Below, piece after piece: positions 1 to 64,000 of a stretch of DNA of 64,000 nt. How positions within the stretch are numbered: position 1 is the stretch's first letter; each line of letters opens with the position of its first letter. The notes below the pieces were generated by a model. It made no database searches. It was not told the DNA's origin and saw only the letters and a program-made list of their open reading frames with translations. A program made the translations under genes and the position numbers. Source of the DNA: Akanthomyces muscarius (Eukaryota; Ascomycota; Sordariomycetes; Hypocreales; Cordycipitaceae); the NCBI RefSeq assembly GCF_028009165.1, contig NC_079243.1, positions 3,658,001 to 3,722,000 on the forward strand, written 5' to 3'.

Positions 1-225
1 CTTTTCCATGGCGGAGGACGGCATTGCGGAATGCCTCGGTGGATGCAAGCGCTCTGTACAGATGTTTTGACGCAAGCAACGGCGATGTGCATGGCCGCCT
101 CGATGTGGCACAACGTTGTGATGGAAGCTGTTTGGTGGCGCGCCTGGGACCGCGTCGCTCCTCACGCTCTGGCTGCCCCACATGTATACTCTATAATACA
201 GAATAGCGGAACTGCCAGCAAGTCG
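1..225. other. Left edge, no gene seen
   Basis: Only short frames without family resemblance. The last part is the 5' flank of the first tRNA-Trp gene and holds TATA-like text near 183-200. Confidence 0.5.
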
Positions 226-363
226 GGACCCATGGCGCAACGGTAGCGCGTCAGATTCCAGTATTGGAACTTCCTGAAGGTGTACGTACCAACAACATCT
301 TTAACACAATAACTACTTGTGTCTAACCCCATAACAGTAGGCGTTCGAATCGCCTTGGGTTCA
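226..363 (+). tRNA. tRNA-Trp (CCA) with two introns, copy 1
   Basis: Cloverleaf read by hand. The acceptor stem is 226-232 with 356-362 and the discriminator is A363. The D-arm has GCGC/GCGC stems. The anticodon CCA is at 258-260, and the T-arm is AGGCG/CGCCT around TTCGAAT (339-355). The anticodon stem has one A-C mismatch next to the loop. A 10-base intron (262-271) follows position 37 and carries TGGAA, which pairs with the anticodon region as in normal nuclear tRNA introns. The mature form only closes if a second segment, 282-337 (56 bases), is also removed from the variable loop. That segment begins GTACGTA, has CTAAC near 323-327 and ends ACAG. With both removed the tRNA is 72 bases with a normal 5-base variable loop. 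A T-run follows. The identity as tRNA-Trp is well supported; how the second intron is removed is not known from sequence. Confidence 0.85.
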
Positions 364-381
364 ATTCCCTGTTCCGAACAA

Positions 382-387
382 TTTTTT
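382..387 (+). terminator. Pol III T-run after tRNA-Trp copy 1
   Basis: Six T residues 19 bases past the tRNA 3' end, as expected for RNA polymerase III termination. Confidence 0.6.
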
Positions 388-481
388 GCACTTTTCTCGA
401 ATTTTTGACGATTTTTTTCTTGGCCGTAGCAATACATCGTGCCACTATTCAAGCGGACTTAAGCGGCCTCGAAGCCAAGCC

Positions 482-619
482 GGACCCATGGCGCAACGGT
501 AGCGCGTCAGATTCCAGTTCCTGGAACTTCCTGAAGGTGTACGTAATCTTATCCTGCCTCCCTTTGCGAGTGCAATATCTAACTCCTTAACAGTAGGCGT
601 TCGAATCGCCTTGGGTTCA
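482..619 (+). tRNA. tRNA-Trp (CCA) with two introns, copy 2
   Basis: Same direction as copy 1 and about 120 bases downstream, with identical acceptor, D-arm, anticodon and T-arm text. The anticodon CCA is at 514-516. The first intron is 518-528 (11 bases, after position 37). The second is 539-593 (55 bases) in the variable loop and again begins GTACGTA, has CTAAC and ends ACAG. The T-arm is 595-611, the 3' acceptor strand 612-618 and the discriminator A619. The middles of the two second introns do not resemble each other, while their first seven and last roughly fifteen bases do. A run of eight T residues follows at 640. This looks like an intact tandem duplicate rather than a pseudogene. Confidence 0.85.
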
Positions 620-639
620 ATCCCCTACTTCCGGATCAA

Positions 640-647
640 TTTTTTTT
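640..647 (+). terminator. Pol III T-run after tRNA-Trp copy 2
   Basis: Eight T residues about 20 bases beyond the tRNA end. Confidence 0.6.
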
Positions 648-1342
648 GGTCGTGCCCCGCGCTGGTGCCCCGCGATGGAGGGGCAGCGAGGATGAGGGGT
701 TCAACTCGCGTAGCGACAGACTTTTTTTTTTAGCTTATGCATATGCGTCTTTGACTGGTAAAAGCATGTACATCGTTCTTTCGTTGCTGTCTGTTCTGCT
801 TTATTTATTCCTCGCTGTCCTACCGCGAGAAGCAAGTACAGGTTCAACGATATTCGCAAGAGAAACAGAACTTGCGACTCATAGAACCCACGGTATGCAG
901 GCGCATTGTACACGACTTCTTTGATTCAAATGGCAGTTATATCTCCGGCTACTGTCCATTTGTAGGATTCTTTGACGCTAGAAAATGTTTGAGCTTGATT
1001 TATTGTTCCTTAACAAAAAACTCGATTTCAATATGCATTTGAAGAGTATACATGATAATTCTAAGCTGGATAGAGCCGCGTGGGTGTCCAACAATTCTCT
1101 ACAGTCGCTGTCATGTTCCTGTCTAAAAGTGAGCAGTTATCCAAACTTCGCTACCCGCCTCCAACGCCCTGCGCTGCCTGTGTAGTGCTTTCTCCCCGCA
1201 TGAATCAGTGTCCATGTCGTCTATGCCGCTTGCCTCTATTCCTGTATCGTCCATATGTCTAGTCTATAGCAATGTTAATATTCCTGTCTCATCCCAGCAC
1301 CTGCCCCATCATTCGAACAAGAACCAAGAACCGTTCATCGTC
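648..1342. other. Intergenic, no gene seen
   Basis: Short frames only. The right part is probably the 3' untranslated region of the minus-strand F-box gene. Confidence 0.5.
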
Positions 1343-2845
1343 CTAATCCTCTGCTGCATCATCTCCGCAGTCCACAGTGTCCATCCTCCCGATGATATCC
1401 AAGCGCAACTGCGGCTGCGTCTTGCACGCCTCCTCCACCTCTTTCGGGACCGGCTTCGTGTCCTCCTCGCTCTCCATGACAATCAGGTGCGTCAGCTTGC
1501 GCGCCACGACGCTCAGGTTCTGGAGCATTGCCACGAAGAGGTCTGTGACCTCCTCGTCGGTGCCCAGCTGATTGAAAAATTCGAGCGTCTCCAGCTCGGG
1601 CGGCATGCCGACGGATTGGAGACGCGGCTTCTTCGAGGAGTGACCAAAGAGCTGGTGGTCCCAGTTGAGACGAAGAGTCTTGAGCTTGACAAATGGCCTC
1701 AGAGAGAGCGGCCTGCGATCCCGCAGCAAGGAGTGATCTATTGTGATGGTCTCGAGAGAGTTGCACTGCGGCTCGATGGCGATGATGTAGTCTCTGATGC
1801 TGTCGGACGTCTCCTCCAGGTCTGGTCCAGGGTCAGGGGATTGTGTCATGACAAACTCTGCGAGATGTTCCGGGTAATGCATCAAATCGAATAGACCGTC
1901 ATCACTAATGTCGCAATCGATCAGATGCAGCCTTTTTAGGGCAGTCTCCTCGGGGCGCTCAGGAAGGTCGAATGGTTTGTCGCCTAAGCGGGCCTTTCGA
2001 ATCACAAGCGTCTCTAGGGTAGGATGGGCAAAGATGTGTATGTTCTCTTGAAGATCCCAAAACTGGTCGTCCGGGCACTGATAGAAGAGAGTGCACGTCT
2101 GGAGGCAAGCCAGATCGAATGGGCCATTGAAGAGCTGACCGATGCCATGCAGCAAAGCTTCTGGGACAGCAATGTCCAAGGTGACGAGGTTGGACATTGT
2201 CGAGATTGTGCGGGATAAATTGTCAAAGGGCAGGGCCTCGTCAGCAGAGTCCCGAGTGCCATTGACAGGCAATTTGGAGACGACGTCGGAGAGCTGCGAG
2301 GCGGGGTAGGCGAGCTTGATCTCATGAATCGCCGAGCCGCGACGGGGCCGGCGCGTGAGGGACTGGCCGAAGATGAGATGAAGCTCGGGGGTGAGGAAGC
2401 GCACCGTCTTGTAGAGGACGGCATCGGCCAAGGTGTGGTAGCGGCGATTGAGGCGGGAGACGCTGCATATGTCGCGTTTGGAAATGTCGGCAATGGCCTC
2501 GAAAATCTGGACGACGACGGCGCTAGGCAGCTTGGCCAGGAGGTCGCCCCCGACGCTGGACCTGCGCGCGCGCTCGGCGCTGGTGACGACGGCCATGTTT
2601 GCAGGAGACGACGGCGACGGGTAGATGAGCTGATGCAACCACGAGATCGAGGAGCGAGCCAAGGTGGAGATGGAAGCTAGGATGATGGCCGAGGTGGAGC
2701 GCTTCCCCGGATGAGATGGGGGCGCCAAGCGTGTGCCGGGGATGTGCGAATACTGATAGCCATAGCCAAGCGTGCAGAGCAACGCTATCATGGCGGTGCC
2801 GGCCACGGTCAGGCCAGACAGTCGGGAGCCGAGTGAAGACGGCAT
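1343..2845 (-). CDS. F-box protein with leucine-rich C-terminal region
   Basis: Single-exon gene of 500 residues. The segment at about residues 100-150 (LAKLPSAVVVQIFEAI, then SRLNRRYHTLADAVLYKTV) has the form of an F-box, the SKP1-binding module of SCF ubiquitin ligases. The rest holds loosely repeated leucine-rich stretches such as LETLVIRKARL and LKRLHLIDCDI, common in fungal F-box proteins that recruit substrates. Residues 11-30 are hydrophobic and could be a membrane anchor. A second ATG at 2596 (residue 84), directly before the F-box, would give a soluble protein, so the start is uncertain. The substrate cannot be told from sequence. A long plus-strand frame at 1208-1894 is its shadow. 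Confidence 0.75.
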   Translation of the reverse strand: MPSSLGSRLSGLTVAGTAMIALLCTLGYGYQYSHIPGTRLAPPSHPGKRSTSAIILASISTLARSSISWLHQLIYPSPSSPANMAVVTSAERARRSSVGGDLLAKLPSAVVVQIFEAIADISKRDICSVSRLNRRYHTLADAVLYKTVRFLTPELHLIFGQSLTRRPRRGSAIHEIKLAYPASQLSDVVSKLPVNGTRDSADEALPFDNLSRTISTMSNLVTLDIAVPEALLHGIGQLFNGPFDLACLQTCTLFYQCPDDQFWDLQENIHIFAHPTLETLVIRKARLGDKPFDLPERPEETALKRLHLIDCDISDDGLFDLMHYPEHLAEFVMTQSPDPGPDLEETSDSIRDYIIAIEPQCNSLETITIDHSLLRDRRPLSLRPFVKLKTLRLNWDHQLFGHSSKKPRLQSVGMPPELETLEFFNQLGTDEEVTDLFVAMLQNLSVVARKLTHLIVMESEEDTKPVPKEVEEACKTQPQLRLDIIGRMDTVDCGDDAAED

Positions 2846-3753
2846 CGCAGATGGCAGGCTGACGAGCAGATTGTCATGATAAAAAGAAGATGATTAAGGT
2901 GGAAAAAGAAAAAGCCTGAGATGGGATGAAAAGATGTTTATATGGGCTTGCCTGTGATACAGAGTGATACCAGGGAGGAAAAAAGAAGCTTTACATAGGT
3001 GTCGAGGTCGAGTGCCACGGCCGCCACAGTGAACCTTGGCTGCTTAGGCACCTAAGATTACCAGTATGCCTAGAGTACCAACCTCCTTATTAGTGGTAAC
3101 TATTAGCGGCCTAGGTAGGCGGCCATGTGCTACACGTGTTACGCACCCGCCCGTATTCGCTAGCTACGTGGGTAGGCAACTAGTAGCTGCAGCCCTGTAC
3201 GCAGCCGTTATTGAATGCATGGCAAGAAGCTTTTGTGGCTTCACTCACATGCAGCAGAAAATATCACAATCAAATTGTCCCGCTTTACAGACTGTTTGTT
3301 GCTACTCCCTATACAGGCCTACTTCAACCTCGACAAGTAGCTGCCAGTAAATGCCACCAAGCAACAGCCACGACAATGAATGGACAGCGTATCTACTGGT
3401 TCATACTCACAAGTGTAAAGCAGGACCAATTTCCACGTCTACGGAGAGTTGGAGAATAGAGCCATGTTTCGGGAGAGTCTGGGCTTGGTTGCACTAACAG
3501 CTCCGTGGCTGCCGTCGACCACGGAATCAACAATCCCGCGTCCATGAATGCCCAAACTACTTTTCGGAAGTTTTTCCCTGCACAATTCCGAGAACGAGAA
3601 GGGAATAAATATAATTATTAATGCTAGTAAATCAATCAAGGCGTGGACCAGCACACGCAAGCCCTACTGGATCAAGCATGGCCAATGACTTGAGGGGTCG
3701 CTCACTAGAAACACGCCCGCCACAAGGCAACTACTCCATTCCGCCTAGGTTAC
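2846..3753. other. Intergenic between F-box gene and transposon
   Basis: Upstream region of the F-box gene, then about 700 bases of normal base composition. No frame resembles a known protein. Around 3050-3200 there are several CCTAGG/GGCCTAGG-like and other palindromic words, but I cannot assign them. Confidence 0.45.
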
Positions 3754-3755
3754 TA

Positions 3756-3797
3756 ACGTCGGCCACCCACTTTCGGGTCACCCCCAGATACGGGTCA
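3756..3797 (+). repeat. Left terminal inverted repeat of the DNA transposon
   Basis: 42 bases, a perfect reverse complement of 5740-5781, directly preceded by TA. GC content is normal, unlike the interior. Confidence 0.9.
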
Positions 3798-5265
3798 CGT
3801 CGCGCCTGCCCCAGCACCAGTAAACCTTCATTACTAGTCACGCGTTTTCTCTATCCACAATCATTATTATTGCCTTAAATTTTATTATTATATCTATTAT
3901 AGGTTAATATACTGAATAACAGCTTTAAAATGCAGTTCAGGACGTTTTTAGTAGTATAAGTGGCCAGTAAGCGGCGAAGAAGTGGATAGTGCCCTAGTTA
4001 ACACTATAGGCTCGATTAAACAGCTAGGCACCATAGAAACAGGCTTTTAAGTCATTATAACGCCTTTCTAGTGCTTAGGAAAGGCATCTTATTAGATAGA
4101 TCCTAATATAAAATACTGCTAGTAACCCTCCTTCACACAAATAGGTTAGGCAACTTACCTAGCGAGTTGCCTTCTAGAACGGCGATATAAGACCTCTTAG
4201 GAAGAACTAGTTAGATAGCTTTTTACTCTAAAACCTAAAAGTAAAGATATTAAGAGGCAAAAGGCTTAATTTTTAACGTGCAAATAGCGCCTTAACTAAC
4301 ACTATTTAGAAATTCTTTACTATCCTTAAGATACCAGCTATTAAGCAAATTCGGTAGGAGAATTAGTATAATATAGATAAAACAGGGCTTATAATAGGGG
4401 TCTAAAAGAACAGCCTAGTACTAAGATTATTAATAAAGAAATTTATAATAAAAAAACAATCTAGGTAACACTTTTAGAGTATAATTATAAAGTGTATCTT
4501 AGCTACTAGCAGGCTACTTAAGCCGCTTATTATTTTTAAAGGCTAGACTGTTTAATAATAATAGTTTCCCTTAAAGCTTTAAAAATATCAGAATTAGCAC
4601 TTCTAGGTATCCTCTTAAGGCTAGATAAATAACAAGATTATACTTAATTAGCTTAGAGACATCTTTCTACCCTAAACAAAGCTAGAGGGCAATAAATACT
4701 AACTTCTTATTATTAATAGCTATAATAGTTATTATATAACTAAATTCTTTAAGGAATGTTATTTTAATAATATTATTCTTCTTTTCCTGCCTTATTATAG
4801 CTCTTATATCCTCTAGCCTTTTAATATAGCTATTTTTAGCCCTATAAAGAGGTTCTATTATGTTAAGCTTTTAAAGTACCCTAATAACCATAATTCTTCA
4901 CTAATTAGAAAGAGAATTTTTCTTAAGTGTTATATAGTGGCTAGAAAATAAGGAATTATAAAAAATAACATCCTTATAGGCTAGTTTAGCTCTAAAATAT
5001 AGCTAGTTAATAGGGCGAAGCTATTAATAAGCCGTTTATTACTTATTAAGGTATTAGCAGTTATACCTATAACGCTAAAAAAAGCTTAAAAAACCACTAA
5101 TCTTAATATTATAACACCTTCTAATAGGCATTAATTAAAGTGGCTTCTTAATAACTTTATTACACCTAAAAGTGGCGCCTATAATGCTCAGCTAGCATAA
5201 AGGAAGATCTAAAAGCAATTAAGCAGCTAAGCTAGTACTATTACTATTTAAAAAGCCTAGATAGT

Positions 5266-5458
5266 TGTAAGGTGCTGTCGGCGAAGAGCTTCAGTCACTA
5301 GATGATCCTTGGGTTTTTAGAATGATGGTGGAATTATCGCTGCCTCCTCGCTACTCCCTCGTCGGCAGCCCGCAGCTATATAGTAGCTTCTTCGCACGTG
5401 ATACCTCTGGTTGCCTATAACCTCCTACCAACCAACGTGCCCTGCGGGTGCCCTGACA
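5266..5458. mobile_element. Solo LTR nested in the dead transposon
   Basis: A 193-base island of normal GC inside the TA-rich element. It begins TGTAAGG and ends CTGACA, the TG...CA ends of retrotransposon LTRs. It is flanked by a perfect 5-base direct duplication, ATAGT, at 5261-5265 and 5459-5463, as made by LTR-element integrases. No internal retrotransposon sequence is present, so it is best read as a solo LTR left after recombination. A TATA-like word (CTATATAG) lies near its middle. Its intact composition implies it arrived after the host element had mutated. A short MITE is the alternative, but the ends pair only weakly. Confidence 0.75.
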
Positions 5459-5739
5459 ATAGTATAACTTAAAGTATAGGTTAATATCTAGAAGCCTTAA
5501 AAACGCGTAAAAGTTAATCTAAATCCTAATTCGCAGTTTATTCAAGTTATTAAGGTTAAAAATATACGCTACTAGCTAAACAAGTAATTACTTAGCACTA
5601 AGGACCAGCTAATAATTAATGTTAATAAATTTAAGCTCCCTATAGGCTATAATAGTGTGTGATAGGTTTATTTTATTTATATATATTTAATCTGTTTTAT
5701 TATAAGGCTTTTTAGCTATAAGCTTGTGATGTGTTATAC

Positions 5740-5781
5740 TGACCCGTATCTGGGGGTGACCCGAAAGTGGGTGGCCGACGT
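5740..5781 (-). repeat. Right terminal inverted repeat of the DNA transposon
   Basis: Perfect reverse complement of the left repeat and directly followed by TA at 5782-5783. Confidence 0.9.
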
Positions 5782-6142
5782 TAGTTATTAAAACGGTCGG
5801 GCCTAGCGAGCATAACTAATCGCATCCTCCGACTCGACTCGGACTGCCAGTCATGAGTCGCGACTCTGCATTTCTTGCTTTCCAACCCGATGGTTTCGAC
5901 GACTCATGCCCTGAGAACGAGATTGCCCGAGACTCGAGACTCTAACGAGGGCCTTCTACATAACTAGCGCGCACGGCCAGGGGCAGTTGACAAGTTCGGT
6001 TTCAACGCGCCAGTTTTGGACTTTGGCTCAATGCTCCCTACTTATGACTAGTTAGTCAACTAGTGAGCGGCCCATCGCTACCGACTTCCGAAACACGTCC
6101 CCATATGAGCAAGGGGAAAATAGGCATTGGCAACTCGATAGT

Positions 6143-6175
6143 ATGATGATGGTGATAATGATGATGATAATGATA
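6143..6175 (+). repeat. GAT/GAA-type microsatellite
   Basis: Imperfect ATG/ATAATG trinucleotide tract of about 33 bases. Confidence 0.7.
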
Positions 6176-6772
6176 GACTGGCCGTCCTAAGCAGGGAAGA
6201 AGATGAGCTGCGAAAAGCGGTTATGGTGACTGTTTACACCTGTCATTCTATGATGGTCCCATATCTCCAGTAAGATGAATCCATATATCTAGCTTGCCGC
6301 GCCCTAATTGTGGCGACAATACGAGACTTGCATGGCCCTCTCTTGGCCGACTCTGGAGCCAGTCACGGTCCCAGAGCTGCGCCAATGGCCTGATGCGCTT
6401 TCAGGTACGTGCTGTTATACTGACCACTATTCAAGCGGACCGGTTGCATTTCAGATGTATAGTCGCCCATAGATCCTTAATGCACCATTCTTCTCCCAGT
6501 TTTGCAAAACTGTCCCTTGCCAGCAGTGAGTAGTGAGTTGAAACTGACTCTGGTACCTGGCTGGTCAACACAATAGTTGAGTAGAGAAATCAAGGTTGAA
6601 TCAAAGCCTCATAGATTCTGCATGTCTCTGCTCATTTATTCCTGCAGGTCTCTACTGCGACGGAGTGATGGCGGCATACTTGGTATTCTTCTTCTTGTGT
6701 AATTAATACAGACGAGAGGTCTTGAGACGGTGGAGTTGTCGTCACGAATCAGCTCGAACGCAGACCCTTGCG

Positions 6773-6804
6773 CCTCCAAGCCTCCAAGCCTCCAAGCCTC
6801 CAAG
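6773..6804 (+). repeat. Tandem repeat of CCTCCAAG, four copies
   Basis: Four head-to-tail copies of an 8-base unit. Confidence 0.85.
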
Positions 6805-7157
6805 CAGGAACAAGGGACGGACTAGGACGTGTCGGCATAAGCCGTGGCATCATTACGTCAAAACAACATGACGCCAACAAGGCAGGGCGAATATCATGCA
6901 CTCGATGTGGGAGCCACGGCGTATGCGCGTTTCGTCCAGTATGTGGTAACGAACCCAGCCTCACATATGGTCCTGGCCCACGACTTGTATTAATGAGCAA
7001 GTTACGCAAACGTGGATTATGACCCAGAAAGACCCACTAGATAGGATATGCGATTAAACTCTAATCAAGCTTCAAGCAAAGCATATAGTGAAGAGACTCT
7101 TATAGCAGAATAGCAGACGAGGAGGTGCAACTCGCCCTGTATGAGGAGCATACTTTG

Positions 7158-7163
7158 TATAAA
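7158..7163 (+). promoter_or_regulatory. TATA box for the secreted cysteine-rich protein
   Basis: TATAAA about 130 bases before the ATG at 7294. This would give a leader of roughly 100 bases. Confidence 0.5.
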
Positions 7164-7293
7164 GAGCTCGAGAGACGGCACCTTGGACAAGATTATCAAC
7201 ACAATACTCACACTCAAACACACTCCAAAGACAACCATCAACTTTTTTCTTACTCAACATTACTACTCAGGCCTTCTTGCCAATCATTAAAAA

Positions 7294-7687
7294 ATGCAGC
7301 CCCAATTCATCCTTGCTACTCTCCTCGCCGGCCTGGTCGCCGCCGCGCCCCAGGACATTGTCTTCCCCGACGCCGAGGACGACGGCTGCGAGCAGGGCAA
7401 GGCCATCACCGGCCCTCCCGGCACGTTCTGCATCGGAACCCACGGCGAAAACTACGGCCCGCCCAAGACTGCCGCCACCGAGTGCGGCATCCCGGTAAGG
7501 AAAAGAGCCTTTTTTTTCGTGCAGCGGGGCTCCTTGAAGAGTCGAATGATGACAGGAGCGAGGGACAAGGAAAGACAACCGATTGCTAATGACTTGCTGG
7601 CATCTTTAGGCTTGCTTCAAGTTCCCCGGCTGCGAGAAGTATGTCAAGGGTCCGGACGGCTGTGACGAGTGCCCCCCCGGCTGCTAA
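7294..7687 (+). CDS. Small secreted cysteine-rich protein (effector-like)
   Basis: Two exons, 7294-7494 and 7610-7687, with an intron (7495-7609) that has GTAAGG, a GCTAATGAC branch region and a TTTAG acceptor. The product is 92 residues. Residues 1-18 are a clear signal peptide (hydrophobic core ILATLLAGLVAAA). The mature part is short, starts acidic and holds eight cysteines, five of them in the last 26 residues (ACFKFPGC, DGCDECPPGC). This could form four disulfides. No known domain is recognised. Size, secretion signal and cysteine density are typical of fungal secreted effectors or small antimicrobial proteins, but the role is inferred. It is the first gene next to the transposon island. 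Confidence 0.75.
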
Positions 7688-8867
7688 ATGCCGAACTCGG
7701 CCGTTGGACGTCTGTGTCGAGGGGCCTGAATCTCTGTGGAAATGGAACAACCTCTATCTCTAGCAAGCCTGCTCCCCGCTTGCCCTCTTGGCCAACCTCG
7801 ATAGACATAGGTAGCTGTTTAGCCCGGCACCTCCATTGCTGAAAGAAACCCCTTTTTTTCTTGCTCTTCTGAGCATAAATTCGTTCATGTCACAGCAAAA
7901 GCTGACCTATTGTGACTGTCCATTATTTCGAGTCCTAGATATGACACAAATTGGTATTCGTGCAAGAGTTGGATGCCAAGTATTGAATTGCCTACCGGTT
8001 GTTAGTCATGAACTTGGGCGAAGGCTCAATCTGCTTCCAGAAGAAACTGTCTGCTATAATCTATGCAATTACTTTCTACTTTACTTCAGACAAGCTTTTA
8101 CTGAAAGTTGACAGACTAGCTGCCAACAGTCAGCAGTGACCTCGAGCACGATCGCTGTCCTGAGTTGTGCGGAGGGGAATGTACGCCAACATATCTTGCT
8201 AGAAACAGAATAGACAAGTTGAGCAATGTGGGCTGGGCAATAAGAAAGACTGGTGATTCTTGATACGAAAGAAACGACTGACGTTTTTTTTTTTTTTTTT
8301 TTTCAATCAACGCCGAGGTCATGGGCAGCAAGCCTCCAGCTCTTGGCCTGCACTGAGTGATGGACTTTGCTCACCACATGCAGCCACTTCTCGCCGACAA
8401 CGTGCCTCATTTCGGCTTTGACTACAGCTGCAGAGCCGCCATAGGTCCTGTGGCTCTTATCGACCTAGAGAAGCTTTCATACCTGTTGGTTGGCGTGCTG
8501 GCTGCTACAAAGTGGCTCCAAGAGAAGACGTAGACAAAGCAAGGTGGAACAAGAACGGACCAAAATTCAAGCACATTCAAAATAACGTAAATGTTTGCAA
8601 AATATTGTTTCCGAAAATTAAGAGCAAGTCCTTGCGCCGTTTTAAAAGTGGCCCGATCTGTGCTAGACAGCCAATGCCGCTCGCCACAGTTGCCCGTTAG
8701 TCAAGCTCCTCCGAAGACGGCCAAAAAGTCTAGCGCCTACCACACTCTTCTCTCAGCATCCAACTTTGTTCTGTCGCGACAATCAACTCACTCCACCTAG
8801 AGAAAATCAAAGACGACAATTGCGACATACGATACCAAACCCTCGAATAGGCCCGACGACGCAGACA
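7688..8867. other. Intergenic upstream of HIS3
   Basis: No gene seen. A run of 20 T residues lies at 8284-8303. The region nearest HIS3 is its promoter. Confidence 0.5.
8697..8703 (+). promoter_or_regulatory. Possible Gcn4/CPC1-type site before HIS3
   Basis: TTAGTCA, one base off the TGAGTCA/TGACTCA core bound by Gcn4-type bZIP factors, about 165 bases before the HIS3 start. Amino-acid genes are classic targets. A single near-match can occur by chance. Confidence 0.3.
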
Positions 8868-9620
8868 ATGACCATCCCCGTCAACCCCCGCTGGGCCGCT
8901 CTCGCGCGTGACACCAATGAGACCAAGATCCAGCTCGCCCTCAACATTGACGGCGGCGCATTCCCTCCCGACACAGATGCCCGCCTGCTCAAGTCCGACG
9001 ACGCGCACGCCTCGCAGAGCAGCAAGTCGCAGAGCATCGCCCTCAACACGGGCATTGGCTTCCTCGACCACATGCTCCACGCGCTGGCCAAGCACGCCGG
9101 CTGGAGCCTGGCCATTAACTGCCAGGGCGATCTGCACAGTACGTCTGCTGTCATTCCAATGGCAGATTTCTCTCGGATCTATGCTAACCTGGATCTCCGC
9201 TTCCCAGTCGACGACCACCACACGGCCGAGGACGTTTGCATCGCACTCGGCACCGCTTACAAAAAGGCCCTCGGCACGCCCGTCGGCGTCGCCCGCTTCG
9301 GACACGCCTACGCGCCCCTCGACGAGGCCCTCTCCCGCGCCGTCGTCGACCTGTCGAACCGCCCGTACGCCGTCATCGATCTCGGTCTCAAGCGCGAGTT
9401 CCTCGGCAAGCTGAGCTGCGAGATGGTCCCCCACTGCTTCGAGAGCTTCGCGCAGGCCGCCCACATCACCCTCCACGTCCACTGCCTGCACGGGTTCAAC
9501 GACCACCACCGCGCCGAGAGTGCCTTCAAGGCCATGGCCGTTGCGATTCGCCACGCGGCGTCGCATGTCAAGGGCAAGGAGGGCGAGGTGCCGAGTACCA
9601 AGGGAACGCTGAGCGCATGA
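8868..9620 (+). CDS. HIS3: Imidazoleglycerol-phosphate dehydratase
   Basis: Catalyses dehydration of imidazole-glycerol phosphate to imidazole-acetol phosphate in histidine biosynthesis. Exons 8868-9138 and 9208-9620 give 227 residues, the usual size for this enzyme. The 69-base intron (GTACGT, GCTAAC, CCCAG) keeps the frame if unspliced, so it is easily missed. Splicing restores the family motif [13 protein letters not shown], with the manganese-binding histidines. Other family marks are [13 protein letters not shown] near the N-terminus and [13 protein letters not shown] near the C-terminus, the second metal-binding motif. The ATG at 8868 is chosen because homology begins just after it. Assignment is firm. 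Confidence 0.95.
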
Positions 9621-10277
9621 GGCTGTTTGATTCGGATTTTGGCATAGGAATGGAAAAGGAGCGGCGTTGACCAATTGCAATAGACATTGAAATTTTCTTT
9701 CATCCCCTGACAATACAATAATTATCAAGAAGCTCACTCTAATCTGCCACTACTGGTTTCACGTATCTACCTAACCTACGCAGGACAGACGGACACACCA
9801 GCAAGTCTAAATCACAACTGAGAAAATCTGCGGAAAACATAGTGAAATTTTATCATAACATCAACGAGGGCTTGGCAAGAAAGATTTAGTAACTTGCGCG
9901 ACACTATTACGCCATCGACAGTTGGAGCTGTCTGAAGCTGAGTGCAAGATGCCATTCACCCCGCCAAAGTGGGGGACGCCAGTCGCGCACCAGGCCTGAC
10001 CACATTTGCTTTTCGGCCCTTGCTAGTGACTCAGTCAAGCAATTTCACGTCTGCATCTTCAAAACAGCTACCTTACACAATACCAAAGGCAATCCCGACT
10101 AGATATTACATTCGATCAATGCTTTCTGATTGAACCACGAGACGAGAAGTTGCATACGAAACAACCACTCTCCAACAATCAACAACTGCGAGAAAAGCAA
10201 ACTTCCGCAAACCCCACGATACAGCCCACATCCGACGAAACAGCACCTAGCATCTCCAGCCCCGGCCGCCTGTTTTC
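9621..10277. other. Intergenic between HIS3 and GCD2
   Basis: HIS3 3' region followed by the GCD2 promoter. No other gene seen. Confidence 0.5.
10027..10033. promoter_or_regulatory. Perfect TGACTCA (Gcn4/CPC1 core) before GCD2
   Basis: The palindromic AP-1/Gcn4 core TGACTCA, 245 bases before the GCD2 ATG and 406 bases after the HIS3 stop. It would link this translation factor to general amino-acid control, but function is inferred from the motif alone. Confidence 0.4.
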
Positions 10278-11728
10278 ATGTCGACAGAAGGTGGAAAGCC
10301 TGCCGCCGGCGCAAGTGACGCGGCCGGCTCGTCGTCGAAACCGCCGCAGAACGGCCAGGCCAATGGCCAAGCCAAGGATGCTCCCCCAGGAGCTGCTGCC
10401 GCATCTGGAGCTGCTGCCGCATCTGGCGCTGCTGCTCCGGCAGGCGAGAAGAAGCTCTCTGGCGCTGAGCTGAAGAAGAAGCAAAAGGAGGAAAAGGCCG
10501 CACGACGTATGCAAGCCAAGGCGGCACAGACGGCCGCCGCACCACCAGGTGCTGCCGCAGCGGCTGCTGCTGCCGCCGCCGCCAAGGGCAAGGGCAAGCA
10601 GGACGGCGGCGCAGGCCCTCACGGAAACAAGATTGCGCTCAAGGTCGTGCCAAAGGCGCCGTCCAAGCCCAAGGCGACGGTGCCCGTGTGCTTCAGCCAC
10701 CTGTCCATGGCGAAGCGCATGAACATTACCCAGGCGGACAAGGACGTGCACCCGGTCATCCTGCAGCTGGGCCAGCAGATGAGCACCTTTGCCATTTCCG
10801 ACAGCATCACAAGAGCAGAAGCCACGCTGCTCGCCTTTAAAAAGGTATGCACACACACACCATTCTCTAAAATGCGAGTATGCCGAAAAGATTGTGGGTT
10901 AACACAAGACAGGTCATTGAATCATACACAACCCCCCATGGCGCCACCCTCTCCCGCCATCTCACATCCGTCGTGCTCAAGAATCAGATCGAGTACCTCA
11001 CCGCCTGCCGCCCCATGTGCTTCTCCATGGGGAACGCTATCCGCTGGCTGAAGCTGCAAATCTCCAAGATTGACATTGACCTGCCCGACGCCGACGCCAA
11101 GACGCAGCTGTGCGAGGCCATTGACACGTACATCAACGAGCGCGTGACGCTCGCCGACATGGTCATCGTCAAGACGGCCGCCGACATGCTCACCGACGAC
11201 GACGTCGTCGTCACCTACGCCCGGCACCACCTCGTCGAGCGCGCGCTGCTGCGCGCCCGCGCCGACGGCAAGCGCTTCCGCGTCGTCCTCGTCGACGACC
11301 CCTTTGAGCGTGTCGGTCTCGCCCACGCGCAGCGCCTCTCGGCCGCCGGCATACCCGTCGCCTACTCGCACGACCTCGGCGCCCTGCGCACCAACCTCCA
11401 GGCCGCCACGTGTGTGCTCGTCGCCGCCGAGGCCATGTTCAGCAACGGCGCCGTCTACGCGCGCGCCGGCACCTGCGACATTGCCACGGTCGCGCGCGAT
11501 CTGAGCCTCCGCGTCGTCGCCCTCTGCGAGAGCATCAACTTCACCGAGCGCGTCTCGGCCGACTCGCTCACGTACAACGAGATTGACCCGGAGCGCAACT
11601 CGAGCGAGGCCTTTCGCCTGCTGTTCGACACGACGACGGACAAGTTCATCTCCATGGTGGTGACGGAGCTAGGCAACAGCTCGGCCAAGTCGGTGCCGGC
11701 GATTCTGCGGAAGCTGGAAGAGCTGTAG
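10278..11728 (+). CDS. GCD2: Translation initiation factor eIF2B, delta subunit
   Basis: Regulatory subunit of eIF2B, the exchange factor that reloads eIF2 with GTP and is inhibited by phosphorylated eIF2. Exons 10278-10844 and 10913-11728 give 460 residues. The intron (10845-10912) ends AAGACAG. The first 130 residues are low-complexity, rich in Ala, Lys and Gln, as is usual for this subunit. The rest is the eIF2B alpha/beta/delta fold, with family stretches such as HPVILQLGQQM, TPHGATLSRHLTSVVL, RPMCFSMGNAIRWLK, VVLVDDPFERVG, AEAMFSNGAVYARAGT and YNEIDPERNSSEAF. Its neighbour HIS3 is regulated by the same general-control system in yeast; that they are adjacent may be chance. Confidence 0.93.
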
Positions 11729-12158
11729 GGCTGCTGTTGAATCTTGGAGTTGGAGCATTTCTTAAAATGTAGGAAAAAGGCGTATAGACACAAGCATTCA
11801 TAAACATTTATACCCACGAGACATGAGTGTCCCTTTCGAGATTGCAAGTGAAGATGATATAATGAAGATCAGTTTGTTGAACAAAGAAAATGTAGGTCAA
11901 TTCCGACGGGATGGCCCTTCATAGCTCCCGTCTGATGTAAAATCGCCCCATTCGTGATATATACAGATTTCATCCACCTGACGTTCCTCCAACACCCAAC
12001 TTTAAATGAAAAGAGTTTTTACAAATGCCAGTCAACACTGTGCATGATCGCTCTGCCGTACTCCTCCTCCCATCGTCGAAATGCCATTTTTCAACCACAC
12101 AAGGCTGTCTCTTTTCGTTGGCATCGCCGTAGCGGTTTTCGTTTGGTTTTCTTCCTTT
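11729..12158. other. Convergent 3' region
   Basis: 3' regions of GCD2 and of the complex I subunit gene. No gene seen. Confidence 0.5.
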
Positions 12159-12669
12159 TTACTCGGCAGCCTCGGCAGCAGCCGCGTCACGCTCCGCCAT
12201 GCGGGCGCGCTTCTGCAGCAGAAAGGCCTTGCGCTCGCTCAGCACCTTGGACTGGCGGTCGTCGACGCCCTGCAGCCAGTAGCCGAAGCTGGCGCCGCCG
12301 AGGGCGTACGCCGGGTAGGCCCACAGCGAGGAGCGGTTGAAGAAGGGGCGCATCTCGATGCCGACTTGCCAGAAGCGGACGGCGAGGCCTGTCATCAACC
12401 AAAGCGGTTAGTATACTCGATGACCCTTTTTCTTCTTGCATCGTCGTGATCGGCGGAGCACAGGTATAGGATGAGTCGAAGGGTACTTGGCAGCTGCAGG
12501 TCTCGCCGTTGAAGCTTGGCAAGTCGCTGTACAGCTGCTTGAGATGCTCCACGAAGATGTCGTGCGTCCATCAATCAACCCCCCAGTTCGTCTCTACCAG
12601 CGCCCGTGATTGTCCATGTTGGGGAGCAGACGTACCGAAGCAGCTCCAGAACGCGATGCGGTGGACCAT
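12159..12669 (-). CDS. Small complex I accessory subunit (fungal 14 kDa type)
   Basis: Two exons, 12636-12669 and 12159-12388, separated by a 247-base intron (GTACGT...GATGACAG). They join as MVHRIAFWSCFG followed by LAVRFWQVGIEMRPFF to make an 87-residue protein. I recognise it as the small mitochondrial protein annotated in ascomycetes as an NADH-ubiquinone oxidoreductase 14 kDa subunit. It has one hydrophobic stretch (AYPAYALGGASFGYWL) and a charged Ala/Glu-rich C-terminal helix, fitting a single-pass inner-membrane accessory subunit. The first exon has only 11 codons and would be lost by gene finders that require long exons. The exact subunit equivalence to the human complex is not settled here. 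Confidence 0.75.
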
Positions 12670-13256
12670 GGTGGGCAATTGGCTCGGCTCAATCGGCCAA
12701 ACTTGAGTTGCGGAGAGAGGATTGTGTTCGGTCAGTGGCTGAATTCGGCGTCGGCGCTGCTCGGGAGCAGGAGGAGCGGGCAATTGATCCAGTCGGAGTC
12801 GGATTTGGAGGAGTCGTTACTGGGCATCGGGTGAGGTTCTTGGGATAAGACTAAACAGCTCGTCGCTGATTGGATCACGTGGGCAGCACGTGACGCGATC
12901 AGTATGGACGGTTTACCTCCCCCAACAGGATACATTTTGACTTGTAATGAACTAAATCAAAAGAAAAAAAGTATCGACAAAACGAATGAGTAAAGATTGT
13001 CCTTCTGTTCTTTTAGTTGAAGAGAATAATCATGTCACTATTCGTACTGTTCGTGCGTCGGCATACTTTCAATTGGTTACGGGTCGACTTACACGACCGT
13101 GGACTAACATACTGCACAGAATCTATTGTCATCTCCTTTCTATTCTAAACGCAATTCTAATGTACACGGATCGTCATGAAAAGGCTCAATACAGGCTCCA
13201 TACAGGCTCCATAAACACATCTCTACTTCTACACAAATCTCCACCCTCGCCGCCTA
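12670..13256. other. Intergenic, no gene seen
   Basis: Upstream region of the complex I gene and 3' region of the DUF3684 gene. CACGTGGGCAGCACGTGACG near 12877-12896 holds two CACGTG/CACGTGA E-box-like words 12 bases apart, possibly promoter elements. Confidence 0.45.
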
Positions 13257-16200
13257 TCATTTCCCTTGCGTCCACTGCGAAATCTGTCCCACCATGCGTC
13301 CCATGTACTGCTGGATAAACGACTCCGTATAATAGCTATGGTTGGCATTGTGCACCGAAACCAGGTTATGCGCCAGCTCGTGCGCAATCACAACCCACCA
13401 CCACGTCGCCGCGTCCGCCAAGGCCGCACCGTCATCCGTCGCGACCGCCTCGGCGTGCAACTGTAGAAAGAATCGCAGGTTGCAAAAGATGCTCCCGCCG
13501 GTGTTGAAGGCAATCGTGCTGCCGCGCTCATCATAGTACACGTGCAGCACTGCCGACGAGAGTCCGTACACGCGTCCTACGTCCACCAACAAATTCGCAA
13601 AGCTGTTGACGGCGTCGCGCTGGCTCGCAAGAAACTGCTGCGGGTCTACTGACATGTGGCGCGCCGTGTAAATCTTGAGCCCGTTGGGCGCGTTGGATAC
13701 ATACTGCATGTCCTTGGCCGAATTCTCGTCGCAGTACGTAGCTTGCTCCTTGACCTCATTGACGTCGGGCTGCGAAAAGACAGAGTTGGAGCCATGAGCG
13801 CGTGTGGCATTGACTGCGCTAGCGAGATTTTGTTGCACTATGGCTGGGCTGGTGACCTTGCCAGTATCCAGCCCATTGCTGGAGCCTCCTTGCACGCCCT
13901 TTTGCCTTTGTCGCTGCTCTGACTCCGAATACGGTGGTGGCTGCTCTTCTTGTGGAGAATCGAAGCCTAGGCGTTTCGTCAAGTTGGAGAATAGGCCTTT
14001 GCTCTTTCTGCCATTGTTCGGCGGCTCTGTGTGATTGTCATCGGGAGAGGACCAAGCACCCGGAAGTGTCTGCTTGGGTTGAGCCGGGGTGGATGGGGCG
14101 GGTGGCAGAGCCGGGACATTAGGGACGGCACGGGCCGCTTCAGCAGCCTTTGGCTCAGGTATCATGCCTTGATTGGCCCAGTTCGCTTCTTGCTCGCGTA
14201 GCCTCTTTTGTTCCTCTTCGAGTGCCTTGCGCTTCTCCTCTTCCGCCATTCTCGCCTCCGCCGCTTTAACGCGCAGAATACGGTCCACATTGTAACCTCT
14301 ATCTCGCAAGGCGTACAGGTCGAGAGTTAGAAACGGTTCGAAGAAAAAGTAAGCCTGCTGATTTGGACGCTTCAGTAACATCTGGCAGACGGCTTGCCCA
14401 ACCTGATACATGTCAGGCTTGGAGTCTTCCGCAACATAAAGTATCCAAGCTCCGTTGCTGTGAGAGCCAGCAGCATGACGCCGCTCAGCGTGCGACTGAC
14501 TCTGGCCCTTGAGTGTTCTTCGAAGCGCTACGGAACGGACGACCTCAACAACAAGATTTGAATCCAGCCATTTGGCATCGTGCTTGATAAAGTCTCGTCG
14601 GTAGTGAGCGTACTCGTACAGGAAGATTTTGGCTCTTTCGATAACGTGCTTTCGTAGGCGCTGGCCGACAGTGTCTTTCGCTGCGCGACCACCGATTCGG
14701 AGGTCTTCTTCCACTATTGTGCTCAGCTTGTGTGCACCAAGTTGAAGGTAAAAGTCCTCAAGCAAGTCCTCTTCTGGAGCACAAAGGAGATGATCTTTAA
14801 AGAGACGGTAGCTGATGATATCGTCCAACACAACTATTTGGCTGGCAGTAGCAAGTTGATATTGCTTCACGGGCTCCACCTCGTCTTCGAGATCGATGAG
14901 GTTCCCCTTCATGGGTGTTGTAATCTCCTTGTAGCCAGGCAAAAATTTAGAGGTCTGCATCCGCCTCCATAGGGCCTTGTCGCGCTGCAGAATATGGCTC
15001 TCCTCTGCCAATGACTTGAGAAGATTTAGATATTTCTCAGTACTTTCCAGGGCAGACATCAGACGTGCCGGCTCGGTGCACGCCATTTCTGCAACTTCCT
15101 TCTTTGTTGGCTCACTTCTGGCACCACATTTGAACAGGAATGCATTGGCATCATTACCAAAATCCACAAAGTCGAAGATGGCATCGTACGTCGGCGAGCT
15201 GCCAAGATATGTTCGCGACGGTGTTATGAAAGTGATACCGGATCCACCTTTTTCTTTCCTGGCAGCGCTATGCGACCGAGAAATAGGTACAATAGGAGCA
15301 TTGCAAAGTTTGAGGACGTTCTGGTCGCCAAGCTCACCAAGACGGGATGCAAAGTAACCGAAGAGTTTGACTGCCGATTGATGGTCCTGTGGCGGGTGCG
15401 TCAGGAGGCGACTGACACACTCAAGCATCGGCGGGTCGCTCGCGACGCCGAACTTATTGGCGTGGCTGTGCAGGTCACTTCTTAACACCGAGAAACCAAG
15501 CACAGTGGCGCGCGTGTTCGTAAAACAGGCCGAGGGTACGACAAGCTCCCCGGCCTCCTGCAACGGCATGATTGGCTTACGGCAAGTGCTCATATCAAGA
15601 GCGCCGTACATATTCAGGTGATGATTGGTGATGAAGTATGTCATGGCATTTGCTCGCAAGCCTGCATCCTTGGAAGCCATCATGTCTACCAATTCTGGAA
15701 CAGAGGGGAACGTTCGTAGACCCAGGCTCTTCAAAAACAGTGCCTCAGCACTGGTCCCGCGGTAGCTGCCAGGAGGGCCAGGCCACTGCAAAATGGGTAA
15801 CCGAAGCGCGCGGAACGACTCTTGCGGCTCAAACAGCTCAGAAAGCTTGAACAGTGTATCTGTGCCTTTTGTCGGCTCCATGCCCTTAGGTCCAGCTTCT
15901 GCAGGGCAAATCTTCGACTGTTTAAGCTTCTTCATGTCCGCAGAGGGTATATCAGCCTGGACAGAGGTGAGATACTTAATCAACTCCATGTGGCTCCATT
16001 TTTGCTGCCCACTCCTCTCTGAACTGTTCAACAAGCGAGTGAAGATTGTCTCCAAGTCAAGGGTTTTGCGTACTCCAATTGCCACCAAGAACTTTTCTTT
16101 GACTTTTTCACAGCCCTGAACAATTGGCAGGTCATCAAACAATTTGACAGTAGGAAAGAAGGCCTCTGTCGGGTACTTCATACCCAGCTTTGTCGGCATG

Positions 16201-18458
16201 ACCGTCCTATCCTGGAGCAGCGTAATGACTGTATTGCGGCTGATGTTGCTCAACGTATCCCAATTCTTGGACAACGTGATCAAGACCTGCACGGCAAATT
16301 TGGCGGACTTGGTGAAGCTCTCATCCTCAGACCGGCTGTTTGTGGTTTCGAGGAGGAATCTCAGCCATGGGACGATCTCCAGAGGCTCCCATCCTAGGGC
16401 TTGGAGCTCAGAGACGCTAGAGTTGACGGTGAAGGAGAACGGTATCGTGGTGGGCGGGATCGGCATATTGGCAGGTATCCGTGCCATGCTATGGTAGTTA
16501 GTGATGCTGCCTAGTGCTATCACTTCGCCAGTGCCACCCTCCTCATCAACAGCAGCTACAGCCACGTCAAGCAATGCAGCGCGACTGCCGGCATCCAGCT
16601 CCCCAGTCACGGATTTCTTCCCGAGCCAAGTAATCAAGCTAATAACTTGCGCCTTGCTCAATGCCTTCACCGCTAGCTCCTCCTTAATATCGCCGACATT
16701 GATGGGCATTAGCAAGCCAAAATCAATCAGCTTCTTGACGAAGGGGGCTTCAGTCAGCTTTTTGGGCACCACAGGGATGCTGTCGACGAAAGCGTTGAGC
16801 TCCTCAATTCCCAGGCGGATTTTTGTGGTCTGCAGGACTCCCCTTGTAGAGTACATTTCAATAGAAGCCTTCTTGAAGCAAGTCCAGAAAGCCTCTTCCA
16901 TGATCTGACCGACTTGGGAGCTAGGAGTCGAGTCCGCAAAAGAATATGTACCGAGAATATGAAGAGCTTCAGGCAAATATTTTGAAACAGTAGCTTCAGT
17001 TATTTTAGCACCCTTTTCGACGCTGCCGATAACTTTCTTATGCAAGTCGTCCATTTCATTAGCAAATGCCAGCCGAACAATGATCCCGGCGGCTCTCAGA
17101 AGCTCAACATTCCACGTTCGAACCCATCGCGCGTTTAAGTCAATCGCCTCCCGCTCTACCGTCGGGATGACAGACGGAGCAGACAAATGCATGCCAGCTC
17201 CAGTAGTCTGCATGGTGGGAAAGCCAATAAAGATGCGTCCACCAGGCTTCTTGTTGGGCAGAACTGAAGCAAAGACATCAGTAGCATTGCCTGTCCCATC
17301 TTGCAATGACGCAGCTTGAGATGCAGCGGCTTCATCGAATGATGCAGTCAGAATCGACAGCCTTGTTTTGGCTGGCGGGGGCTTCTTTGTAGCCCGTTCC
17401 AGCTCAGAAGCAAAGGAAGACGAGACGCTTGTTTGCACGTTGGCTGACGTCGCGCGAAGGAATATTGACGAAGTGTTTAATTTGGTAACGTCCTCGGAGA
17501 TTAGCTTCTGCGCCTTGTTCTCCTCTGCCACCGCCTTTTGTTTTGTGCCCGAAGCGTTTGACGCCAGTCGAGAGAAAAATGAGCGTAGTGAAGAGGATGA
17601 TTCGGCAGCGTTGAATGACTCTGTAGCCTTGGTGGCAGCGGCGCTCTGCGGCTTCCAGCCAATAGCGCTCATAAAGGAAGCATCGATTTGTGTGCTGGTT
17701 CTGTCAACGCCCACGACCTTCATCAGCCCCTCTTTCGTCTTTGGCACGAGATCCCTGGGTAGGCTCAGGTCGACAACGGGCGAAGTCTTCTTTCTGAGAG
17801 ACAGGATTGTGTAATCGTCGATTTTGAATTCTATATTTTGCAGTGCAACAAATGTCAGACTGGTAGCCAAAAACTGGCCAACCGATAAGAGATTGGGCAT
17901 AGGCGTGGTAGTATTTCTATAGTCGAGTACAAAGGTTGTGAATTTGCTGGTCTGGGCCTCTGGCAGCTTGGACTTCTTGGTGAATAGCGAGTTTCCTTTC
18001 CAGTAAAAGGCCATGGCCTCGCTGCCAGAGCTGACAAACGGCTCCTCGCAGTCGGCAAAGACGCTGTAGAAGCCGACACCAAAGGCGCCGATCTTTGTCT
18101 CGTCCGGGTTGCCCTCTGCGATTCGCTTCAGACGGCCCCAATCTCGCTGATTAAACTGCTGGCCATCGTTCTGAACGACGAGGCGTTGCAGCGTGTGGTT
18201 GGCGATGACATGTTTCAGCTGGTCCGATCGGTCGGTCGTGTTCGGCATGGGGACGCTGGTCGAGGGCAGCGTTTCCCACGTTACGGTGACGGATGTCGCC
18301 TGCGCATCCGCCGCGTTCTGTATCAGCTCTCGCAACGTCGTCCATTCGCCAGAGTAGCGCGCCAGGACCTTGTCGATCAGGGCCCTGGTGTCGACGGTGA
18401 CGGCCTCTTCGTCCTCTGCGTTGCGCAGGGCGGCCGCGCGCAAATTCGAATAATCCAT
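13257..18458 (-). CDS. Giant HSP90/sacsin-type ATPase protein (DUF3684)
   Basis: One uninterrupted exon of 1,733 residues. The N-terminal part is a GHKL ATP-binding fold like that of HSP90 and sacsin: TLRELIQNAADA (E44, N48, D51), then NDG at 97-99 and the glycine motif GAFGVGF at 124-130. The long middle (about 200-1350) is the fungal DUF3684 region. Near 1400-1450 there is a charged coiled coil (AEEEKRKALEEEQKRLREQ), followed by a proline- and glutamine-rich linker. The last 150 residues form a separate globular part ending with AHELAHN (H1693, E1694, H1697), a zinc-metalloprotease-like HEXXH motif. Family function is unknown; a chaperone-like role is a guess from the ATPase. The single large exon contrasts with its multi-intron neighbours. 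Confidence 0.88.
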   Translation of the reverse strand: MDYSNLRAAALRNAEDEEAVTVDTRALIDKVLARYSGEWTTLRELIQNAADAQATSVTVTWETLPSTSVPMPNTTDRSDQLKHVIANHTLQRLVVQNDGQQFNQRDWGRLKRIAEGNPDETKIGAFGVGFYSVFADCEEPFVSSGSEAMAFYWKGNSLFTKKSKLPEAQTSKFTTFVLDYRNTTTPMPNLLSVGQFLATSLTFVALQNIEFKIDDYTILSLRKKTSPVVDLSLPRDLVPKTKEGLMKVVGVDRTSTQIDASFMSAIGWKPQSAAATKATESFNAAESSSSLRSFFSRLASNASGTKQKAVAEENKAQKLISEDVTKLNTSSIFLRATSANVQTSVSSSFASELERATKKPPPAKTRLSILTASFDEAAASQAASLQDGTGNATDVFASVLPNKKPGGRIFIGFPTMQTTGAGMHLSAPSVIPTVEREAIDLNARWVRTWNVELLRAAGIIVRLAFANEMDDLHKKVIGSVEKGAKITEATVSKYLPEALHILGTYSFADSTPSSQVGQIMEEAFWTCFKKASIEMYSTRGVLQTTKIRLGIEELNAFVDSIPVVPKKLTEAPFVKKLIDFGLLMPINVGDIKEELAVKALSKAQVISLITWLGKKSVTGELDAGSRAALLDVAVAAVDEEGGTGEVIALGSITNYHSMARIPANMPIPPTTIPFSFTVNSSVSELQALGWEPLEIVPWLRFLLETTNSRSEDESFTKSAKFAVQVLITLSKNWDTLSNISRNTVITLLQDRTVMPTKLGMKYPTEAFFPTVKLFDDLPIVQGCEKVKEKFLVAIGVRKTLDLETIFTRLLNSSERSGQQKWSHMELIKYLTSVQADIPSADMKKLKQSKICPAEAGPKGMEPTKGTDTLFKLSELFEPQESFRALRLPILQWPGPPGSYRGTSAEALFLKSLGLRTFPSVPELVDMMASKDAGLRANAMTYFITNHHLNMYGALDMSTCRKPIMPLQEAGELVVPSACFTNTRATVLGFSVLRSDLHSHANKFGVASDPPMLECVSRLLTHPPQDHQSAVKLFGYFASRLGELGDQNVLKLCNAPIVPISRSHSAARKEKGGSGITFITPSRTYLGSSPTYDAIFDFVDFGNDANAFLFKCGARSEPTKKEVAEMACTEPARLMSALESTEKYLNLLKSLAEESHILQRDKALWRRMQTSKFLPGYKEITTPMKGNLIDLEDEVEPVKQYQLATASQIVVLDDIISYRLFKDHLLCAPEEDLLEDFYLQLGAHKLSTIVEEDLRIGGRAAKDTVGQRLRKHVIERAKIFLYEYAHYRRDFIKHDAKWLDSNLVVEVVRSVALRRTLKGQSQSHAERRHAAGSHSNGAWILYVAEDSKPDMYQVGQAVCQMLLKRPNQQAYFFFEPFLTLDLYALRDRGYNVDRILRVKAAEARMAEEEKRKALEEEQKRLREQEANWANQGMIPEPKAAEAARAVPNVPALPPAPSTPAQPKQTLPGAWSSPDDNHTEPPNNGRKSKGLFSNLTKRLGFDSPQEEQPPPYSESEQRQRQKGVQGGSSNGLDTGKVTSPAIVQQNLASAVNATRAHGSNSVFSQPDVNEVKEQATYCDENSAKDMQYVSNAPNGLKIYTARHMSVDPQQFLASQRDAVNSFANLLVDVGRVYGLSSAVLHVYYDERGSTIAFNTGGSIFCNLRFFLQLHAEAVATDDGAALADAATWWWVVIAHELAHNLVSVHNANHSYYTESFIQQYMGRMVGQISQWTQGK

Positions 18459-19235
18459 GTCGCCGGGGCTATGCTATGCAAGAACAAAAAGGACAGAGAA
18501 GACCGCTTCAGATGGGCATGGTACGTGTCGTGTCAACAGTGGGCAAAGCAGGCAGCCTAGTGGTGACGGCAGTGTTTCCTCTAGCTTCTATGTGGCAAAC
18601 GGTTTGTCCTCGTCTCGCGTCCGGGCGTCGGGCGTCGGGAGTAGAGAATGAGGGCTAAATATTGTGGCTGAGCGTGCGATTGATGTGATGAACGAGAGTT
18701 CAAGCTGAGCTAATGAAAAGGAGCGATTCGGCTTGTGCCCGAAACACCGTGAATAGATGTTGATGCGAGGCGGACTCGATCTGTCCAACAGCGTGTCCAG
18801 GTGCCGAGCCACTCGGAGGTTCCACTGTATCACAGCGCGTTTCCAGGCGTCTGAGCACCTGAGCTACCGGTGCCGTCTTGTTCCTATCTCAGCTGCAACT
18901 GCAACTGCGGAAAAGAATTATCAAAAGAGCTATCAAAAGTATCATCAAAAAGCATTAAAGCTGATATGTAGGACATTGAAAGAGTAGGCCTTGGTATGCG
19001 CTGGAGTAGATCATCAAAGTCGTAAGCTTATTAGAGTGGACTATGGTTATTCCACAGGCTACCTTGGCGATATTCAACCTCAATGTAGTCCCTCTTCGAT
19101 ATTCCAGGTAAGATTGCTAGATAAACTTGCCAGTAGTAGATTTCAATATGAAGTACATAACATGAATTAAATGGCTAAATAAATAATCTGTTCACGGACT
19201 GCCAACACTCTGCCCAATCCATCGAGACAGCTGTA
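18459..19235. other. Intergenic, upstream of the DUF3684 gene
   Basis: No gene. Three short repeats of a (T)ATCAAAAG word lie at about 18918-18952. The right half is AT-rich. Confidence 0.45.
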
Positions 19236-19327
19236 ATGCAAGAGCCAAAGGAATATAACACGCTCGAAAAATCTAGCTATATTGTGACACAAGCAAAACG
19301 AAAGACTGTGACCATATTATTACAATC

Positions 19328-19639
19328 TTGGCGCCACAACCCTCTAAGACTAGGTCCATTGTCGCACATGCTGCCGGAGACGGAAATGCGGCTGCTGTCG
19401 AGCTACTACTTGACCTTGGCGTTCACCTCAATACAAAAGACCGATGGGATCATACGCCGCTGGCATGGGCCGACGATAATGGACATGAGGCTGTCGCTAG
19501 GCTATTGGTTGAGTCTGGTGCCGACCTCGAGGCAAAAGATGACTTGGGTTACACAATGTTGCAGCGAGCTGAAGCTGCTGGGCGCGAGAATATTGTTCAG
19601 CTGTTAAAGCAAGATTCTTCAAGAAGCATTTTACCTTGA
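19328..19639 (+). pseudogene. Ankyrin-repeat remnant
   Basis: About 100 codons encoding two to three ankyrin repeats: DGNAAAVELLLDLGVHLNTK, DHTPLAWADDNGHEAVARLL and DLGYTMLQRAEAAGRENIV. The frame has no ATG start; its first usable codon is TTG. A separate ATG frame at 19236 runs in another register over the same DNA. No upstream exon with clear ankyrin text is visible, and the stop comes soon after the last repeat. It is therefore most likely the 3' tail of a broken ankyrin gene. A small spliced gene using an acceptor such as CTAAGACTAG near 19352 cannot be excluded. Confidence 0.55.
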
Positions 19640-19662
19640 GAGAAACAAAGACACTAGGCCTC

Positions 19663-20589
19663 TTATGCCACACTTTCCCATATAGTCTGGATAGCATCGC
19701 ACGCCCCATCACTAAGAGACCCTCTTTCAATGTTCTTTAGAGTGTCTTCTAGCTGTTCCGGGCTACTCGTGCCAATAATGACACCATCGCCCTCTCTGCC
19801 ATCCAGCGCTGAATGATGCGCCATCCAGCGAGATGCCATTTCCGCCGCACTCACACCCTCCCTTTCCGCCAGCGCATTCCACTGCGCCAGAGGGTTCAAA
19901 TACTTTGAATCACATAGATACGGCTTACACGTGGCCGACGCGGCGTCCATGTTGTTTCTCATCTCTTGCACTTGCGCCACCGTCTTGCCGAGGAAACCGC
20001 CCGCCGAAGGCCCAAAGGCATAAAACGCCATGCCTAGCTTTCGCAGGGTCGGGAAGAGTGCCGTCTCCTTGTCGCGGCTCAGTGGATTGTAGCTGCCTTG
20101 ATACACGGCGGGAAGCGGGTAGCCCCTGTCGCGGCAGTGCTGATAGACGACTTCAATGTCGTGAGGCGGGAAGCCAGAGAGCCCGAAGCGGTGGAAATGG
20201 CCTTGCTGGTAGACCTCGTTCACGGCGGCGAGGGTCTCTGGTAACGGTGTCAGAGGATCCATCTTGTGAAGATAAAACGTCCCGGCTGGCGCGCCCAGTC
20301 TTGCGATGCTCTCTTTGGCCGTTTCCACAATTCGGTCTCTTGTCGCCCACGGCATGGTTTCTGTCCAGGAAGACGGGCTCCATTTCGTATCCAGGGTGAA
20401 TCTCTCCCCAGCGCGCACTTTTCCCAATGCATCTTCAGAGTTTCCATAGGCTTGCGCCGTGTCGATGGTTGTGATGCCGTGCGCACGCAGTATATCCAAG
20501 AACGACTCGAGACTAGTCTCTGGTTTGAACAGGTCTCTGTTGCCGATCCTGGTCCCACCAAAGATGGTCGCTACAGGCCGGCGCATCAT
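19663..20589 (-). CDS. Aldo/keto reductase
   Basis: Single exon of 308 residues, the normal size for an NADPH-dependent aldo/keto reductase with a TIM barrel. The catalytic tetrad is visible: D43 and Y48 in DTAQAYGNS, K69 in TKW and H108 in FYLHKMDP. The C-terminal cofactor-binding loop has GVIIGTSSPEQLEDTL. The sequence is closest in style to the AKR7/aflatoxin-aldehyde-reductase group (FGGTRIG start, AQAYGNSE, YNPLSR). It probably reduces small aldehydes or ketones; the substrate is unknown. The start is at the first of two consecutive ATG codons. Confidence 0.88.
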   Translation of the reverse strand: MMRRPVATIFGGTRIGNRDLFKPETSLESFLDILRAHGITTIDTAQAYGNSEDALGKVRAGERFTLDTKWSPSSWTETMPWATRDRIVETAKESIARLGAPAGTFYLHKMDPLTPLPETLAAVNEVYQQGHFHRFGLSGFPPHDIEVVYQHCRDRGYPLPAVYQGSYNPLSRDKETALFPTLRKLGMAFYAFGPSAGGFLGKTVAQVQEMRNNMDAASATCKPYLCDSKYLNPLAQWNALAEREGVSAAEMASRWMAHHSALDGREGDGVIIGTSSPEQLEDTLKNIERGSLSDGACDAIQTIWESVA

Positions 20590-20886
20590 GCTGGCTTTTG
20601 CTTGTTTTTATGCGGTGCTTATACGGTCTTTGTGAGGCTTAGTTGTCAGATGCGCCTTCACATTATGAAATTGTGTGGTGATGATGATTGATGGTTGGCT
20701 CAACCTCGCCACTCGATATTCAGGTTGTCTACACGTACTATCGCTATAGTGGGGCTTGTCCCGCGCTCATGAAGCCGGCTCAACATGGTAATCGGTCGGT
20801 CGTTTTCTGTAGTAATATTGTAGGGTATCATAAATTACATCTAGCAAATACAATATAGCAATGAACCAAGAGTATCACTAGCCGAA

Positions 20887-21654
20887 TCACCGGCATGGGC
20901 TTCGCTCACGCCCTGCATGTCTGCGCTCTGGAGATCTTGAGCGGCTGCGGTGTCTAGGTCTATCATCCCGATGCCTGCGTCCCCCACGGTCCCGGCTACG
21001 ACTGCGGCTTCGGTGTCTTCTGTGCCGCCCTTCTTCCCTACCAGGCCTGCCCTCTCTCGCGCGACTCCGTTGTCTGCGGTCTCTGTGTTCCCTGTCACGA
21101 CTGCGGCTCCTGTGGCGGCGTCTCGCTCCCTCCTCTCTGTCGCGGCTTCGGCTTCGGTGTCTGCGACGGCCATCTCGATCCCGCCTGTCTCCATCGCGAG
21201 GACGGCGTGACTTTTCCCGGCCCCGTCTCTCGTCGTCCGCGGCCTGATCCGCAACCGCCTTCGCCATCTCCGCTGCATCGTCCGGCGGCCCAGAAGCCGG
21301 CCCAATCTGCCTCTTGTTTCCGACCTCGATGGAGTTGGCACCTGTTGTATCTCTCTGCTTGACGGGCAGCCCCATGGCGCGCGCCATCGCATCTTCCTCG
21401 GCTTCCTTGACTTTGCGCAGTTCTTCTTTGCGCTCGCGTGCTTCGCGCTCCTCTTCCGTCTCGTCGGCGTTGGCGGGTGTCGTGCCGGCCTTGGCGTACC
21501 AGTTGAGGTCTTTGCCCTGTTGCCAGCGGCCCACGGGCGCCTTTAGACTGTGGCCCAGGTAGTTTTCGCGGCGAGACGAGTTGGCGACCTCGTCCCAGCT
21601 GAAGTTGACGCCTCCACGCGAGCCAGTCTTTCGGATTGTCGAGAGGAGATCCAT
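20887..21654 (-). CDS. MMTAG2-like nuclear protein with RS-rich tail
   Basis: Single exon of 255 residues. The first about 80 residues match the MMtag (multiple myeloma tumor-associated protein 2) domain: MDLLSTIRKTGSRGGVNFSW, then a segment ending NYLGHSLKAPVGRWQQG, then KDLNWYAK. From about residue 150 it is an Arg/Asp/Ser/His low-complexity tail with RSRSRDR repeats, like splicing-associated proteins. A role in pre-mRNA processing is inferred from the tail and nuclear homologs; no enzyme domain is present. It is divergent from MED6, whose start lies 268 bases away. Confidence 0.82.
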   Translation of the reverse strand: MDLLSTIRKTGSRGGVNFSWDEVANSSRRENYLGHSLKAPVGRWQQGKDLNWYAKAGTTPANADETEEEREARERKEELRKVKEAEEDAMARAMGLPVKQRDTTGANSIEVGNKRQIGPASGPPDDAAEMAKAVADQAADDERRGREKSRRPRDGDRRDRDGRRRHRSRSRDREEGARRRHRSRSRDREHRDRRQRSRAREGRPGREEGRHRRHRSRSRSRDRGGRRHRDDRPRHRSRSRSPERRHAGRERSPCR

Positions 21655-21921
21655 GGCGTCGGCGGCTCTATGAGCAAGTGTTTACTCTCTGTCGTTTTCA
21701 GAAGTGTGCATGAATCAGATATTTCGATGTAGAGGAATGTGCACACGTTTTTAGGATGTTGAAGAGTGTTTGTGAAGGTGAAGAGTGCAGCGTGTCGGCG
21801 TTTGGCTTAGTAAAATCGTTCCACAGCAGATCTCAGCCCCACGTCATTCTGTCTGCAGCTTCGCGCTCTTGCGCCCGCGCCAGAGCTTCAACATTCCAAA
21901 CCGACTCACCTGCCGCTCACA
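21655..21921. promoter_or_regulatory. Shared divergent promoter, MMTAG2-like / MED6
   Basis: 267 bases between two ATG codons pointing away from each other. Both transcripts must start here, so the region is probably a bidirectional promoter. No TATA box is evident. Confidence 0.55.
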
Positions 21922-22984
21922 ATGGACAGTAAAAACGAACCGCCTCTCGACGAGATCCAATGGCGCTCGCCGCTGCTCATCCAGCAGATGGGAGGCCTGC
22001 ACTCCAACACGATCCTCTTTTACTTTGCCGAGTCGCCTTTCTTTGAGCGCACCTCCAACAACGCCGTCATCATGAGCCAAGCCATGAATAACATGTCCAT
22101 GTACCATTTTATCCAGACTCGCGAAGCCTTTGAAGGGCGACTAAAAACTATGTCTGGGCTCGAGTTTATCGTCGGTGAGGAGCCCGCCGAGTCGGGGCCG
22201 GGTATGGGAACCGGTGTCTGGGTCATTCGCAAGCAAACGAGACGAAAGCGCTACCAGGAAGAGGACGAGATTACGGTGCACGCGTCGTATTTTGTCGTCA
22301 ATGAAAATATATACATGGCGCCCACGCTTGCAGATATTCTTGCATCACGAATCGTACGCAGAAGAGCCCTCCAAGCTCAGAGCTCCATGACTGCAGCAGC
22401 TACTAACAGAGCCTTGCTAGATGACGATATCCTCCGCCATCGCCAAAGCCCTCCCGGCCGCCGAAGCCGCACGACAATGGCGCCCATCCGGCGGCCATAG
22501 CTACAAACCGCCGCCTGCCCCTACCTCCGGGCCAGCAGGCGCCCTCCAAGCCGCGCGCAATCGCATGCACGAACCGAAAGAGGGTACGCCAGCGCCTGGC
22601 GCCCCCACCACTGCAAACAAGGGCGCAGCAGCCGCTGCGCCGCCCAATGTGCAAGAGCTGTCGCTGGAGCGGTCCGCGGAGGAGTCGTTCTGGGTACACA
22701 TGCGGCACGGCGGCGAGTACCTCGACGAGAACCCTATTACGGGTCGGCCGGGCGAGTTCCATCTGTCGTCAACCGGGCGCAAACCCGCCGTGGCGCCGCA
22801 GGTTGCCAACAAGGCGCCGACGGGCATCAGTGCCATGACGGGCCCGCCGCGACTCAACACAAAGGTGGACGATAACAAGAAGGAGGGCAAGACGGAGAAG
22901 ACGCCGCGGTCGGCGATGCCGAAACCGAAGCGCAAGAAGAGCAAGCTTGGCGGCAGCGGGACGCGTACGCCTACGGCAGCATGA
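21922..22984 (+). CDS. MED6: Mediator complex subunit 6
   Basis: Head-module subunit of Mediator, which connects activators to RNA polymerase II. Exons 21922-22353 and 22421-22984 give 331 residues. The 67-base intron starts GTACGC, has CTACTAAC and ends GCTAG, and joins LADILASRI to MTISSAIAKAL in frame. The N-terminal domain shows the MED6 marks IQWRSPLLIQQMGGLHSNTI, LFYFAESPFFERTSNN, FEGRLKTMSGLEFIV and YFVVNENIYMAPTLADIL. The C-terminal third is Pro/Ala/Lys-rich and ends in a basic segment (PKPKRKKSK), as in other filamentous fungi. Confidence 0.95.
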
Positions 22985-23126
22985 GGCAAGAACGGCAATG
23001 GGCAATGACATGGCTTTCAGCGATTATGATTTTTCTTGTTGGATTTGTGGTTACAAACACAGGATAGCTGCGTGAATATTAATGATACCCCCTCCTTCAA
23101 GTCCAACACAAGGCACACAAGAGGCC

Positions 23127-24336
23127 CTAGATGGTGTGTCCGCCGTCGGCAGAAATGATAGCGCCCTGCAGGAAGGACGCCTTGGAGCTGGCGGCGAACA
23201 GGATCACGTCTGCAATCTCCTGCGGCGTCGCCTTTCTCGGCACTGGCATCCCACGCACCGCAGCTCCGTCCTCGGGAATATCTACAGTAAACGACGTGCT
23301 GCAAAGTGGTCAGCCAAACAAGTAGAGGGAAAAATCGAATCTGCTTACTCGGTGATGCCTGGGCAAACGGCATTGATGCGAATGTCGTATGGTGAGCACT
23401 GCGAGAAACCTGGTCAGCTCGGGGCTCAAGGCGGGAGCGTGGTGTTCTGCGTACATCGAGAGCATCTGACTTGGTCATCTGGATAACTGCCGCCTTGGAC
23501 GCGGCGTAAGGTGCTGACAGAAAAGAGGAAAGTTAGCGATCTGGCCAACGGGCTGCAACTTGCTTTCACCGATTTTTCCATCCTACTTTTTCCTGGTATG
23601 GGTGAGATGCCAAGGCTGCTGGCCACATTGACAATGGCCCCCCGTGAGCCTGGTCGGCCGTCATGCGACGGTAGCGGCTCTTGCGTCTTCATCTGGCGCG
23701 TCTGCTCGCGCATGCAGAGCCATACGCCGCGCGCATTCACTGAAAATACATTGTCAAAGTCCGAGGTCTCAAGATCTGTCGAGGCAGCTTCTGGGCCATA
23801 GATGCCTACATTCCCCCCTGTGTTAGTCGCATCTTCCCCCTTGCCGTCAGGTTGTGGGGGGTGTTATTGTACCTGCGCAGTTGACTGCATAGTCAATACG
23901 CTTAAAAGTTTCGACGGTGGCCTCTATTGCTTTTTTAACGTCTGATTCCACGCGCACGTCGACTGCAAAGACAAGAGCGTGTGCATCTGGGGCGACGGCG
24001 AGAATAGCAGCCTTGGTGTCTTGGAGCCGAGCGACGTCGGTGTCGGCAATGCTAATTCTGGTGCATCCCTCTGCCGCAAATGAAACGGCAGTCTGCTGGC
24101 CGATCCCTAAGAAGAAGAAATCAGCCCTCTGGTATGATGCTCAAGCGTTGTAGCATCTCCCAAGTCAAAACGTAGCACTCCCGGTCCACGCCGTTGCATC
24201 ATCATCCTCTTGCATTATTTCTATTGCTTTAATTGCTCTCTTTGAAAGAGATCGACGATGATAAAAAGGTCAAATATAAACAAGACTTACCAGAGCCTGC
24301 ACCAGTCACAAAAGCCACACCAGGATACAGCGTCAT
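23127..24336 (-). CDS. Short-chain dehydrogenase/reductase, six exons
   Basis: Spliced by hand: 24291-24336, 23873-24106, 23587-23805, 23455-23513, 23349-23398 and 23127-23298. All junctions are GT...AG and in frame, giving 259 residues, the classic SDR length. Cofactor motif TGAGSGIG is at 11-18, NCAG at 91-94, the serine region NVASS near 154, and the catalytic pair Y169 and K173 in PYAASKAAV. The C-terminal end is FLQGAIISADGGHTI, typical of the classical family. Introns are 50-184 bases, several with CTAAC branch sites. The substrate is unknown; it is a generic NAD(P)-dependent alcohol or ketone oxidoreductase. Unspliced frames give only fragments, so this gene is easily missed. Confidence 0.88.
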
Positions 24337-25081
24337 TATTTTGTGAGGTTGGGTAATAATGCGGAGATCGGAAGGGTGCCTAATAGTTCGGGTATCGGCA
24401 AGCCGGAATCGGGACTCGCCGTCACAGTGAAACCCGTGGTGCGGATCGCAGCGCGGCACGATCGCAACAGGGCTGAACCTGAATTGACAAGGGCTCAGAA
24501 AAATCGAGGATGGGCGCCTAGTATAATACAGCTGGCGCAGGAGAACAAGGTGAATTGACTGAGATCGGCTGCATGTATATGAAAAGAAGAGAAAGGCATC
24601 GTCAGAACTAAACTGGGAATCTACAGCATGCACTAAGAAAGGGCGCATGCGTGATGCAACCCAACCCCCAACCCCTCCGAAATTCCCAACGAAAAAAGAC
24701 TTTCACATCCCCGCACGGCTAGCAGTAATCCCATTTCTGATATAACGGACTACGGGACGGAAGCGAAGCGTGTGCTCCGGGCGGAAACATCGAGACACGT
24801 CACAGATGCCCTTTGACGGCCGGCCGGCAACGGCACTCTTCACTACACCACACATTCAAGTACTACCACGTCGGCAAGGGTTACACCAACGATTATGCAA
24901 ATGCCCATGTAAAAATATATCTAGTTTCTCTTCCCAGCTTCCAGATCCTCCAATATTTACGCCAGTATGTATATAAATAAAATGCAAAGTATGATGAGTC
25001 CCAGAGTCATGATCCTCCATGCCGTTCCGCGGCACCCGCGCCCATCACCACTCCACTATTCAGATGCCGAGCATGCATTCT
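24337..25081. other. Intergenic, no gene seen
   Basis: Upstream region of the SDR gene and 3' region of ECM16. Nothing else recognised. Confidence 0.5.
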
Positions 25082-28000
25082 TCACTCCACCACCCATCCC
25101 TTGCCCGCCATCTTCCTTTGCTTGACCTTTTTGGCCGGCAGCTGCCAGCCCTGCCCTCCAGTGTTCTCGGCCCGCAGGTACGGATTAACCCAGCACTCGC
25201 GCGTGCTGCCGCCGTCCACCGCCGCCGACGGCGCGCGCGTCTCCTTGATGGGCTTGCCGTAGGTCAGCAGCGAGGTGCCCTTGGCCAGCCCGGCCAGCTG
25301 TCCGCCCGAGACGTCGGTGAGCGCATGCATCCTGGTCTTGGGCGTCTTTGACCCGTCGCCCGTCGTTGTCGCGCGCTGCAGGTACGAGTAGACAATGTAC
25401 TCTGGGCACTCTTGGATGCTGAGGTGTGCCATGGGTGATGTCGGGTGAATGTAAACTAGGCCACTCTCGCTGGCGGCGCTTGATGCGCCATGCAGGGGAA
25501 TCAGAGGTACATACGGTACGTCAATCGCACGCTTCGGCTTGCGGTGCTGCTCGGGGGGCACAGGGGCCTTGTCTGCGCGAATCGCAACCTGGTCGATGAA
25601 ACCGGCAGCAGCCATTTGTTTAAGCGCAGCCACCTGCTTGGCAGATGGCGGGTCAAGTTTGTCTTTGTACTTGATGCTGGAGAATGATGGGATATTCGTC
25701 CGCAGCAGATCCGTGATTTGTTTGCGCAGCTGCTGGATTTCCTTGAGCACCTTGAAGCGCACAAAGTGGCTTTCGCACCAGGCTTCCGTGGGCTCGTGCG
25801 CAAACTCGCCCACGACCTGCAGCAGTTTGATGGCGTCAGACTTGTCGTCGAGGTAGCAAAAGTTGCGGTGGACCTCGTTGAACATGCGTCGCGCGTTGAC
25901 TTGCTTCGTCTCGGCCACAATGTCGGCGTTGGTGCGGATCGCGCCCTCTTCCTGTGCTGCAAGAGCCGGTACAGCCTGCGCCTCGGGTAAGAACACTTCC
26001 GCGGCAGACAAGCCAGCAACGAGAGCAATGGTATAAGGCAAGCAGTCGTGCAAGTGTCCAACAAGTAAAATTCTGGCAAATCGGGGTGAAAGAGGAAACA
26101 CAGACATTGTCTGGCCAATTTGCGTAATCTGGCCGCTGGATGAGATTGCTGAAAGATATTCCAGTAGCTTCTCGGCGGTGGTCAGGCTATGTCGTTCTGG
26201 AGGCGTGGGAAAGGGAAAGTTGACGACATTCTGCAAATTCATAGACTTGAGCTGCAGAACAACACCCTCGATCGGCATGCGCAAAAGCTCGGGGTCCGCA
26301 AACTCCTCAAAGTCGCGCTCAAATACAGCAGACGAGTAGAGTCTGTAGCAGTGGCCGGGGCCTGTACGGCCTGCACGACCCGCGCGCTGATTGGCACTAG
26401 CTTTGCTGATCCAGCCAATATCATAGCTCTGCACGCCGCTCTGGCGGTCGTAGTTTCGGTCCTTGACTCGACCACAATCAAACACGAATCGAGTACCTGG
26501 AATGGTCAAAGACGTTTCAGCAACGTTGGTGGCTAGGATAATTTGTCTCGTGCCGTCAGGTGCGGGCTCAAAGACCCTCATCTGTTCGCGTGTAGGCAGG
26601 AGCGAGTAGAGAGGCAGAATCTGAGCTTTTAGAGGCGCGGCTTCTTGTTCCTCTTCAATCACAAACTCATCCTCCTCCTCTTCACCGTCCGATATTATCT
26701 CGTCCAAATCATCGTAGGTGTTGTCGTCAACATCACCGAAATCGAGGTCTTCCACCTCCAGTGGTGCTTCAGATGCTGATATCCGTACTTTGGGACCTGC
26801 TGCAGATCTAAGCCCCCCGAACGCCGTTTTCAAGCGCTCACTGAGCTGAAGAATTTCGTTGCGACCAGTGAGAAAAACGAGAAATCCACCAGGCGGCAGT
26901 TTTCTATGCCCGCGACTGATCTTGCGGAAGGCTTCTTCGACGTAGTCGTGGTGTGTCTTGCGAGCAAAGTGCATTGTAACGGGGTGCTGTCTGCCTTCCA
27001 CCTCAAGAACCGGAGGAGGTGTAGGGAATAGATTGGGGTTCATGGTAAGATCTTCAATTCGAAGTGTGGCGGACATGATGACGAGTTTCAGCGGCTTGAG
27101 CTTGGGGTCTTCCTCAGCTAGCTCAGCCCGGAGTTTGATGACTCTGCTTAGCATACCAATCAAAATGTCTGTATTCACACTCCGTTCGTGTGCTTCATCA
27201 ATGATGACAGCTGAATATTTTTTGAGGGTAATATCTTGGGCAATTTCGCGGAGTAAGATACCATCCGTCATGAATTTGACGGCAGTCTTATCGTCAACAT
27301 TTCCTTCAAATCGAATTTGGTAGGCAACGGCTGACGAGTGATCGCCCAGTTCCTCAGCTACACGCTTGGACATACTGACAGCAGCGACTCGACGAGGCTG
27401 CGTGACGCCAATCATGCCCGGTGTCTCCGAGTCCTTCGCTCCATAGCCAGCTTCGTACAGAAACTGGGGTACTTGGGTCGTCTTACCCGAACCCGTAGCA
27501 CCACAGATGACGACTATGTTGTGGTTGTGGATAGCTTCCATAAGTTTCTGCTCCTCTGAAACGACTGGAAGTTTCAATCGAGCTTCTTCGATTTCTGCGG
27601 TTCTTGTGACAGTGACGCTGAATGCCTTTCTTTCTATATTCTCAGTAGGCTGTAGCTCCATGGGTAGCGGGTCCTGTTCAGGAGCCCGTGGAACAAAGTT
27701 CTCTGGCTTTGGAATCACCATATTGCTTGTTGTCGGATCATTTGGGTTGAATCCTAGGGCTTCGTTACGCTGTTGTGTTGCCCAGGCTTTGAAGATGGAG
27801 GATCTTTGCGATTTTTGCGCACTTGTCTCTTCATCTTCCTCATCATCCTCGTCGTCGTCCTCGTCGTCGTCACTGTCATCTTCAACAGAGTCCTCCTCGT
27901 CATTTTCGTCTTCGTCTTGCGGCTCGTCGTCACCGTCGTCACTTATGCCATTCCACTCGTCCTCATCGTTCTCACTCTCGCTTTCTGAAGAGGGTAATTC

Positions 28001-28660
28001 GACAGGTGCAGTGACTTTAGATTTGACGCCGCCTCGTTTTCGTCGCTTCTGAATCACCGGTCTTCCATCTTCGTCGACATCGAGCGGTCGCTTCAAGCCG
28101 GATCCTATTGCGGTTGGTGTTTGTGTGGGGCCAGCTTCGGTATCTGTGGACTTCTTTTCGCTTTTCAATGTCGCAACAGGCGCGTGCTTTGAGGCAGCAG
28201 CCGGCTCGTCGTCATTCTCGTCGCTATTGTCATCTTCAACTGCCTCGTGCCTTTCCTCCAGAAGCTCGTCTTCGTCCTCAATTCCAGCTCGAGCTTCTCT
28301 CAGTGCTCTTGACAGACTCTGCTTCTTAGTCTCACGGCCTTGACCTAGAGATTTGCTGCTCGAGAATAAACTCGTGTCGACCTTTGTTGATGCCAGTTTG
28401 GCCAGCAGCTCTCGGTTCTCGTCCTTGCGAAGCTTGGTGTCAATGTACTTTTCGAGACGCTTGGCTTTCTTCGAGCTCATTTTCCCAGCCTCCTGCTTGA
28501 GCTCCTCCTTCATGCGTGCGCGCTTGTCCGCCCATTCTTGCTTGTCGGTCGAGTCGATGATTTCTTGGTTGGAGTCTGGGACATCGTGGCGGGCATTTTC
28601 TTTGGCTCGCTCACGGGCCAGCACCCTGTGCTTGCGCTGTCTGGGAACAAATTTTGCCAT
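25082..28660 (-). CDS. ECM16: DEAH-box RNA helicase of the small-subunit processome
   Basis: Homolog of yeast Ecm16/Dhr1 (human DHX37), a nucleolar helicase that removes U3 snoRNA from pre-18S rRNA. Single exon of 1,192 residues from the first ATG (MAKFVPRQRKHRV); the open frame extends slightly further up but without ATG. The basic N-terminus is followed by a strongly acidic stretch near residues 235-285. The helicase core has GATGSGKTTQ at about 390, DEAH at about 490, SAT at about 530 and QRAGRAGRTG at about 760. Helicase-associated and OB-fold regions follow, and the C-terminus is basic (KKVKQRKMAGKGWV). Acidic inserts within the core (DDLDEIISDGEEEEDEF) are common in this subfamily. Confidence 0.95.
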   Translation of the reverse strand: MAKFVPRQRKHRVLARERAKENARHDVPDSNQEIIDSTDKQEWADKRARMKEELKQEAGKMSSKKAKRLEKYIDTKLRKDENRELLAKLASTKVDTSLFSSSKSLGQGRETKKQSLSRALREARAGIEDEDELLEERHEAVEDDNSDENDDEPAAASKHAPVATLKSEKKSTDTEAGPTQTPTAIGSGLKRPLDVDEDGRPVIQKRRKRGGVKSKVTAPVELPSSESESENDEDEWNGISDDGDDEPQDEDENDEEDSVEDDSDDDEDDDEDDEEDEETSAQKSQRSSIFKAWATQQRNEALGFNPNDPTTSNMVIPKPENFVPRAPEQDPLPMELQPTENIERKAFSVTVTRTAEIEEARLKLPVVSEEQKLMEAIHNHNIVVICGATGSGKTTQVPQFLYEAGYGAKDSETPGMIGVTQPRRVAAVSMSKRVAEELGDHSSAVAYQIRFEGNVDDKTAVKFMTDGILLREIAQDITLKKYSAVIIDEAHERSVNTDILIGMLSRVIKLRAELAEEDPKLKPLKLVIMSATLRIEDLTMNPNLFPTPPPVLEVEGRQHPVTMHFARKTHHDYVEEAFRKISRGHRKLPPGGFLVFLTGRNEILQLSERLKTAFGGLRSAAGPKVRISASEAPLEVEDLDFGDVDDNTYDDLDEIISDGEEEEDEFVIEEEQEAAPLKAQILPLYSLLPTREQMRVFEPAPDGTRQIILATNVAETSLTIPGTRFVFDCGRVKDRNYDRQSGVQSYDIGWISKASANQRAGRAGRTGPGHCYRLYSSAVFERDFEEFADPELLRMPIEGVVLQLKSMNLQNVVNFPFPTPPERHSLTTAEKLLEYLSAISSSGQITQIGQTMSVFPLSPRFARILLVGHLHDCLPYTIALVAGLSAAEVFLPEAQAVPALAAQEEGAIRTNADIVAETKQVNARRMFNEVHRNFCYLDDKSDAIKLLQVVGEFAHEPTEAWCESHFVRFKVLKEIQQLRKQITDLLRTNIPSFSSIKYKDKLDPPSAKQVAALKQMAAAGFIDQVAIRADKAPVPPEQHRKPKRAIDVPYVPLIPLHGASSAASESGLVYIHPTSPMAHLSIQECPEYIVYSYLQRATTTGDGSKTPKTRMHALTDVSGGQLAGLAKGTSLLTYGKPIKETRAPSAAVDGGSTRECWVNPYLRAENTGGQGWQLPAKKVKQRKMAGKGWVVE

Positions 28661-28926
28661 TTCCGTATGAATTGGCACGAAACGGCAGACTTGTTCAAAA
28701 AATTACGTGCACAAAGGTTTTTTCGCCCGAGTACTCTATAGATAAATTGGCGACCGGCACTACCTAGAAATTTTGGTGGAGCTCGGTTTTGCCGCTCCCG
28801 ACCGCAAAAGTCTGCAACCCAAACGAGACTAGTGCGGGGCGGTGAACTCGCAGCACCAAGCTGATCATGTTTGTCGTGGTCAAGCTTACCCGGGACTCAT
28901 TTGAGAGTTGACAACATCACAGCAAC
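28661..28926. promoter_or_regulatory. Shared divergent promoter, ECM16 / PAC3
   Basis: 266 bases between opposite ATG codons of a ribosome-assembly helicase and a proteasome-assembly chaperone. Probably bidirectional; no TATA box seen. Confidence 0.5.
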
Positions 28927-29420
28927 ATGGCAGCCCTCGACGTGAAAGAAGATGCGTATCCCGCTAAAAGCCAGACAGCAGCTGGAGTAGTAAATGGAGT
29001 CGCTACAGAGGTATGCTCGACGAGTTACTCTGATCGAATTTTGGTCACAATCAGCCAGGAAGGAAAACTGTCACAATGGGTGAGTAGACGGCTGCTATAG
29101 TACCACTCATCAGCTTATCTCGAGTATAGGTTCAGGTTCCCTTGACACCATCCGCAGCCGGAAGTGTAGAAATGACGTTGCCTACTGCAAGTCATGGTCT
29201 TCTTCCATCTACACACCTCACTCCAACGACACTGTTAGGTGGAGGTGGGGAAGACCGCGAGACAATTGGACAACTTTACGCGGCGCAAATTGCAAGCTAC
29301 TTATCCCTACGTTACCCGGATGATAGACGAAACTTGGTTGTTGGATTTGGGTTGAAAAATATCGACAAAGAGAGAGAAGCATTTTTTGACCTTTTCGAAC
29401 TGGCTCAAAAAGTCTTGTAA
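28927..29420 (+). CDS. PAC3: Proteasome assembly chaperone 3 homolog
   Basis: Exons 28927-29079 and 29130-29420 give 147 residues. The intron is 50 bases (GTGAGT...GTATAG). The N-terminal half has the PAC3 pattern: YPAKSQTAAGVVNGVATEV, then SYSDRILVTISQEGKLSQW, then VQVPL. The C-terminal half ends in LVVGFGLKNIDKEREAFFDL, also family-typical. PAC3 pairs with PAC4 and helps build the alpha ring of the 20S proteasome. The frame given by unspliced DNA lacks the first 51 residues. Confidence 0.82.
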
Positions 29421-30675
29421 TTCGCTCTGCGACCCTTATGGAGACCCGCACGCAAAGCGATGATGAGGCCCCCCCAGCACGTACAAATAAGGCGGGAATT
29501 AAAGCAAAGATGCCTTGACTTGGTACACTGCATCTCTGAAAGTACAATAGTACTATAAGATTACCACCATATACGTGACACTGCCGGCTAAGGAAGCAAG
29601 GGAATGCCAGGGATCCAAGCTAAGTGCGGCTTACCAAGTCCTCCTATCGTCTTGTGGATGAAGCTTTAAGTTCGTAAACATTTCTCATTGGTATATCGAG
29701 CGCTCCCAGAGCTTTTCATGCCGCGCCGGGCAACGGCAAAAGTGCTGACGTTAGGATTGCAGCATACCGTGAACCCAACAACAGACAAGTGCAGCTGCTA
29801 CAGGTGAAAATGATAATCCTGAGATCAAGTAAATATTATTTTTCTGAGCTAGCTGATGAATCATGGCTCATGGCATCTCTTGGGTTACTTGCAATACCGT
29901 TCGTCTGTTTCTGGAAGAACGGCCCGGTGATCTGCTTCCCGAATAGGTCGCTGTCCCTTGATGACGAATCTCATTGTTATCACGCTCATCCAGCACTCTA
30001 GAGCTCCTTGCATCAAAGAGAAAGATCACACTCCGTCGCTCGCGTCATGTTGGCAGCGCGAATCCGAGTCTACCTCGACGGTATAACCAGTCTCAGCATG
30101 AGCCAGTGGATGGACATAAACTGACCTTCGCAGACCATGCTCCAAAGTTTCTCGGGAGCTTCCCGACCCTGGCTGGCGCATATGAAAACGGGCAAGTAAT
30201 CCCTATGAACCAGCGCGTGCTCTAACGTAGTCCACCAATCGGGCCTTTGCGGCGCGCCAGGCATCGAGTCTGGGAATACGCGTCCGGGGAGGTGGCTGCG
30301 CCAGCAAGCAGAGCAGCCTCGTCCCCGACACAATGAACGAAGCTGATGGACGAAAATACCCTTGAAATTCGTTGTAAGTCATTGCTCATATATAGTGCCA
30401 CACTACGAACCTCGGGCGCGAGACATGTTCGTCTCCAGTCATTTGGCTGCCATATACTAGCCAGGGTGCTATCAGCGAGACAATACAGCTATTTTGCGGG
30501 TTCGTTCGCATTGGCGTAGACCAATTTGTGCGTCGACTGCAATAAACAGCCAAACCAGAAAGCATTACAGGCGACGCTCGACTGCTGCTAGGGCAAGGGT
30601 AACCAACTCTGTAAACCTCTAGAACGACTTACAAGCTGTCACAAATTTAGTTAATGCACCAATAAAATGCAGTTT
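29421..30675. other. Long intergenic region, no gene seen
   Basis: About 1.25 kb between two 3' ends (PAC3 on plus, the 6PGDH-like gene on minus). Only short frames without resemblance to known proteins; no tRNA or repeat recognised. Confidence 0.45.
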
Positions 30676-31815
30676 TCAGTCTTTCTTCTTCTGACTCAGT
30701 CCTTCTACCATTGCCGCGGCGATATCCTCTGCGGTGGTGCCTCTCTTCCTTTCCCCAATCTTCTCCTGGCCGAGCACAGTATCGTCCGCGACGGCGCGAT
30801 ACACACTGGCGGCTCCGAGAAAGAGCTCTGGGTCGAAGCCGCCCTCTTCCACGTGCGTCTTGCTAATCTCCTCCATCTCGCGCACCCACCGGTACGCCTT
30901 GGGCGCCATGGAGACGAGGCCCCTCTCCGTCTCCGCCGCGCGCTGCGGGAGCATTTCCGCCATGACGCCCTGCAGCTCCCCCAGCACGCCCATGGACTGG
31001 GCGCTCGTGAATGCCTGGATGGCGATGGCGGTGTAGCCCTTGCTCATCGAGGCGAAGCACATTTTCAGTCCGCTCGCCGCGCCAATGTTCTCACCAATGT
31101 GGCGCATGCGAAGCACTTCGGCCAACTTGGAGCCCCAGACTAGGGCATCCTCGAATCGGTGCGGTCCTGACGTGTACATGGCCGGCGCGCTCCAATCGGT
31201 GCTATTGCCCTTGACTGTTGGCGGGCCGCCGATAATTGAGCCATCGACAAAGTGCACGAGGGCGCCTGCAGGGACAAAGAGGCCCGCCATCTCACGAATG
31301 GTGGAAGGCGCCACGGCATTCATGTCGGCAAAGTAGAGTGGTTCAGTGCTTGACGTTTTGCCTCGCACCGACGTGACGGCGCCGACAACACGTTTTGCAA
31401 TCTCGGTGGCGTCGCGAGGCGGCGCCACGGACAGGATGGCATCACAATTACTGACGAGTTCCTCATCCGTAGGATAAATGGTCACGAGCGCGGCTTGAGC
31501 CCTCTTGATCGTGTCTTGGCTGTCGGATCATGTTAGCCTTGGCGGGAGATGATAGCTCCATGCAGGTGAGGGGCCCCAAAATCACTTGCGTATTGATGAG
31601 CTGTTACGGGGGAAACTGCTACACCAGACGGGTGAATCGGCGCCCCTATTGCCTGTCTTGTCCGGCTCGGCCGGCTGCGAGACTTCTTACCTTCTACCCT
31701 CGCAATTGGTTGCCACTGCAAAGCCATGGGCGCGCAGCAGTTTGGCTATGCCGAGGCCCATGTCGCCGATAGACAGGATGCCAATTGTGGCAAGTGATGG
31801 GGCTGCAGCGGACAT
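30676..31815 (-). CDS. 6-phosphogluconate dehydrogenase-like oxidoreductase (DUF1932 type)
   Basis: Exons 31691-31815 and 30676-31519 with a 171-base intron (GTAAGA...CCGACAG) give 322 residues. The N-terminus is a Rossmann fold: IGILSIGDMGLGIAKLLRAHG, a variant of the GxGxMG motif of the 6PGDH/beta-hydroxyacid dehydrogenase family. Then come DAILSVAPP, FADMNAVAP, FVDGSIIGGPP and the helical C-terminal domain with LKMCFASMSKGYTAIAIQAF, typical of DUF1932. It probably oxidises a hydroxyacid using NAD(P); the substrate is unknown. It is divergent from an FAD monooxygenase across 1.15 kb, so the two could be co-regulated. Confidence 0.82.
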
Positions 31816-32963
31816 TATGGTTGATGAAATTCTTAATTGACGGTGGTGGCTGCAGGACAGGACAGGTGGCTGCAGTGCATTACCGGTGGCTGGCCCCCGA
31901 AATTAACGTGGTATGACGATGCAGAAGTTGACTTCCAGACCAGCTCCTGTACAACTAGTGATGGGAGATATGTAATTGTCCTGGCGCTAAAAATGACCCG
32001 CGATGATGACTAGGCTGCCTGTGCTCCATGTTTGGCCCTTTGGCAGCTCACAAACTAATGCAATGACCGTCCACGCTGGCTCACTTGAAAAGTACTGGTG
32101 ACACCAGTCAAATGCAGGACGGCGGCTCCGAAATTTATAGTAATTTTACTTTCCCATGTTCCGAAGTTATACTACTTTATTGCGCCCGCCCTTGCTATAT
32201 CGCGGCGAGCCACTCCAGCTTTGGTGCTATTTCCGGCGTCACTATTATCGGAATCCCTGTCGTCTTTAATACATTTGTCAATACGGCGTACAAGGGTGAG
32301 CTGTGACCCCGGGGATCACTGCCATGGTGTATTCCGCGACCTTCTCTTGCAGCCGACCCGAGCTCCAATATTTTCGGAGACGCAGAGCCTCATTCGAACC
32401 TTCCATGCGAGTGAACAAGGCTCCCTCCTCGCAGCTTGTTCCATGTCGACTGACAGCCAGCGGGAAGCCGGAGAAGCACTTGCGGAGCCGCCGGTAAATT
32501 TCATGACAGGGAACGGGTCCAGGCGGCGATAAAAACAGCAGCAAGGGGACCCGGTTTCACGCGACCTCATGCCATTTTTACGGTCATGGAAAAGAGCCTG
32601 AGGAATCCGAGGTCGTTGCGGTGGAGAAAAGCTTTCAGCCGTTGCATGGGCTGATGAAAGTCGTATGAGAATAGAAATTTCTTCTTGCAAATCTGGAGAC
32701 GGGCCGTGATGAAGCCCCGTCTTTAGTGAGCTTGCTCAACGCTACACGGCGGCTCGGAACAGTTTGGCAACACGGGATGGTTTAATATACAGAGCTTTGC
32801 TGGCGTTCTCTATCTTTGCAGAGAGTTAGTTGATATAGATGCTCTTTTATAGGGAAATTATCGCAGCAAGTACTTTGAATCGTCAATCTCTTTGCGTGTC
32901 TTCTTCTCCCGGCAGCGAAGCTTCACAACCAGCACAGACGCCAGCAGAGTACTTACACCAACC
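31816..32963. other. Divergent intergenic region, no gene seen
   Basis: 1.15 kb between the starts of the 6PGDH-like and FAD-monooxygenase genes, so it holds both promoters. Only short frames. The segment near 31850-31885 repeats GGTGGCTG words. Confidence 0.5.
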
Positions 32964-34508
32964 ATGAAGGTCGTCATTGCCGGTGCCGGCGTGGCAGGCC
33001 CAGCTATCGCCTTTTGGCTCGCCAAGCAGGGCCACGAATGCACAGTCGTTGAGCGCTTCCCCTCGCTTCGCATCGCCGGTTTACAAGTCGATTTACGAAA
33101 CGAGGCGATCGAGGTGGTTCGGCGCATGGGTCTGCTGCAGACGGTCCGGGACCGTTCCGTCCCGGAGATGGGCACCATCATTGTCGACTCCAAGGGCCAG
33201 GAAAACATCGTGCAGAGAAAACTCAAGATTGAACACGAAAGCGGCGTCCAGGGCAAGACAAGTGCCTACGAAATTATGCGCCGCGATTTGATTGAGATTC
33301 TCTACGACGCAACAAAAGAAAACGTCACTTACCGTTTTGGGCTTTCAGTCGACCACTATCGAAATATTGAAGTCGATGATAGCGATGAGGAGGGCCCCAA
33401 GACTGACCAGGTGGAGGTTACGTTCTCAGACGGCAGCAAAGAGACGTACGATCTTTTGATTGCAGCGGACGGACAAGGATCGCGCATTCGCAAACAAATG
33501 TTCTTTTACAGACCAGAAGAGGACCAATCGCGATGGCTGGGAATTTTTTCAGCCTACTACACGTTGCCGCGAAGGGACTACGACACGAGCTTCTGCCGCA
33601 TGTACCACGCGACCGAGCGGCGGCTGGCCATGACGCGCTGGCACAAGCAGGACATGGGCCAAGTGTACCTCATGGCCATGAACAATGCCGAGCGCTTCCG
33701 CCGTGCGCTGGACCGCGACGTGGCCAGCCAAAAGGACGCCTTCGCGGCCGTCTTCAAAGGCATGGGGTGGCAAGAGGAGCGAATCCTGCACGCCCTCACC
33801 GACGCCGAAGACTTTTACGCGGACGAGATGCTGCAGCGACGGAGCACCGTGTGGTCGCACGGCCGCGTCGTGCTCCTCGGCGACGCGGCATACTGCGCTT
33901 CGCCCATTGCCGGTGTCGGGTCCAGCATGGCGCTCATCGGCGCGTACGTGCTAGCGGGCGAGCTGGCCGTGCATGGCGAGAGAAAGGTGGCCGCGGCGCT
34001 GGCCTCGTACGACGCCGCGATGCGGCCGCTGGTCGACCAGAGCCAGCGGCTGCCGAAGCGGTCGCTCCAGGGCTGGCTCCCGCTGTCGACGTGGTCCATC
34101 AAGCGCCTGCACGTCAAAGAGTGGGTGCGCAGCAAGGGCAAGGGTGCGCAGCCGTGGGCGAAAAAGGTGCACGACCAGCGCTGGGTGCTGCCCGACTACC
34201 CCGAGATGTGCTGGCGCAGCCGTTCGGCGGCATGGGCGAGCCTGCCGTCGACGGCGCGGTCCTCGCTGACCGAGGACTCGCGGTCGCGATCGTTTTGGTC
34301 GCCGGGCGCGTACAGCTCGGCGTCGTCGGTGGCGGACGACATCTGGCTGCCGTCGTATGAGCTGCGAAAGGAGGAACGGGCTCAAGAGCGGGCTCAGAAA
34401 GAAGACGAGACGCCGCGGCTTGAAAAGGTACAGCCCGATTGGCCGCTGGTTACGGACCTGTCTTGTTCGAATTGTGCAAATTGTTCGAAGCGGGCGGAGG
34501 TGTTGTAG
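32964..34508 (+). CDS. FAD-dependent monooxygenase
   Basis: Single exon of 514 residues from the ATG at 32964; the frame upstream lacks ATG. The FAD-binding motif GAGVAGPAIAFWLAKQGH is at 7-24 and the acidic residue after the second strand is in VVERF. LLIAADGQGSRIR is the DG motif. RVVLLGDAAYCASPIAGVGSSMAL at about 301-324 is the GD motif that contacts the flavin ribityl chain. The order is that of group A aromatic/TetX-type hydroxylases. The C-terminal 130 residues, rich in Ser and Lys, are an extension with no known domain. Such enzymes hydroxylate aromatic or polyketide substrates; the substrate is unknown. No polyketide or peptide synthase is nearby. Confidence 0.85.
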   Translation: MKVVIAGAGVAGPAIAFWLAKQGHECTVVERFPSLRIAGLQVDLRNEAIEVVRRMGLLQTVRDRSVPEMGTIIVDSKGQENIVQRKLKIEHESGVQGKTSAYEIMRRDLIEILYDATKENVTYRFGLSVDHYRNIEVDDSDEEGPKTDQVEVTFSDGSKETYDLLIAADGQGSRIRKQMFFYRPEEDQSRWLGIFSAYYTLPRRDYDTSFCRMYHATERRLAMTRWHKQDMGQVYLMAMNNAERFRRALDRDVASQKDAFAAVFKGMGWQEERILHALTDAEDFYADEMLQRRSTVWSHGRVVLLGDAAYCASPIAGVGSSMALIGAYVLAGELAVHGERKVAAALASYDAAMRPLVDQSQRLPKRSLQGWLPLSTWSIKRLHVKEWVRSKGKGAQPWAKKVHDQRWVLPDYPEMCWRSRSAAWASLPSTARSSLTEDSRSRSFWSPGAYSSASSVADDIWLPSYELRKEERAQERAQKEDETPRLEKVQPDWPLVTDLSCSNCANCSKRAEVL

Positions 34509-35130
34509 ATGGCAACGTACGTGGTTTGATAGACTGTAGATTGCATCTCGACTTTTGCTCTTTGTCTTAGATTGTTTCGGGAAGCCTTTCGGCTGGTAAT
34601 TTTACGGTATACACTCAGCACTAGATAATGAATTTTCTATGTTCTTCATGCCGTATCAAATAACGTCTGTGCAGCCATCGTAGGGCGCACCGCGGCAGCC
34701 TCGTCAACGCCAGAGCAGGAAGCCTGGCACACATGATATACCTGATTAAATGAACTTATCTCGTTTCTATCATTTGCAACTTTGACTTCAAGAATGCTCC
34801 TTTACAGAAAGCAGTCAAAATATGTCGCTGGCCGGCCCAGACATGGGCGACCCGCACTAGCCACACTGCTGCGCCGCTTACAGCCACGGTCATCACCAAT
34901 GACGACACTAATAATCAACACAAGCTTCGCTTGCCTGCAGCTTCGCATCTTTTACTTGTCAACCACTCAGCTTCGTTGGCTACATGCATCCACCCGCAAA
35001 TGACTCAATGACGTGAATTCTCACCTCTACAAACACCTTTTCTCGTCTCTCTTTAAACCGCTCTTTTTTCAGATTACAACCCTCGCTCTACCTTGAACCT
35101 TCTTGACCCATCTTATCGCCTCTAGCAACG
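34509..35130. other. Intergenic, no gene seen
   Basis: FAD-monooxygenase 3' region, then the PhoD-like gene promoter with CT-rich text before its start. Confidence 0.5.
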
Positions 35131-37129
35131 ATGGCAGCCCACGCTATCGTTGCGCAGATATCCTCGGTGGCGCTGAGGATATGCGCCATCATATTCTTTC
35201 GATTCGTATGTCAGCCAGTCTATGCATACACCAAAGCTCTTTCTCATTTTCGTTTGCTAACCATCTCATCAGTTTCCTGTACGCGTGCTCGTAACCAGAT
35301 AGGGGGGGTCCACGCTAACATTCATAGGCTCATTTCCCGTCCGTTGTCTTCGCCGCCTTCGCCATCTATGTCCCCGCATTCTTGGCTACTTACCGCGCGG
35401 GCCCAGAAGTGGAAGTTGTCGATGATGAAGTTGACGTTGTGGTAAAAGAAACTCTCATCACTCCCGATGACGGAAATGGTAATGCTATCGTTGCCGATGA
35501 GCTCGATCTGGAGGAAACGGTTACCCTGCGTGAGGAGCCCGCCTCCATGTGGAAGATTCTCGCCTATGGCGCACCCAACCCCCGCGACAAGCTCGCCTCC
35601 ATCCTAACTTTTCTCATTAACGGAGTTTTTGTTGCCCTGACGGCCGATGCTTTGTTTCGCGCTCGCATTCTCTACCCTGCTGACGATCTCTCATTCGTTC
35701 GACTGGGCTATATCTCTAGTGATGAGGCCAAGCTGCTTCTCCGGGAGCCTGATCAGGCCAAGATGCCAGTCACTGTCGAGATGCGCATCGCTGATCCTAT
35801 GCCTCCATTTGAGGACCCCATCTGGCGTTTGGCGGGCGGACTTCAGTTCACTACCAACGATACGGATTTCACTGGCATTGTCAGCTTGCCCTTGAGCTCC
35901 AGACACCCTCGCTGGTACGAGTATCGGACTTCCAACAACCACTCTGGACGCTTCATCTCTGCTCCTCGACCTGGCCAGCTGTCCGACGAGACGGGTGGCA
36001 AATTCACCTTTTTATCTACGTCTTGCATTTTGCCTCGTTTCCCTTACAACCCTCTCGACCACGCGTTGGCTGTTCCTGGTCTACGCCATCTCGCCGACAA
36101 ACTGCCTAGCCTCGGCGCTCAGTTTATGCTGTTCCTTGGTGATTTTATCTACATTGACGTGCCGAACCGATTCGGCAAGTCCATCGATGAGTACCGCATG
36201 CAGTACCGCCAGGTCTATGCTTCTCCGGACTGGGCGCCTGTTGCCCAGAACCTGAGTTGGATTCATGTTCTTGATGACCATGAAATCTCGAATGACTGGG
36301 ATGCTAGCAACACCGGGGTATACCAGGCAGCCGTCGAGCCCTGGGCCACCTACCAGGCCAATGTGAACCCGCCCAAGGCTATTCGCGCTGGCACTAACAG
36401 CGTTCGGCGTAAAGATGCCACGTGGTACGCTTTTGCTCAAGGCCCTGCCAGCTTTTTCCTTATGGATACGCGCAGCTACCGCTCGCGCAACAAGGTGCCT
36501 TTCGAGGATGATGAGAAGACGATGCTGGGCGCTGAGCAGCTGGAGGACTTCCTCGCTTGGCTGGCGCGCCCCGAACCCCGTGGCATCAGGTGGAAGATTG
36601 TGGCCTCGTCTGTTCCCTTCACCAAAAATTGGCCCGTCAACGTCCGCGACACTTGGGGTGGCTTTCTTGTTGAGCGACGCAGAATTCTCGAGGCCATGTG
36701 GGACGCTGGTGCTCGCGGCATGGGCGTCCTCATCCTTTCTGGTGATCGTCATGAGTTTGCGGCTACCAAGTTCCCTCCGCCCGCAGATTCAAAGTGGCCG
36801 GCTTCTGCCGCTGCACACGAGATTTCTACTAGCCCTCTCAACCAATTCGCATCTCCATTTCCGACGTACAGGCAGACTGATGACGAAGATGTCCAGCTGA
36901 AGTAAGTTTTGTTGCACTCTAAAGAATGTTTCGAGTTACTAACTTTCCTAGATACATTCCATCTGGCTCTTCCAAATTTGGCGCCTTTACCATTGAAAAT
37001 ATCGATGGCGAAAGCTCCCTTCAGTACCAACTCTACGTAAACGGCAAAGAGGCTTGGAACACCACTCTTGTCGCTGCCCAGCCCGTCAGCGGCTCTTCTG
37101 GCTCCATTTGGGACTTTCTCAAGTTTTAA
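35131..37129 (+). CDS. PhoD-like phosphatase with N-terminal membrane segments
   Basis: Proposed exons 35131-35205, 35273-35290, 35328-36901 and 36952-37129 give 614 residues. The start has two hydrophobic segments (IVAQISSVALRICAIIFF and VVFAAFAIYVPAF) plus a third near 100, so the enzyme is probably membrane-anchored. The metallophosphatase core shows FLGDFIYIDV, HVLDDHEISNDWD and ILSGDRHEFAA, the metal-binding motifs of PhoD-type alkaline phosphatase/phosphodiesterases. The last intron has GTAAGT, TACTAAC and CCTAG. The second exon is only 18 bases and the third intron boundary makes a 37-base intron, unusually short. Skipping that exon (one 122-base intron) also keeps the frame, so both forms are possible. 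Confidence 0.8.
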
Positions 37130-37555
37130 GTTTAATGTCTGTTTTCTTCCTTACTGAGGCCTTTTATTGCCGTATTGATCACGCGGCGTTTGGTGTCTTC
37201 TACTATTCTGGAGGCATTGCAACCAAGGTGCAGCCTTGTCCTATTCTTAACTGGCCCTACTCTCTGATTAATACTATTTTTACCGCGTTTCTTTGCATTT
37301 TTTTCGCGTGCACTGCAATACCGTAGCGCTTCAAAAAGCCGTCTCATCCCTGTTCCACGACTACAGATCCAGGGTTCGGGTTACGCTCCAACTTTAGCTC
37401 ACCGCCTTGGGGTCCGCCCCACTATGAAGAAAAAATCCGGCAAAATTATCGACGCAGCATTTTTTCCTAGGCTAGGACCGCCACTGTAAAAGTTGCTACG
37501 GTCTGGGATTCACATTGGCATTATTTACATTCGTCCTCAATTTTCGCAATTCAAA
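37130..37555. other. Intergenic, no gene seen
   Basis: PhoD-like 3' region and RRP15 promoter. Confidence 0.5.
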
Positions 37556-38551
37556 ATGGCCGGCCCTTACAATAACAACAAGCGCACCATGGGCAGCAAA
37601 TTTCAGAAACCCATGAAACGACAAAAGCGCGAACGACGTGTGCAAAAGGAATACCATAGCAGTACCGAGGACGAAGAGGAGGGCGAGGACCAGCAGCAAG
37701 AGTTTGACGCCGTCAACCTGCTAGACTCGGACGACGATATCCACAATGCCAAGGTCGACGACATTGGCGAAGACGACGGCAGCGGAAATTCAAGTTCAGA
37801 AGATGAGGCGGCGGCTCCTCAAAAGAAGGCCGGTGCCGCCAAGGGCAGCGTCAAAGCCAAGATGCCCAAAAAGCTAGCCACAGACGATAACAGCGCCGTG
37901 GTTGAGGGCTTGCCCGAGGTGCAAGACGATGACGAGGATGATGACGACGACGACGAGGATGACGACGACATGGATGACGAGTTCGACTTGGACGACGACG
38001 ACGACGATGAGGACGGCTCGAGAAAACCCAAGAAGCGCAACGACCCAGCCGCCTTTGCCACGTCGCTGTCCAAGATTCTGTCCACCAAGCTCTCGTCGTC
38101 GAAGCGCGCCGACCCCGTGCTCGCGCGCAGTGCCGCCGCGCACGAGTCGTCGCGGGCGGTGCTGGACAGCGCGCTCGAGGCCAAGGCGAAGCGGCAGCTG
38201 CGGGAGCAGAAGCGCAAGGCGCAGGAAAAGGGCCGCGTGCGCGACGTGCTCGTGGCCACGGCGGCGACAACCAGCGCGCTCGAGCCCGAGGTGACGACGT
38301 CCGAGATCCTGGCCACCGAGGCCAAGCTGCGCAAGGTGGCGCAGCGCGGCGTGGTCAAGATGTTCAACGCGGTGCGCGCGGCGCAGGTCAAGAGCACCGA
38401 GACGGAGCGCGCGGCGCGGGACGGCGGCGTGCTGGGCATGAACAGGCGCGAGGAAAAGGTGAATGAGATGAGCAAAAAGGGCTTCCTGGACCTGTTGGCC
38501 TCGGGAGGCAACGCGCTGAAAAAGGGCGCGAGCGCGATTGAGGAGGCGTAG
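37556..38551 (+). CDS. RRP15: Ribosome biogenesis protein RRP15
   Basis: Single exon of 331 residues from MAGPYNNN; the frame upstream is leader. A basic N-terminus is followed by a very acidic centre (runs of Asp/Glu at about 118-160). The conserved Rrp15 domain follows: NDPAAFATSLSKILSTKL, then DPVLARS, KRQLREQKRKAQEKGRV, AKLRKVAQRGVVKMFNAVRAAQ and MSKKGFLDLLASG. Rrp15 is a nucleolar factor for 60S subunit assembly and 27S pre-rRNA processing. In this window it joins ECM16 as a second ribosome-assembly gene, 9 kb away. Confidence 0.92.
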   Translation: MAGPYNNNKRTMGSKFQKPMKRQKRERRVQKEYHSSTEDEEEGEDQQQEFDAVNLLDSDDDIHNAKVDDIGEDDGSGNSSSEDEAAAPQKKAGAAKGSVKAKMPKKLATDDNSAVVEGLPEVQDDDEDDDDDDEDDDDMDDEFDLDDDDDDEDGSRKPKKRNDPAAFATSLSKILSTKLSSSKRADPVLARSAAAHESSRAVLDSALEAKAKRQLREQKRKAQEKGRVRDVLVATAATTSALEPEVTTSEILATEAKLRKVAQRGVVKMFNAVRAAQVKSTETERAARDGGVLGMNRREEKVNEMSKKGFLDLLASGGNALKKGASAIEEA

Positions 38552-38960
38552 GGGATTGGGGTCTGGGAAGATCTTGCATGCTGTATATAATGAATCTTTT
38601 TTTAAGCCCTGTTAATGGATAAAAGTCTGGGAATGGATGGAATATCAAAAAGTCCTGGTCATGAGTGTGCGTAGACATGACAGCGTCGAGTTATTAACAT
38701 TGTAGAATAGGGAATCTCTGTATATATGTGTTACAATGCCCATATGCAGCTCCCCGGCTCCCATTTTATGCCGACCAAGCCGTTCAGCCAGATCTTCCAG
38801 TCTCCATCTCCAAGGTTTCGTTACAATAATGTACATGTTGTGCGCCTGATGCAATTATAAAAAATAAATAAAACATGAGCCCCCCTCCAACCTCCGCTGC
38901 GTGGTGAATCAACTTCAACCGCCTTTTCCCCCCGTATTCTAGCACCTTGCCCAGCCTACA
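38552..38960. other. Convergent 3' region of RRP15 and YAH1
   Basis: AT-rich untranslated text with no gene recognised. Confidence 0.5.
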
Positions 38961-39660
38961 CTATTGAAAGTCGCTGGCCTGCAGGTTCCGTGTCATGGTG
39001 GGCAGCTTGACGACCAGGCCGTCCAGATCCTTGGTCATGATGACCTGGCACCCGAGGCGGCTCGTCTCGGTCAGGCCAAACGCCAGGTCGAGCATGTCGT
39101 TCTCGTCGTCCTCGGGCTCGGGCATCTTGTCGTAGAGCCCCTCGTCGGCGACGATGACGTGGCACGTCGAGCAGGCGCAGGAGCCGCCGCAGGCGCCCTC
39201 CATCTCGAGGTCGTGCGCCTGCGCAATGTCGAGCAGGTTGTCGCCCTCGGCGACGGCCAGCTTGTGCTCCTCGCCGTCCTTGTCGACGAATGTGACGTAG
39301 AGTCTGCGCGACAAAGGACGATTAGCGACGGGGGTTCCTGGCACGAGGGGGATTTCGGTGTCTTTTTTTTTCCCCGAGACTCGGGAAAAAGACAAGGGCT
39401 GGTCTAGAAACTCACTCTTCGCCGGGCTTGGGCGTGTGCACGTGGCCGTGGCGCTGCACCCGCGTTGTCGAAAAAGCGCGCATTGCCGTCGTTCTTGTCG
39501 TCCAGCCCGACATCGCCGCCGCTCGCCGGCTCGACAGGTATGGTGAGGATAAGGACGGGGGGGCGCTGGCAACCCGGGCGGCGGCGCAGGTCGGCAATCG
39601 TCGCGTCGTCGCCGCCGACAGCCTCGCGAGGCCGGTCGCAATTGTCCGTGTGGTCGACAT
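38961..39660 (-). CDS. YAH1: Mitochondrial [2Fe-2S] ferredoxin (adrenodoxin type)
   Basis: Exons 39416-39660 and 38961-39303, with a 112-base intron (GTGAGT...CGCGCAG), give 195 residues. The first about 70 residues are Arg/Ser/Ala-rich with AFSTTR near their end, a mitochondrial targeting peptide. The ferredoxin domain starts LYVTFVDKDG. The cluster ligands are C120, C126, C129 (CGGSCACSTC) and C167 (LGCQVI). C124 is an extra cysteine inside the first loop. Yah1-type ferredoxins feed electrons to iron-sulfur cluster assembly and heme A synthesis in the matrix. An apparent exon extension through the intron (a frame running into it) is not coding. Confidence 0.93.
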
Positions 39661-41103
39661 TCTGAGAGGGGAGCGGCGCTGTCGTTTGCTTGCTTGGGCT
39701 CTGCGTGAGATGAGGCAGAAAAAAAAGAGAGAGCTCTGGGTCATCCAAGCTTTGGTGGTGACTAGTCTAGGGAGCGTTTTTTCGGGCTGCAGCGGCCATT
39801 GAATTACCGGCGCTGGGATTGGCTGCAGATGGCCGGGCTGAGCGGACAATTTAAAGTGGCGCCCTTTCTGGACCGAGAAGCTCGATGTCCGAGGCCGGGG
39901 ATTGCCTCGTCTGGGGGTGGCGGGCAAGGTATTTGCGAATATGGGGATTTTGAATACCGGCAGAAGTGTAAAAAAAGATTTGACTTTTTCTCAGAATTCC
40001 TGTTTATTTAATAGGCTGATTGTGCTGGCTGTATAATAGCACTCCTACTAAGACGAGCAGTTGCAGCTCCACGCCGTTGCAACGTAGAGCGGCCGTTGAA
40101 GAGTAGTACGCCATCTTTTCCCCCTCGTCTTCTTTCGTGAAAATTTCAAGGAAAACTCGATTTCGAATGGAGTCTCGAATTCTTGTCTGTTACCGTGCTC
40201 CTAATATTGTAGCATTTTAGCGTATGATATGTTAGTCCCAGGCCACTACACGATACCCATTCTCGCTTATATGCGGGCCATTTGCCAATTACCATTCCAC
40301 AATACAGCGGTATGAACTTTGGCATGATAAATGGCACAATTCTTTAATTTCGGGGGTTCGCTTGCCTTTCTAATATGGACCCCACGGTTTTACATGGCTT
40401 TCGCAACACCTGCAAACTGCGGAGGAGGCGCCTCGTCTTGGCAGCGACGAGCTAGCATCATTTGGGCATTTGATCAACCGCATCGCGGCAGATAACCTTA
40501 TTTCTCGCCGCAAGGATGTGCTGAGGGAGAAAATCTCCATCTTTCCCTTTCCTTTTGCCCTTTCTGGAAGTTGCGTAAGGGCTGGGCAAAACCTCCCCCT
40601 CCTGATGCCCGCTGATTGTGCTTGTAAGCGAGTTTGCGTACGTGATCCCCAGTCACTTTCCGGAGTGGTAGGTGCTGGGAACACGGTTCTCGAATTCTGC
40701 GCCAAGCCCTCTCCCCAATACAGTATCTGCGTCCGTCCTTCTACTTTAGGCAGTTTGGGAAAATAGCATTCTGGGATGCGGGTATAGTTAGCTGTGAAGG
40801 GCAGGTAGCGGTCTTGCAACGTTTCTCTAGCCTCATCTGCTGCTGGGTCTTAGTACTGTGCGTTGGGATTTAAGAAAGCCGATAGGCTTAACCGTAGCAG
40901 CAATTACATACTGCAAATTGGCAGTCCGTCTCGGCAGTTGCAAGTTGAAGGCTTCGCTCTACCAGCCCCTCATGTTCAAGACTATGTATATAAACAGCCA
41001 ATACTCGCAGTCTCTTTCCAATTCTCCAGTCACTACAACAGCATTTTCGTCTGCAAAGAAACTATAGCCACTATTACAATCCTCTCTACGCTGCCTAGCA
41101 ATC
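39661..41103. other. Long intergenic region before the metalloprotease
   Basis: 1.4 kb holding the YAH1 promoter on the left and the protease promoter on the right. Short frames only; no RNA gene or repeat recognised. Confidence 0.45.
40987..40994 (+). promoter_or_regulatory. TATA box of the metalloprotease gene
   Basis: TATATAAA, 117 bases before the ATG. A strong TATA fits an inducible secreted enzyme. Confidence 0.55.
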
Positions 41104-42184
41104 ATGCTTCTCTCTACCCGCATTGTCACTGCGCTGATGGCAGCCATGCCGTTGGCTGCCGCCATGCCACAGCAGCCTGGCGGCGAGTTCTGCGCGACCG
41201 ACCCCGGCGAGGAAGCTCTCAAAGTCCATCGGCAGATGCTCGCGGGCGATGCTTCCGTCGTAGAGAAGATTGAAGCCGGTAAAGCCAACCTCATGGAAGC
41301 TGTGGGCCTTCCTGGGGCTTCTGCCAAAGGCAGACCTTCAAGCAGTGCCGCTAATGGAGCGGCCATGAACTTCAACACCTACGTGCACATTATCCAGAGC
41401 GCTTCCGGTACTTCTCCTTCCAATGGTTACATCTCGGTATGACACTCTCACGATCCCAAGCCCTGGTCTTTTTCGCGCTGACGCCGTCGTGACTTTGGGC
41501 AAGTGCAGAAGCAGCAGATTGATGCGCAGATGAGGGTCCTCAACCAAGAGTACGCCTTGGCCAACGTGAGCTTCAACCACGTCAACACCTCGTACACGGT
41601 CAACAGCAAGTGGGCCAACGCCGTGTACCCCGGCGACGACGTGCAGACTGAGATGAAGTCGCGGCTGCGCGTCGGCGGCCGCCTCGACCTGAACCTCTTC
41701 TACATCCCGACCTGGCGCGGCAGCGGTGTCTGCCGCTTCCCCTTCTGGATCGGCGAGAACGACGAGAACCTCCACATTGACGGCTGCATGCAGTCGAGCG
41801 ACTCGTTCCCCGACGGCAGCCAGAACCACCGGGGCTTCCTGACGGTGCACGAGGTCGGCCACTGGATGGGCTTGCTGCACACCTTCCAGGGCGGCTGCAG
41901 CGACGTCGAGGGCGACTTTGTCGCCGACACACCGGCCGAGAAGGGCCCCAACTGGTCGAGCGCCGGGTGCCCGGCCGATCTCGACACCTGCCCGGACCTG
42001 CCTGGTCTTGACCCCATCGAGAACCACATGGACTATTCGCATGAGTAAGTTGATCATCTCCTTTAGATGCCGCTCGACAAGGATACTGACTGGCTGTGGT
42101 AGATCTTGCAAGACTGGCTTCACTGCAGGTCAGGCCAAGAGAATACGCGACATGGTTCTGATGTACCGCTATGCCAACAATTAG
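41104..42184 (+). CDS. Secreted metalloprotease, M43 pappalysin-like (MEP1 type)
   Basis: Exons 41104-41436, 41509-42044 and 42103-42184 give 316 residues. Residues 1-20 are a signal peptide (ALMAAMPLAAA). A prosegment of about 70 residues follows. The catalytic zinc motif is HEVGHWMGLLH (H225, E226, H229, H235), the extended HEXXHXXGXXH of metzincins, with the Met-turn MDYS at about 285. Paired cysteines around GGCSDVEGD and GCPADLDTC fit family M43. This type is secreted by fungi for protein breakdown and, in insect or animal pathogens, during infection. All exon joins keep the frame. The last intron has the weak acceptor GTGGTAG. Confidence 0.9.
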
Positions 42185-42827
42185 GCCTTTTCAGGCATCG
42201 GCTAAAGTGGTTTTGGATATATACATGTTGGAAAGTTGTCTTTGAGATTTACACGAGAGTACACATGCCACTTACACACTCTCGTACTACATCGAGGATC
42301 TGCCAGTCAACAGTACATAGTAACAACTCTTTCTGAAATAAACATGCCTCGAAGCGGACTCGAATTTTCGATCACTACACTGTCTTTTTAATTTGGTTAA
42401 GGAGAGTTACTTCGAAAATTACTCTGATTGCCGCGAGGCACGTGTGCTATGGCGTTAGAGTTGCGCACACTCACAAAGGTAGGTGAATAATCAAACACCG
42501 CGTAAGCAGTCAATAGAGCATGTAGTGTTTTTGATTATACGGTAATGATGCGCGATTTTCTGTCTTGTTTTCCGATATAATATCCTCTCGATTTCATCAT
42601 TAAATTAGCACACTGTCGCTACAGGCAATTATAGTGAAAAAATCAGGCGACAGGGGTCGCGTCAGTGGCTGGTCAGAGTCGCGCCGCCAAGCTAACTTAG
42701 CGGCTCCGGCCAGCCTGCCATATTCCCGCCTCGCCACTGCATCATTTCGTCTCCTCATCCAAGCTTTTTTCCTCTTCTCTTCCATCTCACCCACCCACCG
42801 CATGCGTCACCGCCCATCGTCTCCAAC
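42185..42827. other. Intergenic with an imperfect inverted repeat
   Basis: Protease 3' region and UGO1 promoter. Contains the structured segment 42345-42440 listed separately; otherwise AT-rich with no gene. Confidence 0.5.
42345..42440. repeat. Imperfect inverted repeat of about 96 bases
   Basis: The ends TGCCTCG (42345-42351) and CGAGGCA (42434-42440) pair. CGG/CCG and ATTTTCGA/TCGAAAAT pair further in, with short unpaired gaps. The plus strand from 42382 contains GGTTAAGG and a later TTCGAAA loop between AGAGT and ACTCT, reminiscent of the D-loop and anticodon arm of tRNA-Ser(CGA). No T-arm or acceptor closes, so a functional tRNA is not supported. Confidence 0.55.
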
Positions 42828-44418
42828 ATGACGAGCCACGGCGATGGGGTCAATCCCCTGCGACCCTACTACATCCGGCCCTCCATCGGCGAGCGCGCAG
42901 AGCCCGCCGCACCCGGGCCAAAGGCCTTTTCATCGGCCTCGGCGCGCAACGCGACCACCACCTCGTCGGCGGCTGTCGCCACGACCCCGTCTCGCTACGC
43001 CAGCAAGGCGCGCGACATGTTTGGCGACCTCGACTACAACGGCTACATGGACGAGGATGCGCCGAGCATGGCCCGCAGCGCCAAGGAGCTGCTCGACGAC
43101 CTCGTCTGGAAGTACACCTCGGTGCTCATGGCGCAGCCGTTCGAGGTGGCCAAGACGATCCTGCAGGCCCGCAACCAAGACGAGAATGCATTGCTGTCGG
43201 CGTCGGAGGAAAATGTTTTCGCAAGGTCCTTTTCGAGCCAGGGTCTGGGAATATATGAGGTATGTTGCCCTCCCCATCCATGGTGCCGCCGGATATCGCG
43301 GGCTCTTTCTTGCCATTACACATGCTAACAATATCTGCCAGCACGACTCCGACTCGGAAGGCGACGAATCGACATTCTTTACATACAACGGTCCCGATAC
43401 GCCCGCAAGCACAATGCGAGGAGGCAGCCTGACGGAGCGCCGCGCCTCCCCGCTCACATCTCCGAAGCCCGTCAAGCGCCAGCAGTCGGTCGTCCCGGAG
43501 CACTACATTCCGCTGCGCCGGCCCGATTCCGTCACCGAGGTCATCGGCCACCTGTGGCAAAAGGACGGCGCCTTTGGCGTCTGGAAAGCCACCAACGCCA
43601 CGTTTCTCTACACGGTGCTGCACTCGCTGCTGGAGAACTGGTCCCGCAGCTTCCTGAGCGCCATCTTCAACGTCCCGGACCTGGGCCTCAAGGACGATAT
43701 TGACCGCATCATTGACATTGCGACGCCGTACCCGTGGGCCTCGCTGTTCGTCGCGGCCACCGCAGCCGTCGTCACCGGACTCGTGCTCGCGCCGCTGGAC
43801 CTGGTGCGGACGAGGCTCATCATGACGCCCAGCACAAAGGGCTCCCGCCGGACCCTGGCCACGCTGCGCGCGCTGCCGTCCTACTTTGTCGACTCGATGC
43901 TCGCCGTCCCCACGATCCTCAACTCTCTCATCCACCCGCTCATCACCCTGTCGACGCCTCTGCTTCTGCGCACCAAGTTCCTGCTCGACAACCAGGCCTC
44001 GCCCATGACCTTTTCCGCCGCCAAGTTCCTCGCCTCGACCACGGCCATCCTGATCAAGCTGCCGCTCGAGACGGTCCTCCGCCGCGGCCAGATGGCGGTG
44101 CTGTCGACCCCGGCCTACGTCCGCGCGCTCGCCGGCAAGGACCTCCGCATGGACACGATTGTCCCCGTCGGCCCGTACCGCGGCGTCCTCGGCACCATGT
44201 ACCACATCACCTCGGCCGAGGGCTTCCGGACGACCACGGAGCTGCAGCCGCCGGCCAAGGGCAACCGCAAGGCCAGCAAAGCCCGACCGCAGACGCCGGT
44301 CATCAAGAAGGGCCAAGGCCTCGATGGCCTGTGGCGCGGCTGGAAGGTGAACTGGTGGGGTCTCGTTGGTCTGTGGGCGGCCAACGTTGTCGGAAACGGG
44401 GGCGACGGAGAGTTTTAA
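42828..44418 (+). CDS. UGO1: Mitochondrial outer-membrane fusion protein UGO1
   Basis: Modified mitochondrial carrier of the outer membrane that links fusion GTPases. Exons 42828-43259 and 43342-44418 (intron of 82 bases, GTATGT, GCTAAC, GCCAG) give 502 residues. The N-terminus is hydrophilic, then SVLMAQPFEVAKTILQAR carries a degenerate carrier signature (PFEVAKT). Later are LVLAPLDLVRTRLIMTP, a second carrier motif, and LIKLPLETVLRRGQ, a third. A Ser/Pro-rich insert (about 145-200) separates the first repeat. Three carrier-type motifs with incomplete PX[DE]XX[KR] signatures fit UGO1 rather than a solute carrier. GC-rich codon use leaves long shadow frames on both strands. Confidence 0.88.
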
Positions 44419-44741
44419 GACAAAAACGTGGTCCGCCGTCTGTATCATCTCACTCCTTATATTCTTCGTGCTGCCCTTCCGGTAGACCATTGTGCGGCGA
44501 GGCGTTTTTGGCTTCCTTTGTTTTAGTATTGTTGTGCTGCGGATCTACAACATCTCTCTCCTCTACGACGAACCGTTTTACGACAAAACCCGCTTATGAT
44601 ATCCATCTCTATTTCACCCCCGGAGTGTACAATTACTATAATCCACAAAAAAAAACATTGCAAATGTCGTGTCTTGTGTTCATCCAGTCCATGTCTGGTA
44701 TGTGTCGTATGCCTGTAGCATATGTGCAGAAGCAGAAGGCC
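44419..44741. other. Convergent 3' region, no gene seen
   Basis: Between the stop codons of UGO1 and the acetyltransferase gene. Confidence 0.5.
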
Positions 44742-45541
44742 TTACTGGTATTGAGGAGGCTTAGACGTGTCTACCTTTTTAATCACGCGCGCCGGGTTGC
44801 CCACGGCCACAGACTCGGGCGGAATGTCCTTTGTGACGACGCTCGCGGCGCCAATGACGCTGCCGCGGCCAATGGTGACGCCCGCCAGGATCGTGACGTT
44901 GCCGCCGATCCAGCAGTCGTCGCCGACGGTGATGGGCCCGCCGGCCTCGGGTCCGCGCGTGCCATTGCGCACGCGATAGTCGACGGGATGCGTGGCCGCG
45001 TAAAAGTGCACGTTTGGACCGGTCAGGACCCGGTCGCCAATCGTAATGGTGCAAGTGTCGAGCCAGGCGCTGTTGGCGTTGATGTACACATTCTTGCCGA
45101 GCCTGGGAGAGAAACGTCAGCCTCGCAAAGTCACGGCAACCTCCCCCCTCGCTATCTTTTGGGTGGCTTTACTTGATGTTGTGCCCGTAGTCTATTGTGG
45201 CAATGGGTCGATCTACCCACGCATGGTCCTGGAGGAGCTCCTCGTCTTCCTCCTCTGTGGCTGCTTTTGGTGGCAGCGGCGTCTTGTCCTGTGTGATGCT
45301 AGGGTAGAGCATAAGTATAGAATGGCATTTATGGAGCATCTCAAGCTCACTCGTTCCACATCTCTGCCAGCTCTCGTCTTGTAGCATCCTCGGCCTTGTT
45401 GAAGCGCTTGTAGGCGGCCTCAACTCTCTTGCGGGCCGCAATCAGATCTGGCGTAAAGGCATAATACAGCTCACCGGCTGCCATGCGACGAAGGTTCTCC
45501 TTCGGATCTATGGGCTTGCCATCTGCAGAGGTAGCTGACAT
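44742..45541 (-). CDS. Maltose/galactoside O-acetyltransferase-like enzyme
   Basis: Exons 45351-45541, 45173-45298 and 44742-45102 give 225 residues. Introns are 52 and 70 bases. The N-terminal cap is the maltose acetyltransferase domain (ENLRRMAAGELYYAFTPDLIAARKR). The C-terminal half is a left-handed beta-helix of hexapeptide repeats (CTITIGDRVLTGPNV, PITVGDDCWIGGNVTILAGV, TIGRGSVIGAASVV), with the catalytic histidine in FYAATHPVD. It transfers acetyl from acetyl-CoA to a sugar hydroxyl. It is of NodL/LacA type, common in fungi; the acceptor sugar is not known. Exon boundaries are supported by the continuous repeat register. Confidence 0.88.
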
Positions 45542-46223
45542 GTTTGAACGATGGGTCTAGAATCCTGCCCGAATATTGCCGTGCAAAGTAATTGTTTCGT
45601 GTCACGATTCCAAGGCATGGTGCAATTACGAGCACTGCGGGGCAGCCATGTTATTAGTGGGAAACATTCAAGCAATATGCCATGCCGTTGAGAGACGGTA
45701 GAAAATATTTTTAAAGGCAGATTTTTATAGTGTTGCACGATCCGTCTAGCATTCATTGTCGCGAGAGAAAAAAACATATCTTGCACAAGAAACCACCGGT
45801 GGCTCGGACAGCATGGCCTCGAGCTTGGACGAAGCACTGCGAAGGCTAAAGTGGGACGGTCGCGATCTGCGGACCAGCAGAACGCGAGGGCAGAGCCGAC
45901 ACTTTCCACAGTCATAAAAACTCGGCTCGGTGTTCTTCATTTATTCACGTAGATAAGAATGTACGCAGTCCGTTTATAACACGGCATATTTCTCACCTAG
46001 ACTTTGTGGCTGCAAGTATTTTTGTTGCCAATCACGTGCCACTTGTCGTATCGTCTATCGCGCCAGGGGACTTCGAATTTCCTGTAGCATCAACATCAAC
46101 CTGCACACCAGTCTTTTGCACCGCGCGCAACACTCCGGCATGCCCACACATTGACGATTTCACGGCGAAGCAACCGCGCGATAGCTGCCTCTGAGACCTA
46201 GGCCCGCGTCGGCCAGCGCTACT
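45542..46223. other. Divergent intergenic region, no gene seen
   Basis: Promoters of the acetyltransferase and SHG1 genes, 682 bases. Confidence 0.5.
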
Positions 46224-48425
46224 ATGGCATCGATGGACAAGGCGCCAAGCAGCAAGCCCGGCGCAGGCGTGGAGCCACGCAAATACAAGGCCTCCGACCT
46301 ACCCCTGCCTTCGGCAACACGCGCCGCCATCGAGTCGCTTGCGCACGCATTCAAGAAGGAGGGCGCATACGACGACATTCGCAAGCACGTATGGGACAAG
46401 TTTGAGGCAAGCGACTACGAGGCGCAAGTCACCAAGGCGATCCTCGAAGTCGCTGAGAAGGAAGTCGAGCGCAACCCGCAGCAACTACTCACCCTCGATC
46501 GCCGCAAGGCTGCCGCTCTTATTGATGGTGCCCTCGAGCGCTCCGGTGTCTATCAAAAGGCCGAAGAGGTACTCGGCAAGCTGATTGACGTTGGCACCAT
46601 CGAGGAGCGCATTCGCGAGATCCGCCGCGCCGAGCTGGGCCCCGAAGCTGCCGAGGCAGAGAAGCTACGCGGATCCAAAACCGACGAAGACTATGCCGCC
46701 GACACGGCGGCCCGACGAGCGGAGCGCGCCCGCATAAGAGACGAGCTACGACAGAAGGAAGAGGCGATTGCGGAGGAGAAGCGCCGCATCGCGCGGGAGG
46801 AGCGCAAGAGGGAAGAGAAGGAGCGGGAGCTGGCAGAAATCAAGCGACAGGACGAGCGCGACGAGCGCAGGCGGAAGCGCGAAGCTGATCGTGAGGAACG
46901 CGAACGACTTAGAGATTTGGAACGCGACAAACGGCACAAAGAACGCGAGCGCAGAGACAAGGAGCGCGAAGGAGAGCGCAAAGACAGGGGCGACGATCGT
47001 GATAGAAGCCGTGACCGTGATCGAAGCCGTGACCGCGATCGAAGCCGTGACCGCGATCGAAGCCGCGACCGAGACCGAGACAGGGATCGTGAACGCGATA
47101 GGGCTAGAGATCGGGACAGGGATAGAGACGCAGACCGAGATCGCCGTCGTGACACGGATAGTCAGGCCAAGGACAAAGAGCCCAAGGAACTTTCCAAGGA
47201 AGATCTCGAGCGTCTTGAGCAAGAGGCTCTGGATGACTTGATTCGTGAGAGCCGCTCCACACGCAGCCGGCCCGAGGTCGAGATTGACTCAGCGCTGGCG
47301 CCACCCCCTCGCAAGACTGCTCTTGTATCTGCCATTGACCCCATCCGACGCGAGTCTGGCCGTGGATCCGTTAGAGGCGACTCCAGGACACGACGTGACA
47401 GAGGAGACTCGTCTGCGCCGCGCGACGAGCGAAGAGTCAGCCGCAGTGCTTCACGTGCGATTGATAGGGACGCCGACAGAAGACGGGACAGGAGCAGAGA
47501 CAGGAGCAGAGACAGGAGCAGAGATAGAAGCCGTCGTGATCGTCGCTCCAACTCGCCCCGACGAGAGCGCAGCCGCTCGAGGCCACGACGAGAAAGATCA
47601 CGATCCCAACCGAGGCGCGATGATAGAGACCGCACCCGCTCGCGTGCGAGACCATCGGATAGAAGCCGGTCACGTCGCCGAGACCCCAGCAGGTCGCGCG
47701 CCAGGACACCGCCGCGCCGTCGGGAGAGAACCCGCTCACGCGACCGACGAGACGATCGCAGCGTCCGAAGGGATCGCTCGACTTCGCGCAGCCGCCGCGA
47801 CGACAGCCGCTCCAGGCGAGACAGAGACCGCAGCAGGAACCGCAGCCGCTCACGGGACAGGCCTACCGCAGATCGGTACGACCACTACGACCCCAGGGCA
47901 GCGGCCGCTGCACGTTCGCCTGCGCGCCGCCGGAGCAGGAGCCGTGACCGCGATAGGGACAGGGACCGTGATCGTCGCGACGACAGAGATCGCGATCGAG
48001 ACAGGGACCGAGGCCGCGACCGCGACCGCCGAAGCCGCTCCCGCTCGACGCACCTGCGCACCGCCTCGGCCACGCGCGAGGAACTCGAGGAGCGCAAGCT
48101 CGAAGAGGTTCGGAAGCGTGAGAAGGAGGCCAAGGCGTACCTCGCAGCGCAAAAGGACGCACGGGCTAAGGGCCTTCCCGTGCCGGGCGTGGATGACCGC
48201 AGGCGGGACGAGCGCCGGTCGCGCAGTCGCAGCGTTGGCTTCCGCGACCGTGATCGTGATCGCGATAGAGATAGGGACCGTGATCGGGATAGGGATCGCG
48301 ACAGGGACAGGGACAGGGACAGAGATAGGGATAGAGACCGTCGTGACAGACGAGAGAGAAGTACGTCCCGTCGGCGTGAGCGCCGAGACCGCAGCCGAAG
48401 CAGACGAAGAAGCCGCAGTCCGTAG
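46224..48425 (+). CDS. SHG1: COMPASS subunit SHG1 with a giant RD/RS tail
   Basis: Single exon of 733 residues. Residues about 28-130 are the BOD1/SHG1 domain (SATRAAIESLAHAFKKEGAY, HVWDKFEASDYEAQV, LLTLDRRKAAALIDGALERS), found in the Shg1 subunit of the Set1/COMPASS histone H3K4 methyltransferase. A charged coiled coil follows (about 165-250). The remaining roughly 480 residues are almost only Arg, Asp, Ser and Glu, as RD, RDRS and RSR repeats, with one ordered island near 610-650 (ATREELEERKLEEVRKREK). Yeast Shg1 is far shorter, so the tail is the unusual part. It could bind RNA or the CTD; that is inference. Confidence 0.85.
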   Translation: MASMDKAPSSKPGAGVEPRKYKASDLPLPSATRAAIESLAHAFKKEGAYDDIRKHVWDKFEASDYEAQVTKAILEVAEKEVERNPQQLLTLDRRKAAALIDGALERSGVYQKAEEVLGKLIDVGTIEERIREIRRAELGPEAAEAEKLRGSKTDEDYAADTAARRAERARIRDELRQKEEAIAEEKRRIAREERKREEKERELAEIKRQDERDERRRKREADREERERLRDLERDKRHKERERRDKEREGERKDRGDDRDRSRDRDRSRDRDRSRDRDRSRDRDRDRDRERDRARDRDRDRDADRDRRRDTDSQAKDKEPKELSKEDLERLEQEALDDLIRESRSTRSRPEVEIDSALAPPPRKTALVSAIDPIRRESGRGSVRGDSRTRRDRGDSSAPRDERRVSRSASRAIDRDADRRRDRSRDRSRDRSRDRSRRDRRSNSPRRERSRSRPRRERSRSQPRRDDRDRTRSRARPSDRSRSRRRDPSRSRARTPPRRRERTRSRDRRDDRSVRRDRSTSRSRRDDSRSRRDRDRSRNRSRSRDRPTADRYDHYDPRAAAAARSPARRRSRSRDRDRDRDRDRRDDRDRDRDRDRGRDRDRRSRSRSTHLRTASATREELEERKLEEVRKREKEAKAYLAAQKDARAKGLPVPGVDDRRRDERRSRSRSVGFRDRDRDRDRDRDRDRDRDRDRDRDRDRDRDRDRRDRRERSTSRRRERRDRSRSRRRSRSP
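46990..47160 (+). repeat. Tandem repeats coding RDRDRS in SHG1
   Basis: 18-base units (GACCGCGATCGAAGCCGT and variants) repeated head to tail, then 6-base CGNGAC/AGGGAT units. Confidence 0.75.
48246..48350 (+). repeat. Hexamer tandem repeats coding (RD)n in SHG1
   Basis: About seventeen 6-base units of the CGNGAT/AGGGAC type, giving an uninterrupted Arg-Asp dipeptide run. Confidence 0.75.
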
Positions 48426-49142
48426 ATGCAAAAGAGGACAGAGCTGGTTTAATGTCTATGTAGTAATACGAGCGAATACAAAGCCTAATTGCACACAAGC
48501 CCTTTTAGTCAAATCATGTCTACAAATGCCATGTATCGGTGCCATGGAGATGTAGATGAAAGGTTAGAAGCGATTGTGGAGTAGTCATATATGTAACCAG
48601 GCATTCGAAAATTCCATCACTTTGCGCAGTCTCCCTCTTGAGCGTTTGTCAAAATATTATTCAAGAACTTCTGTCCTATGAGCGCCATGCGAGGTGTCAT
48701 AACCCCATGCTGCAAAAGTTGGAGGAAGGCCATTCATCCATACGATTATTCACCACACGTACTGTCTACGCCGCAAAACCTGATCGAACTGTGCGTGCTA
48801 TCAGAGGAAAAGAAGATTTCAAGACATCAGTTCTCATGACTGACATTTCCCTCGGCCGGCTTGACCTTGGACCGGCCGAGCTGGCCACCACGGCCAGAGT
48901 ACCCTATATCAACAGAACCTCTGGGTTCAACTCGACAACGCGGCATACCTAGCAGTCGCCGGGGAATCTCGGAAGCCTATGATCCTGGCATAATTACCAC
49001 TTCAAGCACAGCGAGCTATGACTGCTTACGTCGGTGGTTGTGCACAATTCAGCCTGTCGCACCGGGGAAACGATACTCGCAGCGTCTTTATGACGGTTAG
49101 GAGTGTACATATGGCGTAATTGCTGGGCCGGACTCCACATCC
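48426..49142. other. Intergenic, no gene seen
   Basis: SHG1 3' region and 5' flank of the first tRNA-Cys gene. Confidence 0.5.
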
Positions 49143-49245
49143 GCTCGGATAACTCAGTGGTAGAGTGCGGGATTGCAGTGACATGAATCCAGAATTCATC
49201 AGACAACTTATCCTGAAGTCGGCGGTTCGATCCCGTCTCCGAGCT
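49143..49245 (+). tRNA. tRNA-Cys (GCA) with intron, copy 1
   Basis: The acceptor stem GCTCGGA pairs with TCCGAGC and the discriminator is T49245. The D-arm has the A-box text AACTCAGTGGTAGAG. The anticodon GCA is at 49175-49177. A 31-base intron (49179-49209) lies after position 37. The anticodon stem is CGGGA/TCCTG with one G-T pair. The T-arm is GGCGG TTCGATC CCGTC. The intron contains its own small hairpin (ATGAAT...ATTCAT). A T-run follows at 49259. Confidence 0.9.
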
Positions 49246-49965
49246 CTTGTGTTTCTTATTTTTTTGGCATTGTGGTACGCGAAAGTGGGTCAAGGAAGCG
49301 GACCTGGCCGGTGTTTGCGCTGCAGTGCGGGGGCCCGAGGGTGCGCAGATATGGCTGCTTTGGTAAAAACTAACAGCCACTGATTCTGTGGTAACGTACG
49401 CCGGATGTTTTTCTTTTTCTTTTTGGGGGACAAGCGGAATAAACCTGGATCTCCGGTATCGTGCCTGGCATTTATACCAGGGTGTGTAAACTCTGGCTCT
49501 GTACAAAGGACGTTGAGGAAGCCCCGCCATACAGCTACTGGGCAATTCAGCTACGAGAAGGCCCCCGCTGACTGTGATGGACAGAATTTCTACGTGTAGG
49601 TGGCTGACGATGTGTATATTCGTATAGCAGGCTGCATAACATGCTATGTATGCCACTATATAGAACAAGGCAGCGCCTGATATTTACCAATCCAAGCCAG
49701 GCCATGATTCAACCCTCGCACGTTTTTCAAGTCGACAGTACGAAGTAACGTTAGTCCCAGTGTTGCTTGTGTTGTGTACAGCCCACGGATGTACCCACCC
49801 CCACGAACAAACCTCTGGAACGAATTTAAAAATTCGTCGTATATAACTTGTATTCATTCCCCAAGCATTGACAACATCTTCAGACTAACTGCCATGTCGC
49901 TGGTAATGTGGCTGATGGCGACCTGGTGATATCGATATAACCCATTTTTAGGAAGCTTTCGTCGA
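49246..49965. other. Spacer between the two tRNA-Cys genes
   Basis: 720 bases without a recognisable gene, apart from the terminator T-run. Confidence 0.45.
49259..49265 (+). terminator. Pol III T-run after tRNA-Cys copy 1
   Basis: Seven T residues about 14 bases past the tRNA. Confidence 0.6.
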
Positions 49966-50065
49966 GCTCGGATAACTCAGTGGTAGAGTACGGGATTGCA
50001 GTTGTGTGGGTCTTTACCCACCTGCGACCATCCTGAAGTCATCAGTTCGATCCTGGTTCCGAGCT
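49966..50065 (+). tRNA. tRNA-Cys (GCA) with intron, copy 2
   Basis: Same body as copy 1 with a few changes. The anticodon GCA is at 49998-50000 and the intron at 50002-50029 (28 bases). That intron forms a GTGGGT/ACCCAC hairpin and has CTGC, which can pair with the anticodon. The T-arm is ATCAG TTCGATC CTGGT, different from copy 1 but fully paired. The discriminator is T50065. T-runs follow at 50078 and 50101. Confidence 0.9.
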
Positions 50066-50741
50066 TATCAACTTTGCTTTTTGGCTGCACGAGGTGCAAC
50101 TTTTTTGCTTGACGGTGCAGTTTGGACGTTACTTCTTCTATTTCTTTCCTTGATAATCCTCTTTTCATTCCCACAATCCTTCCATCTACGACTGACTGTA
50201 CGATACGTGGCTTCCAGCCTGTGCACACGGGGAAAACTTCCTCCATACAAGTCTGTCGATCAGTGACACTGAACCGTTGTCCAATTCGCTTCTCCGACCC
50301 GGCTTGACCTTGCTCTGTAGTCCTTCCTCACTTATTGTCATTAAATATACATGTGAGGTGCCGTATATGCTAACAACGACTATATTATTGGATTATGTAG
50401 AATCACAGCAAGCCGGCACGGCGATGCACCGCTGGGATAAGACGCCGAGCTAACGCTTTACAATGCAACTCTACCCCGAACCCGCATCTGTAGCCCATAA
50501 CACCACTTCACTAGACAAAAGATTGTTCCCTGTACCAGTATATACTAGTCTTTTCCAATTCGTGAGCTTCCCCTCCTCAAGCAGATCGGGCCGAAGCTAG
50601 CTCTCACTTCTTCATGTAGCTTACATCCGCAGCATGTAGTCCTCACATCTGGCCTTTTACTCTCCTCCTTTACTACCTTGCCTGATGTCCTTTTTGTATA
50701 TACAGCTTCCCATTTGTAAATATTCAAGTCGTCTCTCAAAT
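50066..50741. other. Intergenic, no gene seen
   Basis: tRNA 3' flank, then the promoter of the CVNH-like gene. A minus-strand frame of about 90 codons overlaps the tRNA and is not convincing. Confidence 0.45.
50078..50082 (+). terminator. Pol III T-run after tRNA-Cys copy 2
   Basis: Five T residues 13 bases past the tRNA, backed up by six T residues at 50101-50106. Confidence 0.5.
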
Positions 50742-50774
50742 ATGCTCCCATTTACATTCACCGTCATGCTGGCA

Positions 50775-50812
<38 letters not shown>

Positions 50813-51500
50813 GACGATCAAACGGGCCGGCTGCTCGGGCTTCGCGGGCACCTGCGGGCGGGCGTACGCGCACAACGGCACGTCGGGCCGGCCCGACGCC
50901 GACATGACCGTGTACGCGACGTACTGCTTCGACGAGGCGGGCGAGCGCAACTACAACCCGATGGTGCGCATCGACGACTGCCTGTCGAATACCTTTGGGC
51001 AGCTGACGAGCGGAACGGGGTGAGTTTGCTTGCCGTGTCTTCTTGGCGGGCGTTTTCGATGCCTTTTGCCCTTTAACAAAAGAGGAAAAAAAAAGAGAGA
51101 CACAAACAAGGAAAGCAAGGAGGAAAGAGAAATGAAATTGTCGCTCGTCAACTTCCTCCCCGCTCCGTTGTGTCGTGAAATTGGAAGCCTTGTGCCAGGA
51201 CTCAAGAGCTGCAGCTGACACCCTCCCCCCACAGCTTCGCGAATAGCTGCCACGACTTTGGCATCGATCCGATCGGGACGCCCAACTTTTTCCACGCCAC
51301 GTGCGCGGATGGTAGCGGGCACGAGAAGCAGACGCAAATCGACCTAAGTACGTACCAAATGCATCCTTGTCTTTCTCTTTCTCCCTTTTCGGGGGCTACT
51401 CTTGCGACAAAAGAGACAACTTCCAGGACTAGAAGCACGGCTAATCGGCACAGACGACGTGTTGTGCAACCTCGATGGCAAGCTATCCTGCAGCCAGTAA
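50742..51500 (+). CDS. Secreted cyanovirin-N homology (CVNH) type protein
   Basis: Exons 50742-51019, 51235-51347 and 51454-51500 give 145 residues. The signal peptide is MLPFTFTVML followed by 14 alanines. The second half has the CVNH-type pattern FANSCHDFGI, then FHATCADGSG, then TQIDLNDVLCNLDGKLSC, matching the layout of the CVNH mannose-binding lectin fold. Extra cysteines (10 in the mature part) suggest a disulfide-stabilised secreted version. The last exon encodes only 15 residues and is needed for the conserved IDLNDVL...LDGKL end. Binding of high-mannose glycans is known for the family but not shown here. The CVNH call rests on the C-terminal motif; the N-terminal half is less typical. 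Confidence 0.7.
50775..50810 (+). repeat. (GCC)12 microsatellite inside a signal peptide
   Basis: Twelve perfect GCC codons flanked by GCA and GCG give a 14-alanine run, residues 11-24 of the CVNH-like protein. Confidence 0.95.
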
Positions 51501-51731
51501 ATACACAACCTGACTCACAATGGCTTCCAACGACTCTTCTTCGTCTCTCATCACAGTAGCAATGTCAATAAATGATTCTTCATCTTCATCATATTAACCG
51601 TATATATAGAGAATTCCGCTTCTTTCTTTTTTCAATACATCGCTTGTTTCCACATACAAAAATGACAACCAAGAGTTTGAACACCAAATCTCCAAAACGT
51701 AGATAAAAATCAAATCCCATTCGCCTTTCGT

Positions 51732-53118
51732 CTAATTCGCTCCTAATGACGTGGTGGAGATGGTGGGCACCGAGTTCACCCACATAAACAGGACGGCCAT
51801 GACAAAGAGGAAGCCAAAGACGGCGCTGCCGAGGACGACGTAGCGCTTGGTGAGCATGCCGCCGCGGACGCCGTCGGGAGATCCAGGCACGGCGCCGTAC
51901 GAGTTCATGGTGGCGGAAATGTAGGCCGAGGAGTTGTTGTAAATCTTGACGACATTGTCGTAGCCGAGCGAGTAGTAGGAGAGGCCGAGGAGGGCGATGC
52001 CGTAGCCGAAGGCCTGGAGCGGGCTGATGGGCGTCTTCCAGATGACGACGGAGACGGCGACGAGAAGGATGGCCTTGAGGATGCCGGTCAGGGTCAGGAC
52101 GAGACCCGACGTCTTGCCAATGAGAAAGACGGAGGCAATGTTGAGCATAAAGGCGACGCTGGCGTTGAGGAAGAGCATGGTGAAGCCCGTGTTGACGAGG
52201 TCCTCGTACTTGAAGGTGCTGGCCTCGGTGAAGAGGGCGACAAAGATGTTGAAGAAGGCGCAGACGGGGGCGTAGTAGTAGAGGGCGACGAGGGGGTCCA
52301 TCTTCATGCCCTCGGCGGTGAGCATGACCTGGATCATGACGAGGCGGACGGCCTCGAAGATGATGCCGAGGATCTGGTAGACGAAGCCAATCATGGAAAA
52401 GTTGATCTCGCCAAAGCTGGCGATGCCGACGCCAATGACGATGACGAGGATGTTGAGAAACTTGGCGAGGTTGGGCTCGGCGACGCGAAAGGCCCACGAG
52501 GTGAAGAGGACGGCGACGGGGGAGCCGGCCTTGAGCATCTGGGTAAAGGCGACGGAGAGGTAGAGGTAGACGAGGTTGGAGAAGACGAGGGAGCCGGTGT
52601 AGAGGATGCCGATGGGGACAATGGTGCGGAGGTACATGCGGCCGTCGATGGGGAGCGACTTGCGGCTCTCGAGGAGCTTTGTGGTGCGGGCGAGGATCTG
52701 GGTGGCGGCCGTGGCAAAGATGAGATGCCAGCAGGTGAGGATGATGGCTGTGATGGGTTAGCGGGGGGGTCTGCGCTGGGGAGGCGGCAGCGGGAAGAGG
52801 CGAAGACGTACGATATCCTGGAGAAAAGAGGTTAGCATAGGGCACAGATTGGGGAGATGGAGGCGGCACAAGACGTACGGAAGCCGGCCGTGTCGAGCAG
52901 CCATTTGTTGAAGAGAATGGTGGCATTGGAGAAGAGGATCCAGTTACTGCGATATATGTGTGTCAGTGCCGCGCGCAAGAGAAAAATCCGACGATGCTGG
53001 AAAACGGAGGAGAGCGAGCATACAGGATGAAGAGCGAGGGGTGGATGCCCGAGCCAGGAGCCGGGGAGGCCGCCTTTTCGGCCGTGGGAAGCGGCGAGTC
53101 GCCGGATGAGCGAGCCAT
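51732..53118 (-). CDS. DMT-family nucleotide-sugar/triose-phosphate transporter with micro-exon
   Basis: Exons 53024-53118, 52879-52946, 52812-52817 and 51732-52747 give 394 residues. The third exon has only six bases. With it the join reads FRYPIILTCWHL, the family's conserved second-helix text; without it two residues are lost. About ten hydrophobic helices follow, including LKAGSPVAVLFTSWAF, the substrate-site helix of the triose-phosphate/nucleotide-sugar transporter group (KxxxPV). The N-terminus (about 30 residues) is Ser/Pro/Ala-rich and cytosolic. It probably exchanges a nucleotide sugar or phosphorylated sugar in the Golgi or ER; the substrate is not predictable. The introns have GTACGT, GCTAAC and CAG signals. 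Confidence 0.88.
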
Positions 53119-53529
53119 GATGTGTAGTCGAAGTACAGTATTATATAGATGCCAAGGAGCGAATAAGAATAGAAGATGGTCGTCGTTGCGTCGGAAGCCG
53201 CACGTCGAAGCTCGTTCGGTGGTGTTGGTGGTGGTACTGGTGATGTGCCGATCTGCGCTCGAGGCCCAGCTTTCTTTCCCGTCTCGTCTCTTGAAATCGA
53301 TCGCTGATGAATCTGCGGTTAAAAAAAAAAGGATGGCTGTCGATCCGACAAGGGAAAAAAGTCGCCGCGCAAACAAAAAAATGTCGGGATGAAAAGAAGA
53401 GGAGCAAGATTGAAGAGAAACGAATGTATACCAGTAGAAGGAGAGTCAGAAAAAGGAATGGGATGAGGCTAGGAAAAGGAGAAGCAGCAGCAGCGCGCGA
53501 AAGGCTAGAGGGAAAAAAAGAACGAGCCC

Positions 53530-53551
53530 GGCCAGCCAGCCAGCCAGCCAG
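53530..53551 (+). repeat. GCCA tandem repeat, about five copies
   Basis: Four-base unit repeated head to tail. Confidence 0.85.
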
Positions 53552-53615
53552 CGCTAGCAGTAACATGCCAAAGGCGGCGGGCGGGAGGGAGGGAGGAAGA
53601 CTTTGAGAGGACCCT

Positions 53616-53645
53616 TGGGCTGGGCTGGGCTGGGCTGGGCTGGGC
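53616..53645 (+). repeat. TGGGC tandem repeat, six copies
   Basis: Five-base unit; related GCTGGACGCTGGGCTGGGC text continues to about 53672. A G-rich strand of this kind could fold into a quadruplex. Confidence 0.85.
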
Positions 53646-56001
53646 GCTGGACGCTGGGCTGGGCGCTGGACGTGGTGGTCGCCGTGCAAGGCAAGGCAAG
53701 GCTGTGTGGCGTCCATTTTTACTCTTTTTACCTAGTGGCTGATGCGTTCCGGCAGTGGACGAGACCCTACAGGGGTTACTTCAGGCGACGTGATTAGCAT
53801 TGGGAGCGCTCTGACCCGCTGAAACTCAGCCCAGCTGAGCCTGTCCACCGGTCTGTGTCCCTTTTTGACTTCAGCCCTGGAAGGCGCGTGTGTGTGGCGC
53901 CAAGCTTTTTGTCTGTCTAGCCAGATGGGAGATTCAATATAGTCTGTCTGCTTGTTGCGCATACATTTTATTTTATTTTTACAACTACAAAAGTCGGTAT
54001 AAACCAACAGTGACTACCGTGTCAAGACGCCAGTTCGACTGTCCGGAAGAGGGCACTGCCTCAAACGGCTCGGCCGGCAATGGAAGACAAACGCGATACG
54101 AGGTCTCGCTTGCTGCCCCGCCGAGCGTATTTGGAGGCATCTGAGGCCGGGCGACTGATGGGCTCTATCTGTCCGTCTCGTCCCGCTGCCGACCGTCAAC
54201 TACTAATTTTCAAATGTAAAGAAAAAAAAAGGATATTTGTCCGTACGTGTACCAATTCTGAAATATCAGCATCATCGAATTCTCAACGAGCTGCTTCACA
54301 TTACCATGTCACTGTCCATCCGCCACAGGTACTAGCGTGCGGCCGCCGCCCCCTGAAGACCCGCCCACCGTTCCCGGCAGACTGGACATCGGGCCCCTGC
54401 AAAACTGCCCAGTCAGGTCATCAGCTCAGCGCTCGTCAGGTTACCAGGTACCTACCAGTAAGGGTTGTCCATCCACAACTGCCCACGTGGGTGCTGTCCG
54501 CTGTAGTCATAGGCAGGCAAGCACAAGCAGCAAGGTAATCTGTACTGGTATGTAATTGAACAAGAAACAAGTCCAAAACATGCAATGTCTAAATACTCCC
54601 CGATGCCTTTTGTAACCGGAAGTGGCTCCTGGGGCATGCCAGGAAACACCTTCCCCCACGTAGGTAGTGAGTGCCTGGATTTGCTTTTGCTTTGCTTCCC
54701 CGACATCATCTCTACACCAGCAGTGCCTAGCGCTCTGAGGAAACGGGGGAAACGCAGCACTTTCCCTCTAGTCTTGATGCCCTGGCATCGACTTGAGCAA
54801 CCTGCCTTTGTTCATTGTCAAGATTGTCCAAGAAACATAATCCAGCCCATTTTTGATGCAATGCGGCAATCATGTGTGCAAAAGACCTGAGCGTCCGTCC
54901 GCAATAGCCGAATTGAGTCCGAGCACTCCCTGTAGTGGACGGCAAACGACGCCTCCTCAGAGTCCAGATCCCCACGCCATCGCCAACGACGGACCTCAAA
55001 TCGGCTCCAAAGTGCATCGTAATAATGATATCGTATTATGGTACGTCGGGCGATACGATTGGCGGCTCATCGCAGCCATCCTCATCCTCGGACTCGATAC
55101 CGCCTCTACTCCTGCCAACTCGGCTTGGCGCACTATCACAATCAACGATGAGACGACATCGGCATCATTCAATGGAGCGTCGGCCGAGGCTACTCTGGCC
55201 AACCTCCTAGCTTTGGAAGCATGGATATCCAGAGCAGAGACACGAGTTCCATGCACACGAGCTGCGTCATGCTGCCGAGCACCGCTAGCCACGGTTGCGC
55301 CTGAAGATCTGGCTAGAAAACGCCACTTAATCACCCAAACTGCCAAGACAAGGGTAAAGCGTGGCACTTATAAATTGAACGCTCGAGCTACTCTTCTTAC
55401 TCCAAGTCGTCTTTCCCGAGAGATCCGGATCTAACGGCAAGCCGACGCAAGGATTGTGATTGGCAGCCTTCCCTGGTGATGCTACCCCCGCGTGGGCGAT
55501 CAGTTGCCGCCCGACCCCGGGATGCAACTTTGGCTCGAAATTCCCGCTTACAGAGCCCCCGACTGCCGAGTCCTTCATCTCCTCTCCCGACTCATCGTTC
55601 ACCAATCTGCCGAGATATTCGGGCGGTTACAAAGAAGCAGTCTACTTGACGCGTGTCTCCGGTGACTGTCCTTCCGGATAGGAGGACAGAGACGAGATTG
55701 CCCTCGGCTTCCACTCGCTAATTTATGCGCTGCCATTACTCGCGCAGCTTTCTTCTCGTGAGATCCAGTGTCAACATGTGCGAATAACTGATTAGCCACG
55801 AGACAAGGATGAGATGTAGGTCTCAGTAGCTACTGATAGGCAGTTGCAGTGAAAACATAAATGCCCTTTCATTCGACAGGAGTAAAAAGGCCAAGCTACA
55901 CGGCCGCGTGTCTGTGTATTGCCCACTTCCCGAAGATACACGCCACGAAAGGATGCGAAGCAATAGCTACTAAGATGACGACGCTCTAACACTCATCAAC
56001 T

Positions 56002-56008
56002 TATAAAA
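56002..56008 (+). promoter_or_regulatory. TATA box of the CocE-type hydrolase
   Basis: TATAAAA, 37 bases before the first ATG (56039) and 100 bases before the second (56102). Its position puts transcription start close to the first ATG, which favours the second as the real start. Confidence 0.55.
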
Positions 56009-56101
56009 GCCAGAGCTCTCGGCCGCACTGACGAAATAATGCCAACTGACCACAACACTCATCACCACCTACTCTTGCAATCTCTGATCATAATTTCCAT
56101 A

Positions 56102-58108
56102 ATGGCCTCAACTGCGGACCACAAGGCCGACACTCAGCCGAAAACCCAAGATCAGTTTCCTGACATTGTCATGAAACCGCTTGCCACAGCTGCGATGCAT
56201 CCCGAGTATCACTACGACGGTTTCCATCCTGGCAGCCAAGTTCTGGAGGTCGGGCACGCTCGATCTCCAGGCCGGCGACAGTTTGGCGTCCGGACAGTCT
56301 ACGAGCGGGACCAAGCAATCATTGTCCGAGATGGCGCTTGCTTGTATGGCGACATTTTCCGGCCCGAGACGTCAGACGTAGACGCTGTCCCGTGCATTAT
56401 TCCATGGAGTCCGTACGGTAAGACGGGCACTGGACCTCAAAACTACGACTCCATGGCTCCCCACCGCGCAGGACTCGCACCCGACAGAACGTCTGGGTAC
56501 GAAAAGTTTGAAGCTCCAGATCCGGCCGAGTGGGCTGAGCGTGGCTATGCTGTGGCCAACATCGATGCGCGCGGTGCCGGGCACAGTCAAGGCATCATTG
56601 CCGCCTGGGGCCGGCAGGAAGCCGAGGACGTCTACGACGTGATCGAGTGGATTTCGAAGCAGCCCTGGTGCAATGGATCGGTAGTCATGGCAGGCAATTC
56701 CTGGCTCGCGATTGCGCAGATCAACTTTGCGTCTCGGATGCGGCACCCCGCCCTCAAGGCCATTGCGCCGTGGGAGAGCCTGACCGACCCCTATCGGCAC
56801 ATTGTGGCTCGAGGCGGCCGCCCGCACGTGCCCGGCTTTCAAAAACTGATCCAGGGCGCGTTTGCTGGACCCGAAGGTGCTGAGAGCATGTCTGACATGC
56901 TCGAGAAGCGACCGCTGTACGACGACTACTGGGAAGCCAAGAGGATCCCCGTCGAAAACATTGACAACATTCCCATGTACGTTGTGGCGTCGTATTCGTC
57001 CATGGTCCATTCATACGGATCCTTCCAAACCTTTCGTCGCGCAAAGACGCTCAAGAAATGGCTGCGCGTTCATCCCTTCCAAGAATGTAGGTTTCCTAAA
57101 ATCCCGGGTGTTTTGGCCCTCTGTTAACCAAAGTCAGGGTATGACCTGTATCGCCCCAGCATGTCGGATGAGCTTCAAAGGTTCTTTGACTTTTACTGCA
57201 AGCCGGCCGCAGCCAGTCCTGCAGATGTGAACAACTGGGAAACGTCGACACCCGCGATTCGACTCTCGCTTCTTGGCTTCGAGGCTGACGGCAGTCCTGC
57301 GGCCACGGTTGTCGAGAGGCCAGAGTCATCCTACCCTCTCGAGCGGCAAGAACTGCGCAAGTATTTTCTTGATGCGCAGACTGGGACATTGCTGAAGACG
57401 GCCCCGGCCGAAGCGACGACGCGGAGCTACGAAGGGAAAAGCCTGCACGATCAACTGGTACGTTCACTCTTACCAGAGCCACTGCCCATGCCGCGGCACA
57501 TGGCATATAGCAGCATGCACTCACTTGTCTAACTCGTTCTGCAGAGTTTCACGGCATTTTTCGACGTCGCAACCGAGCTGGCTGGGTATCCAAAGGCAGT
57601 TCTGCACATGTCATGCGCTGACCATGACGACATGGACGTCGTCGTGCAAGTCCGCAAGATCGACGCCTCCGGTAGACAGCTTGTCCATCTCAACTACCCC
57701 TGTCCAGTCCCGCTACACAAAGTCCCGAATGTCAACGTGACGAAGACGCTGGGACCACAGGGATTCCTACGAGCATCCCATCACGTCACCAAGGGCGATG
57801 ACCCCGGTGGATCTGCTTCGTCCACCGATGACTTGTCTACAGAAACAGACATCTTCTACAGCCATCGAACACGGGAGCCGATTCCACCCGGAAAAGTTAT
57901 CCGCCTTGAGATTCCCCTGTGGCCCATTGGCATGACATTCGAGGCGGGCGAGGGCATCGCGCTCAATGTCTCGGGCCATGACATGTGCCTGCCCGAGACG
58001 GACAAGTGCCGCTTGACCGAGCCCGAAGATGAGAACGTGGGAACGCATCGTCTCCATACCGGAGGAGGCTTTGACAGTTGCTTAATCGTACCAGTCATTA
58101 AAGGATGA
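56102..58108 (+). CDS. CocE/NonD-type alpha/beta hydrolase (peptidase S15 family)
   Basis: Exons 56102-57086, 57138-57457 and 57545-58108 give 622 residues. An upstream in-frame ATG at 56039 would add 21 residues. The N-terminal catalytic domain has DGACLYGDIFRP, IPWSPYGKTG, GYAVANIDARGAGHSQG and the nucleophile elbow MAGNSWLA (serine near residue 200). The C-terminal half is the X-Pro dipeptidyl-peptidase C-terminal jelly-roll domain (SFTAFFDVATELAGYPKAVL, YPCPVPLHKV, IPPGKVIRLEIPLWPIGMTF, IALNVSGHDM). Members hydrolyse esters or acyl-peptides such as cocaine or glutaryl amides; fungal members have unknown substrates. No signal peptide is present. Confidence 0.88.
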
Positions 58109-58551
58109 AGTTTTTTTTGCGGCCAAGGCGGAAGCCATGAAATCTACCTTCTGACTACTCCGGAGTTGGATAGTGGCTGGTAAGAGGGAAGTGACATGGG
58201 ACATCGGGAGTGAATATAGGAGAGGTAGCTGTTGCGCCATGGTTATAACTACATTATTCATTGTTCAAAAGGAGAAACCCATGTGGCGGTATTGTAGCAG
58301 CGTAGTGTACAGGGACCAGATGCGCATACTCTCAGAATGCAAGTTGTAAAAATAAAGTCCATCGAATATTTACATTCTTATGTTATGCTCGCTTCGCCAT
58401 TCCCAAGATCCCCGCAGGGTATGCTGTGCAGTCTATGCCATAATTCAAAGCATGCAACCTCTCCCACAAACGCCTTCCGTACATGTTCCCTCAAGACAAC
58501 AATATTGCAACCGCTTTTCAATGATAAAACGCCCTTGAAGGAAACTTCGCT
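58109..58551. other. Convergent 3' region, no gene seen
   Basis: Between stop codons of the hydrolase and the ubiquitin protease. Confidence 0.5.
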
Positions 58552-60858
58552 TCAAGCCTTTGCTTCCTCGGCATCACTGTCCGGAAAAGACACCGATTCA
58601 GCCGTACCGACCGTCGTATTGTCCGTCTCCGTCGCGCTGCTGTCTGACCGATTATCCGTATCCGTCATCGTCGACGCGGCCGACGTCATTGTGCGCTCAT
58701 CCTCGCCCTCCGAGTCGAGACCGGCCGGCGAGTCAAGCGCCGTGGCCTCGTAATGGACGCTCCGCGGCAAGCTCGTTTCGGCATCCTGCATCTCGTCTTC
58801 CTCGGCGTCGAGAACCATGCTAGGGTCGATGCATTCGTAAAAGAGCATAAAGACGCCAGGCGACAGCGACATGACTGTTTCGTCGGTGACTTTGCTGACG
58901 TTGTGGTCGCTGAGTCGCCACCATGTCGGCTCGCCCGCCGCGACGGCATCGCTTGATTCCTCAGCCGACTCCTCAACCTTGGTGTCTGTATCGGCAGTGG
59001 CCTGTTGTCCTGCGTCCTCTGCATCATTCTGAGTTCCAGACGTTTGACCTTCTTCGGCGACTCTTTCATTGCGCGTAGAAGATTCGTCTGACAATCCGGC
59101 TGCAGCCTTTGGCTCGGACGCTATCTCTGGTGCAGTCTTCTCGGGTACTTGTTCTGTTTGTTCCTCCGCAGCGTCTTCTGCTGCTGTTTCTGCACCTTCC
59201 ATCTTTTCGCTAGGAGTCTGACTGCTCGGTGCAGACCGCGGATACCTGCGGTAGCATATATAGTGACCATTCTCGTGCCGGCCATAGTGCGTAACAGCTG
59301 CGCGCAGCTCGTAAATTGGGCCAGAGAGCCGCGAGCGGCTGCTGTCCCCCGCAATCAAAGAAGCCATCGACCCTGTCGGCCACAGCTCCTCGCCGTCGAC
59401 GCTGCCAGCCTTGCCGCCCGAGCTGCCCAGACACCACGGGCCAAGATCCAGCGTCATGGGAAAATGCACGGGTGCCGAGTTTTTAATCATGTCAAACGTG
59501 GCTGGATCAAACACAGAGCGATTCATATGCACAGCCAGCGACTGCGGCGGGCGGCCAATCACTATTTGTTTCGTCTTGGTCGTCGTCACTATGCTTTTTG
59601 GTGAGATTTTGCAGGCGCCGCGCAGCGTGTTTTCGTCAAAGTCGTCTTCCTCCAACGCAAGATTGACTGCCTCCAACCGCCGTATCGAGTCAGTCAGCTG
59701 CGCCTCCGGCATATTGCTCTGCTTCATCTTTTCCAAGAGGCTCGTCAAAAGCCCCTGTGACTTCAAAAGTGTGCATTTCGGGCATTCGACACCCTCAATA
59801 GCCTCGACCTTGGTGTAAGCATCTAGACGTTCGTAGAGATCATGTTGGTGTTTCTCTAGCCCGAGGCTTAGTGTCAGGCAGTTGAAAGGAATCATGGAGA
59901 TCCCGTCCGAGTGGCCACATCGTATACATGCCACTCGTTGCGCGAGTAGCCCCTCCAAGGGATTCCGAATCAGCTTCATATCGGACAACCTTGGGTCAGG
60001 GCTGACGCTTTGGTATCCACTGTCGTCGCTGTTTTCGCTGGGCGTGGCATCGTCCTTGACTGGTGCGTCACGTTTCAGTCCACGCTGTGGCCGACTTTCC
60101 CGCACTGCCTTGGTCACACCCTTTTCAATGTCGTCCAATATTTTCGAATAGTATTCTTGCGCATCTTGCTGCGTCCATGTGCTCATCGATTTTAGGACAC
60201 CTGGCGTCCACAAAGTCTGTCCGTAATTCTCGAAGTCGTTCAGATCGGAAATGAGTGTTTTCAAAGTTTGAGCGACACTGTTGTTGGATTGCTCAGCGTC
60301 CAGATTCTTGAGGCATGTCGACAGAAATTCGGGTATCGAATCGAGAGAGGACAATCCTTGTAGAATACTGTTTTGGTAGCACGAGTTATCAATGTTCCCC
60401 AGCCCTGGCGGCCCACCGGATTGCGTCTTTATGCCAAAGACACTACCTGTGGCTGACAGCGCGCGGCTTCTAGCCTTGAGAACTGATGCCATCATGCCTC
60501 CGGGACGGCCCAGCCCTATTACGCGGCGCATTGCATCGCTCTTGGCCGTGTGGGTGTTGCTCTCGTTCATCGGCTGAAACGGGTTGACCCAGCTGTCGAG
60601 GGCAAAAATTAGACGGGCGGGTAGTATATAGACGAGCGCTTCGAGCAGGATGTTGCCCGCCGATGTCACGACAGCGTCAAGAGTTGTTTCCTGGCCATAC
60701 GCTCGGTAGAACAGAGTAGCCGCCAGGACCAGCAGCGAGATGCTCCAGCCGGACCACTGAAACTTTGCCCACAGCGTCTCGTTTGTCGAAAGTAGTCGTC
60801 GGTGTGCCAACACACGCTCGTTGTAGAAGTTGGTAAGCGCCTCGTCTTCGGAGTTCAT
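58552..60858 (-). CDS. UBP1: Membrane-anchored ubiquitin-specific protease (Ubp1-like)
   Basis: Single exon of 768 residues. Two hydrophobic segments (about 36-52 and 63-86) near the N-terminus anchor it in a membrane, as in yeast Ubp1 and human USP30. The Cys box is GLGNIDNSCYQNSILQGL, with catalytic C160 (canonical GNT replaced by DNS). TQQDAQEYYSKIL is the QQDA motif. CIRCGHSD...CPKC is a zinc-binding pair. The His box HYGRHENGHYICYRRYP lies near 530. An acidic, Ser/Thr/Glu-rich tail (about 545-768) is interrupted by WWRLSDHNVSKVTDETV and VFMLFYE, the end of the USP fold; the insert in between is disordered. It removes ubiquitin from membrane-proximal proteins. Confidence 0.87.
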   Translation of the reverse strand: MNSEDEALTNFYNERVLAHRRLLSTNETLWAKFQWSGWSISLLVLAATLFYRAYGQETTLDAVVTSAGNILLEALVYILPARLIFALDSWVNPFQPMNESNTHTAKSDAMRRVIGLGRPGGMMASVLKARSRALSATGSVFGIKTQSGGPPGLGNIDNSCYQNSILQGLSSLDSIPEFLSTCLKNLDAEQSNNSVAQTLKTLISDLNDFENYGQTLWTPGVLKSMSTWTQQDAQEYYSKILDDIEKGVTKAVRESRPQRGLKRDAPVKDDATPSENSDDSGYQSVSPDPRLSDMKLIRNPLEGLLAQRVACIRCGHSDGISMIPFNCLTLSLGLEKHQHDLYERLDAYTKVEAIEGVECPKCTLLKSQGLLTSLLEKMKQSNMPEAQLTDSIRRLEAVNLALEEDDFDENTLRGACKISPKSIVTTTKTKQIVIGRPPQSLAVHMNRSVFDPATFDMIKNSAPVHFPMTLDLGPWCLGSSGGKAGSVDGEELWPTGSMASLIAGDSSRSRLSGPIYELRAAVTHYGRHENGHYICYRRYPRSAPSSQTPSEKMEGAETAAEDAAEEQTEQVPEKTAPEIASEPKAAAGLSDESSTRNERVAEEGQTSGTQNDAEDAGQQATADTDTKVEESAEESSDAVAAGEPTWWRLSDHNVSKVTDETVMSLSPGVFMLFYECIDPSMVLDAEEDEMQDAETSLPRSVHYEATALDSPAGLDSEGEDERTMTSAASTMTDTDNRSDSSATETDNTTVGTAESVSFPDSDAEEAKA

Positions 60859-61395
60859 GCTGCAGATGGGGAACCGCCCTGGTTATCATAGGATAGAGCG
60901 CTCTCCTCAATAGTGCCTTGGTCGACGGCGCACAGCTAGGCCAACAGTGCCATGGCCAGTTTTCGCGGTGCCAAGGGGAACTTCGCTGGTGCTGACGCTA
61001 TCCTGTTTGGTCGTATGTGCTGCTGCGAAAAATGTTGGCAGAACGACTGGTAGTATTCGTTATTTTGGAGTTATTGTATGAAGCTGTTTGATGGCAATTT
61101 GCCGTGAAGCTGGCTCGTCTGCCTCCCTCGAATAAAGTTGCCGACGTCAGAGCTTGCAGCCTGCGCCGCGTTGTGGCGCTGGGCTGCTGATTCTGGCGCC
61201 GTTTCTCACGTGCGGCCCGTGGCGTCTTCTGTCGGCCGTCAGTGAACGGCTTTCTCCGGCAGCCCACTTCCTCCATCAATCCGGGGTACCGACAACGCTT
61301 CAAACGCCAATTGAATTGACGAAACGCGGAAAATGAAGACGAGCTTAGTAGGCGTGTCTCGAGCTATACGGTAATTAACCTGTACGGAAAATACC
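60859..61395. other. Divergent promoter region of UBP1-like and TMLH genes
   Basis: 537 bases, no gene seen. Confidence 0.5.
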
Positions 61396-63060
61396 ATGGG
61401 AATCGCTGCTAATTTGTTCAGGCCTCTTACACGAAGCTGGTCGGCAGCTAGCTCGGGCGTTCGGCCCAGCGCGAAATGCTATTCGACGGCGTTAGAGTCC
61501 AATGCGCGGGGACTACTTTTGAGAAGTGCCGAGTCTGGCAGACAAGTAAACACACTTCTGTAAGAATTGCCTTGGGACTGCTTATTTCCTGGCTAATCTA
61601 TTATAGGTCAAAGCTCTGGCTTCGGTGAGTGGTGTCGCAGGATGGCATCCGAAGGCTTACTGACATGAACAGCGACAATTGTCGTTGCAATTCATGTGTC
61701 AATCAGGATACTATGCAGAGAAACTACGATACGTTTGCAGTGAGAGAGTCTGTCATTACATAGTTGAGCATGGCTGACGTGCCCAGATCCCAGCAGAAAT
61801 CGAAGCGGCTGAAATCTCGCCCAAAGACGATGGCGTAGAAGTCACATGTAGGCAGTTTGAAAAAGAAAAAGAAAAAAAGATGCACGGCAGACACTAATAC
61901 ACACAGGGAACGACTCTCATAAAAGCTACTACCCATGGTCGTGGTTTTACGAGACGCTGACTGCCAGCACAAACGATCGCCCACTGGCACAAAGGTACGA
62001 TTACGCAGAAACAAAACCGCTACAAAATGCTAACAATTCGCAGTGAAAAGAAGCTATGGGGCGCCAGTATTGCAAACAGCCCCCCCGAAGTTCCTTTCGA
62101 ATCTGTCGTAGAGGCACAAAACCTGAGCGGCCTCGCTGACTTGACGGACAAGATTGTGAGCCTCTGCCAGCCCTGCAACTGAGCGTCGCTAACGACAGTA
62201 GCGCACCTATGGCCTTTGCTTCGTGACAAATACCCCGGCGACACCGCAAGCTTCCGAAAAGCTGTTAAAGACAATTGGACCCATTAGAAACACCCACTAC
62301 GGCGGCTTCTATGATTTCGTTCCAGATCTTGCGTTGGCCGATACGGCATACACGAACCTGGCCCTGGCGGCTCACACCGACACGACATACTTTACCGAGC
62401 CCGCGGGCCTGCAAGCATTCCACTTGCTATCGCATACACCGCCTCCGAGCCAGCGCCTGGAAGAGGCTCTGGGCGGCCAGTCGCTGCTCGTCGACGGCTT
62501 TCACGCCGCCTCGGTGCTTAAGCAGGAGTCGCCCGAGGACTACGAGACGCTGCGCCGCGTCAAGGTGCCATGGCACGCAAGCGGCAACCAAGGCGTGGCG
62601 ATTGCGCCAGACCGCGCGTATCCAGTCATTGAAGGGGATGCGTCCTTGCACAGGGTCCGCTGGAACAACGACGACAGAGGCGTGATTCCGCTGGATGTCG
62701 ATGTGAACGCGTGGTACAAGGCGGCGCGCAAGTGGAACGAGATTTTAACGCGCAAGGAGAGCGAATACTGGTTCCAGCTTTCTCCGGGACGGATGCTGAG
62801 TAGGATCAAGTCATGATGTGTATCTTGGGCATGTCGCTAACTGTGAGTAGTCTTTGATAACTGGAGAGTGCTCCATGGACGAAGCGCGTTTGAGGGCCTG
62901 AGACGCATCTGCGGTGGCTACAGTAAGTGAATAATATGCGATAACATTTCAGGTGCGGTGTGCTAACCTTTTAGTCAACCGAGATGACTTTATTTCGCGA
63001 TGGAAGACTTCGAATTTCGAGAGAGACGAAGTCATTTCTCACAACATGCAGCTGCGGTGA
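61396..63060 (+). CDS. cbs-1: Trimethyllysine dioxygenase (carnitine biosynthesis)
   Basis: First enzyme of carnitine synthesis: Fe(II)/2-oxoglutarate hydroxylation of trimethyllysine. Nine exons assembled by hand: 61396-61559, 61607-61624, 61673-61739, 61787-61847, 61907-61994, 62044-62155, 62202-62799, 62851-62922 and 62975-63060. All joins are GT...AG and in frame, giving 421 residues. The N-terminus (RPLTRSWSAASS) looks mitochondrial. The zinc-binding N-domain reads LWLRDNCRCNSCVN. The iron ligands are H228 and D230 (HTDTTYF) and H378 (WRVLHGRSAF), followed by GYINRDDFISR. Introns are 46-59 bases. Only exon 7 forms a long open frame. The symbol follows the Neurospora gene. Confidence 0.92.
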
Positions 63061-64000
63061 GGTTAGCACGAGGCCAGTAGATGAGAAGCTTCAACGCTGG
63101 TAAATATATAATTCAACGGTTACCTAGACGAAACTAAATAACAAATAGTCCTGATTGCAAAAGTCCATCCTGGAATAAGAGAAGAACATGCCGCCTACTT
63201 TGCGCCGCAGCTCAAGGTGGCGACGCAGCGGTGATAGTCTCAACGTCGAGGCGCAGCGGTTGCGACGCGACTTGAATCACTGTCGAATGCTGCTAGGAAT
63301 AGGTGCGGGACTATCGTTAAGCTACTGCTTGTGATAGAGAACGTTGATATCAATACAGATGATTTCTGGGGTCAGACACTGCTCTCGCGTGCCGCCAGGA
63401 ATTGGTGCAAGACTACCGTCGAGCTGCTCCAAGCTTGACAAGCATTTTTCAGATGTGAAAACTATGGAGTGTTTTTTCTTCTTTTTTTCCTTTTCACTTC
63501 TATTACCTGTCTTGTGCTCTAGAGAAACACTTCTTCGAAAATTGAATGCCTCGAATTCGCCCCTTTTTTTTCTTCAGGAGAGTTGCAGCGAACGCTAGTT
63601 ATGCTCGAAAGTATACATGGCTTACACAGCGCCTCTGGGAACTAAAAAAATGTAAACCGTGAGCGAGGCATTGGGGACGACTTGCGCCCGCCAGCCAATA
63701 GTGACGTAGCCGTGATGGCTGCTCTACACAAAAGTGGTAGCGGGATGTGCGTAGACCGTCGTCCCGCGTGGCCCGAAGTGGGGTCGGGAATCGCGTCAGA
63801 GCCAAAAATCGCCACAGTTGCTTTGTTGTGAATCAGTGTATATCATGTCTCTGTGTGAGCGTGGTGCGTGTCCATGCGTGATCTGATAAAGAGACTATTC
63901 CGAAGCCTCAGCGCGGCATTGCGGCGGACAGGGGCAGCGGTTCCAAAAGGTTATGCGCTGGACCAAGTTTTGGCAAATTGGGATTCTCTCGTATCTTGGT
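63061..64000. other. Right edge, no gene seen
   Basis: TMLH 3' region and 900 bases with only short frames. CT-rich text lies near 63475-63520. Confidence 0.45.

Follow-up and report, generated by a model that had tools for sequence, protein, structure and literature searches.

Candidate spliceosomal introns in nuclear tRNA genes of Akanthomyces muscarius

At least 13 tRNA genes of six isoacceptors in the 36.2-Mb genome of Akanthomyces muscarius (Trp ×2, Asn-GTT ×3, Ser-GCT ×3, Ser-AGA ×3, Ser-TGA and Thr-TGT) carry inserts that are most probably spliceosomal introns (U2-type, GT–AG) within nuclear genes transcribed by RNA polymerase III (Pol III). The inserts are real, and the genes are able to work only without them. 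A spliceosomal origin had been put forward in the original prediction for two tRNA-Trp genes. It is the best supported of the readings compared, with like inserts in five further isoacceptors and with a bulge–helix–bulge at the exact ends lacking in all 13.

Layout of the two tRNA-Trp genes

The window (the whole stretch of DNA analysed, 64 kb) contains two tRNA-Trp(CCA) genes on the + strand, at 226–363 and 482–619. Both were scored above the gathering threshold of 29 by the Rfam tRNA model (39.2 and 39.8 bits) in spite of their inserts; ARAGORN with default settings gave zero tRNA calls across the window. The first copy is composed as follows, all features lying on the + strand: exon 1 (226–261; acceptor 5′ strand, D arm and anticodon; placed by Rfam RF00005 and by the letters), which includes the A box (233–244); an ordinary anticodon intron of 10 nt after position 37 (262–271; placed by pairing with the anticodon loop); exon 2 (272–281; 3′ strand of the anticodon stem and V-loop AGGT; by the letters); a spliceosomal-type intron of 56 nt in the V loop (282–337; by its splice signals); and exon 3 (338–363; final V-loop base, T arm, acceptor 3′ strand and A73; by Rfam and the letters), which includes the B box (343–353). 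Within the insert the donor GTACGT occupies 282–287, the branch motif TCTAAC 322–327 (branch A at 326) and the acceptor CAG 335–337. A T6 run at 382–387, placed by consensus only, is the likely Pol III terminator.

The second copy, also on the + strand, repeats this order with exon 1 at 482–517 (Rfam and letters; A box 489–500), an ordinary anticodon intron of 11 nt at 518–528 (pairing with the anticodon loop, and letters), exon 2 at 529–538 (letters), a spliceosomal-type V-loop intron of 55 nt at 539–593 (splice signals; donor GTACGT 539–544, branch motif TCTAAC 578–583 with branch A at 582, acceptor CAG 591–593) and exon 3 at 594–619 (Rfam and letters; B box 599–609). The likely terminator, again by consensus only, is a T8 run at 640–647.

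The coordinates of both V-loop inserts had been given exactly in the original prediction, as was verified letter by letter, and the short anticodon intron claimed for each copy was found to pair with the anticodon loop in the style of endonuclease introns (4/4 central and 2/3 outer pairs). When both introns are taken out, either copy yields one identical product of 72 nt with the V loop AGGTT, in agreement with the expected 72 bases and five-base variable loop. The same V loop is found in three eukaryotic tRNA-Trp sequences. In the spliced product 20 of the 21 pairs form and A31–C39 of the anticodon stem is left unpaired; the minimum-energy fold retains the acceptor stem, and its overall shape is not a cloverleaf. 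That the two inserts resemble each other at their ends only was likewise borne out: all 14 donor, branch and acceptor bases are the same, and the middles are 40% identical versus 48% after shuffling. The flanks of the two copies are 55% and 61% identical. A narrow form of the signal, drawn up in retrospect from the full set of 13 inserts, is confined within the window to the two Trp sites (2 on the + strand and 0 on the − strand; base-reversed control 0 and 1).

Some further features of the window were recorded. The 3′ trailers of the Trp genes before the T run are unusually long (18 and 20 nt, within 364–387 and 620–647) and hold a second B-box-like GGTTCAAT. The trailer UUCCGA or UUCCGG can be paired by eye with UCGG or CCGG of the leader (leaders 219–225 and 476–481), and one paired change from U–A to C–G between the copies was noted in the same way. 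A tRNA-Cys(GCA) gene at about 49965–50066 has an ordinary anticodon intron of 28 nt. A ubiquitin hydrolase encoded at 58552–60858 shares 77–79% identity with proteins from Beauveria, Cordyceps militaris and Aphanocladium and 90% with one further record, in line with a fungus of the Cordycipitaceae (Hypocreales).

Interrupted tRNA genes across the genome

The genome (36.2 Mb, 12 contigs) was searched with patterns in which donor, branch and B box follow in tandem. The first pattern matched 30 places (14 + 16; read backwards, 6 + 8), eight of them in tRNA genes (Trp ×2, Asn-GTT ×3, Ser-GCT ×3); seven loci from these places were studied closely and the rest were judged by their printed letters. 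The second pattern, with a longer gap, matched 25 places (19 + 6; control 11 + 11), Ser-AGA ×2 and Ser-TGA among them; four of the 25 were fetched and three of these proved to be tRNA genes. The third Ser-AGA gene was found by BLAST, and Thr-TGT by ARAGORN, beside another tRNA gene. Patterns that required CTRAC, or had been chosen accordingly, gave 8/13 genes and the second pattern three more, the Trp, Thr and third Ser-AGA genes having been found otherwise or independently. In other terms, nine genes were obtained with patterns that demanded donor and branch, and four (Trp ×2 from the original prediction, Thr-TGT and the third Ser-AGA) did not come from an intron pattern. Because the genome-wide patterns covered GTANGT donors only, 13 is a lower bound.

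Four kinds of site are occupied by the inserts: the D loop following GGTT (Ser-AGA ×3, Ser-TGA), the anticodon stem at 28/29 (Asn ×3), the anticodon itself at 35/36 (Ser-GCT ×3, Thr-TGT) and the V loop (Trp ×2). The A and B boxes are left free in all 13 genes. Every insert is 51–60 nt long, starts with GT(A/T)NGT (GTAAGT in seven, GTACGT in five, GTTAGT in one), that is, with a GT donor close to GTRNGT, and ends in AG (acceptor CAG in ten, AAG in two, TAG in one). The branch motif is CTAAC in 12 inserts and CTAAT in one, and the branch A stands 11 nt (eight inserts) or 12 nt (five) from the 3′ end. Ser-TGA, like Trp, has an additional short intron after position 37, whereas the introns of the Lys, Tyr and His genes are of the ordinary type only. 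All 13 interrupted genes are followed by a run of at least five T that starts 2–20 nt downstream.

The boundaries of the inserts are given by tRNA structure and, for Thr-TGT, also by a sister gene. Every unbroken stretch that differed from the insert by no more than 6 nt in length was removed in turn from the gene, and the resulting cloverleaf was scored (575–935 alternatives per gene); in none of the 13 genes did another excision score above that of the insert itself. Ties that lead to another product were few for Asn (1/714 per gene), Ser-GCT (three each) and Thr-TGT (two). They were more numerous for Ser-AGA (25–26), Ser-TGA (33) and Trp (51 and 52 of 575), since the score ignores loop content and many ties therefore arise at loop sites, the Trp V loop included. 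An uninterrupted Thr-CGT gene 0.8 kb from Thr-TGT (contig C5, 2971777–2972815) is 93% identical to it in an ungapped alignment of the full 72 nt, and the boundaries of the Thr-TGT insert are thereby fixed, apart from one base of slide that makes the GT–AG choice one of two options. Judged by this alignment, the Thr pair is a natural case, side by side, of intron gain or loss.

One pair of inserts from different isoacceptors is notable with regard to a common origin: the last 15 insert bases of Trp copy 1 (window 323–337) and of the first Ser-AGA gene are identical (CTAACCCCATAACAG), a match reached by 2% of 60 shuffled sets. Conversion from intron to intron, or a common source, is possible. 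Two interrupted Asn genes form an inverted pair within 1 kb (C4, 4047954–4048862), as do two interrupted Ser-GCT genes (C2, 4011558–4012409), and in both pairs the middles of the inserts are unlike. The interrupted Asn and Ser-AGA genes gave no match in public viral contigs, nor did Asn in public genome contigs, as was to be expected because these collections are not made of fungi.

Probable mode of excision of the inserts

As a yardstick, 37 coding introns were inferred ab initio from 99 candidate clusters; they were kept if CT[AG]A[CT] lay 5–25 nt from the end and the length was 45–90 nt, and 16 of the 37 came from loci that had been picked by an intron pattern. The inserts resemble these spliceosomal introns of protein genes in donor, branch, acceptor and size (51–60 nt versus 46–87 nt). 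They differ from them in that their exons are tRNA and in that the branch A stands 11–12 nt from the end in 13/13 inserts versus 8/37 coding introns (Fisher's test, 6e-7; counted by isoacceptor, 6/6, 5e-4). Runs of four T are present in 0/13 inserts and 12/37 coding introns (p 0.015; shuffled inserts, P 0.35), which is no more than suggestive of selection by Pol III against T runs inside the inserts. Several observations count against a spliceosomal reading: the branch spacing is tight, unlike the wider spread in coding introns; A31–C39 of spliced Trp is unpaired; and U6 is uninterrupted. The last was seen when U6 was tried as an internal parallel: two U6 snRNA genes (C2, 3037284–3037384; C11, 31203–31303) were found, both without an insert, although in other fungi U6 is the Pol III RNA known to carry spliceosomal introns; U6 of this lineage therefore provides no parallel.

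The endonuclease acting at an odd site, which the original prediction had named as the alternative, was assessed by the bulge–helix–bulge, defined as at least three of the four central and at least two of the three outer pairs. At the exact ends this structure is formed by 0/13 inserts (random placements, 5%) versus 4/8 ordinary introns of this genome, the ends of which were set by eye. When nine slides of the ends are allowed, the figures become 2/13 inserts, 7/8 ordinary introns and 32% of random placements. Other geometries also failed. On these counts it is very unlikely that the tRNA splicing endonuclease cuts the inserts out at non-canonical sites, in the manner of archaea and red algae, and that their mRNA-like ends arose by chance or have another role, even with two inserts reaching the structure by sliding and with non-canonical endonuclease introns being described for archaea, nucleomorphs and Cyanidioschyzon (PMC4090602). 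Such a reading would also leave unexplained why the CTAAC motif keeps a fixed spacing in 13/13 inserts. None of the positions occupied (D loop, 28/29, 35/36, V loop) is the usual eukaryotic one after nucleotide 37.

Under the spliceosomal reading, Pol III would read through the inserts, from the intact A and B boxes to the downstream T run, and the spliceosome would remove the intron of 51–60 nt in the nucleus by way of the CTAAC branch 11–12 nt from the 3′ splice site. From Trp and Ser-TGA transcripts the ordinary anticodon intron would also be taken by tRNA endonuclease and ligase; the order of these two steps is conjectural. The spliceosomal step would be obligatory for Trp, Asn, Ser-GCT and Ser-AGA. 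It is thus probable, as far as sequence can tell, that a class of nuclear tRNAs is spliced by the spliceosome, obligatorily for at least these four (decoding would then depend directly on the machine that splices pre-mRNA), with two unrelated splicing systems acting on each Trp and Ser-TGA transcript and with introns gained at some five different sites, including one where a gain or a loss followed the split of Thr-TGT and Thr-CGT.

Need for the genes and relation to known introns

Intact copies were sought by BLAST with the spliced products in the fungus's own genome. Two Trp, three Asn, three Ser-GCT and three Ser-AGA places were returned, every one interrupted: Asn and Ser-GCT matched in two separate halves, Trp in its 5′ parts only, and Ser-AGA in 3′ parts and one 5′ part. 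No uninterrupted copy of these four tRNAs was found by this search, which reaches fairly similar sequence only; the same kind of search did recover the uninterrupted Thr-CGT gene. Splicing would therefore be obligatory for these tRNAs. An intact tRNA-Trp gene elsewhere, considered in the original prediction as a possible supply, was looked for in a second way as well. The pattern GGTAGNNCNNNNNNYTCCAR, from A box to anticodon, matched 19 places (control 37), namely the two Trp genes and 17 places without a signal in the tRNA model R1. The A box with up to three mismatches matched 135 places (control 163), the two Trp genes alone exactly; 18 of the other 133 were put to model R1 and gave Arg-CCT and one weaker match, the model not being specific for Trp, as Arg genes score above the interrupted Trp genes. 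ARAGORN reported 53 tRNA genes in 49 loci (corresponding to 50 of the 51 Rfam tRNA hits), none of which was called Trp, Asn or Ser; four of its "Thr" calls were reread as Ile. Rfam scored 63 of 781 candidates, and diverged intact copies could therefore have been missed.

The spliced Ser genes were aligned in six rows, the identical Ser-GCT_1 and Ser-GCT_3 being entered once. All 138 of 138 cells are paired, and 15 of the 23 pairs are changed on both sides, a number as high being reached in 0/500 shuffles; slid controls are 34–47% paired. Part of this paired change falls between different isoacceptors, as it would among tRNAs of any kind. Within isoacceptors, U–A replaces A–U at 2–79 in Ser-GCT_2, C–G replaces G–C at 6–75 in Ser-AGA_1, and G–C replaces C–G at 46–53 in Ser-AGA_3. 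By the evidence of this alignment, the spliced Ser exons show the covariation that functional tRNAs have. Between copies, the exon parts are 91–100% identical (the Trp figure takes in the ordinary intron, and the Ser-GCT_2 figure is short of one base), 12–14 of the 14 signal bases agree, and the insert middles are 40–84% identical; the corresponding values are 44–56% for the 50 nt upstream and 43–62% for the 40 nt downstream.

That the interrupted genes are decayed or silent copies, with other genes supplying the cell, is very unlikely in view of these data: the stems of all Ser genes are kept through paired changes, the exon parts are far better conserved than the flanks, and the searches described brought up only interrupted genes for Trp, Asn, Ser-GCT and Ser-AGA. 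What speaks for silent copies is that intact ones too unlike the queries could have escaped, given the share of candidates scored by Rfam, and that one Thr sister is uninterrupted, though its anticodon differs. A single long intron after position 37 of each Trp gene, with the V-loop insert as its 3′ part, can be practically dismissed: a covariance model free to open one long insertion did align both genes in this manner, but with a worse anticodon stem (one extra non-standard pair in copy 2, two in copy 1), and with the V loop ACAGT instead of AGGTT. TCCTGAAGGT is the same in both copies, and a single long intron would say nothing of the other isoacceptors.

In PMC4390854 and PMC13149111, introns are sorted by machine, those of pre-mRNA being recognised by snRNAs and those of pre-tRNA by the endonuclease; the latter assignment is also made in PMC4090602 and PMC3978253. 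The nearest precedent for the spliceosomal reading is the mRNA-type intron in U6 snRNA of fission yeast, a spliced Pol III RNA (Tani and Ohshima, as cited in PMC10484740). Both would be spliceosomal introns within a short structured Pol III RNA; the present host is unlike it in being tRNA, with several isoacceptors and sites, in a genome whose own U6 is without an insert. Ordinary eukaryotic tRNA introns interrupt the same kind of gene, and Trp and Ser-TGA carry both kinds, but the inserts differ from them in position, greater length, GT–CTAAC–AG signals and the lack of a bulge–helix–bulge at the exact ends. With the non-canonical tRNA introns of archaea, nucleomorphs and Cyanidioschyzon they share locations in the D arm, anticodon stem or V loop (PMC4090602, PMC3978253); the archaeal and Cyanidioschyzon introns rest on a bulge–helix–bulge, and the inserts do not. 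As introns, the inserts are of a known kind; as tRNA introns, they have no precedent in the literature searched. No spliceosomal intron in a tRNA gene is reported there, in keeping with the original prediction, which knew of none described in a nuclear tRNA; subscription papers and preprints lay outside the search, and priority is thus not established.

If the spliceosomal reading is true, introns of this type in essential tRNA genes break the rule that introns are sorted by machine, and tRNA production needs the spliceosome beyond the usual tRNA-cutting enzyme. The spliceosome would then be routinely able to act on short Pol III transcripts, and translation capacity would be tied to splicing. 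The Thr pair presents a gene of 72 nt both with and without its intron, the two states on either side of a gain or loss. Such introns would also explain tRNA genes overlooked by standard finders: in the scanned loci, at E up to 0.1, all four Ser genes with a D-loop insert went unreported by Rfam, as did the first Asn gene. In the same database, RF04354 (Plastid-ycf2) gave a sub-threshold match of 26.7 bits antisense to the tRNA-Thr gene (L138, 593–665); antisense tRNA sequence may be part of that model.
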